Source of the DNA: Dermatemys mawii
Taxonomy: Eukaryota > Chordata > Testudines > Dermatemydidae
Direction: 5' to 3'
DNA length: 64,000 nt
Assembly (NCBI GenBank): GCA_007922305.1
Contig: ML677334.1
Span: 55,974,720 to 56,038,719 of the forward strand
Shown: positions 1 through 64,000 of the stretch, piece after piece
Numbering within the stretch: the first letter of the stretch is position 1
Layout of the letters: each line of letters starts with the position of its first letter
Program-made: the position numbers and the translations under genes
The notes under the pieces: model-generated
What the model was told of the DNA's origin: nothing
The model's input: only the letters and a program-made list of their open reading frames with translations
Database searches by the model: none

Positions 1-661
1 TTGGCAAAATTGTTATTTACCAGTGGCCTTTCCTTATTTTTATTAATAAGAATTAAATATAGCTATTGAACCTCTTTTCCAGTTCTTTTATTCATGTGCC
101 TAATTTATACTATTTATTTTCTCCATCTGATAGAGCTATAAATGCATTGTTCTCTTCATTCCCTTGGGGCAGTAATAATTTATTCTTGTTTTCAGCTGCC
201 CTCATCTTTTCCATGCAGGCATTAACCAGGTCTGCATGCACTACTTATTTTAGTTTCCTAGGCCCTTCTTAATTTCCAGCACACGTTCTTGGTTATTTTT
301 TTTACCCACACAGAGTGCGTAAAAAACCCGAACAAACCCAGAGCAGTGCTTCATAAATCCTCTTTGGGTCACTGTAGGTCCCTTGCATTTTTCTCTCTCA
401 GTGTAATTGTCTTCATTTATGCTCTTATTGCTGTGTATTTATAATCCAGCCACCTTCTACATTTCTGAGTGGTAATCAGGGCCATATATTCTTTTAAACT
501 CCCTCTGTCTATAGAGGTGGTCAGGGAATTTATCTGTGTTATCTGAAATGTGCCATTTCTACATAAGCCTATTTGTTTCTCCTCTCTCCCTTGCCTCATT
601 CACAATAACCAAGCTTCCCTCTTATATCTTCACACACAGTCAAAAACAAGGAATCCTTGCG
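1..661. other. Anonymous AT-rich sequence
   Basis: No gene, RNA gene or repeat family is recognised here. The open frames are short and have ordinary low-complexity composition. It ends where a Penelope-type terminal unit begins at about 662. Confidence 0.5.
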
Positions 662-728
662 GCTCCTTAGAGACTAACAAATTTATTTGGGCATAAGCTT
701 TCATGGGCTAGTTCTTCCCCAGTGGTGA
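662..728 (-). mobile_element. Penelope-type terminal unit with decayed hammerhead motif
   Basis: Read on the minus strand, this holds the GAAAGCTTATG block followed by AATAAATTTGTTAGTCTCTAAGG-like text. That is the same unit seen on the plus strand at 51452-51570. GAAA (plus-strand TTTC at 699-702) would be the conserved hammerhead segment, and AGC/GC on either side of the TTAT loop would be a short stem III. The CTGATGA core and stem II are degraded: CCCAT remains, but its partner strand is altered. The unit is truncated on both sides, so no target-site duplication is visible. Membership in this repeat family is confident. The link to Penelope elements rests on established work showing hammerhead ribozymes in Penelope terminal repeats. 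Confidence 0.55.
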
Positions 729-3700
729 GAGGAAGAGTCAAGAGGAGTTCTCCTCTTTCCGAACTAAACTTTTAGACCAGAAAGAAGAGAACTGAGTTTT
801 GAACAGATTAGGAATCCCTTCGACAATCATTGTTTAGTGGTGTTGCCCAGCACATGTCAGAGTAGTTGGTTTCAAATTCCTGGATATATCTATCTGATTC
901 AGGATTTTTTGGGGGAGAGGAGTGGGGGAGGATTCTCCCCTACAAGCCTGAGATTCTCCAGAAGATTCCCAATATGATTTTACCTGTGTTTTTCATTTCT
1001 CGTATGCTAAGCTAAAACATTTCACCATTTTTCATGGTCGAGCTGCGTTTCCCTTGATTTGTAAATACCTTTAACACTCTACCACTTCTTCCTCCTTTTG
1101 CATAGTCTGTCCCTGTCAATATCATCGTTCCAGCTTCGAGTATCATTCTTCCAAGTGTCAGTGCTGCACTCCTCACCAGGTGATACTCTCTATCATTTAG
1201 TATTATTTCCTAGCTCCTTTTGCTAATTTCCCCTTATTTCTATACTTTGTGTATAGAAATTCTCCTTCCATGATAGCACCATTGTTTGATAAATCATTTC
1301 CCTTTTCTTTATTCAAATTGAAAATCCATACCAGAGTGTTGGAGTTAATTAACCCTGCCCACTTAGTTCACAGCATGTATAAAAAGCTTTGTCACTTGTG
1401 CACACAACTTGTCAAGCCTCCCAGCAGAAGCCAGAGCTCCTTAGCCAAAGGAATTTTCTCCCCCTCCTTTACCTTCTTTTTTTTTTTTGGTTTCCATATA
1501 GGCCAACCAGCTTCCTCTCTCTCCCCAGCTGCTCCCAAGCCGGCTGCATGCTCTTCCTGGCAGGAGTACAAAGTGGAGCTTTCTATATGTTTCATTCTAC
1601 CTTAGAGCCAGCAGCTGCTGTATGCTCAGCACAGCACAGTTGGGACAACAGGGCTCTGCTCCTTTCCCCTGTGTGGTGAACTCATTCCACTTGGAGACAA
1701 AGTAAAATGACAACCTAACAAGTCTCATTTTGAAGTCCCACTGGGCATTGTGGGCTATGAGGAGAGTAGGGGCAAAATGAGAAAGATAGTCTGAAGCATG
1801 GAATGGAGGATGAAAGGAGGCCACAGACAATGGACAGTGCTGTGGGTGAGACTGGAAATAAACTCCCATGCTTGTGAGATCCTGGACAGGGGCAGCCTCT
1901 TGGCTCCAATTTTCCTGGCACTGTCAGAGTGCTTTACCAGCCTGCTTCTCTCATCAGCACTACTCACAGTGCCTGAAATATAAGCAGACCAGGGATCCAA
2001 AACACTGATCACAGTGTGTGTTAAACAGAACATGCAACCTCCCCTCTGCTCGGCTCTCCACTCAGGGAACATGTATAAGGCAGAGCAGGGAGCACTGTTG
2101 ATTGTAATGATGAGAGAACACTTGCCTTGATGACAAAGGGAAGAGAGGGGGAAGGGCTGGATAAGGACAGCAAAGCAACAAACAAAAAATTCTTCCAGTC
2201 CTTTCCAAATCTCTCTCTCTCCGGGCTGTGTCTGAACCCTGACAGCTCTGCAAAATTGGCGCACTCTCCTTCCCTGCTTTAAAGTAGTAATCTAGTCTAC
2301 ATCTGAGTCTGTAATCCAAACAATCACATCTCATCACAGGGAACAGTGTGCATTATCCCTTCCCTGTCCACCATCCATCTTCTCTTTTCCTCATTCACAT
2401 GTGGCATGAGCAGGATCACAATGAAAGTCACCAGCACTCACTCTCCTCAGCACCATGCCCTGGTCTCTTTTGTCAGATTTTACTGAATGAAGAACTAAAC
2501 GTAGGTTGACATTTAATTTGCAGTGCAGAGTGTACATCATTCCAGAACAGTGATGTACACAGGTCGTTCTAATATGTGCTATAGAACTATTTGGTAGCGG
2601 TATATTTAGGAAACATTGTACAGTTGTCATCCAGCCAATTTCAGATAATGAATTAAAAGCAGTTTCAGTTTTTACATCTGCTCCCACATTTCACAGCCAA
2701 TTTACAATCGCATTTTTCTTTAAATATTTCTCTTCTCCTCCGCCTTATTATGTGAACAGAGAAATGAACAGAAAAAACAGAATAACTGACTGTATAGAGG
2801 AAAACCGTGAAAGTGATTAGGCACTAGAGCTTGTTGAAAAGGGCACCTTTTCACAAATTATACAATTCCCTCCTCCCCCATTTTTCAATCAGGTCTGTTA
2901 CACACAGAGTGTGGCCAAGTGTCTAAAAATCACCAGAAAAGAGGAAAAAAAAGAGGAAAGTTATTTTCTCTTATCTCTATCAGAGTAGCTTAGGTGTTAC
3001 TTGCAACAATAAGAGGGAAAACATCTTTAGAGCAAAGTGATATTTAAGTTGCATTGTCTCTTTAAATACAAAGTAGTGTCTTGGATTTGGGCACTAATCT
3101 CACAAAGGTATTCTGTGCCATCAGATCTCACAGCCCACATGTGGCACCACTGAACTCCATGATGCTTCTCCCAGGTGAAGGAATGCACTCACACAACTTC
3201 TTCCAGGACTGGGGCCTAGGTTTGGAAACAAACAGATTTGTACATACATAACAGCATCATCTAACCAAATGCTGCCAGATTTTTTGGATGTGTTTGGTGT
3301 ATTTAACAGGGATGATCACGTGTGCACGTTAGAGAATTTAAAAGTTAGATTAAAGAGATACTAAAATAAACATGAAAGTAGAATAATCAGTAGGATGCAT
3401 CTGTAGAAGACGACATAAGACAAAGGAATCTCTTGCCTTCAATGTCAGCAGGGATTCGTTTTTGAATCCATATATCCCATTTAAATATTTTAGTCTTCAG
3501 AAAACAACCAGATAGATTTGATATGGAACTGATATTTTAGTTTAAAGTTGCTATAATTTCATTTGCAAACAGAATATATTTTATCACAGGGTCTGCAGCT
3601 CTACTGTCTTTCTCACTTGTGCAGTTGTTCAGAGCTGTCTCAAGTTAGTATAAATTACTACAAAATAGGGCAAAAATTAAATAATTTTCCATGGGGAAAA

Positions 3701-5097
3701 AACCCTCATTTCCCATATAGCTCTACTGTGAAGAATGGTAACATTTTACACCCACTTTGCAAATGTGCAAACTTCTACACAAAGTCCAAGGCACTGGAAG
3801 TAAAGCCCAAGGCCTTCTTTGCACTAGACTGACTGTGGCAGTCTTCTTTTGTACACTTTTTATACCTTCTGTCTGCAGCTTTATAAACGTTAAAAAATAC
3901 TTCAAGGCAGAAATCATAACAATGGCCTGGGACTGCTGCAAGCTTTTAAAAAGTGTTGTTTAATTGAAAAGCTATGAAGCAAAAGCAATGGCTTGTTGTT
4001 GAATTCATCTGCATAAAACATTTATAATGAAAAGCTTTATCCTGTCTATAGCAGGGACTTTACCCTATGTAGGAAAGAAAGAAAAGAAAGAAACCCCAGG
4101 CCATTTGCCTGCAAAAGCCAGAATCTTGTAAATGTGGCTTCAGAAAAACAATGTTAACAAATGCAATATCACTGTTATTCCAGTCAGTCCTCTCCCACAT
4201 AACTGAATTACTGTGAGGAGTGGGGGAAGGGAAGGGTGCCCTATGAGATGTAATGAATCACCCTGCATTCTGCCATGAGCAGAAATGTAAATAAAAATCA
4301 AATAGACCTTTGTACCGCTGACAGTATGGAATGCCAGGTCACATGACCTGATAGTTTAAGAGGATTAGAGCTAAATCCCTGCAAACTTTGAAATGGCCCA
4401 GCCAAGCTTGTGAGCTTTTCAGTTTAAATGGATGCCCAGCATGATTTCTGTGATCATTTGGAATTTGGCAGGTCTAGTGGGGCAAACTCTGAAGCAATGA
4501 ACACACTGTAGTCATTGGTTTAAATGTTAATTTGAAGCAACATGGAGGTAATAAGTGGGTTATATGGGATAAGAACCACTAACACCACATCTGATCACAT
4601 CACAAGATAAGAGTTAGATGGGGAGGAAATGTACTCTATTTGTGATAGTAGAAGCACCATCTCTCTACTTTCAACTTTCATGTTAAAGGGATTAAAAGAA
4701 CTCAAACCCACCTGGATCATCATAAACTACTTAAATAGCACATCTATCACCCCAAGAAGTGCAAAACATGACTTCCAGATGAATGTTGCATAAAAGGTGG
4801 TGGGTTTGGATCACCTGGGAGAGCCTTTTAGCAACAAGTCTCAGATGGGATAACATGCAATATGCACACAGAGTAAATCCAGATAGGGAATGTTAGTATT
4901 TGTCCAGTAAAATATAGCCACCAGCTGGCAGACAACTACCACCATGTGAACAAGTGGCAATCCCAATAGCTTGACATAAGAGTATATCATTAAAGGCACA
5001 GCTAACAAAAATCTCTCTGCTCTGAGTGCAAGATGTACAAATTCCCATGGTTGTGTTTATGGACATCTGAAATGGTTCTATGCAATTGACCAAAGCA
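729..5097. other. Anonymous gene-free stretch
   Basis: I see no gene or well-supported element over this stretch. It holds small items: a poly-T run near 1480-1489, a (CT)n run near 2208-2221, a GAAA-rich simple repeat near 4074-4093, and a short dispersed repeat copy at 3731-3800 listed separately. A 169-codon minus frame at 1755-2264 has no recognisable domain and looks like a chance opening. Confidence 0.5.
3731..3800 (+). repeat. Short dispersed repeat, copy A
   Basis: About 65 bases match the segment at 58160-58228 with scattered substitutions. Shared landmarks are ATTTTACAC, CACTTTGCA, CTACACAAAG and CAAGGCA, in the same order and spacing. A third partial relative lies at 30415-30510. 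The family looks like an old SINE or miniature element, but I cannot name it. Confidence 0.5.
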
Positions 5098-5222
5098 GCT
5101 AGGAAAATAGGTGTCATGTAATACATATGAACTTCCTTTGAAGCTCAGATTTGATCCTTATGGTATTCATAGAATCATAGAAAGGAAGTTCATATGTATT
5201 ACATGACACCTATTTTCCTAGC
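5098..5222. repeat. Perfect 42-bp inverted repeat (fold-back)
   Basis: The left arm at 5098-5139 is the exact reverse complement of the right arm at 5181-5222, with a 41-base spacer (5140-5180). There are no mismatches over 42 bp, so it is either very recent or an artefact. The spacer ends in a TTCATAGAATCATAGA-like run resembling the reverse complement of a CR1 3' tail. The right arm runs straight into the interior of a DNA element lacking its terminal bases. A 10-base N run follows 167 bases later. Confidence 0.9.
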
Positions 5223-5516
5223 CCGCAGGTCACATCCAGCCTGCGGGATCATCCTGTCCAGCCTGCCTGAGCTCCCAGCCAGGAGGCGAGCCTGGCACCT
5301 CCTTCTGCCCTCCCTCCCCCACATCCATGCCACTAGTGCTCCAGCCCACTGCTCCTGCCAGGGAGCGTTGCAGAGGTGGCTCCAGAGANNNNNNNNNNGG
5401 GGGTGTATAGGGGCAGGGGCTATGCTATTTGGGAAGGCACAGCCTTCCCTACCCAGCCCTCCATACCATTTTACAACTCCATGTGGCCCTTGGGCCAAAA
5501 AGTCTGCCCACTCCTG
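5223..5516 (-). mobile_element. Non-autonomous DNA element (GGGCAAAC-type), truncated
   Basis: On the minus strand it begins CAGGAGTGGGCAGACTTTTTGGCC and later carries a GGATGTGACCTGCGGGC segment near 5223-5245. This is the layout of a common reptilian hAT-like non-autonomous element whose ends normally read CAGGGGTGGGCAAAC and its complement. The plus-strand left terminus is missing: the expected terminal 15-20 bases are replaced by the right arm of the fold-back repeat. The middle is interrupted by the assembly gap. The 176-codon plus frame across it is not a gene. Confidence 0.6.
5389..5398. other. Assembly gap (10 N)
   Basis: Ten consecutive N characters mark an unresolved join inside a GC-rich repeat. 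The local structure, including the nearby perfect fold-back repeat, should be treated as provisional. Confidence 0.98.
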
Positions 5517-7327
5517 CTTTAAAACTGAGTTGCAGCATTTCAAGATCAATCCTTCCCCAACCACTATTCTTATAAGAGTACCAAAAAGCAATACATTTTG
5601 TAACTTATCTTCAAGCCACTGTTTCCCCTATACCTTGTGTGTGTCTGTCAACCTACACCCTGGACACTGCTCATTTTCTAGGGCCAGATTTATCTTATGG
5701 CCTAGTTGTGGTCTCTTAGAATAATACTCCAATAGCTTTGGAACTGTTACTGTCCATCAGGGAACTTTGTGTCAGTTTTCTTTTATGTATTAGATCAAAG
5801 GCACATAGATTTTGCCCAAAGAAAAAGAAAGCCACACTGGAGCACCAAATCTATGTCTATTTTTAATAACAAAGGAGCAGATTGCAAGGGGCTCATCATT
5901 ACAACACAGCTGGGCTGTGGAGATTTCAGCCTGGTTCTCCACTGCTTTGCACGATGGGAAGTCAATGATGTCTATGTGACGTGAATGCAAATTGGATCCA
6001 AACCACCACTGAATCAGAATTCACCACTCACACCAATAGCAAAGCCACAACGAAAGTAGAGAAACTGGCCCTTTGGCTTGACATATAGGTGGAAGCCCAC
6101 TTACATCAAGAAGGAACAGCAGCAGAGGGGCTGTAATCCCAGTAGACTGCAACTCTGTATTGATGACAAGGACTGATGTGGTCTCTTCCATTTTTATGTA
6201 ATATAAATTTAGCTCTAGGGTCCAGCCTGGTTTTTCAAATGGCAGATACTCAGCTCTTTAACTTGAAAAAATCCAGAAGAAGCTAAACATTTTCAGAGTT
6301 ACTCCAAAAATAAGACCACTCCAAACCACTGGTCACTTTTGAAACTGAAGTCTAAGCGCTTGAGATCTACATATTTCAATGTAAGACGAGAATAAAATAG
6401 CGTGTGAACCAAAGTAACATATTTGCAATACAGAGAAGCCAAAGCTCCCCGTATTAAAACCACAGTATAGTAAGCCCACTTCTCTTGGTGTCCTGCATTC
6501 ACAAACTTTTAGAGTGTGAATCAAGCGCTAGCCTCTCCTGGGTACTTAGAGAGCATCTTTACATGGCAGACGAGTGTTTTCTCATTTAAATTTGCATGAC
6601 ATCAACACAAGCCCACCTAACAAAATGCAGCAGAAAGAAAGCAAATGAGCTTCTCTGGGGTTAGAAGTGCATTATGGGTAGCAATTAGGACATACCTGCA
6701 CTAATCATGAGCCAACTGGCAAGCTCTAAAATTAATGAGTCTGTGTGTAAAATGATGACAGTAATACTTCCTAGGAATCGATCCCTTTGGCTGCAGTGGA
6801 GGAAGAACAGCTTAAGTTCTCAAGGCAGCAGAGACAGCTTTCTGTGCTCTAATTTAGGGATTGAATGGATTGGCAAAATCTGTATTATGCTACCAGAGGA
6901 GTACATGATGCCTTGTACCCTGCTAATCCTCTAACTCCCCTTCCCCCGCCTCATTCCCCACCTCCAAATAATTCTGGAAGTTCTGCCAGGTTAGATTTTC
7001 TTTACTCAGGGATCCAAACAGTGGGAGAAAAATAGAAATCTGAGACACATGTAGCAAAAAAACCAGTTAACAGGACTCTGTGTCATCAGGCTGCCTGCAT
7101 TAGGCTATTTCCAGCCAGTGTCCAGTGGGTAGGTCAGAGCCTTCCAGGAAAAGAGAGAGGAGGGGCTTTGAGGGTGGTTTGAGAAAGAAGCTGGGTCGGG
7201 GGGAACCTGTGTGTATTTATGGTAGTACTTTGAAATTAAGTTTGGTTACAAATAAGCACTCATTTTTCTCTCATTAAATTATCTCCAAATCTTCTGACAT
7301 TAGGGGAATTCTCTCTTCCCTATTACT
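5517..7327. other. Anonymous gene-free stretch
   Basis: No coding sequence, RNA gene or confident repeat is recognised. Frames of 60-75 codons appear on both strands, as expected by chance in AT-rich DNA. Confidence 0.45.
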
Positions 7328-7409
7328 AGGGCCCTACCAAATTTATGGCCATGAAAAATGCATCACGGATTGTGAAATCTGGTCTTTCGTGTCCTTTTAC
7401 TCTATACCA

Positions 7410-8097
7410 CAGGAAAAGCCAAGTTATCTGGCACTTTACAAACGGGAAAGTTCTATAAACTGGCATTTCAAGGGGGAATGCGGGGCGTGGGCTCTGGGAG
7501 GGAGTTTGGGCACAGGAGGGGGTTCAGGACATGGGGCTGGGGCACTGGAGGGGTTTTGGGCTGCCAGATCCTGGCGAGGCTCACTTCGGCTGGCTCCCCA
7601 AAAGTGGTGACATATCCAAAGAAGTGCAGCCAGGCAGTTCTGTGCACTGCCTCTGCCCACAGGCACCACCCCTGCAACTCCTATTGGCTGAAGTCCCCAG
7701 CCAATGAGAGCTGTGGAGTCATCCCTCAGGGTTGGGGCAGTTCATAGAGCCCCTGTGGCCATTCCTTCACATAGGTGCATTAGCAGGTGAGGCGCCTGCA
7801 GTTGGAGGCAGCACACAGAGCTGCCTCGACTTGCCTCTTGGGACATGTCGCTGCTTGTGGAGAGTTGCCCAAGCTGAGCACCACTGGATCCGGCACTCCG
7901 AAACTGCTCCCATGCCCCAACCTCTGCTCTGGGCCCCCTCCCACACCCAAACTCCCTCCCAGAGCCTATGCCCCAGATCTCCTCCCAGCCCTGAGCCCCC
8001 TCCTGACTCAAATTCCCTCCCCCTTAGTTAACCAGAATGTTTGACTTACTGGCACCCCCCCCCCATTCCTTCAACATGCCAGATAAAGCTTTTACTG
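7410..8097. mobile_element. Tigger/pogo-like miniature element nested in 7328-8625
   Basis: The left end CAGGAAAAGCC...TTATCTGGCA (7410-7433) is the inverted match of the right end TGCCAGATAAAGCTTTTACTG (8077-8097). The right flank is TA at 8098-8099 and a TA lies just before the left end at 7405-7406, matching the TA duplication of Tc1/mariner-type elements. CAGT/ACTG-type tips match the pogo/Tigger group. Longer subterminal inverted blocks exist: CTCTGGGAGGGAGTTTGGG at 7491-7509 pairs exactly with 7946-7964. There is no transposase, so it is non-autonomous. Confidence 0.65.
8050..8066. repeat. Poly-C run
   Basis: A homopolymeric C tract lies near the right end of the nested pogo-like element. 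It is a likely replication and sequencing slippage site. Confidence 0.6.
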
Positions 8098-8639
8098 TAT
8101 ATAGATTTCAAGGAGGAGACCAGCATTTCTTAAATTGTGGGTCCTGACCCAAGTGAATTGCTGAGGAGTCACAAGCTTATTTTAGGGGGGCTGCAGTATT
8201 GCCACCTTTACTTCTGCGCTGCTCTCAGAGCTGGGCAGCTGGAGAGCAGTGGCTGTTGGCTGAGTGACCAGCTCCGAACACAGCACCCCACCAGCAGCAG
8301 CCCAGAAGTAAGGGTGGCAACACCATACCAGGCCATCTGTACATGTGCGCTGCTGCTGGCAGCCAGCAGCCAATGCTCTCCAGCCCCCCAGCTCTGAAGG
8401 CAGCACCACCGTCAGCAGCAGAACAGAAATAATGGTAGTAGTGCTGCAACACCGCCTATAATAACCTTGCAACTCCCTCCCCCAACATCCTTTTTGAGTC
8501 ACGACCCTACAATTCCACTACCATGAAAGTTTAGATTAAATAGATGGAATCACAAAATTTATAATTTTTAAAATCCATTTTCACAGTCATAGACCAAAAT
8601 GGATCGTGATCTTGGTGAGGCTCTACCGATTAGCCCCTG

Positions 8640-8900
8640 TCCCAAAATTTTAGGATCTTTTCCCTCAGTAATTTCTTCCCTCCTACTTTTCCGTTCAAGG
8701 TCACCTCTCCCTCTCCGACACTGTCATTTTTTCCTCCTCTTCCATCTCTCCCACTCTTCCCCCTTCCTCACTCATTTATTTACTACTTCTTTCCTTCTTT
8801 ATCTCCTTGGTTCTCTCTTCTGACTTTCCCTTTCTCACTACTTGACTTCATCCACCAGTCTCACCCCTACTCAGACCTCATTCGCACCTACGTCCATCTT
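8640..8900 (+). repeat. Pyrimidine-rich tract
   Basis: About 260 bases are strongly biased to C and T on the plus strand, with many TTCC, CTCC and TCTC blocks and few purine runs. No ORF or splice logic explains it. Such tracts can form triplex DNA or come from retroelement untranslated regions. Confidence 0.6.
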
Positions 8901-10794
8901 CCCATCCACACTGTACAAAGATGCCTTGCTGCTCCTACTGTTCATAGATTCCATACACACATACCTCAACACCATCCTCTCCTCAGAAGCATAGTTTTCA
9001 GGAATATTTGTAGCAAAGTGTTTCTTCATGTTTGCTTACCAAGTGATGTTGCTTCCATCCTTATAGTTAAGAGGAGAGAGTTTTTGCTTAAAGGTGGCTT
9101 TCCTCTCTCCGTAAGCCATGTTCTGTGCCACACAAAAACCTTTGGAACACAGAGTTTATCACAGGCTCAGGGAGAAACATTTGTGGGTGTCACTTGATAA
9201 CACACTGAGCGTTGATCCCAAGATAGAGACACTAGTTCCACCTCTAGAAGTAGCATAAGGATTTGAACAAAGCCCTGCTCATTCCGGTCAAGAAAGGGTG
9301 GGACTTCAAACCAGAATTTTGGTTTAGCTACAGTCAATAAGATGCTGAAAGTGTAATGTTAATTGCTTGTATCGTTGTTATGGTGCAGCAGCAGATAAGC
9401 CAGTGCACTGACCACCAACATCAAGTAGCATGCTTATTCTTATCACCCATGCACTATGATGAAGGAGATTAACAAAGCAACCCCCCACCCCCACATAAAC
9501 ATATGCAAACTATACCTACAATAAAAGCCTGCTATAAACTACAGCATTTCTTCAAGTAAATCGGGGGGTAAGGTGGGGGGAAGTGAGGGGACAGATGGAG
9601 GGAAAAGGGGTCTAGAATTTGGATATTTATTTAAATCTAGGACCCAGTCTTGCAAGACACTCCATGCAGGCAGACCCCACAGAAGTCACCAGGGGCTTGC
9701 CTACACAGTATGGGGACCTAGAGAGAATCCCATCAGGCCATGTACCCCTTAATCCTCATGCAGCTCTTCTTCCAACTTACCTGGTGTTATTTCTTCTTGC
9801 AGGTATGACTGGCAATCTAGTGCATCTCTGATTAAAGAACTTCTCTTCCCTCCAGAATCTTTAGGGATTCACCAGAAAAGGCCATAAAATCGCACTACTA
9901 GTTTCATGGTTATTACCTAGCTCCTGCTCAGAGAAATGCCCTAAAACACACACCAACTAACCCTAAGAGAAAAGAAGTCAAAATAGCTTCTACTAACGCT
10001 TCTGACCTTTTGGGTTAGACTCAGCCAGTCAGGGAATCAAAATCAATACAATGGGGCTTTTGTGTTCTATTAACCAGTGAAACCAGTACAAAATTGGTTT
10101 CAGAGGTGGGGAGGGGAGGAATTGTCTCACAACATGTTTACAGTCATCTTGAGAGAAAACATTTTATTTTGTAGTAACATTACTTCTGTGTATGGGATTT
10201 TTGCAGACAGGAGCTTTCCAATTAAACACATTTTCATTAGGGATATTTGACCCAGCTCCATTATTAACACCTGTTAGTCTCTGTCATTCATGTTCATCAA
10301 CTATCAATGTCTGTACCCTGTGCAAGGGAGCTAGTGTTATGGTGGGTCTCCAGTGCTCACTCCTCCTTCATATCCAATTACAGTGTATTTGTCAGGAGGA
10401 AGGAAGAGGCTTGCTTGACATTCCAGTTCCCTACCCCACCCCTGTAAAGAGGAAGAGATTGGTCTGTCTTTCCCCTGGTAGTAGCTGGTGGCAGGGTGTC
10501 TATCTGAGAGGTATTCAGACTTCTCTCTTTGTTCCCACACCTGCCCACTCAGATCCTCTTGGCTGGATAGAACAGATGATCAGCTGATTCTTGAGCTTCC
10601 AGAAGCAGCAACAGGGTTTGTGTCATGATAACATGAACACCGTTGATTTGAAAACATTATAAGATGTTTCAAGTGGTGCTAAATAGCAGTTGCTCGTAAT
10701 GACTTTTTTAAACTATTAAACTTATAAAAATAAAATAATGTAGTAGACCATTTCAGCTGCTGCTACAGCTGCTGACATGGCATGAAATAATGTG
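8901..10794. other. Anonymous gene-free stretch with a G-run cluster
   Basis: No gene is recognised. The notable item is a run of G blocks at 9563-9610, reported as a finding. The 131-codon plus frame at 10192-10587 has no recognisable domain. Confidence 0.45.
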
Positions 10795-11032
10795 AAATTA
10801 ATAAAAAATATAAAAATTTTAAAAACAAAATTCATTTGGAAGTTAATAATTTATTTCAAAACAAAATTTTCCTGAAATAGAATTTTCCAAAATGAAAAAC
10901 TTTGTTTTGGGAAAATTTGCTTCTGTGGCAAATTTAATCAAAATCAATATTTTACCCAAAAAATCAGTTTAATTAAAAAGGCATTTTCTTATAGAAAACA
11001 GAGAGAAAATTTTCCAACCAGCTCTACTCACT
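10795..11032. repeat. AT-rich self-complementary interspersed repeat
   Basis: The sequence is dominated by AAAATTTT-type words in both orientations (GAAATAGAATTTTCC, AATGAAAAACTTTG, GGGAAAATTT) and ends with TTTTCCAACCAGCTCTACTC. The closing 'ACCAGCTCTA' end and internal AAAATTTT palindromes fit a widespread amniote DNA repeat. A related end, CAACAGCTCTAG, occurs at 41096-41107. I see no coding capacity. Confidence 0.5.
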
Positions 11033-14000
11033 TCATCATGGGGATACAATTTGCTGGCTGTTTCAGGTACCACAGTGATGGGCTCATTACTTAAGATCAG
11101 ACTGAAATGTACGTGTGTCCTCTACCCCTTCAAGTCCCTTCCCATCCTGGCAGCCACATGGGAACAAAGTGAGAAGAAGCAACTGTACATTAATGGGATG
11201 GATCAGCAAGAAGGAGAGGAAAATATTTGCCAGTCAGAAAGCTTTTCTCCCCAGGATTAGCTTGTGAGGTAAATGAATTAAAACTAGTTTTACAAATAGG
11301 AGACAACCTATTCTGGTTATACCTGCAACTGTAACAAGTGTGGGTAGTGTGCTACCCTCTCAATAGCCTTCCCCAGTTCTATCAAGTAGCTGCTTTGACT
11401 TGGACTGAACCCCAATGTCTCCTTCTGGTCTCTGTAAATGAGCCCTTTCAATCGGTGTGAGGTCTATTCAGGGGGCTAGCTCCTCTTTTCCAGAAAACAA
11501 GTAGGGCTCTGGATCTTGTCACCGGAATAAAAAATGGGGAGGAGTGGGGTCGAAAGCCCAGAATGCTACAGTGGTTAAAGAGAAACATTATCTAAGATAT
11601 GGCTAGGGAATATTTTGTTTTTGATGAAGGCTGAAAAAGGGTGCTATGGACACTCTCATTTCCCCCTTTTGGCTCCAGCTGTTGTTTTCTCTCTCTCTTT
11701 CTTCTTGATATTTCTTTTGCCCCAGTTTTTTCCTCCCTTTCTTTGGAAGGTACAGGAAGCTGTAGCCTGCACACTGGTACCTCACTGCACTTCACTTGTA
11801 CTTGCTACAGCCCTACTGTAAAGCGAGAGAACTTCCTAGATAAACCCCTCTGCGTTTGCTAGTTCTGATAGTGTTGGGGAACTATTTGTGTCTCTATGCA
11901 AGAAGCTGAATAAATATGGAAAATTCAGTCATACAGTTCCTGGTTTTCCTTCCTCACGCCCCCCTCCTCTCCCATACTCCTTATTGACTTTTGATAAAAA
12001 GGTCAATATTGAGTTCGAGTCTCTGTGTGTCCTCAAATTCCAGCTAACTGGGGTTGGATTAAAAGAAAGAAGGAGTGAAACACTAAAGGCAAAGTAAGGG
12101 ACATGAGCATGGTTCAAGATGGACAAAGAGAGACAGTTTTTATGCTGTCCCTCCTTGGGAAGCTTTAAGACAATCTTTCAGCCCTCAACATAAATTAGGA
12201 CAGCCTTGTGGTCTGCTCTAATTTATGGCAGCCTTACCCAGGCTGCCTAAGGTCTGCCTCTCAGCCTAATATCCCCACATTGTGCTATGGGCTGCCTCTC
12301 CTGCTCACCTGTAGAACAAAGTCTGAAGAAAAGCATACAAAGCTCCTGCAGTGGGGGAGTTTGCAGCTGGCTTCTTGTGGTTCTCTAATGGCTTTTTTGT
12401 ACAGGAACCAACACGGAAGAAGAATTCCCTGTGAACCATCTTCTTCTCCAATGATACAATCTTTCCATTGGCTTCAGTGAGAGGCTGAGAGCACTCACTT
12501 CCTTACAGGAAGCACTCAGGATCTGACATAAGTAGGCTCAAAGTCATTAGTTCCAATTAGTATTGAATGAAAGCCATTTCCATCAGATTGCTGATTGGGG
12601 ACAACTGTGTAAGCGTTAGCGCTCTCTGACTGGCTTTTAATGGGAATGGGTGTCCCCATTCATCAAAACCCCATCAGTGGTACTGTCAGCAATCTGAGTA
12701 GGGAGGTATGGAGGCTGATTGGAGTTGGTAAAAGGACATATATATGTATTTCTAGGAGCGGTTTCTCAAGGTCAATACATATTAGCAAAGCAGTGTGGGG
12801 AAGCTTGCACTGCAGCTGTCTGGGTTGTCTGGATGAAGAGAGCAATTCAGTCTCCTGCTTGTTAGGCTAGCATTATTTCATGACCATAAAATGTGCTTAA
12901 GAAGTGGCATTCCTCTTGCCTCCCTTTGTTTCTCTTCTGTGTGTACTGGTTATTTAATTTGCTAGGCCATAGGCCTATTTGTTTGTTGTTCTGTATTCTG
13001 AGCTTGCTAACATTGTTTTTCTTTTTAAAAATAATCTTTAAAAAATACTGACCGTGCAATCAAAGAAATCTGGGGCAAAGTCAGGTCTGTCTCTCTCCTT
13101 AAGTACTTATATAGCACTCATCAGTATAGTGTCTGATTTCAACGGGGCTGCACAAAATGTGCACCAATTCTGTAAACACGTATGCACACACTTTACGCAC
13201 ATGAATAGTCCCACCGAAGCCAAAGGGATTAACACATGTAAGCCTTGGCAGGATGGAAACCTACAGAAGGCCAGAATTTGATGCTTTGTTTCCGCAGAGC
13301 TTGGTGCCTAGAGCAGTACGTTTACCCAATCAAGCAATATAATCTATACAGAATACAACGTGTACATAAAATTACTATGGTTATTGCCATGTAGCCCTGA
13401 ATGCTCACTACTAAATTAAAATCTTCTGAGAAGGAAAGCTGTGCTGAGGATGTTTACATGTAAGGAAAAGGTACTGATTAAGATAGGCAGAAAGACACAT
13501 CTTGCCAACTTTTATTTGTATATGCTTTTTGTTCTACACTGTTTTGTCAAGCACCCTGCAGCATAGTTCAGTGATAGCGGGTAGTATTTGAAAGAGTGGG
13601 CCAAAGATGTCAAACTGAGTACACAAGAATGAAGGCATTGGCCTCGACTACTGGATACTGTAGTTGATTTAAAAGATAATTCAATGATACAAGCCTTCAA
13701 TCAGCTGCTCTGCTGAGAATATACGTTTCTTCCCCACCTCCTTTACCTTTTCTGAATGTGTGGTGAGGGCCCCAGGCATCTGTTCACAGGCTTTTTCCTT
13801 TCCTGCTGCAAAGAGAGAACATCTCATTTGCCTGAAACATGGAGCTAGGACACCGTGCCACGCTAATTAGCTGTGAAAGAATTTTCTTGCTCTCTTTGCA
13901 TGGCCTTTTCTCTTCTCCTGCTTCCTAAGTGTCTCCCAGCTATGTTGCCTCAGGACAGTTGAAGCCTGCATGGCAAGGTGCAGGATGTTCAGCATTTGCC

Positions 14001-15280
14001 TCTGCTCATTGCCGATTCTCTGTGGGTTTGCTGCTCTGCTGCTGGGAGCATGGGCTTTGTGGTAGGCAGAGATGGAAGCTGTGTCTGCTCTGAGATCAAG
14101 ACCATCACCTCCTCATTACCCCAGTTTCCAGTCCATTGGCCTTGGGAACAACAGTCCTGAGGTCACTCTCAGAGCAGGCTCCAGCAGGGCTCTTTGCTAC
14201 AGCCATTCAAAAACTGGGGTTGTTTCATCTCGCATGAATCTTGCCTCATAATTGGCTCTAAGCAATTCATGATTATTGTGATATTTCCATGTATACTGTA
14301 TATACTGTACATATCTTGTCACATGCAAAGGGCCTTAATCATAAATGAATAAATAAATCCTTCAGATCCTGAGGGATAAAAAATGGTCTCAAATCAATCT
14401 TCATTGGCCTGTAGGGTAATTATGGATTATTTACTGAGATCCTGTCTCCTATTCAGAAAGCAGAAATTTCTGCACTGCCTGGCACCAATAAATTAAATAA
14501 CATGCCAGGTGCTTTATCATTATTATAGATCATTACAATAGTTCTTTCCCTGTTTAAACTTGCCCTTTCCACAACACGCATTAGTTATGCGGGCGCTGGG
14601 ATGGCACTATATGCTCTCATCACAACTGTATTTGTAAATTAAGCAACATTTCCAATCAATACTACACAAAACAAAACTCTAACCTAAAGGCACAAGGAAG
14701 GCCAAATAAAGGTAGCCAGAGAAGATAAAGGACTCAGCTAATATAGCCAGGAAGGTCAGGAACTTTTATAAGCAGTTATAATGTTCTCCCTCCTATTCCT
14801 ATTTTGCTGACAGTATCCCGTATTTTTTCCCCTCTTGCCTCTAAGATCAGTCATTCTTAATGGGGCACAGGTGAGGATCTTTGATATCTGACATGACAAC
14901 CGGACCCCTGGAAAGTGAGAGTACATCTCAAAATCCTTTTACTTACGGGCGGGAAAGTGTTACTGTGCTGCCCTCTGATGGCCAAAACCTCACATTCATT
15001 CAAGGACACAGAGGTTTGATAAACTAAGCACTGTTTTCAGTCTGCACCAGTCACGTAAAATAGGCTTTACACTAAAATCCAATGTCTCCCTTCCCCTTCC
15101 TATGCAAGGACACTCAGTACTATACAGCGAAAGCACGAATTACTGGAGGCTTCGGATCTGCTGTCCAATTCTGGGATATTTCTATTAAAGCTGAGAGTCA
15201 ATTATGCCCCATGTTACTGCACTGACAGACCCCAGGCTGATGCTGTCAGTGACTAGTAAAATAAAACAACTCAGCCTAAT
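11033..15280. other. Anonymous gene-free stretch
   Basis: No confident gene or element. Around 13090-13240 there is text resembling old palindromic amniote repeats (GCACAAAATGTGC and CACATGAATAGTCCCACCGAAG). A stop-free frame at 13978-14160 lacks splice sites and recognisable content. Confidence 0.4.
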
Positions 15281-15299
15281 TGGATACAAAAATGTAACT

Positions 15300-15305
15300 T
15301 TTATT
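15300..15305 (-). terminator. Possible polyadenylation signal
   Basis: Minus-strand AATAAA with T-rich and GT-containing sequence within 50 bases downstream (plus-strand lower coordinates). It lies about 510 bases past the stop of the candidate terminal exon at 15813-15946, a plausible 3' UTR length. Alone it is weak evidence, since AATAAA is frequent in AT-rich DNA. Confidence 0.2.
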
Positions 15306-15812
15306 GAAGAAAGCTATGACACACGTTAGGCTCCTGATCCTATACATTTTAGCAAGTACAAGTCTGATACTCCCTGTTCTATTACAGTTTGCAGAGCCAT
15401 TACATGGAATCACTTAAGCTTTCTCAGGAGCTGCCCTGTGCTGGGTTTCTTATTGTTGTTCACCTACACTGTCTAAAACCCTGTCTGCATCAGTTGTCAA
15501 AAGTTAAAGCCAGCATCCTAATCCCAGCACGACTGTTTGAGCTCTCTGCTTTCATACATCCCGCTTTGTGCTTTAATAGACATCACAAGAGCCCATACAA
15601 AAGGTGAAGGGAAGGAGGAAGCTGCATCCCATGGCCTAGTTGTTGTTCTGCCCACTCCCCGCTCCAGAGCTTGACCTTGAAGTTTGACAGCTAAAGCAGC
15701 AGCAACATAATGGCAACCAGAGGGGGAGGGGAAGAGGGTAGATACGCCCGCACAGCCCAGTGCGGGCTAGGATCTATGCTTTTTATCAAGCCTCATAAAC
15801 ATTAAAACATAG

Positions 15813-15946
15813 TTAAGCAGATGTACTGCCCCATCTGTAATGCTTCTCTAACACGGCCAGCTGTTCTTTGATGTCTCTGAGCTCCCTGTATTGATCATTG
15901 GAAGTTTGTGTCTGGAATTACCATCCTGTTTGTGAACGATCTCATC
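15813..15946 (-). other. Candidate 3'-terminal coding exon
   Basis: On the minus strand a pyrimidine tract and TTTCCCACAG acceptor (AG at 15947-15948) precede GATGAGATCG. Two frames then stay open. One starts directly at the acceptor (DEIVHKQDGNSRHK...) and stops after 32 codons at 15848. The other runs from 15917 to a TAA at 15813-15815 and encodes 34 residues containing ELRDIKEQLAVLEK, a strongly coiled-coil-like segment. That frame is closed upstream by TAA at 15918-15920, so it needs either another acceptor (TTCCAG at about 15913) or an indel. I do not recognise the protein. The coding look could be chance. Confidence 0.22.
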
Positions 15947-16117
15947 CTGTGGGAAATAACCAGACGGGGGAAACCTAGTATGACACTGAATGGAGGGGTC
16001 AGGGATGCTGTGCCTTCCTTCTTTGCCTGCATCAGTTGTATTATAGCACTCCCGAGATGCCCCCAGATCATTACTGTCCTAGGTTCTCACATGGGGCCCC
16101 ACTTTCCCCAGCAGAGA

Positions 16118-16195
16118 TAATTTCTAAAGCACGTTCTGATATCTACAGATGAAAAGTGCTATGTAAGAGCTAGGTGTTATACAAACACCAAGAGA
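16118..16195 (+). repeat. MIR/CORE-type SINE 3' fragment
   Basis: The text CTACAGATGAAAAGTGCTAT followed by GTAAGAGCTAGGTGTTATACA is the usual 3' part of the amniote MIR-like SINE, near the 'tgctatataagagctaggta' segment. The 5' part is absent. A hAT-like element begins three bases later. Confidence 0.6.
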
Positions 16196-16197
16196 AA

Positions 16198-16545
16198 CAG
16201 TTCTCCACCAGGGGTCCCTGGGGAGGGGAGGGCGAGCAGGTTTCAAGGGGGCCGCCAAAATCAAGCAGAGAGCAGTGCCAGCATTAGACTCTCTGGAGCC
16301 CAGGGCAGAAAGCCAAAGCCTGAGCCTGGAGCTGAAAATCAAAGCCCTAACAGCTTAGCTTCACAGAGTCCCCTGTGGTGTGGGGCCCTGGGCAACTGCC
16401 CTGCTTGCTACCTCCTAACACTGTCCTGGCTTTTAATCCACTGGATATGTAGAAAAACAGTTGTGACACAGGTAGGCCTTGGAATTTGTACAGCATGTTG
16501 GATGGGGCGGGAGGTGCTCAGAAAGAAAAAGGTCGAGAACCCCTG
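16198..16545 (-). mobile_element. hAT-like non-autonomous element
   Basis: The ends are CAGTTCTCCACC at 16198 and GGTCGAGAACCCCTG ending at 16545, inverted versions of a CAGTGGTTCTCAACC-type terminus. The interior carries GGGGTCCCTGGGG and GGGGCCCTGGGCAACTGCCC blocks typical of a common reptilian hAT-like repeat. No transposase remains. The bases just outside the ends do not form a clear 8-bp duplication, so the boundaries may have eroded. Confidence 0.6.
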
Positions 16546-16676
16546 ACGTACAGTACATCTATGTGGCAATCCGGAGGTGTTATTGCAGCGCATGTAGACA
16601 TACCCAAACTGCCTCAGGCATGCCTACACAAGCTGCAATCATACCTCCTGATTGCAATGTAGACATTCTCTTAGTA
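16546..16676. repeat. Palindromic miniature element
   Basis: The segment 16566-16589 (GCAATCCGGAGGTG..GCAGC) pairs with 16632-16655 (GCTGCAATCATACCTCC..GC) as an imperfect inverted repeat around a short centre. The outer ends carry TACATCTATGT and ATGTAGACAT words seen in several reptilian DNA miniature elements. It abuts the preceding hAT-like element. Confidence 0.55.
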
Positions 16677-17170
16677 AGACATTGCCCTGCAGGGCCAGGA
16701 CTTACAATCTAATAATTACTAATTCCTTCTACTAAAGAGGATTCATATCTACTTTTCAGATGCTTCGACAGATGGATCCAACTCATTGCACAATTCTTTA
16801 TCCATGGCAGGAACCAAACAGGAACAACAAGAAAACTTCAGTGCAATGGAATGGTCCAGAGCTCAGAAGGGTAGTAGATTAAGTAAGTTTCAGTGCGTAC
16901 CGCACAAACATGTACATAGAACCAACCAATAGCTACGCTACCTTGTCAAGCCACCTCCTTCAGGAGGCGTGGGCATTGGGATGGAGTGTGGGAGGGAGAA
17001 ATAGTTAAGCGGTATAGTCAATCGCTATGCATTTGTTTGATTTTGGATTTGGAGGTAGACTGGAGCAAAATTACAAATATGGTTATGCACAGAGAAAGTC
17101 ATTCAAGAAAAATATCAGACTAAGCAAATGATGTACATATAATACACATCATGAAGGAAGTAGCTATGAT

Positions 17171-17250
17171 CTGAGTCTCATTTACACTAAGGCCCCTTTA
17201 CACTGCTGTAATGATGTAAAAGGGCATTAGGGTAAATGCAGATTAGGCTC
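17171..17250. repeat. Palindromic old repeat
   Basis: CTGAGTCTCATTTACACTAAGG at the left and its diverged complement (GGGCATTAGGGTAAATGCAG) at the right form an imperfect hairpin centred near 17212. It resembles a widespread amniote miniature element. No coding content. Confidence 0.4.
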
Positions 17251-18669
17251 ACAGAATCCCCACACACGTAACTTCCACACATTCAGAGAAAATAACCTCA
17301 CATACTGTACTCATATTCATACCTGTGAAAAGTCACTGACATGATCTGAAGCTGCCAAATGCAGATTTGAGCAAGCCACCAGATTTCCAGACATTGAAAG
17401 CTACTTGTTCTTAGCTCCCCCAACAAACAGATTACACTTGATCTTAGTTCCAAGGAGCCAAGAAGCAATTCTAAAAGCAACCTGGATGCCAGATTTATTG
17501 GTAAACAGATCTGGGAGTAAAAAATAAAATCTTAAAGCACAGATGCTGATGAAATTGTTTAGAAAGAGGCCTGTTTAGTATTAGAATACAGGCAAACTAG
17601 CAAGGTATTTACCTGAATAGAAAGGGAAAAAATTCTCTCTCCAATCTTGGTATCTATTTTTGCACTGGTTAGCTCCTTCTTCATTTTCTTTTAGTGTATC
17701 CTTTTTTGAAATATATTTCCCCCAGGATATCTTAGTTCACAACAGCTTTTTTATTTCTTGGTTCTGTGTTATATTGGTTTTAAAACAACAAATTATATTG
17801 CAAAACTGAGCAAGAGAATTAGGAGACATGTCTGAGATCACACAATAGGTTAGTGGGTAATCCTACTTTGAACCAAGGGGTTTCTAATTACTAGATTTTT
17901 GCTGCAACCATCTGTGCTGTCTCCCGTGGCTTTGGCCTGTTATAATATCCGTTGAAAATAGCTGTAAAGATTGCATGGGTGAAAATATGATCAAGAGGAA
18001 AAGATGAGTTATCAACTATCACTAATGAGTCAGAGCTTGTGACTTCTAAAAACATATGAACTGGACTATATCCTGATATATTTGACATTCACAAAAGGAT
18101 TAATCAACTCTCAGAAATGGTTGCTATAGATAATAGTATCTTACCCTCAGATCACTGGGCACCTAATGACAGCCATGCCTATGGTTTTATGGTCTTTTCT
18201 TGTGTTTCATTGGTGGAATGTGTTGTCAGTTAATATGCTGGTGGGAGTATTATGTGGGTGGAATTCTGGAATAGGCCACACTTTCACTTGAGTCCTTTCA
18301 ATCAAATTCACTTTAATTTACCTCTTAATAAAAAAAGCAGTTGTTATTTTTTTAAATTTGCCTCCACACTCTTGCTAACTGCTACTCCACGCACAACGGG
18401 TATTGGCTGCAGTTGATTAAATTAGTCATAAGCATTTGTTGGCTCTCTCACTAACAAATATGACTGTGCAGGAATGAGGCAATTGCCATTCAGGGTCAAG
18501 AGACCTCATGCTTCCAGGAGGTTTCATTAGCACTGTAGAAGATGAACTGGAACATCTAATAAAGCTACTCAGCGGATAGAAAAATACATAATTTCTTTAG
18601 CCCACATACCCACTTTCAGCTTGTGCTCCTGTACAGCACTGAAGTTCCAAACAGTTGTGGCAAATTTTA

Positions 18670-18758
18670 GACTCAGATCCTCAAAAGGTATTTAGGTTCT
18701 TATCCTGCATTGATTTCAGTGGAAGTTAGAGTCCTACATACTTATGGGAATCTGAGTC
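18670..18758. repeat. Palindromic old repeat
   Basis: GACTCAGAT at 18670-18678 is the exact complement of ATCTGAGTC at 18750-18758. Inner parts (GGTATTTAGG and CCTACATACTT) pair imperfectly. This is the pattern of a common amniote hairpin repeat related to 'ggtatttaggcacctaac'. Confidence 0.5.
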
Positions 18759-21099
18759 TTACTATTAGAGGTTTAGCTGAGACATTTCTAGGTCTCTACA
18801 TGCCCCCGTGTCCCAAAGAAAATCACGGGAATACTTAAACTGGTGCTTATTGCCGCATGCCTGCTGTATCACAGCTAAAGAAAGGATGATTTAGACAAGC
18901 TGATATGCATTGTGTCTCTTGTGTCTGACACAAGGGAGGAGAGTATTATATCTGGACAGGTAGCTGTTTATTATAGAGCTGTCAGTATTCGACTGTTGTC
19001 ATGTCTATCACTGGAATTTGTTCACCATATCAAAAGTGAGTTGCAAAACTAGAAGAGAAGAGGAAAAGAGGTTTGACAGCGGTGAATACTCCTGTAGATC
19101 TCTAAATATTCCAGTAGACCCTAACAGGAACTCCTGCCCCAATGACCTTCCAATATTGCATCCAAACACCTTGGCAGGGAATCAGAAGGCTGCCGTATTC
19201 ACACACTAACCAATCCCATGCAACATGAACCTCTGCACCCACCTGCAATTTGAAATGGACTTTGGACACAAGACAGAGGGGGACTATCCTGCATCTGGTT
19301 ACAACTGATTCTCTTCCTGACCCTAGCTCTCCATATAGCCCCAGGGCTATTTTGCACCAGCCATATTAGGCTGACCTTACATGACCTGACAGCTGGAGTC
19401 CACTCCAGTTACTCCCCTTCCTGACTCTGACACACTCTCACCACTGGAGATTATAAGGAGGGAAGTATGAGAGATGGCTCTACCAGCTCTGTGCTTGCTG
19501 AAAATCCCAGACAGGACATTTAAGGGAAGCACCCTCTCTCTTTGAGAGATTTGAATTGTGCGAGGAGTGGAGAGGGGCTGAGAATCTGGTCCAATATCTC
19601 TATGTAGCATGGCCCCATCCACATAGTACAGTATCTTTGGAACATCAGCATTCATATTAATGTCAACATTGCACAAATTCCTACATTCATCAAATGTAGG
19701 TCATCAGAACCAGCCATGACCTTCAAAAGTATTCTGAGGTCTGAGGAATGGGAGGTAAAATGGCTCTAGAATATAATATAGAACCAGATCATATCCCCAC
19801 CCGCATCTTCATGGGCAAAGGGGATGAAAGCCAGCAGACTGCGGGAGTGCTGCTTCTACAGCTTTGTTTCCCCAGCCGCTAGAAAAGCCCCTCCATGAGT
19901 GAAATGCTGATCTGGATCTGTTATGTGAAGGGCTAGCCAGGACCAAAGATAAGAGATAGTTGGATGGACGAGCTTCAGTCCCATCCACTAAGCTATTACT
20001 CTTCCACCTTATTCCCATTGCAGCGTGCCCTGAAAGTCCACAAATGAGATTTCATTGACTAAGCTAGAGTGTGAGCCACAAGCTCCTCCACTGAAAGTGT
20101 CTGAGCACCAGCACTGATCACTAGTGCCATGGCCCAGAGGGGGTGTCTAATCTAAAGTAGCTAGGACCTGAACAATTTAAGGTAAAAAAAACCCCAAGCA
20201 CTTAAAGCTTCATGTAGAAGTGAATATAGATAATTGAGCACAAGTATAGTGTGAAATAGTACATAAGCAGGCAGTCCTGCTTTGCACTAGCTGATATTTC
20301 AATGTGGTCTTCAGATATAGCCGCACATGCAGCTGTGAAATTGAAATAATCATAATCATTGTACTTGCTAGGCTGTATTTCCATACCATACTTCCTTGTC
20401 TATATTCTAAAATGCTAGCCATTCAGAATAACTTCAAACCTCATCAGTACTCACTAGAGGGTTGGGGTTTAGAACCTCAGTCAATTAAATTTGTGTAGAT
20501 GAGTAATAAAAAGTTTAAAACATAGCTTCCTATCCGGAAAAGGTTCTGAAGCTTTGACTATTCAGAAGCAATTATAGTTTAGTTGCGAAAAGACATTTCC
20601 AGACCTCTAATTGCTCCAAATGCACAAAAGAGTCATTCCATTTTAACCTCTCTCTGACATTAGGAACGAATGCTGTAATTGAAATGTGTCATCACTGATC
20701 TTAAGTCAAAGCCATTAGAAGAGTTGTTCTTTTCCCATCTTACTATTGCTCTTCAAAATCACAGCACTGTCCACAGCCACGGAGCCAGAATTGCTGTTAT
20801 TGTATATGGGTGCAGCAACATGGAGGACAGTGGTGTTGAGTCCACCTACAGCTGTGATGAAATTGGTCTGTACATTGTTACAGAGAAAAAACCACCTTGT
20901 TCTCACCACCTAGTTAAACACGCAGCACATAGCGGAAACTGAGGCACACACAATATTCTTACAAAATAGTATGAAAAAATCCCGCTTTGTCACAATGGGC
21001 ACCTGCTTCTTGATTTTTAATAGGGCTTAATGTGGTAGGTGAGGCACAACAATAGGCAGAAATGTAAGTGCCTAGGGAATATTTACTTTGAAAAATTTC

Positions 21100-21170
21100 A
21101 ACACCAAGTGAATTTAGGTGCATACAGGGTTCAGAGGGACTTTGGGGGATTTTGGCACCTAAATCTTGGT
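21100..21170. repeat. Palindromic old repeat fragment
   Basis: ATTTAGGTGC at 21112-21121 is the exact complement of GCACCTAAAT at 21155-21164. It appears related to the hairpin repeat at 18670-18758. Confidence 0.4.
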
Positions 21171-23974
21171 TTAAGCACTTAAATAGCTTTGTGGATTCCT
21201 CACGATATGCTGCATGATACCCCTTATCCTGATCAGACTCTACAGTCACACATACAGTACTGAAGTAGTGGGCAACTATCTAACACAGTGATATTGAAAG
21301 ACAAGTAGGTTTTCTCCTGCATTTCATCAACAATGCATTTTACAGTAGCGAGGTTTATTTCACGATTCCTGATTCCATTTCTAAACAGGCAGATTAAATG
21401 ATGTTCAAATACCTTGGGCCAAACTGTGTCTCAGACTGTATCATGCCATGCTATCAACTTCACTGAAATGGTACAAGGGTAACAAAGATCTGACTCAGTC
21501 TCCTTCTCCCTGACTCCCCAAGATTTTAATTGAGGAGCTAAAGAAGCTGCAGTAAAACACCATAATAAGCAGCATAAAATTAAAATCTAGGTTTTGCTGT
21601 ACATGCAAATGAGAAACATTAAAGGTCGGGGACATTTTTAAGTACAGGACTGGATGCTGATATTTCTGCATAGAGTATGGTAGTTATTGGCAACTGATAA
21701 TATGTGCTCTGTGGTGACACTATAATTAATATTCTCTCAACATTTGTGTTTCATACGCAGTCAGAAAACCTTGCTCTGAACTGTAACTTGGCATCCAGAT
21801 CTCAGCACAGCAGTCATTTTTTTGTTTTGTTTTCAATTTCAAAAAGTCCATTCAGCCATTTTATAGCAGGGAAAAAATAAAATCTGAGTTAGAATTTTCC
21901 AGGCCCTTAGTTTCATTCTCATTCAACTCATCTGACCCGAACGCAAGCACTCACAAATGTGACAGATTGATAGCATTCGCTTGGCATTGATGGCGCAGAT
22001 CACAACACCCAGATGACAGGCACTGAGCAAGTTTCCCTATCCTAGCACAGCCAAAGCAGATGCCTCATGACCTACAGCTCTCCTGCCTTTCCATTTTGAT
22101 CCTTTCCTGAAGAAAAACTCCCTGCCAAACTATGTGGTAGTTTTGTTACCTACTGCTGTCCTCCAGGGATTAAGCTGAGGCCAACAAATTTATATCCATT
22201 TGTGACATGAATTGAACCATGGTGTCCAGAGGTGAAAACTACTACACTTCTAGGCTCTCATCTTGCAAACTAATCCACCAATGTAGATCTTATATCTGTG
22301 CCAATTGAAGTCAGTTTGGCTCATCATGGGTGCAGGGAACCCATGTGGGTCAGGATGCAGTATTTGTGACCTAGAAGTGATAAGCAGAATCTGTCCCTAA
22401 AGCACTGCGCAAACCCTGTTCTAACACCCAGGTTTTGAGGCATTTGCTACAACCATATGATCTATATTTAATCACTTCTGCTATTTTGCAAAAGTAAAAT
22501 TAGAAATGACTAATATGCTGAACTTTAGAATTTGCCCGATGTGTATGCACAGTAGGTTTCTTCCATGAAGCTTAATAGGAATTTTTTATAGTATAGTCAC
22601 ACATCATAATTACATGTTCTTATCTAATTTAAACTAAATAGATAATGCAACCTATTTTCAATAATTACTTGCCCTAATAAGCAGTTGAAAATTATTAAAA
22701 AAACATTACGAAGAAAATTCACAAAGCACAAATTATATTAAGAGTCTATAAAGATAGACACAGAGATCCATTCTGCATGAGTGAACATTAGGATGAGATT
22801 TTCCAAGAGCACTCAGCGTTGGCTTAACTCTGCTCCCCAAACTGGAAACCCCCATCTTGAAGAGCCACTGCATTTCTCACACGTCAGAAGAGTTTGGAGC
22901 AAAACATTCCCTCCAGCCAGCACGCTAGACAACAGTTATCCCCGCAACTCTCCTGTTCACCCAAGTAGCGGCTTCATTTCAGTGGCACTGAACAGATCTG
23001 GATCTTGTGATTGCCAAGCACTAGAATAAATGGCAATGATTCTTATCAGCTGTGGTAGAATAACCATTATCATTACGTTTCCAAAATTAGGATACACATT
23101 AATGTTTTCCTGTGGTGTCCTCAATATTAAACCACAGAAGTTTAATTTCTCTTGCTTCCGTGAGCTTCTTTTATAGCTTTAATGTTCTTTTAATAGATGA
23201 TATTTTGGGTATGTGAAACTGTGAGCACGTATTGTAAACCTTTAAAAAAAAAACACATTCTGATTGGTGGTGGGAAAAGATCATTAAGTCCCAATGAATG
23301 CTTGGGTTTTTTGATCAGAAGCCGTTTCTGCATTCAGATACTATGCCGCTTACCAAGCCTGCTAAACCAAAGCCATAATTTTTATTTTTAGATTGCATGG
23401 CTTCTGTGCTAACACTTTTCCCTGCGCCATAGAACTAATTACCATCCTATGCACCATTGTGCACACCTTCCATTTAAATCAAAGGTTATGTTTATTCAGC
23501 AATTCTTTCTAAATGAGCATGATACGAAGAGATTCATGGCCTCTGCCCAATTGTATCCCACAGAAATCGTCAGTTTATCTACTTCCATATTTTAAAGAGT
23601 TAATTTCCATTTTGATGGTGCCCTATTAATAGGTTACTGGCAGCTTACAAACACTCCAAGGCTTTTAAGAACATGTTTTGAGAAAATGCTTAATTATGCA
23701 GTGTTATAGACTGCCATGCCCTTCTTTCGTGGTTTTTTAAATGCTTGCTTGCTCTCATGTAGCTTCAATAGTTTAGTGAACTCAAGAACATTTTCTCCCT
23801 TTTTAAAAGAGCCTTTGATTTGTTATTTAGGTCATATTGCATGGTGCAAATATGCCACCCACACACAATTATACTGCCCTGTTGCTCTGAAGCTGCATGA
23901 TTAGTCAATAATGTGTTGAATACTCAACACTTATTTTTTAAAGTTAGTTAAATATTCATGCAACATGCCAGATT

Positions 23975-24090
23975 ATCATTCCCAGAGACTAACAGATTTT
24001 AAGACCAGAAGGGATCCCTCTGACCATCTGTTTTGACCTCATGTATAATACAGGCCATAGAACTTCACCCAGTAATTCCTTCAGTGGAGA
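23975..24090. mobile_element. CR1-type LINE fragment
   Basis: The segment GATTTTAAGACCAGAAGGGAT followed by CATCTGTTTTGACCTCATGTATAA and CAGGCCATAGAACTTCACCC is the familiar text of a CR1-like repeat in turtles and crocodilians. It is a short truncated copy with no coding frame. Confidence 0.6.
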
Positions 24091-26500
24091 GAATTATTCT
24101 TCCCTATTACATAAGGAGAGGGAAGTGACTGTCTTCTATGCCATCCTACTAATGTATCTCAAGGCTCTTTTAAAGAGACATCATCTAGGTAGCTACCATA
24201 CGGAAGCAGTCCATGAAATCGATGTTGATCATGCCAAGTGAATACTGTAAGAAGAGTCTGAGAATAGCTATTTGGATTTTTAATTAATTTAATTAGGATC
24301 ACTTTTCTGTTATCTTTCTGTGAATATTGTAGCAAATGACTTGACTGGGAATGTATGCATTGCACAAGAATAACAGAAGAGGACTTTTGATTTCATAATT
24401 GCAAAAATTCACAATGGAAACCTGATTATAATCAGTATGACTCACCTGGCAAGAACATAATGGAACATACATATCCAAGCACAACAGGACACATTTCAAA
24501 CACTTACAGTATTGACCAGTAAATATCTGCTGAAATTGTTCTTCAGTAAGGTTTGCATATCATATAAGTTCATCTACATTGTGATGTCTTCACAGACAGT
24601 TCAGAAACAAAAAAAGATGCAGCAATCTTAGACTAAAAGATATAAATATCTTAACAAGCTGGCCTATGCAGACATTCAGGGCAGCAAGGTGGAAAATGAC
24701 ACCTTCTTACTTCCTTTGTGGGTTATCTGCATCATGGGACCCAGAGTAGCTTCCCAGAGACCTGTCCCATGCAGGTGGGCAGGGGATCAGCAGGCAGAGT
24801 TGTGGAATTTCTAGAGCCCTGGCTCTGCCCCTCTCCCCTAAACATGTCAGCAAGCACAACTGAGCTATCATGAGAGGAAACTTTCAAAGCTGGTCTAGGA
24901 AATGGCTGGCACAGCTTTCTTACGCCTTGCTCTATGTGAGGAAGTGAGGAAACTCTGAGTTACAATTCAGTACCTGCTCTGCTCCTGGGATAGGACAATT
25001 ACATGCTGCCCCTTACTTAAAGTAGATTGCAAAGTCTAGTCTAGTCAAGACTAGCCCAGATAAGGAATTCAATACAAATTGTTCATCCAGCTCCATAACA
25101 GAAAGGTACCAGTTATTTCCCATTATCACTTCTCTTTAAACATTTTGCATACTGATTTGTAAGTCTACTTTGCCTTTCTGTAGTAATTTCCACTCCTGAT
25201 TTTCACAGTGGTCTAAAAACATTAATGAATTTAACTTCACAACAAAAGTGAGAGGCAGGCAAAATTCCATTTTACAGGGGGGAAAATAGACACACATGGA
25301 TGTTAAGTGACTTGCCCAGTGGCACAGAGGAAATTAATGGCATAAGTGTGTGTCTACTACTTCCTTAATATGAAGAAAGAAGATGAGCAAGAAGAGGGCT
25401 GGAAAGGTTCGAGGCAGAAGGTCTACAGTGCAGCAATCGCTCTTCACCCTCTCACCCCCATCCCCACTGAGAGAAAGGCTTTAGGGATAACTTTTTTCAG
25501 CAGTAGAATAAAATTCCTTGTGAATAATAGAAGAAAACAATTTTTTCTGAGAGTCTTAGCTATTGTCACAGGAGTGTGTCAGAGTAGATTATACAACCTA
25601 ATGCTGCTCACCCCCAGTTTTGTGATTTAACAACAAAACTATCCTTCCTCTCCCCACAGCTGTCAGATGGTGATAATTTCTGGCCACAGCTGACCAGGGT
25701 GGCTTTGAATCAATGAACTATAGGGGAAAAGCTCTATAGTATATCCTATTACTTAGCCCTCTGAATCATCCATTCCTCCCTAGGCTCAACTTTTTGAATA
25801 TTTTCTTCATGACTGAACATCGGCTTAATTCCCAACAAAAGCTTCTTTTAGTACAAGAGCATAGTGAAAAATGACTACGTTCAAACCATCTTGGATAACC
25901 AACATAATGAGCCAGCGCTGCAATGTTTCACAAATCCGTCATTTTAATAATGAGTAACAGCACAGTCTAAAGAGGGTAGTTCAACTTGAAACCAAGTCAG
26001 AAAACAAAAGGCTGATAAGAGGAATGTTGAATGCGCATAGTCCATATATGAATGCAAGATGATTTTGGAAACAAAACAGAGAATAGAAAAACCAAGCAAC
26101 AGAAATGGCTATGAAGAACAAGAGATTAATTTCATGGCATACTCAGTTACAAAGAGCACCATTGCTAGGAATGGCAAGTAACCGTTCAACAACACTGCTT
26201 GTGATCAGGATTGAGTAAGCTAATAAATTCAAACCTGGACCACGTTAATATTTTAATAATAGGATGAAGCAGTGGAATTCATATCCAGATCTCAACTCCT
26301 TCAGAAGTATAGGATGCTTAGGTCCCAGGATTCAGTGTGGTACCTTGGGGATGACGCCATGACTGACGTGTGGGATCTCCACTATGCATTCCCTGGTTCA
26401 AACACAGAGTGAGGTTTGTATAACGCAAACCAAAGTTCACATTAACATGAACCAGGTTCCAGTTGGGTAGATGACTTGACTGTTTGCTTGAAGAACTTAC
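24091..26500. other. Anonymous gene-free stretch
   Basis: Apart from the SINE fragment at 25235-25345, nothing is recognised. Reading frames are short and uninformative. Confidence 0.4.
25235..25345 (-). repeat. MIR-type SINE fragment
   Basis: The text CCATTTTACAGGGGGGAAAA, then TTAAGTGACTTGCCCAGTGGC and CACAGAGG, is the reverse-orientation core of a MIR SINE (fraction around 'cccattttacagatgagg...ttgcccaaggtcacac'). It is diverged and truncated at both ends. Confidence 0.65.
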
Positions 26501-26509
26501 TACTGGTTG

Positions 26510-27480
26510 CAGAGAGTTTGAGATAGATGTCTGGTCCCAGTCATGTTCTGGTAAAGGGGGTCACCTACCACAGATGCCACCTCATAGTCAAACAACTCAT
26601 GGCAGGTTCTCTCCTTTCCTGACACCCTCCAATTGACTGCCACTCTGGTCTCATGGTGATCTGCCCCTTCTGAGATTCAGCTCTCCAGCCTCGTTACACA
26701 TTTTATGTTCAGCCCTTTTAGATTATATACAGTCCATCAGGGGTAGCCCTCTGGATAAGGCAAGGGGCTTCAGGTCTTCCCCCCAGGAGGCGGGGAAGAG
26801 GGAGAGGCATAATTTTGCCCATAATATACAAACTCTGCATCATATGGAAGGGGTTAAGCAGCTGCTCTGGGGTCAGGCAGCCTCACCCTGCCACACCTGC
26901 AAAACATGCATGGCTTGGAGGAGGAGCTCAACAGGAAAGCAGCCCAGCTCAGGAGGATAGCAGACAGTAGAGGTGAACTGGGCTGTACTCTGAGAAGGTG
27001 CACTGCCAGAACTATTGTGCTCTAGCTGTGGCAATGATGCTGAATTAAAAGGGAAGAGACTTGGGAGTCTCAGAAGGTCTGAGACTTTATCTTTGATTCC
27101 AAGTACTTTGCCTGTCGGGAAAGAGGAGTCTGCCAGGAAGGCAGCAAAATAGAACTTTGGGGGTGCAGGACTTAGCATTTTACAATGGGCCCTGGACTTG
27201 AATCCAGCAGAGAGGGTGGGCCAGGTTCCCCTACCAACTCATAGAGGGTGCCAAAGACAGAAGATGACCCCTCATAGGGGGAGGTGTCTAGGAGAAAGCA
27301 AGCCTTGAGGTCAGAGGAGTCAAATGGCAATATTATAGACTGGAATAGTGCTTTTCAACATAAAACTTCCTAACTTTAGAACCAAAGACAGTTGAAGATC
27401 CAGCACACTTTTTATTTACTTATTTGGGTCTCTTTGTTATGAGTTGTCAAATGACAATTCAAAATCCCACTTGTGGCCAG
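26510..27480. repeat. Possible retroelement-derived repeat
   Basis: This GC-richer block (for example AAGGCAAGGGGCTTCAGG near 26758 and CTTGGAGGAGGAGCTCAACAGG near 26912) contrasts with its AT-rich flanks. It reads like an old long interspersed repeat I have met in turtle sequences. I see no clear termini, target-site duplication or coding domain, so the call is weak. Confidence 0.25.
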
Positions 27481-28654
27481 CAGTCAGCAGGGTACAGCAC
27501 CTGATGTCTCTTAAGGTTTTTGCTTGGGCTCCTTTGATAACAAGAATTCACTGCATTCAACACACTTTATCAGAGGCAGTGGGAAAAGTCTGCAGGCTAC
27601 TGTCTTCACAAAGAAAATCTCTAGTTACTATTTCTCTGTTTCTTTTTTCCATCTCTTTATTCCTATCTCGAGAGCTTCTTTCACTAGGTCTTCCTGACAC
27701 TTGCCCTTTCACCCCTTAGTTCCTCTCTCCTTGGTTGTCCATCTTTTTAAGCAAAAATATAGTCTAGGTAGCAGAAGACCTGGTTTTTGGAACTCTAGTG
27801 AAAGCCATTTTTCCCTCTCAGGACTTGCCCCATCTCCCACTCTGAGCTTTTTCTGCACAGCCCTTGTCTGTTTTTTTCTTTCACCTCATCGAAGGCTTAG
27901 CTCTTCAAAGTAGATTTTCCTTTCAGCCCCTGCAGCAAGAAAGATGCAGCATTAGGCTATAGCTTTATTTTATTGATCTCTTGCAGCTGTAATAGAGAAT
28001 ATTCCTTTACTATTACAGCAGATTTGCCTACGCTTCAGACCAAACTAGTAAATCACAAAAAATAATAGCGTTAAACACATCGAATATCTTTGTATGGCAC
28101 TTTTTCCATGCTGTGTCTTTTCTCCTTTCATATGACCCTGTTTATTCTCTGGCACTGTTCCCTCAGAGTTTTACAATGAAAGGCATATAGAAAGTCTAGG
28201 TTATTTGCAGCTGGAGCACCCCTAACTGCAAGTTGTCTCTCACAGGAAATTCTGAGGTATTTGCAATATCTTAAAATTATAGGATTCCCAGAGGGGGAAA
28301 ATTGAGATAGCTCAATTGATTTCAATGGAGTGAGGCTGCTTTACTGATGCTGAAGTTCTGCTCAAGCAGCTTGGTCAATGCACAGGTGAAAAAACATCTC
28401 AACTGCCCTCTCTTCCCTACAACTGGGTAGGCTGGTACTGATGATAGTAGTAATGGATCTTGTTAAGCCAGGAGCTTGAATGCCAGACTCCTGTGAAAGT
28501 AAGAGGGGTAGACACAGATGTCCCAGCCAGGAGATGTGAACCCTCCCTAAGGGTCCCTGGTCTGGTTTAATTTGTTCCTCCCTACTGCTCAATGATAGAG
28601 CTAAATAGGCTTCATCAGGAGACTTTTCTTATGTTCAGCACTCAATAAGACCTG
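27481..28654. other. Anonymous gene-free stretch
   Basis: No gene or element is recognised. A pyrimidine-rich patch lies at about 27610-27730. Confidence 0.4.
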
Positions 28655-29363
28655 AAATCACTTGTGGTGGGGCAAGTGTTTCTGCCCAGCCTGCTGAGAG
28701 CTTAAAAAAAAAATCACTAAGAGACTGACCCACTGAGGTCACAGCAGAGAGGCAGGTGGCAGTAGGAGATGACTGATGGGTGGCTGGCAAATGTGGCAAG
28801 CAGTTGGCTGGCAGGAGACAGCGAGCAGTTGGCTGGAGGCAGACAGCAAGGAACAGCAGCTGGCGAGGTGGCCAGCCAGAACAAGTGCTCAGATGGTGGA
28901 GCAAGCCAGGTGTTTCTTCCCCAGGTGGGAGGTGAACTCACACAGATGCACTTCTGAACCCTGGGTCCTCACTGATCAAAGACAACCACTGTGAGTGGGG
29001 TATGGTCAGGGAGCAGAGGGGGACACAGAAAAAGAACTTTTGGTTGTAGAACTCAAGAACATGAGGCAGAAGACACTGCCCCGTGCACAGTGGGGTGGGT
29101 CTCTTGCTCAGGGTTTTATGATTATGAATCCTGCTTGTGGCATTTTCCCTAAATTAATGTCAGGTGACTTCCCTCCATTCATTTAAAGTTTCTTTTCTAC
29201 CCTCAGGCTCTGTGCTTGTGAGTGGGGAAGTACTGCCTCTCCGAGACGCCCAGGGGTGGTGTGTAATTTTCCCAGGTTGCTGGGTGGGGGCTTGAGCCGA
29301 TTCTGTGTTGTATTATTGAACCTGGCCCTGGTTGCTTCCAGCTCCGCCTGGCAGAAGGGCTAC
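28655..29363 (+). mobile_element. Retroviral-type LTR relic
   Basis: The 3' part is diagnostic in layout: GGTTTTATGATTATGAATCC, then CATTTAAAGTTTCTTTTCTAC, CTCAGGCTCTGTGCTTGTGAG, GGGGAAGTACTGCCTC, CACCCAGG-like blocks, TGTGTTGTATTATTGAACC and GGCAGAAGGGCTAC. This matches the R/U5 end of a common turtle retroviral or gypsy-type LTR. The 5' boundary is uncertain, and I found no target-site duplication. No gag, pol or env coding sequence adjoins it, so it is a solo or fragmentary LTR. Confidence 0.5.
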
Positions 29364-30091
29364 GCATGTATGGGTGTGAGGCAGCAGAGCTATCCTTTCA
29401 GTCCTGGGAGTAGCACCATCAACTCATGTCTCAGGCATAGGAGTGGGATAATGTGGGGAAGGCTCCACTGCATTCATCCTGTGTGTGGAGATGACTTCAG
29501 TCCACAGAAGTGTCAATCCAAACTTTAAATGTACCCTTCCTGTGTGGAAAGTACAGCAGCCTCACTTCCTCCCTTTCCACAGGTATCCTGCAGAGGAAAT
29601 GCCCTAGAGTTCTGGGTGCAGTGCCTGGGCTCGGACGGTGTGGTGGAACAAAGGAAGCCCTGCAACAGCTCAGTCATGAGATAATACAGCTTAGAGCTAC
29701 ACTGCCCCCTCTCATACTGAGCAGCTGCAGGAGGACTTAGCCAGTGGAGCTATAACAACAGGAGAGGGGGCCTTCATGATATAGTTCCTTTCTTCACATG
29801 AGGAGGGGTCTCTTATCTACAGATTACAGGGATTCGCAGATTGAGGAGGGGGCGCTAGCTTCAAACTCCATGGTCCCCCAAACCAAAAGGCCCATTATGA
29901 CCATTCAATTTAGTTCTAAATATGCATGAATAATAATTGCCTCACCTATTGCAGGTATCACATAAGAAGTAAATCTTATGAAGGCAATGGGTGATCTACT
30001 TTAATATGTACAATGGGCACATTGATCAATGGGTGATCTACCTGAATGTGTACATCTACTTTAATGTGTAATATCTGCCTAGGAAAACAGT
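29364..30091. other. Anonymous stretch with a short tandem duplication
   Basis: No gene is recognised. At 29990-30080 the words ATGGGTGATCTAC and ATGTGTA recur two or three times, an imperfect local duplication. Confidence 0.4.
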
Positions 30092-30368
30092 GAGGTCTGG
30101 TCTACACTACAGACCTATGTAGGTATAATGATGTTGTTCAGGGTGTGTGAAAAATCCACACCCTGAGTGGTGTCGTTATACCAACCTAGCCCTCCATGTA
30201 AACAGCGTTAACAGGAGAGCTTCTCCTGCCTCTCTTGGAGGTAGATTAACTACACGGAGGGGAGAGCTCTCTCCTTTTGGCCTACAGCCCTAGAGCATCT
30301 TAATTTAAGCGCTACAGCAGCATAGCTGCACCGATGCAGTGTTTTAAGTGTAGAGTAGACCTGTCTGG
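30092..30368. mobile_element. Hairpin-rich miniature DNA element
   Basis: The left end GGTCTGGTCTACACTACAGACC and the right end GTGTAGAGTAGACCTGTCTGG are diverged inverted repeats. Inside, TCAGGGTGTG (30138-30147) pairs perfectly with CACACCCTGA (30157-30166), and pairing extends outward to about 26 bp with mismatches. Further paired blocks (GGAGAGCTTCTCC and GGGGAGAGCTCTCTCC) follow. This matches a very abundant turtle/crocodilian miniature element. No protein is encoded. Confidence 0.65.
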
Positions 30369-33300
30369 AGATACTGCTTGTGAAACTGAGGAGGGAGGAA
30401 GAGGAGGACTGCCCTCCACCTTTTGTAGCTATTCACACCCAGGCAAAATGAGTGTAAATCAGAATGGTAGCATTTTATACTCACTCGGCACTGGGTAAAT
30501 GCCATGGGAGCTGAATGGAAGGCTGTCATTCTATTCAAAGTGAGAAGTGCCAAATGTCTTAATTTTACAGAATGCAGGGTATTACCCAAGGGAAAAACAC
30601 ATATACACACCGTGTGACCCTTCACACAAACCTATAAGGACACTGAACAAGTAGTTACAATTACAGGACCACAGAATGCAGAAGGTTCTGACCCACCATC
30701 CGATGAAAACCTTTCACATCTTTAATAACTTATGAGTAAGGATCTCACCAATCGATAGGCAGGACTTCTGTACAAGTTTGCCCAGAGCACTTTTTTCTTT
30801 CTTGGTGAACTGTGACAGCAGTAAAAAGTACATTGTGTATAAATCACCTCATGGAGGAAATTCCATCACATCTTTGGCAGCATGACCTGTGACATGTTTA
30901 GGAACAAGAAAAAACAGTGTTATTAATATTGTAACATTTTACTCTCAAATCTTCTTTGATGCTCATTATTTCCATCTTAAACATCAAATTTGAGCCACAA
31001 TTTAAAGAGAGCGCAGAAAATTCTCAGGCTTTAGGATTTTACCATTACTATTTAGAAATAAGAAACAATGTAACAGCTCTGCTACAGCAAAAGGTAATGG
31101 AAGGATAGAAAGAGGGATATTGAAATGTTATTCCTTAGGTCTCTGAGCAACTTTTGGTACTCTCCCTCAGTAATCAGAACCAGCAATCTAACCTGAAAAA
31201 ATGGCTGAAATTGCAACAAGATTTGTCTCTTCTGTATTCAAACCAGCATTATACCATGTATTACTGAATCTCCATAAAACACATGAAACACAGCAGAGAC
31301 AGAAGGAACAGGGAGAAAGAGAGGGAAAAGTCTTCTTTAATGTGCTCTTGACTTTTCCTTTTGGTTTCTTAGCAATGTGATTTTGGCAGTGATGATCCTG
31401 TTGGTCTCAAAGCTCTCTGCACTTTGCAACAAGAGATGCAACTGTTGGATCATGGTAGCATAAAGAGGTAATACCTGTACCGTTGTTTGGATTTTTTAGA
31501 CTGTGTGAGAGGCTAAGGTCCCAAAGTATTCGAACAGACTGTTCAACTGGTTACTATTATTACTGTTATTATTAAGAATCTTCTTAATCTTGCTAGACAA
31601 GGATTTTTCTGGCCTGTGCAGAAAGGCTAAAATACATAGAGCAATTGCTACCATGTAGTTAATGTACCTTTATTACCTATGAAACAAAAGGGCTGATAGA
31701 AGCAATTCATGCATAAGGGTATAGTCCTGGCCTCACTGAATGGAAAACTTCCTCTGACTTCATCTCATGTTTCCAGTTATATAAATCAGAGTTAATTACA
31801 GGTATCAAAAATGAGACTTGTACTGTAACTGTGTGATTAGTGTACTTGTGTCATGAGGTGTGTCCATTTCAAATGCTGCAGTTGTTGTTACAGGAAGTCA
31901 TTATATATAGGCATATTTAAGAGCTATGTTGAGCTCCTGTATCCTCCAAAATTTTACTGCATTCATAGCTGAGAGGGAAAAGCAGGTGGTGGTGGAGAAC
32001 CACCGGGACTTGGCATCGGCAGGAAGGTCCCCTTTTATGGTAGGGGCCAGGCCTGCTCCCATTGAAATCAATGGGATCTTTGCCATTGTCTTCAAAGAAT
32101 GCCAAATCATGGCACTTAATGAGGAGATGGGGATTGTTACATTTAGGCAAGAGGATGAAAAGAGGTTTTCCTGCATGGAGGGGATTCCATTCAGTTCCCT
32201 CCTGCTCCATTTGTCTGAACTGATTCCCTATTCAGGAACTTTCATATCTAGCTTCCCACCCTGAGGAGTACAGTGAAAGGTCTGTCTACCTCGGCAGGCG
32301 AAGCAACTTCTGGGGAAGACATTTGAGGTAAGGAAAGTTGTCTCATTGTAATCTCATCCAGCCCTAGCTCAAAGGGAATCTGATTTATGGCCCAGCTTGA
32401 AACCCAGCTGCAAAATGGAAACAATTACAATAGATTTTATACAGCATCATTCCTACAGAACATGAGAGAACTCTGCCCAGCAGGTTACAATCTATGCTCA
32501 CAAACACAAATGTACTTGGTTACTATGGGCCATGCAGGAAACACCTGAACCTATGGTAGGGCAGGAATGAAAGATGGGAAAAAACAGCCAAGTTTCAGAG
32601 ACCTCAACTCTGATGAGGGAAATGGAGAAGGATCAAGGGGTAAGAGTTAATGATTCTGCTAGAAAAAAAAAGCATAGGCCAGAGAGAACAGATGTCTCTT
32701 GAGATGGGATATTGAAAAAGCCAATTAGTGACAGAAAGGCTGCTCCAGATGGTCGAAGGAACGAGGGAGAAGAATCAACCACCCACTGTTGAGAGACGAG
32801 GAGGGAAAAGAGACAGAAAGTAGTCTCGTAAATGCAGAGAATACAGTCCTATGCTAGATTTTAGGGAGAAGAACTTGTTATCTGTGGGTTTTACTTGGTA
32901 AAATAAACAGTTTTGACTGACTGTAAGCTTTAAGTTTTTGCACTGAAATTCTCAAGCATCTCCTCACACCCCGAAACAGATTTTGTTTTCTCCTGTACTT
33001 TGTGTTGAGGCTACAAGTGACTTCTCTGTCAGCACATTTGTGAAATATTCCTGCAAGACAGTACACGATGTGCCTGAGCAAAACTTGCAAGCAAATCAAC
33101 CAAATGATACATAGTTCCTCTTCACCTTGTATGCTATGGTATCTCTGACCAACTTCCACAAAAGAAGAGTACACGATTATCTCTTTTGTGCGAAGCCATT
33201 GCAGTAGGAATGAGAGATGTAGCAACTTGTGGAATCCCAGCAGTTTATGAATGATGCATGAAATGAAGTCTCCTCCTGCTTGGTGCACAGAGGGAATATC

Positions 33301-34172
33301 AGACAGAGCTGTGAGATCACTGCTGGGCTGGGCTGTTTGATGTAATATTCCCTTCCGATGCAGTCAGGAAACACTACCAACTCCAGATGTCTCATAGTAA
33401 ATGCACAGAAATGAAAAAAGATTTTAAATTGTTTTAGGGTTTTTTTCCTTCCCTTGCTGCCCCGCCCCCTTCTAAAGTCTATGGCTACAAAGAATGGTTG
33501 GGAGTAAAGAGCACTTCCTCTAGCACACAATCCTCTCATCATGCTTAAAAATGACTGTATCTGTATCCTTTTGGGGGAAGAAGTTGATCTGTTTTACAAC
33601 CTTTCCTCATTTAAGGGAAGTTTGAGAGGAAAGAGGAGGGAGTTAACTGGATAAATATAATGGAATGTGACCTTCTTACTAGTGAAACCAATAAAATTAT
33701 CTCCTGAGAGTGCTGAATGGTAGTAAAGGGATCAGAGGAACAGCAGTAGCCATTTCTGAGGCATGAGGAAGAAGCTGTCTTCTTCTCAGTAACCTCCCTG
33801 TGCTGCTACTCCAGATGTAAAGCTGAGGGCTAGCAGTAATAAGTGGTACATAAGGATTAAAGTACTAATTAGGCCTGCATAGTAACACATATCCAAACTA
33901 ATCACCATCACTGATCGTTATGAAGACAAGAGGCATCTTTCCATTTACTTCATTGATTTAAATAGGCTTTGGATCAGATACTTGCTGTAAAAGGTCTATT
34001 TTATGCTTGGCTTATACTAAAGACTTCCAAACTCACCTTCATCAAAAGCCTGTTTGCAAAAACTGAGGTATAGACTGGTAGTGGAATACTGAATATTTCC
34101 CTTCTCTTTTGCATTTGAGCACAACCAACGTCACTGGGTACCAAAAGCAGAAACCTAACAATTGCTTATATA
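30369..34172. other. Mostly anonymous stretch
   Basis: No gene is recognised. A weak copy of the short dispersed family lies at 30415-30510. The plus frame 31926-32264 and minus frames 32878-33288 and 33177-33542 are over 110 codons but carry no recognisable domain. The first covers text ('CCCATTGAAATCAATGGGATC') common in amniote repeats. Confidence 0.4.
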
Positions 34173-35129
34173 CAGTAACTCCTCACTTAAGGTTGTAGTT
34201 ATGTTTCTGAAAAATGCGACTTTAAACAAAATGATGTTAAGTGAATCCAATTTCCCCATAAGAATTAATGTAAATGAGGGGGTTAGGTTCCAGGGAAATA
34301 TATATATATATATACACATACACACACAGAGTATAAGTTTTAAACAAACAATTTAATACTGGTCCACAGTGATGATGATTGTGAAGCATGATTGAGATGG
34401 AGGAGTCAGAGGGTGGGATATTTCCCAGGGAATGCCTTACTGCTAAATGATGAACTAGCAATTGGCTGAACCCTCAAAGGTTAACTCTCACATTCTACAA
34501 GGCAGCAGGAAAGGAGGGAGGGCAGACAGAGACAGACACACACACCGGATGTGTGTATGTGAGAGAGATGCACATTTCCCCGTTGAGTACACTACCTTAT
34601 TAATTAGATCAGCTTGCTGAGACCAGCTGCTGCCAGCATGCTCCCTCCATCCTGAATCCTGTCGTGTGTCTTCTCCTGCTCTATGGAAGATGGGATAAGT
34701 GGGGTGCAGGATCAGTGGGGAGGGGGACACCCTGACATTAGCCCACCTCTTCCTCCCCTCCACCCACACACAGCAAGCAGGAGTCTCAGGGAGCAGCTCC
34801 AAGGCAGAGGGCAGAAGCAGCACATGGCAGTGGAAGGAGGGACAGCTGAACTACTGGCAATTGATAGCCTGCTGGGCAGCTGCTGCACAGGGAACTTAGG
34901 GGATGGGGGAGCTGATAGGGAGGCTGCTGGTCTACCTTGGTTCCAAACCCCCATCAGCTAGCTACCACCAACGGGCTGCTCTTTCGTCAAGCAGTGGACA
35001 AAGCGAGGGGCTGCCAAACAACATTAGAAGGGAGCATTGCACAACTTTAAACAAGCATGCGCCCTAATTAATCAGCAACGTAACAACGAAACAATGTTAA
35101 CCGGGATGACTTTAGGTGAGGAGTTACTG
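34173..35129. mobile_element. Tigger/pogo-like non-autonomous DNA transposon, complete
   Basis: Terminal inverted repeats are CAGTAACTCCTCACTTAA at 34173-34190 and TTAGGTGAGGAGTTACTG at 35112-35129, with one mismatch. TATA lies immediately outside both ends, consistent with the TA target duplication of Tc1/mariner-type transposition. The 957-bp interior has a (TA)n/(CA)n microsatellite at 34302-34328 and GC-rich blocks but no transposase, so it must have been moved in trans. Frames of 60-110 codons inside it are not genes. CAGT tips and TA duplication place it with the pogo/Tigger group. Confidence 0.85.
34302..34328. repeat. (TA)n then (CA)n microsatellite
   Basis: Alternating TATATATA passes into ACACATACACACACA inside the Tigger-like element. 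It is a likely length-variable site. Confidence 0.8.
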
Positions 35130-35390
35130 TATATTCATTCTCTCAGACTGCAAACCACCACAGCCACATCACACTGTACACACAAGCGTCATTGGCCATC
35201 AATCTTACTCTGTTTTGTGGTCTTCACGCAGCCTGGAGAAGCACGTCATACTGCCTCCCTTCCACTCAACAACATCATCGAACCACACTTACCGCAGGTG
35301 CATCCCTGCCCCAGCACCAGTTTCTGTGAAACTTGCTTCAGCAAACTTCCTCTGCTCTTTTGGATGAGTGGTGGAAAACTGAACAGTAGC

Positions 35391-36014
35391 TCAGTGGCCT
35401 GTCATTGAATTTTTCATCATCCACTTCCCAGTGATCAGAAATGTGTCAATCTCACAACTGACTGACACAATTTGGTAGTCCCAAAGTAGAGAATGAATCA
35501 TCTTCTTGCCCCATGAAGAACAAGAGTGGAAGTGGGTGAAATTTTTGGGTTTTCTTGGTGTTAACTCAGAGTTTCTGACTTTGGGGACCTGAAACTCAAA
35601 ATAAACCTCAAGGATTGTTAACAAAACCTGCCAGACTCCCTGACACGAACAACTCTTCCCCCACCAGTCTATGCAAAGTGTAGTTGCTAGATCACCTTCC
35701 TTATCTATCACTTTCTTATTATAGATCTGACTACTATCACCTGACACATGTTCATTTTCATCATCTGCGTCAGATGCCACCAGCAGAAGGTTTCTTTTTT
35801 GGTGGTTCGGGATCTGTAGTTTCTGTATCAGGTATGAAAGCATTCTCTGTACCTCATCACACTCAGATTTTGGAAGCTGCTCAGAGTGGCAGGAGCTCAG
35901 GCCCCTCTGGAACCAGCCCTGCACTGCAGCGCTGCCTAGGAGCAGCGGGCTAGAGCGCTCGGTGCGGCGTGCTGAGGCTAAGGGGGAAGGGCTGGGGGAG
36001 CCAGCCAGGCCCAC
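35391..36014 (-). other. Unrecognised 207-codon open frame
   Basis: This is the longest ATG-started frame in the window. The predicted protein has a Ser/Arg-rich start, a polar middle with an acidic patch (ASDADDENEH, about residues 79-88), then a segment with WWGK and LLTILEVYFEF, and a basic stretch (TPRKPKNF). No known domain, signal peptide or membrane segment is apparent. The first third lies in GC-rich sequence (35880-36010) and the rest in AT-richer DNA. It is bounded by the Tigger-like element and SINE/tandem repeats, so a decayed repeat ORF or a chance frame is as likely as a gene. Confidence 0.2.
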
Positions 36015-36039
36015 CCCTGTGCTATATGCTCTGCAGTGT

Positions 36040-36112
36040 TACAGGAAGGACCGACCCCTGCCCCTGCCCCGAAGACCTTACAATTGAAAAAGACAAATAG
36101 ATGAACAGGCCT
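36040..36112 (-). repeat. MIR/CORE-type SINE fragment
   Basis: CCCCGAAGACCTTACAATTG followed by AAAAAGACAAATAGATGAACAGG matches the reverse-orientation part of a reptilian SINE ('ccaaagagcttacaatctaaatagacaagac'). It is truncated. Confidence 0.5.
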
Positions 36113-36134
36113 ATGTGGGGGAGGTGAACATGAT

Positions 36135-36225
36135 ACAGTATATGTAATAATTAGGACTGTTGATTAATCACAGTTAACTCACACAATCACCTCAAATTTA
36201 ACTGTGATTAAAAAAAATCACCTAG
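36135..36225. repeat. GATTAATC-type interspersed repeat start
   Basis: GGACTGTTGATTAATCACAG, then TTAACTCACACAATC and ACTGTGATTAAAAAAAATCAC, is the recognisable beginning of a common turtle repeat rich in GATTAATCGC words. The remainder is too diverged to trace. Confidence 0.45.
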
Positions 36226-36340
36226 CACAATCTGGGCATTACAGCAAAGGAGAGAATACTCTTGATTTATAGTGGTGAGTGCAAGTCAAAATGCAACCTT
36301 AAGTATGAAGCCACTAGTGTATCTTTACAATACTTGATAT

Positions 36341-36690
36341 ACGGGACAAACCCTACAGCTGCTGACACAAGTGTTGTCACTTGCATCAGGAAAGGGAGAA
36401 AGGAAAAACAGAGGTGGGCACTTCAGAGGGGAAAGACCAAGAGGGCAGGAAGAGTTAACACTTGGACAGGGTATGATGCATCCTTCCAAACTGGAACACG
36501 CCATGCTGCTATCACCAAATGTCTGCAGGTTATGCCAGACAGACAGTGTATGGCACAAACCACCAAACTGTTTTCAACAACAGTTGTCACTTGGCAGGAA
36601 TGAAGGAGAAGAAAAAGACTGTGCTCCATATGGAGAAAAGACAAAGAGGGCAAGAGCAATTAACCTCTGACAGACAATATAATGTATTAT
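36341..36690 (+). repeat. Two-copy diverged tandem duplication (~210 bp period)
   Basis: GTTGTCACTTG at 36373 recurs at 36583. After each copy come GGAGAA(A)G, then AAAGAC(C/A)AAGAGGGCA, then AG(T/C/A)ATTAAC-like text and TTGGACAG / TCTGACAG. ACAAACC precedes both. The two units are offset by about 207-210 bases and are clearly diverged. No function is evident. Confidence 0.6.
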
Positions 36691-37074
36691 AGTCATCATC
36701 TGATTCATTAACTACAGTGTCTGGAGTAGGAATGTGCTCATACTTGTACACAAATCTTGCAGGCTTCGTTTGCAAACTACCACGTGCTCTGCATTCTCTG
36801 CTAGCAATCTGTATTTCAGCTCTTGTGTAATTGTTCAACACTGTAACTGTAACTTAAAGTTCCCAGTGTGACAAGTATGACAAACAAAATGCTAAAAGTG
36901 TTTAAATTAAAAAATAAAACCAGAGCCATACAAAAGTATGGAAGAGCTAACAAGTTTACAGGACTGCATATAATGGTTTGAATAAATCTTACTGCTTATA
37001 CATTTGCTAGCTTCAATCTGCTCACTTGCAAAAAGTGACTGTAGCTGTTCCCCTGTCTAGTAAGACTCAGGAAC

Positions 37075-37265
37075 TGGGGCAGTGGATCAGGACTCAGGAA
37101 ATCTGGGTTCCATTTTTGGCTCTGCCACTGGCCTGTGGGGTGACCTTGGCAAATCTGTATGCCTCAGTTTCCCCATCTGTAAAATAGGGTTAATGCTACG
37201 TGCCTTATAGGACATTTTGAGTATTATGGATGAAAAACGTTTGGTAAAATGAAGGTATTTTTATT
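37075..37265 (+). repeat. MIR SINE, near full length
   Basis: The order is textbook: GGACTCAGGAAATCTGGGTTC, GGCTCTGCCACTGGCCTG, GTGACCTTGGCAAATC, GCCTCAGTTTCCCCATCTG, TAAAATAGGGTTAATG. It ends in a diverged 3' part (AAAACGTTTGGTAAAAT). MIR is an ancient tRNA-derived amniote SINE. This copy keeps the core and most flanks. Confidence 0.9.
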
Positions 37266-37479
37266 CCCCATATTAATAATGTGATCTGCCATCAGCCACT
37301 GTGCACTACTGTGCACTAATGCTTGTGTGATGTGGCTTATGTTACACACTCCCTGAAATGCATGAGGAAGAGGCTTCTGCTGCTATCAGTGCTCTAATAT
37401 ATGGGCCTTAGTTTACTGGAATGCTTTCCAAGGGTCCTCAGCAACATTCACTTTTAAGGTATGTAAACATGGTCTGTGC

Positions 37480-38510
37480 CTGCCAGGGTCAGCTCCTCAA
37501 CTCCAATGGCCACAAGCAACACAAGCACTCCCCTCTAGGCCTAGGTTGGTCCTGCTCTCTCTCTGCAGGTTAGTATTGGCAAATTCCAACTTCAGAGACC
37601 TCCGAGCGTCACCTTGGAAGGTGCTATTCTGGTATGCACGGGGCACTCACAGCAGACACAGATTTGCTGCTTACAAAGCAGCAGTACACCGCAGCTTACC
37701 CCTCAGATCATCTCTCCATTGGACATACAACACTCAGATATGTTTATAGGGAAAACAAGAAAACATTTATTTAACAAAGTATAGAGATTCAAGTGATAGC
37801 AAGTAGATGTATTGGAAAGAAATGGTTATGTATAAAATAAAGTTGTTACATGCATTCTAGAACCTAAACTTAAGTGGATACTTTCATGGCTTGCAAAGCA
37901 ATGCTCACCCACATCTTTCCGGCGTTTTACAGGCAGGCTTGTCTGTGACCCTCTGTTCATAAGACAAATACGCTGTTAGCTTGCCCCCTCAGTGAAGGAT
38001 CCAGGATGCGCCTCTGGACCATCAGACATACCCCAACAATGCACTGCCTTTATTCCATAAATGGGATCCCATCCTGCTGTTTATTTCTACCTTTCAAGTT
38101 CCTCTCTTGAAGATTTTGCATTCTTTTGATTAGCATTTGGCTCAGTATGCAGACCGGCATCCACTGCGAGACATACAATGCCCACTACACATGTGACTGG
38201 CCACAGAGATAAGCATCTTTACCTCTTGTTTGAAAGGATCCTGTCTCTGGCCCATCACCTCCTGATTACTTGCCTTAAGAACATAGTTTTCAATACAGAT
38301 ACCTAACTCCATAAATATTATCTGTACATACATTTCACAGTGATTGTGACGATCAGTAGGCTACTGGCGCTCAGTAGAGACTTCACCCTTTGCCACGATT
38401 GGTGAATTATTGTGCATATATCTGCCCCAGGGGATCCCTATAAAAGTCTGTGTACCCGCTGTGCCCTCTGCCAGTTGCCACCCAGAGGGCCTTGGGTCAC
38501 AATTACACGC
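37480..38510. mobile_element. LTR-retrotransposon-like relic
   Basis: The block contains ACATTTATTTAACAAAGTAT, AGAGATTCAAGTGATAGCAAG and ACATGCATTCTAGAACC around 37760-37870, and GTGATTGTGACGATCAGTAG then GGGGATCCCTATAAAAGTC around 38340-38450. It reads like an endogenous retrovirus LTR or internal fragment known from turtles. I found no TG...CA ends with matching duplications and no pol motif. The call rests on resemblance. Confidence 0.35.
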
Positions 38511-39271
38511 TTTACAATTTTTAAAGGCATTTTTAAATCAATTCTCCAAATTATATGCTCAACCTGCTTGTTTTCTGCTTGAAAAATTCTCCTGTTTAAT
38601 GAGACTTTATCTGCACATTTTCCAGATATGAGCATTTAGATATTTGCAGTGAGTACATGGCTGAAAAATCAGATGGGTAGTAGAATGTGGCGGGAACCTG
38701 AACTATGCAGAGATTAACATCACTCTACAATGATCCCAGTAGAACATCTTCTTCCTAACTATTTACTGTGTGTTGACTCATTTATTTAGCCTGCTGAAGA
38801 TTCTAGATGTGGGTGTCTTTTTAAGAAAATGGCTGGTTCAATGAAGTGCCCTGATAGCAGCCTATTCATTTCTTCCAGAAGTACGTGTCAGACTGAGTGA
38901 AATGCAGCTTTAAGATAAAGGTAACATCTTTCTTTCTAGTCGATAGAACGAGTGAGTTTCTAGCTGGTACTCAATTCTTCCTGAGTATCTTAGTCAATCC
39001 TTCTTGTATGTTATTATATAATTGTTCCTGTTGCTGGCTGGCAATGGGATTAGTGGATACTTGTTTTCCAATGAAACAACGTGGCTTTTTTTTCTCTTTT
39101 CTTTCCTTCAGAGTGTAATTGCGGATATTTTTATTCATATAAAGCCATCAACGCTGGCACTAGGGGTGCTGCCGTACCCCCGACTTGGAGTGGTTTTCTT
39201 CATAGGCATGGCTTACAGTTTGAATCAATGGTTCTCAGCACCCTGACTGTACAAATTGTTCCAGCACCTCT
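38511..39271. other. Anonymous gene-free stretch
   Basis: Nothing recognisable. The plus frames of about 70 codons at 38897-39296 overlap one another and look like chance. Confidence 0.4.
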
Positions 39272-39400
39272 GGCCCTGATCCAGCAAAGCACTTAAGCAG
39301 TGCTTAACTTTAGGCCTATGACTTTTTTGGTCTTTATCAATGGGATGATTCACATGCTCAAAGTTAGGAATATGCCTAAAAGCTTTGCTGGATCAAGGCT
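39272..39400. repeat. Palindromic miniature element (GATCCAGCAAAGC ends)
   Basis: GATCCAGCAAAGC at 39278-39290 is the exact complement of GCTTTGCTGGATC at 39382-39394, and the inner flanks pair with mismatches. This is a very common amniote hairpin element associated with 'gcttaactttaagcac' text, visible here as GTGCTTAACTTTAGG. Confidence 0.75.
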
Positions 39401-39529
39401 AGGGTGCCCAGGCACCTTGCAGAATTGTGCCCCTAGAGTCTGATCCACAATATGCTTTGAATCAGGCTCTAAGTGAATAGTCCTTGATTGACTCCTACTA
39501 GTCCCTTTTCTTGTTGTGATGAGTACCAC

Positions 39530-40180
39530 AAGCTGAATGATAAATATGTTCAGAAGTATTTCCTTTACTCAGTTTTAAATTGATTTCTTTGTAGTTTCAT
39601 TGTGTTTCCTTATATTTGTATTATGGGAGCAAACAAGTGCTGCTGACTGACTTTCTCTGTCCTCTTCAGTATTGGATATACCTCTATTATATCATCCCTT
39701 ATTTGTCTCTCTCTTTCTCTAAAGTCCTAGCCTTTATCATTTCTTCACATACAGTCAAAGTCGCTCCTCAGACCTCTGATCTTTTTCATTGCCCTGCTCT
39801 GGACCATTTCTGCTTTATCCCTTTTTGACCTGGCAGGACCAGAACTGTAAACACTTTTCCTGGTGAGGGCATACCATCAGTTTACAGAATGATATATTTT
39901 TAGCAGTAATCTCTATCCCTTTTTTAATACAAACTAAGGTCTCGTTTGGGTTTTTAAACCACTGCTACTACCAAGCAGGAGTTTTCACTTTGCTGTCCAA
40001 AATGAGGCCTAAATCTATCTACTGAATGCTTATAGTTAATTTAGAACTGATCAGTGTAAAAGTGAGTCAGTGTTTTCTCTCTGATCTGTATTATTTTATA
40101 TTTGTTTTCATCTGCCAGCATTTTGCCCACTTCCTACTTTTGTTCAGTACTTCTAGAATTCCTCACTGTCTTCCCAACCT
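39530..40180. mobile_element. CR1 LINE fragment, first part
   Basis: The text follows a known reptilian CR1-related repeat in order: ATTGTGTTTCCTTATATTTG, TCATCCCTTATTTGTCTCTC, TTTTTCATTGCCCTGCTCTGG, GGACCAGAACTGTAAACAC, AGCAGTAATCTCTATCCC, TTTGCTGTCC, TTTTCATCTGCCAGCATTTTGCCC. It stops near 40180 and its continuation appears at 41296-41551. No intact ORF. Confidence 0.6.
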
Positions 40181-40224
40181 AAGGGCTAGATCATGAAGTT
40201 ACCAAAAGTCCTGAATAAGACTCA

Positions 40225-40505
40225 TGAGTTTGTCTACACAGTGCTTTGGCCAGTTAATGCATGATACTCTGGTGCAGACTATGTAGACCTTGCAGGCATG
40301 TACTTAAAGTCCCCTAAATGTACGTTAACGTAGTGCCATCTCAAACAATGCTACATTAATGAGCACTAAGGAACTTTTAGTGCAAGCCAGCAGGGTGCAC
40401 AATGGGCCAGTTAGTGCACGACCTGCCGGCGCGGATTAAAATTGACACCCCACTGGTGCAGACTAACAAAGTGTGCAGATGAGCTCTTTGTTGCACTGCT
40501 CCAGA
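40225..40505. mobile_element. Palindromic DNA element inserted in the CR1 copy
   Basis: The left part (GTTTGTCTACACAGTGCTTTGG and TACTTAAAGTCCCCTAAATG) and right part (ACTAAGGAACTTTTAGTGC, then GTGTGCAGATGAGCTC) are diverged inverted counterparts. They fit a common turtle miniature element with GTCTACAC ends. It lies between the two CR1 halves. Confidence 0.5.
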
Positions 40506-40624
40506 AGACCAGAATCCAAATTGTGCCTCAGCCACAATTTGGTCTATAGTTCCTCCTGCCACAGCTGATATCCACCTCCACTCAGCTCTGGTAACAAACA
40601 CATTTGAGGTAGCAAACAAGAATT

Positions 40625-41110
40625 CCAAAAACTTCTGCAGCTTTCAAAATTTGTTTTTATTCCATGTCAGAGCGAAACCAAGACTTTTCAAAAAGGTTCA
40701 CAAAAAACAGAGAGGGACTAACCAACCCTCTCTAGAATACCAACTCGGGCTCTCACCTGGGATGTGGGAAACCCAATTTCAAGTCCCTGTTCTGCCTAAT
40801 TCAGAGTCAATCAGTCTCTGTCTCTGGCCCAATGAATAGTTAATTTATTCAAAGTAAAACAGCTCCAACAGAAGAGATTAAGAGAGAGACTCCCACATCC
40901 CAGATGTCCAGATAACCAAGCTATTGGTTATTCTGGGAGGGGCTGGTCTCTTTCATTTTGCCAAGAAATTGCATTTTAGACTTGAGGAACCTTCTTGATT
41001 AAAGTTTCCTTTAACCTGATGGGTTTGCACATAGAGTTTTGGTTTCAATAAATCAGCATCTTCCCACAAGAAAAGTTTTAGTTGAAAAATTCCTCAACAG
41101 CTCTAGTTGT
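40625..41110. repeat. Interspersed repeat with 'CAGCTCTAG' end, inside the CR1 copy
   Basis: It begins with AAAATTTGTTTTTATTCCATG and TCAGAGCGAAACC and ends AGTTGAAAAATTCCTCAACAG then CTCTAG. The centre holds GGGCTCTCACCTGGGATGTG near 40748 and a reverse-orientation echo, ACTCCCACATCCCAGATG, near 40890. The ends resemble the AT-rich repeat at 10795-11032. Confidence 0.45.
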
Positions 41111-41295
41111 GGGTGGAGTCAAGGATCTACAATTCTGCCTGCCCACTCCCCTATCTACACACCTGGGAGAGGAATCAGCAACCCCACCAATGCTGAACTC
41201 CATGCTTTTGCTATGACCCACATTACAAGTAGCCCAGGCTGGGGAGCACATGCTACAGGTTATGATTTGTCTCTAAATGGGTTTCTTACTGACTG

Positions 41296-41551
41296 CCTTG
41301 TCTAAACTAATTTTGTATCATCCACACACTTTGCCATCTTACTCCTCACCTCCTCTTCCAAATCTTTAAATATATTGATTAATGTCAATCCATGGATTCT
41401 TGGGACACCAGCTATTCAACCTATTTCCATGCTAAAACTGACCATGTCATGCCACCATTTGTTTTCCATCTCTCAACCAGCATCCAATACATGACATAAC
41501 CATTCCACTCAACCCATGACTGCTTTGTTTCCTTAGATGTCTCTCAGGAGG
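41296..41551. mobile_element. CR1 LINE fragment, second part
   Basis: It resumes the CR1 text that stopped near 40180: TTTTGTATCATCCACACACTT, TTTGCCATCTTACTCC, TTCTTGGGACACCAGC, CTAAAACTGACCATG, TTTGTTTTCCATCTCTCAACC. The two parts are in the same orientation and order, separated by about 1.1 kb of other repeats. Confidence 0.6.
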
Positions 41552-41559
41552 GACTGTCC

Positions 41560-41684
41560 CTAGGGTAAGCAGATGTCCCAATTTCATAGGGACAGTCCTG
41601 ATATTTGAGGCTTTTTTTTATATAGAAGCCTATTACCACCCACCCTCTGTCCTGATTTTTTACACTTGCTGTCTGATCACCCTA
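41560..41684 (+). mobile_element. hAT-like miniature element, copy 1
   Basis: The ends CTAGGGTAAGCAGATG and CTGATCACCCTA are inverted repeats. Between them are CCCAATTTCATAGGGACAG and CACCCTCTGTCCTGATTTTT. The 8 bases before it (GACTGTCC, 41552-41559) match the 8 after (GACTGTCT, 41685-41692) at seven positions, the target-site length of hAT transposons. At 125 bp it has no coding capacity. Copy 2 lies at 49547-49651 in the opposite orientation. Confidence 0.85.
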
Positions 41685-42879
41685 GACTGTCTGGAAATGT
41701 GCAGCAGGTGGTGCAGCTAGAGTGCTGTCCCCTACAAAATGAAACTGAATTGTTCTTTCCCTGAGCATTTCAGGCTCAGATGCACAGTGGGTTCCCTAAA
41801 TTAGGATGGCACTTGGCAGCAGCAGGTGCATGTACCACAGCACAGCAGTTCAGACAGTGGCATGATCGAAGAACAGGTGTCATAGCAAATGACTTCCGCA
41901 TGGAACAACTGGTTGTGTTTTGCTCTGTGTAAAGGCATCTGCCATCTCACCTCCTTGCAGAATGTTCCTACCTTTAATAAAGAAATTTCTTCTTGTTGCC
42001 CCTCTGTTTTCCATATATGTAGTTTGTGCAATTTTCTCCATTCATATCCAAGAGCTTCTGCTGCCTTCTTCTTCTGTTTCTGGCCTTCTTTTCTGAAATC
42101 ATTCCCACCCACACAGCAGTTAGCTGATGCAGGCTAGAAATTTGAGAGACCTGCTCCCACAAGACTTCTGTGAGAGAGGCAGTAGTGCGTATTAGAATTC
42201 ACTCACAAACCCCCTTTGAGATAAACCATTTTTGCAGGGACCCATTTTAAACTCTTACACTAAAGCGTGCGCACAGCTGTTTAAACCTGCATTATATATG
42301 TCGTGCTTTCAGCGTTGGAAATATGGGGGTGGTGGAAGTGTAAATTGTATTTGTTTATGGATAATCCCGAAGCAAGGAAACCAGCAATTTCATGAGAGAC
42401 TGTTCTGGCCAAGTTTCCAGTTTTGTTTTGTTATTTCCCCAGACTCAAGGAGTTGAGATACTTTTGTTAACAATTGGAATTTCTGGGGCTTTATCTAAAC
42501 AAAAACATGGCACTACTGACATTTTCCCAGACCTAATCCCATAGATCTCACAGGCAGTATACACAGAATCACAAGTGACACTGACCTGCAGCCACCCCTG
42601 GAACTGGACCATAGCTGATATTCTGCACCACGAACACTGCACATCAGATTTTAGGGAGGAATATAGGAAAGAGTAACTTCTGTAATTAAAACCACAGGGG
42701 AAACTTTAAGGCGAGAGGATCTGACTCAAGGCAGAATGGAGCCAGGATACCAAGAGATTAGCTCTTGAGAGAAGTGCCTTGGGATCTTTAATTACAAAAA
42801 AATGGTCAGGGCCTTAGCTTTATATCCAGCAGCCTTAATACAAGGTTATTAATATTAGGCTAATAGTGTTAATTGGTTC

Positions 42880-43250
42880 AGTGCTGATTGTCCACACATT
42901 TTGGCCATCATCATCATCTCTCTTCTTGACTACTGCAGGATCTCTCTCACTGGCCTCTTTGATACGCACATTGCCCTCACTGGTCCATTCAAATAAGTCT
43001 TGGATGATCATCTTTCTTCACAACTTCGCTGCTCAGCTAAGTCCCCTCCTCCAGCCACCCCTATCTGCTCTGCCAATCATGAAAGTCTCTGCTGCCCGAT
43101 TGGCACTCCTCCCACCAATGCCTCTACTCCTTTCATACTAGCTTTCACAGATGGAATGTCCTCTCCAAACTAATCTGTTAAAACACTACCCTCTTCTCTT
43201 TCAACTCACATCTCAAGATCCACTTCTACCATCTCAAGTGTAACAACAGT
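42880..43250 (+). pseudogene. LINE reverse-transcriptase C-terminal relic
   Basis: At 42921-42937 the translation gives SLLDYC, the LDYC motif found near the end of reverse transcriptase in many CR1/L2-clade LINEs (usually 'SRLDYCNSLL'). It is followed by SLTGLFDT and later, after frame breaks, by FILAFTDGM and STHISRSTS segments in the order expected for that domain's tail. Stops and shifts show it is dead. Confidence 0.5.
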
Positions 43251-43433
43251 AAGACAATGGAACACACCCCCAAGGGAGGTTTCGAAAACCTCCAATGAAG
43301 GAGCTTCCACAAGGAGGCCATCTGTCTTGGATGGTGTAGGCACAACAAATCTTGGATCTTGGCAGGGAATTAGACTAGATGTTCCTTGAAGTCCCTTCTA
43401 ATCCCCAGTTCTATAATTCTCTGATTCTAAGGC
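43251..43433 (+). mobile_element. CR1 LINE 3' end
   Basis: The segment shows CCCAAGGGAGGTTTCG, GAATTAGACTAGATGTTCC and CCTTCTAATCCCCAG, and ends ATTCTCTGATTCTAAG. That is the standard CR1 3' untranslated end with its short terminal direct repeat (ATTCTATG-type). It gives plus-strand orientation. It directly follows the LINE coding relic, though the two may belong to different insertions. Confidence 0.8.
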
Positions 43434-44604
43434 ACAGGTACGTGAAACCACATTTTGCATATGGCAGGAAATGGATTCTGACCTGGTGTACCCTATTGGT
43501 CTCTTAACTCTTATGATGCTAAATAACAGCAGTTGATAAAAACATTATGCACTTGTAAACTAGATGGCAAATTGAGCAGCAGCTGTGTTCACATATTCCT
43601 AATACAAATGATGAAATTCTCAAAGCACATACCCGCCTGTAGAAGATTTTGATGATCTTCACTTTGAAAAGACACTGAATGGCCAGGGCAAACAATGGTT
43701 TCTGATCTGTGATTGTTCTGGAGATAGTGAGCTGTAATCACATTACTCCAATCACTGAAAATTCTGGAATTCCTCAAGCAGCTTAGAATGCCCCAGTTTG
43801 ATAACAGCTCTGATTTCTCTCTCATCTAACAGGAATAATTTAACTCCAATCATTAGACTTTCTGAAATCTTCATTTATGCTTCCAGAAATCCTTTTCTTG
43901 TTAATTAAATCTGGAAGTTGGTATCTCACATCACTTGCCATACTATTCAGCATGCAGATGTCACAAATGAGAGCAGTACACAATGCAGCCTGGAGATTAC
44001 TGGCCTGCCACTGTGAGACATTTCTTTCAGGCTAAAACCAAATTACTCTTGCTAAGGTTTTGGGCACCTATTTTAAGATATTTTCATTTCTTTTTTTAAA
44101 AAAATAAATAGTTTTGATTTGCCAATTCTTAGGAAGCTGTAGTCGAGGTGACGCCATTCGCTAATGCTTCACAGTGCAGAAAGCAAAAAGTTATTTCTTT
44201 CCCAACTTCTGTGAGAGTGCATAACAAACAGTTGATAATCCCTGGCATAATAATATGACCCAGATATGAACATATAAATGCTTTCCACTCCTTGGGGGAA
44301 AAAACATAGATGCAGTCATGGGCTGTGGAAACCAGCAGTTCTTCTGAAGCTTGCAGGAAACTTGCTTTGACTATAAAATGTTGTTATTCATTTTGTCCAG
44401 TTAAATTTTATTTTTCTTTCAATGGCACTTTGACACCTGCCATTGGTGTTTGTGAATATACAGTAAATTTCTGCAGTACTTGTCAGGTTGCAAGTTGGTT
44501 TTGGAAGATGAGAAATATGAACTATGGAATAGCACATCTGTTCAGAGGCATGGCTGACCGAGTAGCTCGGGACTAAAAAGCCACGAGTGGGATTGGCCTA
44601 TTTG
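43434..44604. other. Anonymous gene-free stretch
   Basis: No gene or element recognised. Minus frame 43589-43825 and plus frame 44310-44576 have no recognisable content. Confidence 0.4.
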
Positions 44605-44740
44605 GGTATGTCTATACTGCCACGAGAAGCGTGCCTCCCAGCTTGGGTAGACAGATATATGCTAGCTTGAACCAATGTGGTGAAAAGAGCAGCGCAGAGA
44701 TTTCAGCACAGATGGTGGACACGCTAGCAAGTTTTGTTAC
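44605..44740. repeat. GTCTATACTGCC-type miniature element fragment
   Basis: GGGTATGTCTATACTGCCACG, CTCCCAGCTTGGGTAGACAG and ATGCTAGCTTGAACC follow the start of a turtle miniature element with GTCTACAC-type ends. The inverted right end is missing. Confidence 0.45.
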
Positions 44741-45013
44741 ACAAGTGCTCAGGGAACATGAAGAACTACTCAAGTATTCACACCAGAAGTATAATATTTT
44801 ATGATATGGGACTTTGCTGACATAGCAGGGAACTCATCTCTCAAAAACCCTTAGCAGATCCCTAGCACAGAGGCGATGGTATAATTTAGAAAAGGCCCCA
44901 GTCACATCTTTTTGAAATTAGATCTGCAGATGCAGTTGCATTGTGTGAGGTTACATCTTCACTGTAGAGTTAACTCTGGTGATTGGCAGCTGGGTCAGCC
45001 TAGCTCAGGTCTG

Positions 45014-45018
45014 AGTGG
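45014..45018. repeat. Left target-site duplication of the 45019 LTR
   Basis: AGTGG here and GTGG at 46253-46256 bracket the TG...CA element, giving a 4-bp match. If the terminal A of the LTR is shared, AGTGG matches on both sides as 5 bp. Confidence 0.7.
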
Positions 45019-45461
45019 TGTAGCAAAGCGAAGACTCACCGGTGCAGAATCTCCTGCTGGTTGTCTTGGGAATTAGTTCTCCAGCATACAGAGCACCTCC
45101 TCCTGACTGGTGTCTCACCTGCTACTGGCCTCTGTGTCCCTCACGCACCCCAGTCCCTTTTACCTTGGGATTCTGCCCCCAGCAGTAACCCACAGTCTGG
45201 GTCTCCCCTCCTGGGGAATTCCTAACCCTCCATCCCCAGCTTGCCTCAGTGGCTACTGCCAGTCGTCATCTACCCCTCCCACCCCGCTCACTGGGGTAGA
45301 CTGCAGTCTATAAACCACTCATCACTGGCAACGGGGTTTGGACCAGCTGCCTCTGCCTAATCCCAAACTGTACCTCTGCAGCCCCAGTACCTTCTTTAGG
45401 CCTTGCACAAGTTCCGCAGCCAGGGCCATTCTTAATCATACACAAAGTATGCAGCTGCGTA

Positions 45462-45501
45462 GGGCACCAGGAAATTTGGGACACCAAATTTCCTGGTGCC
45501 C
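45462..45501. repeat. Perfect 18-bp hairpin
   Basis: Arms 45462-45479 and 45484-45501 are exact complements around a 4-base loop. Weaker pairing continues outward (GCAGCTGCGTA with TGCGCAGCG). It lies in the subterminal region of the hAT-like element. Confidence 0.85.
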
Positions 45502-45549
45502 TGCGCAGCGACATGCTGCTCCAGACCCTGCTCCGGCTCTTCCCCAGGG

Positions 45550-45741
45550 TGTGGTGTTTTAGATGCTGCTTGTAATTATTAGAACTGGGAAACTGTAGGA
45601 CAGGAAACAAAAAGGAGGGGGGAGTTGAGCCTAGGCTGAGTTAGAGCTACAGGGGGTGCAGCAGCAGCTTTGTAAGAAGTTTCACTGTTGTTAAATAAAG
45701 TCTATTAAAGTTTGTTAGTACCTTGCCTGCTTAATACAACA
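45550..45741 (+). mobile_element. Short (192-bp) solo LTR, innermost element
   Basis: It begins TGTGGTGTTTTAG and ends AATACAACA, giving TG...CA tips with imperfect inverted ends. Exact 5-bp duplications CAGGG lie at 45545-45549 and 45742-45746. An AATAAA at 45694-45699 followed by GTCTATTAAAG and T/G-rich sequence suits an LTR polyadenylation region, and sets plus orientation. The length is very short for a retroviral LTR and suggests a small or TRIM-like LTR element. Confidence 0.65.
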
Positions 45742-46692
45742 CAGGGCCTCTACCCCGCCTGCTTCTTTCTGCCCCAGACCTGCTCCCACTCCTCTGAGCC
45801 CTGCAGCACGGCCGAGCCTGCACTCACCAGCGGTGGGAAGTGCAATGACCCAGCCACTGCCGCACCGCCGGTTAGTGCTGGGGGTTTGTTACCCACTGCC
45901 CCCAAGTTATCCCTCCCCCTGCGACCCTGCAGAAGCCTGGGGCCAGCTCCCCTCCCCCTCGGAGGCCTGTGGCCCACCCCACAGAGGGGCTGTGTTGGGC
46001 CCCCGAATAGCTAGGGACAGCCCTGCCCACAGCCTGGGGAGTTACCAAGCTGGAGCTCCCCAGCACTACTCTACTTCAGGTAACCTTCTCTCCCAGGCAG
46101 CCAGGTCCTTCTCTCTCCAGAGCTAAAGTGAGACTGACTCAGCTCCTGGCTCACAGCCTTTCTATAGGGCCAGCTGTGGGGTGGGTCCCAGCTGTGGCTG
46201 CTTCCCCAATCAGTCTAGCCTTTCACAGAAGTGGGGTAACTGCCCCTCTACAGTGGTCATACTGCAGAGTTACTGTATACCTGAATGACTGCATCCTCTC
46301 TGGTGCTGTACTCACCTGTGTATGTTGCTAGGACTTCTGGGGGCATCTCTCATGGTTCTTAGCACTGCAGCAAACTGAGCCACTCGATGATCCTTTCCCA
46401 GTGAATTGAGGGAGAACTTGTCTGTCATTCTGGGCACACAGAGAGGATTGTGGGAAGGCACTGAAGGACTATCAGCCCTCAAGTGGTTTAGCCTGAGCCT
46501 TCATTGTAAAGTAGACATGTTACCACCCCTTCTGGAAGCTTCACTCAGCCTATAGTCCAGGATGGGTGAGTTAGCTTAGGTGGAAAGCACCATTAAACTT
46601 GAGTCAGAGGGCATGTGTATGAACAGCAGCCAGGTAAGGGACAATACCGGAGTAGGAGTCTCAGTTAACTCTGCCGTGAAGACATAGCCCGA

Positions 46693-48235
46693 GTTATTGT
46701 AGTAGGGATGACAAAAAGTTAAAGAGAAAGTACACTACACTTGGCATATTTTATACGGGATGAGACAGTGCTTGATGCAATAAGCAAATAAGTTTCCCTA
46801 AACCCTTCATTGCAGCCTTGGCACAGAGGCAAACAGATGGACCAGGTGAGGACATGACAGCACTTCATGACCAGAACTGGCCATGCACATACAACTGCTT
46901 TGTATGACCATGATGAGGTCAATTTGACTTGAAACTCTGTCGCTCCGCGCAGTAGAGATTAGAAGAGGGATTTGGAGACAGCCCAGGGTCTTGGGGATAG
47001 GAAAGACACTGCTAAATTCTTTTTCTCAGAATCCCTGAGGATTGTTCTCCCCTCTCCTCCCATCTCCTAATAATTCAGGCTAGAGTAATGGAGCTAGTCC
47101 CAGCCTTTGGGGTTTTTCTAGTCAAGTCTTCCACTGCAGATCTTGAGGATCCTGTCTCTTCAGATTGGAGGAAGAGCCCAGCTCCCTGTTTAGCTGGAGA
47201 GATTGGAGGAAACTGCTGTACTGGGTGATACAGCTGGAGGCATAGAGGAGTAGAATCACCCCTGCACTGGTGCAGGTATTGTCCTGGGGACAGAGGAGAT
47301 GCAGCATGTGCTTTCCCTATTCAGGTTCTGTGAGGGCCAGTGAAAACTCTGGTACAGTCTAGGCCACTGACACTGTAGGGGCTACAGTCCAATGTGGACC
47401 TCCAAAGTTGGCCCCAAAGGGGTACACGGACAGCACAGATTATCACCTCATATTGACTTCAAAAGCGAAAGTGACAATTAGGAAAGGTGAAGGAATATAG
47501 CAGATATGAGACAGTCAACTAAGGATATTAGTGGATGGATGAAATTCCTCCGCCCAAGCAGTTAAGATTTGAAGGTATGAAAATGCTGCAGAAGCCGGAT
47601 AAAATATTTCAATATATATCAGCACAGGAGAAAAAAAAAGACTCCAGCTGAGAAAAGCTGCAAAGCCGCACACATGCTGTGCAGGAGAACAGGATTAACA
47701 TAATTTATTCACTTTTGAAGTTAGAGAAGTGAACACCATGAATGTGCTAATCAAAATATTAGAAAATTGTTGTACCCTTAAGATAAATATCCAATTCAGC
47801 ACCATGTGTTCAACACTTGCAAACAGAGCACATGAGACACCTGATCATTTAGTCACAGACTTTCAAATAGCCTTCATACCTATGTGGGGACATTTTATAG
47901 AGCATTGTAACAGCATTAAAGATGGGTTTTAAAGTGATGAGGCTAGGCAGTGATAACATGGACAAGAGCAACTTTAATCTACAAGAGTGCACAGATGCAT
48001 GCAGGGTAAGAGACACTACGGGTAAGGCACAATAACAAATGACAACTCTGACATAAGATTGTGCAGTAAACTCCGTTCAAAAGAAAATCATATGATATCA
48101 CATCAAGAAAACAAATGCATACTTGTATATAAGACAGAAAATGAGCTTAGGGGGCCAAAGTCCCAAACAGAGTTGGGAATTATGAGTGGCCAAGAAACGA
48201 CATAAGTGAAAATATTGAGGAAGACTGGCTTTGCA
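46693..48235. other. Anonymous gene-free stretch
   Basis: No gene or element recognised between the nested block and the SINE at 48236. Confidence 0.4.
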
Positions 48236-48464
48236 TGTAAGGCAGCAGAGTGAGACTCAGAAGATCAGTATTCAGTTCCTGGTTTGGTCTCTGACTCCCC
48301 CTGAGACTTATGGCAAAATCAATCAGTTCCCATCTGCAAAATGGAGACAATTGTTCCTTTCTTCCACCCTTTGCCTTGTCTATTTAGACTAAACTCTTCA
48401 GGCAGGGACCATGTCATTTACACTTGACTGGGGCCTCTAAGTGCTACTGCAATACAAATAATAC
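48236..48464 (+). repeat. MIR/CORE-type SINE, near full length
   Basis: The 5' and core text (GACTCAGAAGATCAGTATTC, CTGGTTTGGTCTCTGACTCC, CCCATCTGCAAAATGG) is followed by the reptile-type 3' part (TAAACTCTTCAGGCAGGGACC, GGGGCCTCTAAGTGCTAC, AATACAAATAATA). This 3' part differs from the mammalian MIR tail and supports a reptilian source. Confidence 0.85.
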
Positions 48465-49538
48465 AGGGTAGCCATTTTGAAAAATGTATATATTCAAAGT
48501 AGAGTATAAGACTATCAGTGACCTTTGAATAGAGCCTCTCTTTTTGTGTAATGCCAGTGAGAATGAATTCACAATTCCTTATATGCAAATCTGGATATCG
48601 TTATGCTGACAGATGCTAATATTTGCCAGCAGGTGAACCTTAGATCCAAAGACAATCACAGACATCATTAAAACCAGTGGATATGCCAAGCACTCTTTTA
48701 GGTTCAGCAGGAGTGGTAGTCAAGCCCGTTTATGAATTAAGGACAGCTGCAGAAAATGGTTGGATTACCCTTACCATGGCAGGTCAAAACTAAGCTGTGG
48801 AGACTGAGGGATTTCCCTGGTGGCAAATGCAGGGCTAGAATACTGGTTTAAAGGCTATGTGTGCTAGAGACAGGAAAGCCATGAGAAGGAGTTGTGAGCA
48901 TGACCCTGAAAGCAAGCAGAGAGACTGAACTACTTGGGCATAGCATTTGCTGGATTGGCAGATCTGGACATTTCTAAACCAGGAAACTGTTTACTCTTTG
49001 TTTCTATTGTATTCAAGGAAACAGGACTTTGTAAGTATTTTGTGTAATTAAACAAGATTATACCGGACTTTTATCATCAGTTTCTTATCATAGCCAAAAG
49101 GCCCTGCAAGGCCACAAATATTGACTAACTGTTCAGGCCAGAGGAACAACAATATTATAGAAATAATTTTTAAATGGACGTGGGAGTACCCAAAGAAATC
49201 TACTCTGTCTCAAAGGAATCACACTCTGGTCTCAATCCAACAAATCGTAGTGTGCTACACAGTACAGTGTGCAAGATTCTGGCACCTCAGTGCAGCTGTG
49301 AGCAAAGGCTACAAATAAGGTTAGTGAGAGTCCTTACTATTAAACAGAAAAAAACCAAGCTTCTTGTGTCTGCCTGCTTGCTCTCAAGGTGGCAGCAAAA
49401 ATCTGGTCAGGCAGTGGATGGAGAATAAACGAGTCAGAGGAGATTCATGGGTGTAAGGCGATGATCCTACATGGCAGAGATGTGGAGCACTGCATGAGTG
49501 AATTCAAAATTAAAAGTGACGCTCAGCATGGGATCGCA
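48465..49538. other. Anonymous gene-free stretch
   Basis: Nothing recognisable. Overlapping 60-85 codon plus frames at 49121-49571 look like chance. Confidence 0.4.
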
Positions 49539-49546
49539 GGGGAATT

Positions 49547-49651
49547 TAAGGTGAACAGACAGCAAGTGTGAAAAATAGGAGTCTATTTCTAAAAGAAAAA
49601 GACCCAAAAAGTGGGACTGTCTCTATAAAATTGGGACATCTGGTCACCGTA
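49547..49651 (-). mobile_element. hAT-like miniature element, copy 2
   Basis: This is the reverse-orientation relative of 41560-41684: TAAGGTGAACAGACAGCAAG, GAAAAAGACCCAAAAAGTGGG, CTATAAAATTGGGACATC, TGGTCACCGTA. Flanking 8-mers GGGGAATT (49539-49546) and GGGGAACT (49652-49659) match at seven of eight positions. It is about 20 bases shorter than copy 1 through internal loss. Confidence 0.85.
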
Positions 49652-49659
49652 GGGGAACT

Positions 49660-51441
49660 TGAGCCTACATTAAAGAACTGCTGTGTGGCCACCCAAGTAC
49701 TCCTACTAAGTAGCAAGAGTAAGGCTGAAATGAGGAGCAGGTAACTAAGCACCTTGTTTGCAGGCTCACGCTTGTGCTCTACACCAGGCAAGGCCTTGCA
49801 GAATCCATGTCTCACTGAAATCCTCCACATACACATACTTCTCTTAGCGACACACTTTCCCTTTTGTTTTACTCCAAACCGGGGCAACGTGATGGCCATA
49901 AAGCAGTGCTCAATTCTCATTCAATCAGGGTAGGCTAAATGACCTTACTTCCCTCTAGATTGACCTTGTGCAGCTCTGCACACCTGTGCAGTGTCACACC
50001 TGTACTGTGCAGTATCAAGTTATCAATTTAAAAGACTGGGTTTTTAAAACTGGGGCCAGAAGTGAACAACATAAACCCTTTCACCCAGTTACATTATACA
50101 CCCAGACAAAAGACCATGCCAATCTAGAATTAGTATAATTGTTACTAGCAGTACAAAAATATGGCCATTCAACTTGCTACACACAAGAATACACTCCAGA
50201 TAACAATGGTCCTGGAGTGAACAACAGTTAGGGGCAATCAGACTAGGGACAAAGAGGAAATAGTTATTTAAAAGTGATTGATACATAGATAAAAAGCCTT
50301 CTTGTCGCTGGATAATCTTGAAACTACAGAGATGAACTGTGTGTTATTAAAAAATATGGTAATAATGAAAACTGAAAAATTACTCATTCCAAACAGGAAG
50401 AAACAGGAGATATTAAAAGGGAAGGTAGGCCTGAGCCTCAGCATATGCTTCTAAGTTTGAACATCCCCATAGCTGCTGAGTGGTTGTAATTGCAGTTTTG
50501 AACTGGGTCCCATCTGTAATTCAAGGGACATTGTCAGGCCTAATAGGGCAATAACGATCGGTATGTCCCCAGCTCCTGAGAGCTGCGAAGTCAAAACACT
50601 CAACTTCTGGGACCATCTTGGTCTCCTTGGTACTGGCTGGGCCCCACGCAGCTTGGCCAGTTGAAAAGAAACCTTAGTGGGTTGCAGAAGCAACGGTGTT
50701 CAGTTACATGGAAAGGTCAGTTATGACAAGGCAATCTAAAGCAGAGAGAGAAAAGGAACCTTGAGTATGCCCCTGTCTTGCTCCCATTGGTCAGCAAGAT
50801 ACAGTAGATCCTGTACAATATCAGCCACAAGCTCATGGTATTTAGATCGCAGGACAGTGCAAAAAGGGTAACCTGGGTTTCCTCTGTCACTGCACCTCAG
50901 TCTGTAAGTGTCAAGGCCTGCAGACTCTTTTCCTTGTGTGATCTACTTCATTCCTAGTGGGTCTCCAAATGAGGGGGATAGAGTCAAGAAATATGAAGAT
51001 TTAGTTCCCGTTCTGAGTGGACAAGGCGGCTTTGAGGCTGGGAAACAGAGGCACAAAGGGAAACAGGAAAGAGAAGCCACCCTGTACCAGCACAACCAGA
51101 CCTTGTTCCATCTAGCAATTGCTCTTGTCCCAACACAGCATCGAAGAAGCCCTGTCTGGCTGCAGAAACCCCACTTGCAAACAGAAAGCAAATCCAGAAC
51201 AGTGCAAGTCATGCTGCTGGTAGGCATGCACTGTGGACATGCTGAGAACTCTGACAACATCAATATTGCCCTAGTTTACATTTTAAAAAAATGGATTTAG
51301 CTCATTTGCCTTATGTATTGCTTAGCCTCCAAATCCAAGTCTCTCCTTCTTCCCACACTTCCAAATAAGTATATCACCTTGTGGGACACCACTTGATGGT
51401 TTGAGAAACCCAGTTACCTATGGAGTTTCTGGTTGAGTAAC
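49660..51441. other. Anonymous gene-free stretch
   Basis: No gene recognised. The 130-codon plus frame 50908-51300 has no recognisable domain. A short GTGGGACACCACTT segment near 51382 recalls CR1 text. Confidence 0.4.
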
Positions 51442-51451
51442 TATCTTTATA

Positions 51452-51494
51452 CTGATGAAGTGGGTCTTAGCCCACGAAAGCTTATAATCCCTAA
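51452..51494 (+). ncRNA. Hammerhead-ribozyme-like motif, decayed stem III
   Basis: CTGATGA (51452-51458) is the conserved core. GTGGG (51460-51464) and CCCAC (51471-51475) form a perfect stem II over a six-base loop. GAAA follows at 51476-51479. In related copies AGC-TTAT-GCT would close stem III, followed by C at the cleavage site. Here the second strand reads AAT, so stem III is lost and cleavage is unlikely. Stem I partners are not obvious. Hammerhead motifs in Penelope terminal repeats are established knowledge; activity here is not claimed. Confidence 0.5.
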
Positions 51495-51570
51495 CATCTG
51501 TTAGTCTATAAGGTGCTACAAGACTCTTTGACGTTTTTGCAGATCCAGACTAACACAGCTAGCCCTCTGA
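51452..51570 (+). mobile_element. Penelope-type terminal unit inserted as a ~117-bp insertion
   Basis: The unit starts at CTGATGAAGTGGG and continues CGAAAGCTTATAATCC, CTGTTAGTCTATAAGGTGC, CAAGACTCTTTGACG, TTTTTGCAGATCC, and ends CAGCTAGCCCTCTGA. It is one copy of an extremely abundant turtle/crocodilian repeat whose other strand is seen at 662-728. A 13-bp duplication encloses it, so it inserted as a discrete short unit, apparently by target-primed retrotransposition. It encodes no protein and would have depended on an element such as the Penelope relic at 59838-61745. Confidence 0.75.
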
Positions 51571-51583
51571 TATCTTTATACTG

Positions 51584-54500
51584 GTTATTCACTTTCCTGT
51601 TTATATCCCAGGGGAGGCAGGCACCAGGTGCTAATACCAAACACCAAATTCAGGAACCATTTGGGTATAACACACTGCCTTGTGGGGTACATAGCTACAT
51701 AGCTAAGGTATTTCTGCAACATAAACCTGACATTCACTGTATAGTCATGACTGAGCACTGATAGGACTTTGCAAAGGTCTTCTTTCTCAAAATCCCCTCT
51801 GAGAGGTGGTCAGTAGCTGAAATCGGTTTTGTTTTTTCTCTGCATGAGAGGCTATTCTAAACAGTAAGTGACGCACAATCTAAATAAGCTGGGAGTGTGT
51901 TTGCCAACTCTGTAGAATCTGTATTAGCTTTCACACAAAGTAGTATTTCAGGCCATTATGTACTAAAGTTCTGACCATCTGTGACAGTAAATGGCAATGA
52001 TAAATTCAATGGGAATTAATATTTCCACCTGTTAACGCTGAGTATACTATCCCTGTAGCTAATACCACCTTGTGCTTTGCTATAATTCTAATAAACAGCA
52101 ATTGGTAGCAGTCCACTTGGTAATAAGTGTTGAAAAAAATAGTGTTAGGTAGAAATACTCTGCAGAAGAGAGTCCAAGGTAATTTGCAGCAACCACTTAG
52201 GCATCAGTGCCAAACACAATTGTCTGCCTGGTAGAAGAAAACAGTCCCCACACAGCTGCTACCAATTGTAACAGGCCAAATTAGAAATAATGAGAGAGAG
52301 ACACACACACTACTAGGAATGGTGCAAAGTCATATAGACCAGTTGTAGCTGCCTCCACATCTCCCAAGAGTGTGGTCCCAACCTCTCAAGGTCCCTGATC
52401 AAACCCCTCCCTCTCTTGGTCTCCCTCAGGTCTTCATCCACCCTAAACTTTCCCAGTCACTAATTGTAATGTCACTTTGGGGGTGCCTGGTCTCCCCCAT
52501 CGAGCATTCTTCAACAACATCTTCCTGCTCATTCAACCATCTACTTTTTTTTATGATAAGCCTACAAAGGTACAGGATGCATCCCCATCCCAGTGTCTGA
52601 CTTCTCTATATACAATAGTTCTGTTTAAAAAAAATAAAAAATAAAAAATCCATGCTATAACTTTGCTTTTCCGCACATATAGGTTTAATATCTTCATCCA
52701 CTTTGGAGAGGATGAATTAAATCTGAACAGCACTTCGAAGATGTAAAATCCTAAGTACATAGTACACGATCTTATTGTTGCCAAGTTCATCTTCCCTTGT
52801 TTGTTACTCTCTCCTCTTTTCCTTAGATCCCAGGCAACATTTTGTCTAGGTTGTCATGCCAATAAAGTATTATTGAATCAGAATGTCTGAAGAGCCATAA
52901 GCTCTATCTACATAATAAATAACTACTAGTTGTACTGAACGACATCAGCGGGTTTCACAGAAAATAAAAATTGCGCGTTTCCTAGCCCTGGCTGGTGCCT
53001 CTGTGCACTGCCACAATACAAATAGGAATACCTCATCTTTCATGATAAATGGGGATTTTGAGGTAACTTGTAATGATAAATACTCTCTTTATGGAATTGG
53101 AAGAAACTTCCACTCTCCCACCCCGAACGTGAGGCCAACTGACAAAAGATAAATCTTAAATATCCACTCCAGACATCATTTTCTGAACATCGGACTGACT
53201 GTCTTTGTTCAGGGCATGTTTTGCACATTGCTAATGACTTTGATGTTATTAGTGCTTCCAACATCATCACAGCTATCCTTCCCACTACATATTCAGGAGA
53301 CATGCTGTATGCTTGTGTAAGATTCAGGAGATAGAGTTAAATGCTCCATTTTATTTAGAGAAAGAAGGCATGTTTGATAAACAGCTTTATCTTGAAAGTA
53401 ATTCCATTTTTTTAAGCTTATCATGCTTCTCTTGTATTCAGTCTAAATGTCACACATCACCATCTATAGGTTGGCTATTGTCAGTGACCTTTACATTACC
53501 TTGAAAAAGCACCGGCAGCTTCTTTTCTTCCAGCTGCTCAAAGAAAGAAGAGGGGGGAGACACTGAACTCTTTCATTCCCGGCTAACCTAATACCTCGTT
53601 TTGAATAACATGCCTGATCCCTAACAGGTGACATTAGGGTTAGTCACTAAGTAGTCAATAGCATGGCACAATCTACAGAATTCAAAGGAAGGAGTAAACT
53701 ACATAAAATGTGCTACTAAAATGGGTCACATAGTAACCGGTGTAAACAGATATATGCAACACAAAATATTCATTTTACCTCGAGGGACTGTGGATTCCCA
53801 AATAGTGAGCCACAAACAGGAGAGCTAAAGTGTTACAAAAAATTAAAAAACCAGTTTACAATGGATTGTAGATTAACAAGAGGAAATGTTAGATAATTAA
53901 ATGCTAATGATTCAAGCTGAGTGCTTATGTTTTGGTTTACTTGCCTAATGGTGTTAGCATTTAAATGGTCAGCTTTGAAGTTAGCAAACAGCCTATTAAA
54001 ATGCATGGGGGGAATTCTCAGCTCTTTGAGTGCTATTGTTTCAGGCTGTCTGGCTGCAGACTCAACAAAACAGCAGTGATGGGATTTACATAGTGGTTTT
54101 GCAACTGGAAAGGCTAGAAACTCTTTTTTTAAAAAAAATCAAAGGTTACATTATTGAGAACCCAGCATGTGGGAAAGGCCTAAATCTGCTACTTTCATCC
54201 AAACCCTGGGATTCCTATTGTCCCATCTGACTGCTTAAATGGAAGTTGCTTGGTTCCCAACCAATTGCCATGTATAATGACCATCCTATTGCAGTCAACC
54301 AAAAGCTCCACAGGCTTGCTCAACTCACTTTTATGTGCACTGTGAAGGGTTAATAGCAAATCCACTCCTGTCAGCGAACGATAAAGGAGGTACAGAGGCG
54401 AAAATTACATCTCATAATGAAAATTCCTGAAGGTGCTGCCACTATTCAAAGGACAGAAATAATTAAGAGATAATTGTCAATGGAATAGCACATTCTCAGA

Positions 54501-55103
54501 GGATAATGGTCTCCTGCTGGGACAAGAATGCCAAGACAAAGCCAAGGCATTTATGGAAAATAAATGTCATGGTGAGGGCAAGACTCCCCTCCCCCTCCCC
54601 CGCCCCAAAGCACTGAACATTGATCCTGTGACAATGTTTTATTATTCCGGATCATCGATGTAGAGTTAATAATTGTATCTGAGGGATGTTGGTGCAGTAC
54701 CTGTTCACTATATCATTGCAGGCCTATTGCAATTTGACTTCCTCAGCGAAATGCTGTGTGCTTCATCTGATGGGATTTATATAATACTTACATCATATTT
54801 ACCATGCTTGACATTCCCAACATTCACCATACAGTGATGCTAGAGATAGCTGGTTACCTATCCTAGTAGGAAGTACTATGGTACCTTGGGTACTGCAGGG
54901 TGATAATGTGGTAACTACTTATATTGTAGTAGTCACCACAGTAGGGGCTTGATGCAGCTCTCATTAAAGTTTCCAGGATCTAAATAGTGGTTTAGATGGA
55001 GACTTATAAATAATTAGTTTTAAATTGGCTCATATCCTATTTTGCTTCTCTATGATGTACAAAGAAGGTCAGGAAGGTTTTGTTTTTTTCATCTTATATC
55101 TAT
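51584..55103. other. Anonymous gene-free stretch
   Basis: No gene or confident repeat. An A-rich simple run lies at about 52624-52648. The stretch 53870-54010 is repeat-free with several TAAT/ATTA words and is noted as a possible regulatory element. Plus frame 54030-54230 has no recognisable content. Confidence 0.4.
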
Positions 55104-55222
55104 TAGCTATTAGAAAGACAAGGTGTGTGACGTTACATTTTTATTGGTCCATTAAAAGATATTACCTGTCCTCATCCAATTTGTCTAATACTCTGGGATC
55201 AACATGGCTATAACAACACTGC
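55104..55222. mobile_element. Palindromic dimer of Penelope terminal sequence, copy 1
   Basis: The left half (TATTAGAAAGACAAGGTGTG, then GACGTTACATTTT) is the minus-orientation end of the Penelope terminal repeat. The right half (TTATTGGTCCATTAAAAG, ATATTACCTGTCC, AATACTCTGGGATCAACATGG, CTATAACAACACTGCA) is the same sequence in plus orientation. They meet at the near-palindrome TTATTGGTCCATTAA. Inverted head-to-head ends are a known feature of Penelope-like elements. Confidence 0.65.
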
Positions 55223-55416
55223 ATACACCTATTAGGTATGTCACCTTTGATTATTCCTGGGTTTGTTAAAGGAATTAGTGGAAGTGTCACAAGGTGACCC
55301 AGTTCTCAGACCTTAACCAAAGAGCTGAAGGCTCTAAATCTTCAACAAAGACTTCCCTTTTCCAAGCAAACAAAAAACAAAGACTAATAATAAGTTGACT
55401 AAAAAATCCTTGTATA

Positions 55417-55519
55417 TGGTGTAGTTGTAGCCATGTCAGTCACAGGATATTATAGAATGAGGAGGTGAGGTAATAACCTATCTTTTTAAGGATTTTACCT
55501 CCCCTACTTTGTCTCTCTA
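55417..55519. mobile_element. Palindromic dimer of Penelope terminal sequence, copy 2
   Basis: The left half GGTGTAGTTGTAGCCATG, CACAGGATATTATAGAATG and GGTGAGGTAATAACC is minus-oriented. The right half AAGGATTTTACCTCCCC, TACTTTGTCTCTCTAA is plus-oriented. It lies about 200 bases beyond copy 1, separated by unrelated sequence. Confidence 0.55.
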
Positions 55520-56811
55520 AAAACCCCTTCTCCTCCATTGCTCATCTTTACTTTCTGGTTTTTATGATGTCATTCTACTAGTTAAAGGTAGTGCCTTCTA
55601 TCATAAAGAAGAGACTGAACCAATCCATTTGTTTCAGTCACCTGTCACATTTTGCCATTGATTCAGATTGCTACCTCTTTAGGGAAGGGACTGTCTTTGT
55701 CACCACTCACTGCCTCTGCAGCAAAACTATGGCTTCCCTGCTTCAGTTCGGGTGTTCCGTGACTATGCATCAGCACCTCGTACTTGGCTCTCAGTCTTTC
55801 ATGCAAAATTTTAATGTGATTACTTAAAAGGGTAAATTAAAATATCAGTTCTTTTAAAAAAAATAATCCAAGATAGAGTGATAACACAGGCAAAGGGAGA
55901 TGCAGAATATGACAATCGTATCAGAATTACATTGACAATAAAACACTGACCACCATTTTTCAAATGATTGCCTGATGATTTCTAATATTGTATTTTTATC
56001 CAACTACATTATCAAGAAAGTAAAGGAACATGACTTTCACTATGGTTTTCTGTCTGTTAAAATGACATGAGAAGCACGATGATCAGGTTTATGATCTGAT
56101 GGCCACCTTTCATATTTTAAATTATGTTTCGAAAGTGATGGCACTTGAATCCTCCCTATGGTCAAAACCTTTGCAGCATCTAATTCAAACAAATTCTCTT
56201 TTTCTCCTTCATGTCCATTCCCATTTTGATTGTCAGCACATAGCAACGAGACCATTACAAATCATAAATGCTTTTCATGCTAAAACATACAGTTATGTTA
56301 CTTGGGCAAAAATCTTTATTTTTTTGTTTTTTACTAGGCTAAAGAGAAGTTTAGACAGTTATTTGATAGCTACGCACAGTACAACTTGCTGTATGCATCT
56401 CTCTTGGTATTGGCACATCTTTGTGCATCCGACTATGGCCCATGTATATGATTATTGCAAATGTAGTTGACATACACTCTATCTATATGGTCTTCATGTA
56501 GTTTTTTGTCTGTTTTATTCTATCTTGCTAGGCTTGGCTTTCTGACCACAGTTTATACCGGCTGTAAACAACTTGGCCACCATGTCATGTTTACCACCAA
56601 TTCTCAGGTCCTACTTATGGCTGCTGCACTCACATGTGACACACATTTCTCCGGCAGTGCAACACTACAGAATTTACCCATAGACGGTAGAGAATTTTGG
56701 AGGGAGGGTTGCAACATATTGTGTCAAAAAGGCATGTAAGGCCTACTGTATCTGTTTTTATCCTAAGATCATGTGACCAGCCACAGCATTGAGCCTGGTG
56801 GCAATTGCCTC
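55520..56811. other. Anonymous gene-free stretch
   Basis: No gene or repeat recognised. The plus frames at 56099-56470 and 56467-56739 nearly abut, but carry no recognisable domain and no clear splice sites. Confidence 0.4.
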
Positions 56812-56908
56812 CCATATTATTATTTATGTGTATAACTGTAGGACGTAGGATCCTAAGTCATGGACCAGAACCCCATTGTGCTAGGCACTGTACAGAACAA
56901 AGACAGGT
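56812..56908 (-). repeat. Reptilian SINE fragment split by an LTR
   Basis: ATTATTATTTATGTGTATAAC, CCTAAGTCATGGACCAGAACC, CCATTGTGCTAGGCACTGTAC and AACAAAGACAGG form the reverse-orientation 3' part of the SINE seen at 48236-48464. It is cut at 56908 by the solo LTR. The text after the LTR (CAGGTCCATCCCC) may be its continuation. Confidence 0.65.
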
Positions 56909-57589
56909 TGTAGCAAGGTCGAAGACTCACTGGCGTGGCGCCGCCTGCTGCTCTTTCCAGCTTTGGAGCACCCTCTGCAGGCCAGTGTCATGCCTGCTGC
57001 TGGCCCTGTGTCTCTTACAGATCCCAGTGCCCCTTTCCCTTGGGGTGCTGTCCACAGCAGTGCCCCTTTGTCTCTACGTTGTGCCCACTGCAGTAACCCA
57101 CAAATCTGGGTCTCCCCTCCCAGAGGAGCCCCCAACCCTCTAATTCCACCTTGCCTCAGTGGCTACTGCCAGTCACCATCTTGCCCCTGCTCACTGGGGC
57201 AGACTGCAGTCTGTAATGGCCACTCATCATTGGCAAAGGGTAGGATCTGCTGCCTTTGACTATCCTCTGGCTGCCCCTCTACAGCCCCAGTACCTTTTGG
57301 CCTTAAACAAGGCCTGAAGCCTGGGGGTTTTCCAGGCTGGAGTTCCCCAGCTCCCTTTGCCTTTTTCCCCAGCACTGCTCTGCTTCAGGTACCTTATTCT
57401 CTCAGGCAGTTAGGTCCTTCTCTCTTCACCACTAGAGAGAGACTCCTTCAGCTTCTGGTCCACAGCCCTCTTATAAGGGCCAGGTTGGCCCTGATTGAGC
57501 TGGCCACAGTTGTGGCCACTTTCCCATTCAGCCTAGTTTGGCTGTTTTTAATCCCTGTTCTTCAGGCACAGGGCAGCTGCCCCACTACA
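56909..57589. mobile_element. Solo LTR, copy 2 (uninterrupted)
   Basis: It has TGTAGCAAGGTCGAAGACTC at the start and GCCCCACTACA at the end, with an exact 5-bp duplication CAGGT on each side (56904-56908 and 57590-57594). At 681 bp it is the intact-length relative of copy 1 at 45019-46252. No viral coding sequence or second LTR accompanies it, so it is a solo LTR. Open frames of 60-112 codons on both strands inside it are not genes. A 5-bp duplication fits gypsy-type or class III retroviral integration. Confidence 0.88.
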
Positions 57590-57594
57590 CAGGT

Positions 57595-59550
57595 CCATCC
57601 CCTTACTCTCTGAGTTACTCCAGAGCAGCAGCTCCTTGTTTAGCAACTCATTCCTGATGTCCAAGCTCACTACTCTAGCTGGTACGCTTGGGACACTTTC
57701 CAACAGACAGATAGCTTCATTACCATCTGCATATTCCATTACTTACAGCATTCATCCATGTGGTTAAACCCTGCTTAGTATGTTTTGGCTCTTCTGTACT
57801 TGAAGATGAAGAATAGGAAAAGTTATCAGTAATACGACATCACTCATAGACAGTGCTTGTCTTCCCAGGATCAGAATGTGCTTTATACTGGAGGGAAGTA
57901 GTAGCATCCTTTTCTACAGAGAGGGAAATCGAGGCACTGAAGGGATATCTGAAAACCCAAGGTCCTTCACAGGTGTTGTCCGCATTGCCAGTATAACTCG
58001 TCAATCCTATGCTCCTCACTCAGGCAATAATCACTGAAGTCTGCCCCAACAAGGTGTATAGGACTGGGCTCTGAATTGTTAGGTGAGTTGTCTTCTGCAG
58101 CACCCCTAGTGTAGCTGTTTACACCTGTGCAAACTACAGACAAAGGGCGTATATAATTCTGATAGGGTGGCATTTTACACTCACTTTGCACAGGTGGACA
58201 TGCCTACACAAAGAGCAAGGCAGTGGGCAGTTAGGTATAAAGCATATCTGTATAGAGCAAATGTCAGTATAGCCAAATCACAAACAGACCCAAATCCTAA
58301 CCCAGATAGTCAGGCAGTGCTCTAGGGAGCATCTCACAAGGAAAAAAATCCTTTCCCAGGACCATGACAGCACAGCTGGTGCCACCCAGGAAGTTAATCA
58401 GGTCCTATATCTTTTGAATAGGTATAAGTCTGATTTTTAGGACAGCTGACAAGTATTTGTATATGCTTTTCAAAAGCTGGATTGCTCAAAGAAAAATCAT
58501 GGGTTAGTTACAAAAGCCTCAGAGAGGACAAACCAAGAGAACACTGATCACAGAAAGAGAAGTGTGCGAGATTTTGACAAATTAAAAAAAGTTAAAAAGA
58601 AAAATATATCATGAAAGGCAGGCAAAGATCAAGAGAAGTGAATCTAGGTTGGAGGTGAGTCACATAGGTGACCAACCACAATCAGTTGCTTCCCTGGTGG
58701 TCTTTAAATAAAGGTCAAACAAAATTGTACTAAAAGCCACATGGGGATAATTTAAAGTGGTTCTTTAAGGCAGCGGGTTGCCTGTTGGAGGTGGTGTTCA
58801 GGGCTGGTTTCACTGTATTTTTAATAGCATTTAATTTGTTCATCAGTGTTTCGAGTGACCCTTCTTTGAAGCATTATATGAAAAGCTTTTTGCTACTGTT
58901 CACATTGTCTTTCATCTTACAAGCACTGCTTATTCCCACAGTGTTTCATGTTGAAATTGTTTGCTTCCTTGCCACTGCACCATGTGATTTCTGAGGTGGG
59001 TAGCCTGGGGGCTGTGTGCAAGGGCAATCTTTTGGGACAGGGACAGAGAACGCAGCCAAAGCATATAGGCTCCACACCCTTAGCCCCAACTCTTCTGGGA
59101 CAGAAAGAACAGAGGATCCATGCACTCGTCATAGCAATGTAACTTAATTATCAAACAACTGATGAAAACAATATTTAAGGGCCTCTGATTCTGATATTGT
59201 GCTGACTGTGATGTTCCTGTGTAGATCTGGCTATGGCAAAGGGTTCTTAGATGTCCAGTTATATATAGTTTTCACATGTGGTTGCCAATTTGGATATGAA
59301 AATGCAGGTTTTGCATGTTATGGTGGGCATGTAATGCAAGTCCTGTACACAGATGGTAAATAGCCTTGGAAGGATTGGATTTTTAGTGGTAAATGTTGAT
59401 AAACATCGATTTCACTGCACACACACAAACCAACAAAAAAAAATTACCATCGATAATTTACAGATAGACAAAGTAAGAAAAATGCTGCTTGAGAACTTAA
59501 AGTTTGATTTTAGGATATTTACTTTGTATATTTTGACACATGGTGTTGAC
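57595..59550. other. Anonymous gene-free stretch
   Basis: Apart from the dispersed repeat at 58110-58230, nothing is recognised. The plus frame 58785-58994 encodes a hydrophobic peptide but has no supporting context. Confidence 0.4.
58110..58230 (+). repeat. Short dispersed repeat, copy C (longest)
   Basis: Its second half (58160-58228) matches 3731-3800. Its first half (GTAGCTGTTTACACC, GGTGGCATTTTACAC) matches 30415-30500 (GTAGCTATTCACACC, GGTAGCATTTTATAC). The three copies therefore define one old family. Confidence 0.5.
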
Positions 59551-59701
59551 CAGTGGTGGGCAACCTGCGGCCTGTAGGCAGCCTGGGGCCTATCAGAGTA
59601 GTCTGATTGTGGACCATGAGACATTTTGCTGATGTTGACCATCCGCAGGCATGGCTTCCCACAGCTCCCACTAGTGGCTTGCCGTTCCTGGCAAATGAGA
59701 G
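59551..59701 (+). mobile_element. hAT-like non-autonomous element, 3'-truncated
   Basis: It starts CAGTGGTGGGCAACCTGCGG and continues CCATGAGACATTTTGC, TGTTGACCATCCGCAGGC, CACAGCTCCCACTAGTGGC and GCCGTTCCTGGC. That follows a common turtle repeat beginning CAGTGGTGGGCAACC. The inverted right end is missing. Confidence 0.6.
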
Positions 59702-59900
59702 CTTTCAGAACATACTTAAAATTAATGGCTAGTCAGACACTACACCAACCCTGTGCTGGGAGATGTTTGCCTCCATTGTGATATGTACAGTGGACTGCCT
59801 TTTCATATGAACCTTTTAGCGAATGGTGCAGAAGGATGCTGTACCTACCAAGAGCTAATATCTTTTTTGGGGTCAACTTTTCTTGCTGAAAGAGATAAGC

Positions 59901-59926
59901 TTTTGAGTTTACACAGAGTTCTTCAG
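59901..59926 (-). ncRNA. Degenerate hammerhead remnant in Penelope terminal repeat
   Basis: On the minus strand CTGAAGA (59920-59926) is a permitted variant of the CTGANGA core. The expected GAAA has become AAAA at 59901-59904, and the stem II strands between them no longer pair well. AGCTTATCT follows, where the short stem III would lie. Not expected to cleave. Confidence 0.35.
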
Positions 59927-60059
59927 GTCTGGGAAAGGGTATCAGTATAACAGCTAAATACAGGTGGAACAGATTGTTAAGTGTAAGCAGGTAAAACATA
60001 TTGCAAGAAACTATTCAAAGGAAGTTGGCAATTAACATCTTTGCAGTCATACCACAAAA

Positions 60060-61605
60060 GAGAGTTAAAATCTGTGTCTCTATGAAAGCCATGATATTTG
60101 GTGTCTAGCAGATTTATGCATTTAATCTCCCAGGCTCATCTTTTAAAGGTGTTTTGCAAATTTCCCTTGAGGATGAGGAGCGAGAGACCAGATGCAGCGT
60201 GATCACTTTATGAAAAGTATTCACCCACAGGCTGTTGGGTGTTTTTATCTTATTTTTCTGTGTGAGTTCATTCAAGAGCATCGTGGTTGTCTAAATTCAC
60301 CTACAGTTATTATTGGGGCATAGACACACTGGATGAGGAACACCACTATTGTAACAGGCATCCGTAGGACCTCTGGATTCGGAAAGGTGTGTTGTGGGGA
60401 ACATGGATCATCATAGCAGTAGAGATATGGCTGCAGGTTTTGCATCTGTTATCACTGCAGGGTCTGGTGCCACTTTGAGTTGATGTGTCCTGGTCTGGAG
60501 GGACCTTGCTTCTGATGATGAGGTTGGCAAGTCTGAGGGATGTGCAAAGGCCAAAAGAGGGGATTCTGGAAATATTTATTTCGGGATGGGGTCCCCATCA
60601 ACTATGGGTCGTACTTATTTGATGCATGAGTTCCAGTGTGAGGCCATAGGTGACAAGTAGGTGTGTGCAGTCAGTGGGTCCCTCCCTCCAACCTGTATTG
60701 AAGCACATTCTCCTGGGGAATTAGGGTGGCCCATTTCATGAAGAATTCTACTTCGCTGGTGGAGTTTCCTTGTTTTATGAAGGTGGTTTTAAGGGTGTAT
60801 TCCAGATTTTCTTCTCAGAACGTATTCTGTAATATCTGAGTGTCTAGCTGTAGATAACAGATTTCTTGGTGTGTCTGAGGTACCTGCTGGATCTGTGGAG
60901 TTAAGTATGATGTTCCATGGGTTTCTTGTATTCAGTTTTCTATTGGGCTCTATTGCTGAAGCTCATTTGCTGCCCAGAAAATTGATGTTAGTGTGGGAGT
61001 GTTCTACAGAGAGCTTGAGGGTAGTGGTTCTTGAATTTGTGATAGAAATCTATAAGGGCATTTAGGTCATCTATATAGAGGATAAAAATGTCATCATGTA
61101 TCTCAGGTAGATCACTGGTTTCATGGTGTGTTTATACAGAATTTTTTTTCCTTGAGGTAGCTTATGAAGAGATTGGCATGTTGGGAAGCCAGGGCTGTTC
61201 CCCTGCTTTGGACAAAGTGATGGTTGTTGAATGTAATTTTGTGAAGAGTGAGGATGAAATGGATGAGTTTGGTGATGTGTTTGGGGTGGATGTCTGAGTG
61301 TTGTCCATTGTTTTGCAGATATCTGAGGCAGGCAGCAATGTATTCATGGACAGGAATGTTGGTGTATAGGGAAGTGATATCCATGGTGGCAAGTATGGTG
61401 TTCTGAGGGAGGTTGTTAATGTTGCAAACTTTCTGGAAGAAGTCAGTTGTATTCTGGAGGACACTTGCCCTTTTTTGTGGTGAGTGGTTTGAGGATGGTT
61501 TCTATGAGTCCTGGTATTCCTTCAGTAAGAATGCCATGAACAGATACAATGGATCTACCTGGGTTCACTCATTTGTGTATCTTGGGAAGCAAGTAGTGGG
61601 TCCCT
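60060..61605 (-). pseudogene. Penelope RT / GIY-YIG endonuclease pseudogene
   Basis: Translation on the minus strand across several frames gives the expected order. A TTCFPRYT segment (about 61590) corresponds to the 'YGLPKIHK' region. DITSLYTNIP at about 61381-61352 is the signature Penelope RT motif. RGTALASQHANLF corresponds to 'GTAMGT..APSYANLF'. YIDD, the catalytic motif, is at 61066-61077. A Cys-rich SDNRCKTC segment lies at 60430-60459. VVFLIQC at about 60345-60320 starts the GIY-YIG domain, followed by PVGE and LLDTKYHGFHRD near 60220-60075. Multiple stops and frameshifts break it. Full-length relatives encode one protein that reverse-transcribes and nicks target DNA. Confidence 0.85.
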
Positions 61606-61745
61606 GAATTGGGTTCGTGGGGGAATAAGAGCTCCGTGGATCTTGAATGCTTGTCTCTTTCACCAACAGCAGCTGGTCCATAAAAGATACCCACCTTGTC
61701 TTTCTCATATCCTGGGATTACCATGGTTACAGCAATACTGCTATA

Positions 61746-64000
61746 CCAGTGAAGACTTACTGGGTTTCAAGAACACAGTACTACCAATATCTATACCTTT
61801 GCAGGAAAGAATATAATAGAGCACAACTCTGGAAAAATCTCTTTCCTCCCTTCAGTCAATACAATTTTTTAAATCAAGCAGACAAGCCCAGAGGTCAAAA
61901 TACATGGATAATTACCAGTCCATTGTAACATGGAACCCTAAATAACTCTGACAAACCCCTTGGTTCCCCTGGACAACCAAAAATATACAAGAAACACAGC
62001 CCATCTGTGTAGCAATTGTACTATACAGGCATTAAAAGGGAATGCTAGATTTTGATTATGAGGCCAGTAATCTGTCTGTTGGATTACCTACCTCATATGG
62101 TGCCATGGTAACCAAGAACAGGTTGTACACTAATTTTTGTTCACCCATACAGAAGGGTAAAATATTTTGAGATGACTTCAAAAAATACCAGTGTTTTATT
62201 AGTGGTCATCTAATATCAAAAGGAATAGCTGTTCTGGGGCTAAGAATATTGACTGTCCCTTAAGGTCCTGGTATGGGCTGGCTGGTCACCCACTGAAGAT
62301 GTCAGAGGTGGGCATTCCCAAGACCAGACCAGACCAAGAAAATGCACCATTTTAGGGCAAAGAGCCCTAGCCAGTTGTGTGCCTGTGTGGTGGTGGTGGT
62401 GGTAATGGTGTTATGGGGAAAGAGGACCATGGCCTACTGAAGGGAAAGATGAGTTGTTTGTGTGTGTGTATTTGGCAAGGGAGGTAGAGTAAGGAGCTAT
62501 GACTAAAGAATACCTTAACCTGTTGAGGGGAGAAATGGATGCTTGACTTGGGAGTACATTGGTATTGCAGAGTCTAAATATTTCTTGTTGGACCCTTGAA
62601 TGCAAAAATCATCCAAGTGTGGACAATGAACTATTCACCCTCCATTATTAGTATTCAGATTAAGAAGGCCTTGAACCCATCCTTGCCCAATACCTGAATT
62701 GGGCTGTTGGTGTGCCTTGCTGCTAGGACTACTCAATGCTGGATGCTACTAGCACAGGAATGTACAGCTCCAGGTTAGGATGAAAACTACTTTCTTAAGA
62801 AATATCCCTTTAGGGTAAAAGGGATTTAGTATTACATAAGCCCTGCAGGGAACATTGTGTTCTTTGCTTCTACAGAGAGAGGGCAAGTTGTTCCCTACCT
62901 TTCACAAAGTGATATTTGATAGGTACTCCTATTAGCTGGAAAACGTACTTTGCTTAGTGAAACCAGTTCATTTTTTGCTTCTGAATTGTTTCTGTTCCCT
63001 AAGGAAGAGCACCAGTCCCCTGCAATTCAGTACCAGACAATGATTTTGTTACACTTGGCACACATTTATCAGACCAACAATTATTTTTAAAATAAGGGTG
63101 GGAAATGGCAAAGTCTGAAGAGTCCTGATCAAATGGGGGAAGTGTTTTCCCTTGTATTTGACACTCTTTATGTCTGCCAGCAGGGTGCTTTACAGGCACA
63201 TAGAGGGATAAAAAGCAGTCGCACAAGATATTTTATTCAGTACGGATTATTCACTTCTCTTTCACTAAGCTTCATTATCCATATGCCATTTCTGGTGTAA
63301 TTTGGTTTTGGTCATTGACTTTTAAAATAAGCACCCTTGTTTTTTGTTTTTAATATTTGTTTTTAATATTTGCTCCAAAAATGTATTAACATGAGATGTT
63401 GATTAGTCTCTAAATGGGCCATAGACAGTGGCAAGAGAAGTTTGCTTTTGAACTAACACCTTTTTCCCTGATTAATGCTTCGAAGTGCTCACTATATTTT
63501 TAAGCTATTTGACCCTTTGGTTCTATTTCGTCATTTTTACTATGGTTCATCTTACACTCTCTTCGTCTAGGTTTTTGGTTTCCATAATCACTTCTATCCT
63601 ATCATACTTGCCTCACTGGCCCTAAACTTACAATTACATAAAAAGAAAGCTAAGGGCCATATGTGCTATTAGGACTGGCAAACAGGCAAATATTGAGATT
63701 CAGATGATATTTGCATTCAGAAGTCATCTTATTTGGATAATATGCAGATTGCAAAAAAAAAATGTGCTATGAATTTCAGATGCCAGGAATTTAGAGGAGC
63801 ATGAAGCACACCTTTAGAAATCCAATTTCTTAAGGTTAGGGCAGCCCATATTGCTGGCACGAAACCAGAGCCAACCAAGTCTACAGTGGATAATGACATA
63901 CTAACTTCATCGGCCAGATTGTGCAGCCCTCATATAACCACAGTAATTTCACTGGAATTCACACATGAGTAAGTGATCCCCTCAGTAAGTAAGAGATCCA
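61746..64000. other. Anonymous gene-free stretch
   Basis: No gene recognised. Simple repeats are a (GGT)n run at about 62390-62404 and a (TG)n run at about 62459-62469. At 63345-63373 the 13-mer TTTTTAATATTTG appears twice in tandem. The end (63905-63975) resembles a diverged 'ttactcatgtgtgaattcc' amniote repeat. Confidence 0.4.

Follow-up and report, generated by a model that had tools for sequence, protein, structure and literature searches.

The insert and its target duplication

The window, by which we mean the whole 64,000-nucleotide stretch of DNA analysed, carries on its forward strand an insert proper of 116 bp (51455-51570) flanked on both sides by perfect 13-bp repeats. The two copies of TATCTTTATACTG, at 51442-51454 and 51571-51583, are identical at 13 of 13 positions and identity stops beyond either side, which bears out the 13-bp target duplication around a short insert described in the initial annotation. 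The unit is a short end-copy of a Penelope-type element, one of many in the same genome. A second copy of its family and a decayed Penelope-like element (PLE) of another family were also located in the window. The features are as follows.

51442..51454, no strand: left 13-bp target-site duplication TATCTTTATACTG, the last three bases of which give the CTG of the apparent core
51452..51458, + strand: CTGATGA hammerhead-like core, half target DNA and half insert
51455..51570, + strand: insert, Penelope-like element end, 116 bp, recognised by family copies and a match to the Chelonia mydas protein P0011
51460..51475, + strand: stem II hairpin, predicted by folding
51476..51483, + strand: GAAA and GCTT, with cleavage predicted after 51483 from the general hammerhead rule
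51500..51554, + strand: hairpin GTTAGTCT...AGACTAAC, the 3′ strand of which begins the AC-rich end
51540..51570, + strand: 31-nt optional tail, missing in the second window copy and in the left arm of the Chelonia copy
51571..51583, no strand: right copy of the 13-bp duplication
642..714, − strand: second, older copy of the unit's family (BLAST 656-710, 77%)
59842..59934, − strand: 3′ hammerhead-like tail of the decayed PLE
60358..61649, − strand: decayed PLE belonging to another family, with coding for reverse transcriptase and a GIY-YIG end
61616..61719, + strand: inverted tail copy at the head of the decayed PLE, 72% over 65 bp to its 3′ tail

The CTGATGA motif, stem II (GTGGG/CCCAC) and GAAA are all found in the unit, and its 3′ end is CCCTCTGA, as noted earlier. 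The insert had also been said to begin with CTGATGA; the motif is present, but its CTG sits in the left repeat and is target DNA, and one extra A separates the core from stem II. The same CTG may also match the element as a 3-nt microhomology, and the start of the unit is A6 of the core, or C3 if CTG is shared with the target. When the real ends are joined they give CTGA+ATGAAG, from which CTGATGAAG is recreated only after dropping one base, a correction to the proposal that the unit's own ends would restore the CTGATGA core. From the start of stem II to the end of the unit is a distance of 111 nt. Neither the 13-bp repeat nor the combination of core, stem and GAAA is a strong sign when taken alone, with 30 simulations yielding 29 cases of identical 13-mers within 400 bp, roughly one for each simulated window, and a perfect core, stem and GAAA arising 5 times in 40 simulated windows. 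An AT-richness equal to that of the target is found in 13.6% of the 13-mers in the window. The insert exceeds chance because the family of repeats to which it belongs is present many times in the same genome.

Hammerhead ribozymes are cut 3′ of GAAA and helix III, and we take the corresponding site in the unit to be GAAA-GCTT^A, after 51483. Twenty-nine nucleotides of the insert therefore precede the predicted cut, which lies inside the unit. The core, stem II and GAAA recur across family copies, and in the unit's family stop codons interrupt the ATG frame of the core. Helix I is absent, since three of the four opposed pairs fail between TATA (target, before CTGATGA) and ATAA (after the predicted cut). 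The comparison with hammerhead models that had been suggested as a check returned no Rfam match in the unit itself, in the 3 kb around it or in the whole window, and neither the whole-unit fold (z -0.58) nor the hairpin at 51500..51554 (z -0.66) was better than shuffles.

The decayed PLE has its inverted tail copy joined to it close to the core (about 61623), and its tail bears a weak likeness to the unit (E 0.97). Its protein has named relatives from Gopherus, Alligator and Pangshura, from which a turtle or a nearby lineage is the probable host. We also noted that a Pangshura tecta glucose transporter model (P0010) includes a stretch of PLE reverse transcriptase, which is probably an exonised or mis-annotated element. 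Other repeats in the window comprise a dispersed repeat in two pieces of the same order (45171-45425/57079-57325 and 46057-46218/57366-57536; 74-76% alike) and two inverted repeats (41558-41634/49574-49654, 81 bp, and 8218-8262/8360-8404, 45 bp).

A repeat family linked to Penelope-like elements

Family copies were sought in the 1.81 Gb assembly that holds the window. Exact 28-nt tails occurred genome-wide 986 times for one variant and 501 times for another, compared with 0 for the backward controls, and the unit itself used as query gave at least 51 matches with 40 of 1478 candidates scored. In one of seven other family loci with long flanks (L006; flanks of just 1.5 kb), coding for a GIY-YIG end lies 250-550 nt upstream of the unit (E 1.4e-7 to 1.6e-5), a link between the unit and the 3′ end of a PLE. 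No reverse transcriptase attached to the unit's family was seen at the seven other loci within their 1.5-kb flanks. Given the family copies and the coding upstream in L006, the unit is almost certainly an insertion of a PLE family, and its initial annotation as a short retroposed unit stands.

The sole protein found to contain a translated stretch of the unit is a Chelonia mydas hypothetical protein, P0011 (E 1.5e-7). It carries the unit twice, head-to-head, with residues 39-76 matching 51459-51572 (E 5e-10) and residues 9-33 matching 51528-51454 (E 2e-5). MVQI is present on both sides of the pair and can be read, from the protein sequence, as a putative encoded duplication. The left arm of P0011, like the second window copy, ends without the last 30-40 nt; the second window copy is about 31 nt short and has no convincing duplication. 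The family thus has two 3′ ends approximately 31 nt apart, which marks the terminal 30-40 bp as an optional tail. An optional tail of 31 bp is also described for Adineta PLEs (PMC3846280), and in Anolis the PLE tail corresponds to the stretch between two reverse-transcription start sites (PMC11167929). Exact-pattern scans of viral contigs and bacterial genomes and blastn of phages gave no match, none of 18 pattern matches to PLE loci in viral contigs was confirmed, a protein search with an antisense frame gave no candidate, and the letters of the repeat were not found in the paper texts in which they were looked for.

Where the copies begin

The 5′ ends (heads) were mapped in 156 copies picked solely by their 3′ tail, so that the 5′ end played no part in the choice. 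Sample 1 comprised 96 copies fetched from 100 listed places, the four omitted ones lying on contig C3 and looking like haplotype duplicates of contig C2; sample 2 was a replicate of 60 copies from 100 listed places, with the other tail variant and the same code and head interval. Sample 1 contained 46 single copies, 40 inverted head-to-head copies, 8 unequal inverted copies and 2 with gaps, and sample 2 contained 31 single (7 of which extend to the limit of the retrieved sequence), 27 inverted, 1 unequal and 1 with a gap. The interval for heads (-10..+6) and that for the centres of inverted pairs (-13..+11) were both chosen on sample 1, and heads were set by alignment to two reference strings with an accuracy of a few nt. 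For two sample-1 singles scored short, L063 and L097, repeats of 14 and 11 bp place the inserts at 123 and 256 bp, and these heads were probably mis-set. The tail patterns used for picking end in TA, and the 3′ flank is therefore no independent observation.

Relative to hammerhead position C3, 18 of the 46 single heads of sample 1 lie at -57 or further upstream, 1 at -43, 17 at -10..+6 and 10 at +27 or beyond, giving a density of 1.00 per nt at -10..+6 compared with 0.02-0.12 elsewhere. This peak holds 17 of the 33 heads within -100..+90 (p 4e-10, post hoc). In sample 2 the 31 single heads comprise 14 at -84 or further upstream, 3 at -37..-20, 4 at -10..+6 and 10 at +7 or beyond, with a weak peak (4 of 20 heads within -100..+90, p 0.096). 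Inverted-pair centres fall at -13..+11 in 24 of 40 cases in sample 1 and 16 of 27 in sample 2. The clustering of 5′ ends beside the core, for which the initial annotation had asked, is partly supported, by 21 of 77 singles within 17 nt and 40 of 67 pair centres within 25 nt; the replicate gives good support for the cluster of inverted pairs and weak support, with 4 of 31 singles, for the peak of single copies. A further cluster of heads near -80 was taken for an alignment artefact because the local sequence consists of a run of C whose length varies.

Both samples together (77 singles) have 32 copies extending more than 50 nt upstream of CTGATGA, 4 at -50..-11, 21 at -10..+6 and 20 shorter. 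The family is therefore not bounded at CTGATGA, and the description of the unit as a monomer bounded by its ribozyme is contradicted. The predicted cut site is spanned by 60 of the 77 single copies, which carry the hammerhead uncut, while heads within 2 nt of it number 0 of 46 in sample 1 and 1 of 31 in sample 2; this single head in 77, together with the position of the predicted cut inside the unit, argues against a unit start at the cleavage boundary. The one copy starting exactly at the predicted cut (+32) is L155, for which no duplication was found.

Inverted head-to-head copies make up 67 of the 156; in nine, L075 and L116 among them, exact repeats of 9-15 bp enclose inserts measuring 172-210 bp. 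Duplications were checked in 41 hand-picked copies, four of which the later classification put among the unequal inverted or gapped ones, and in 11 the duplication was better than any obtained in 384 random placements. Six of these 11 have inserts of 120-128 bp (L069, L080, L085, L096, L121 and L126) and the other five have inserts of 57, 73, 75, 174 and 388 bp. In sample 2, the copy L190 shares the anatomy of the unit reported here: its start coincides exactly with CTGATGA and a 13-bp duplication flanks it. A set of 39 similarity-ranked copies, which reveals heads solely upstream of C3, comprised 17 inverted copies, 1 with a gap and 21 singles (16 beyond -50, 2 at -50..-11 and 3 at -10..0); 22 of the 39 (L018, score 8, uncounted) have over 50 nt of sequence in common on the upstream side of the core. 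As judged by eye, L018, L025 and L039 were over-extended by the aligner.

An ordinary PLE insertion with random 5′ truncation, in which the start at the core is coincidental and fixed by the 3-nt CTG microhomology, is in our opinion an unlikely account of these heads. Published accounts describe 5′ truncation of PLEs during insertion (PMC8969392) and junctions made by microhomology (PMC3846280), and random truncation would fit the 20 of 77 singles that end inside the unit, the 32 that end far upstream and the weak peak of the replicate; scatter would not, however, place 17 of 46 sample-1 heads within 17 nt, or 40 of 67 pair centres from both samples within 25 nt. We regard it as distinctly improbable that the hammerhead in its folded state, possibly maintained by the PLE protein, blocks the reverse transcriptase at the 5′ edge of the motif. 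That is where the heads cluster, and the Anolis hammerhead cuts solely when PLE protein is added (PMC11167929), but the enzyme, arriving from the 3′ side, has in these copies already passed both strands of stem II, and any block would be expected to act ahead of that stem.

The retrozyme-like model of the initial annotation, in which a monomer is cut by its ribozyme from a tandem or circular precursor, draws on the short, non-coding unit with its hammerhead-like core, on the duplications of more than 4 bp reported for animal retrozymes (PMC7229834) and on L155, but it is very improbable, not supported and largely refuted by the read-through of the cut in 60 of 77 singles, the near absence of starts at it (0 of 46 and 1 of 31 within 2 nt), the upstream sequence common to 22 of 39 similarity-ranked copies and the lack of any tandem array at the unit's locus. 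A circular, re-ligated template is conceivable, though nothing that we found requires one.

Proposed mechanism and known systems

The best explanation overall, and one that we consider on balance probable, is a leader-sized PLE insertion produced by an internal start and run-off on uncut RNA. The PLE enzyme would nick an AT-rich target, reverse transcription would begin internally on the element RNA approximately 119 nt downstream of C3, and uncut RNA would be copied through the entire hammerhead until copying stopped by run-off near the RNA 5′ end, at about -7. The target CTG could then anneal to the CTG of the cDNA, sealing the 5′ junction and leaving the 13-bp duplication. Inserts resulting from run-off at the RNA 5′ end would measure about 120-128 bp, and head-to-head pairs would arise where both target strands are primed. 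In the Anolis PLE, whose ORF begins at stem II, reverse transcription has an internal start 111-118 nt into that ORF; the enzyme primes both strands, and ribozyme mutants still insert (PMC11167929).

A TATTTATA box at -38..-31 is common to both subfamilies, which otherwise differ upstream, and the decayed PLE of the other family has TATTTA at -34. TATA-like boxes lie approximately 31 nt upstream of the transcription start, and from this spacing the box at -38 predicts a start near -7. The Adineta pLTR has a TATA box and an initiator (PMC3846280). Whether the head is set by the RNA 5′ end, as opposed to random truncation, seems to us evenly balanced. The heads are spread over 17 nt and not confined to one base, and the unit itself starts at +3 (0 with microhomology) rather than at -7. 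No extra 5′ G was seen in the duplication-defined heads among the 41 checked copies.

We tentatively propose, as plausible, that the messenger RNA of these PLEs begins at the hammerhead and that an internal start of copying, just some 125 nt further downstream, leads to frequent run-off and SINE-like leader insertions, single or head-to-head, with cutting leaving almost no trace among insertions. Insertion heads record where copying ended; those mapped here tend to the 5′ edge of the hammerhead and almost never to the cut site, in agreement with the test-tube result of uncut RNA as the usual template in Anolis, and this pattern makes a promoter or RNA-5′-end role of the hammerhead directly testable. 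If the proposal is true, the hammerhead marks the 5′ end of the transcript. We found no description of heads clustering at the hammerhead edge among the papers listed by our searches of the open-licence literature.

Animal non-LTR retrozymes (PMC7229834) resemble the unit, with its hammerhead-like motif, as small, non-coding, retroposed hammerhead units that are candidates for using PLE enzymes; they are tandem, processed by the ribozyme and have circular RNA, in contrast to the solo or inverted copies reading through the cut that we observed. Penelope of Adineta vaga (PMC3846280) shares with the present family a 31-bp optional tail, inverted pLTRs and palindromic head-to-head junctions, as well as a TATA box with initiator, solo pLTRs and microhomology at the 5′ junction; its duplications are 8-10 bp, compared with 13 bp here, and the available part of that account describes no leader-sized copies clustering at the hammerhead. 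The Penelope/Poseidon PLE PAc of Anolis carolinensis (PMC11167929), to which the unit is likened by description and not by sequence alignment, differs in having an ORF that starts at stem II, whereas the unit is a solo non-coding end in which the ATG frame of the core is stopped. Like the unit with its hammerhead-like motif, PAc combines a hammerhead at the unit start with an optional tail and AT-rich targets, and its reverse transcription has, as is proposed for the unit, an internal start approximately 111-118 nt further on, with uncut RNA as the usual template.
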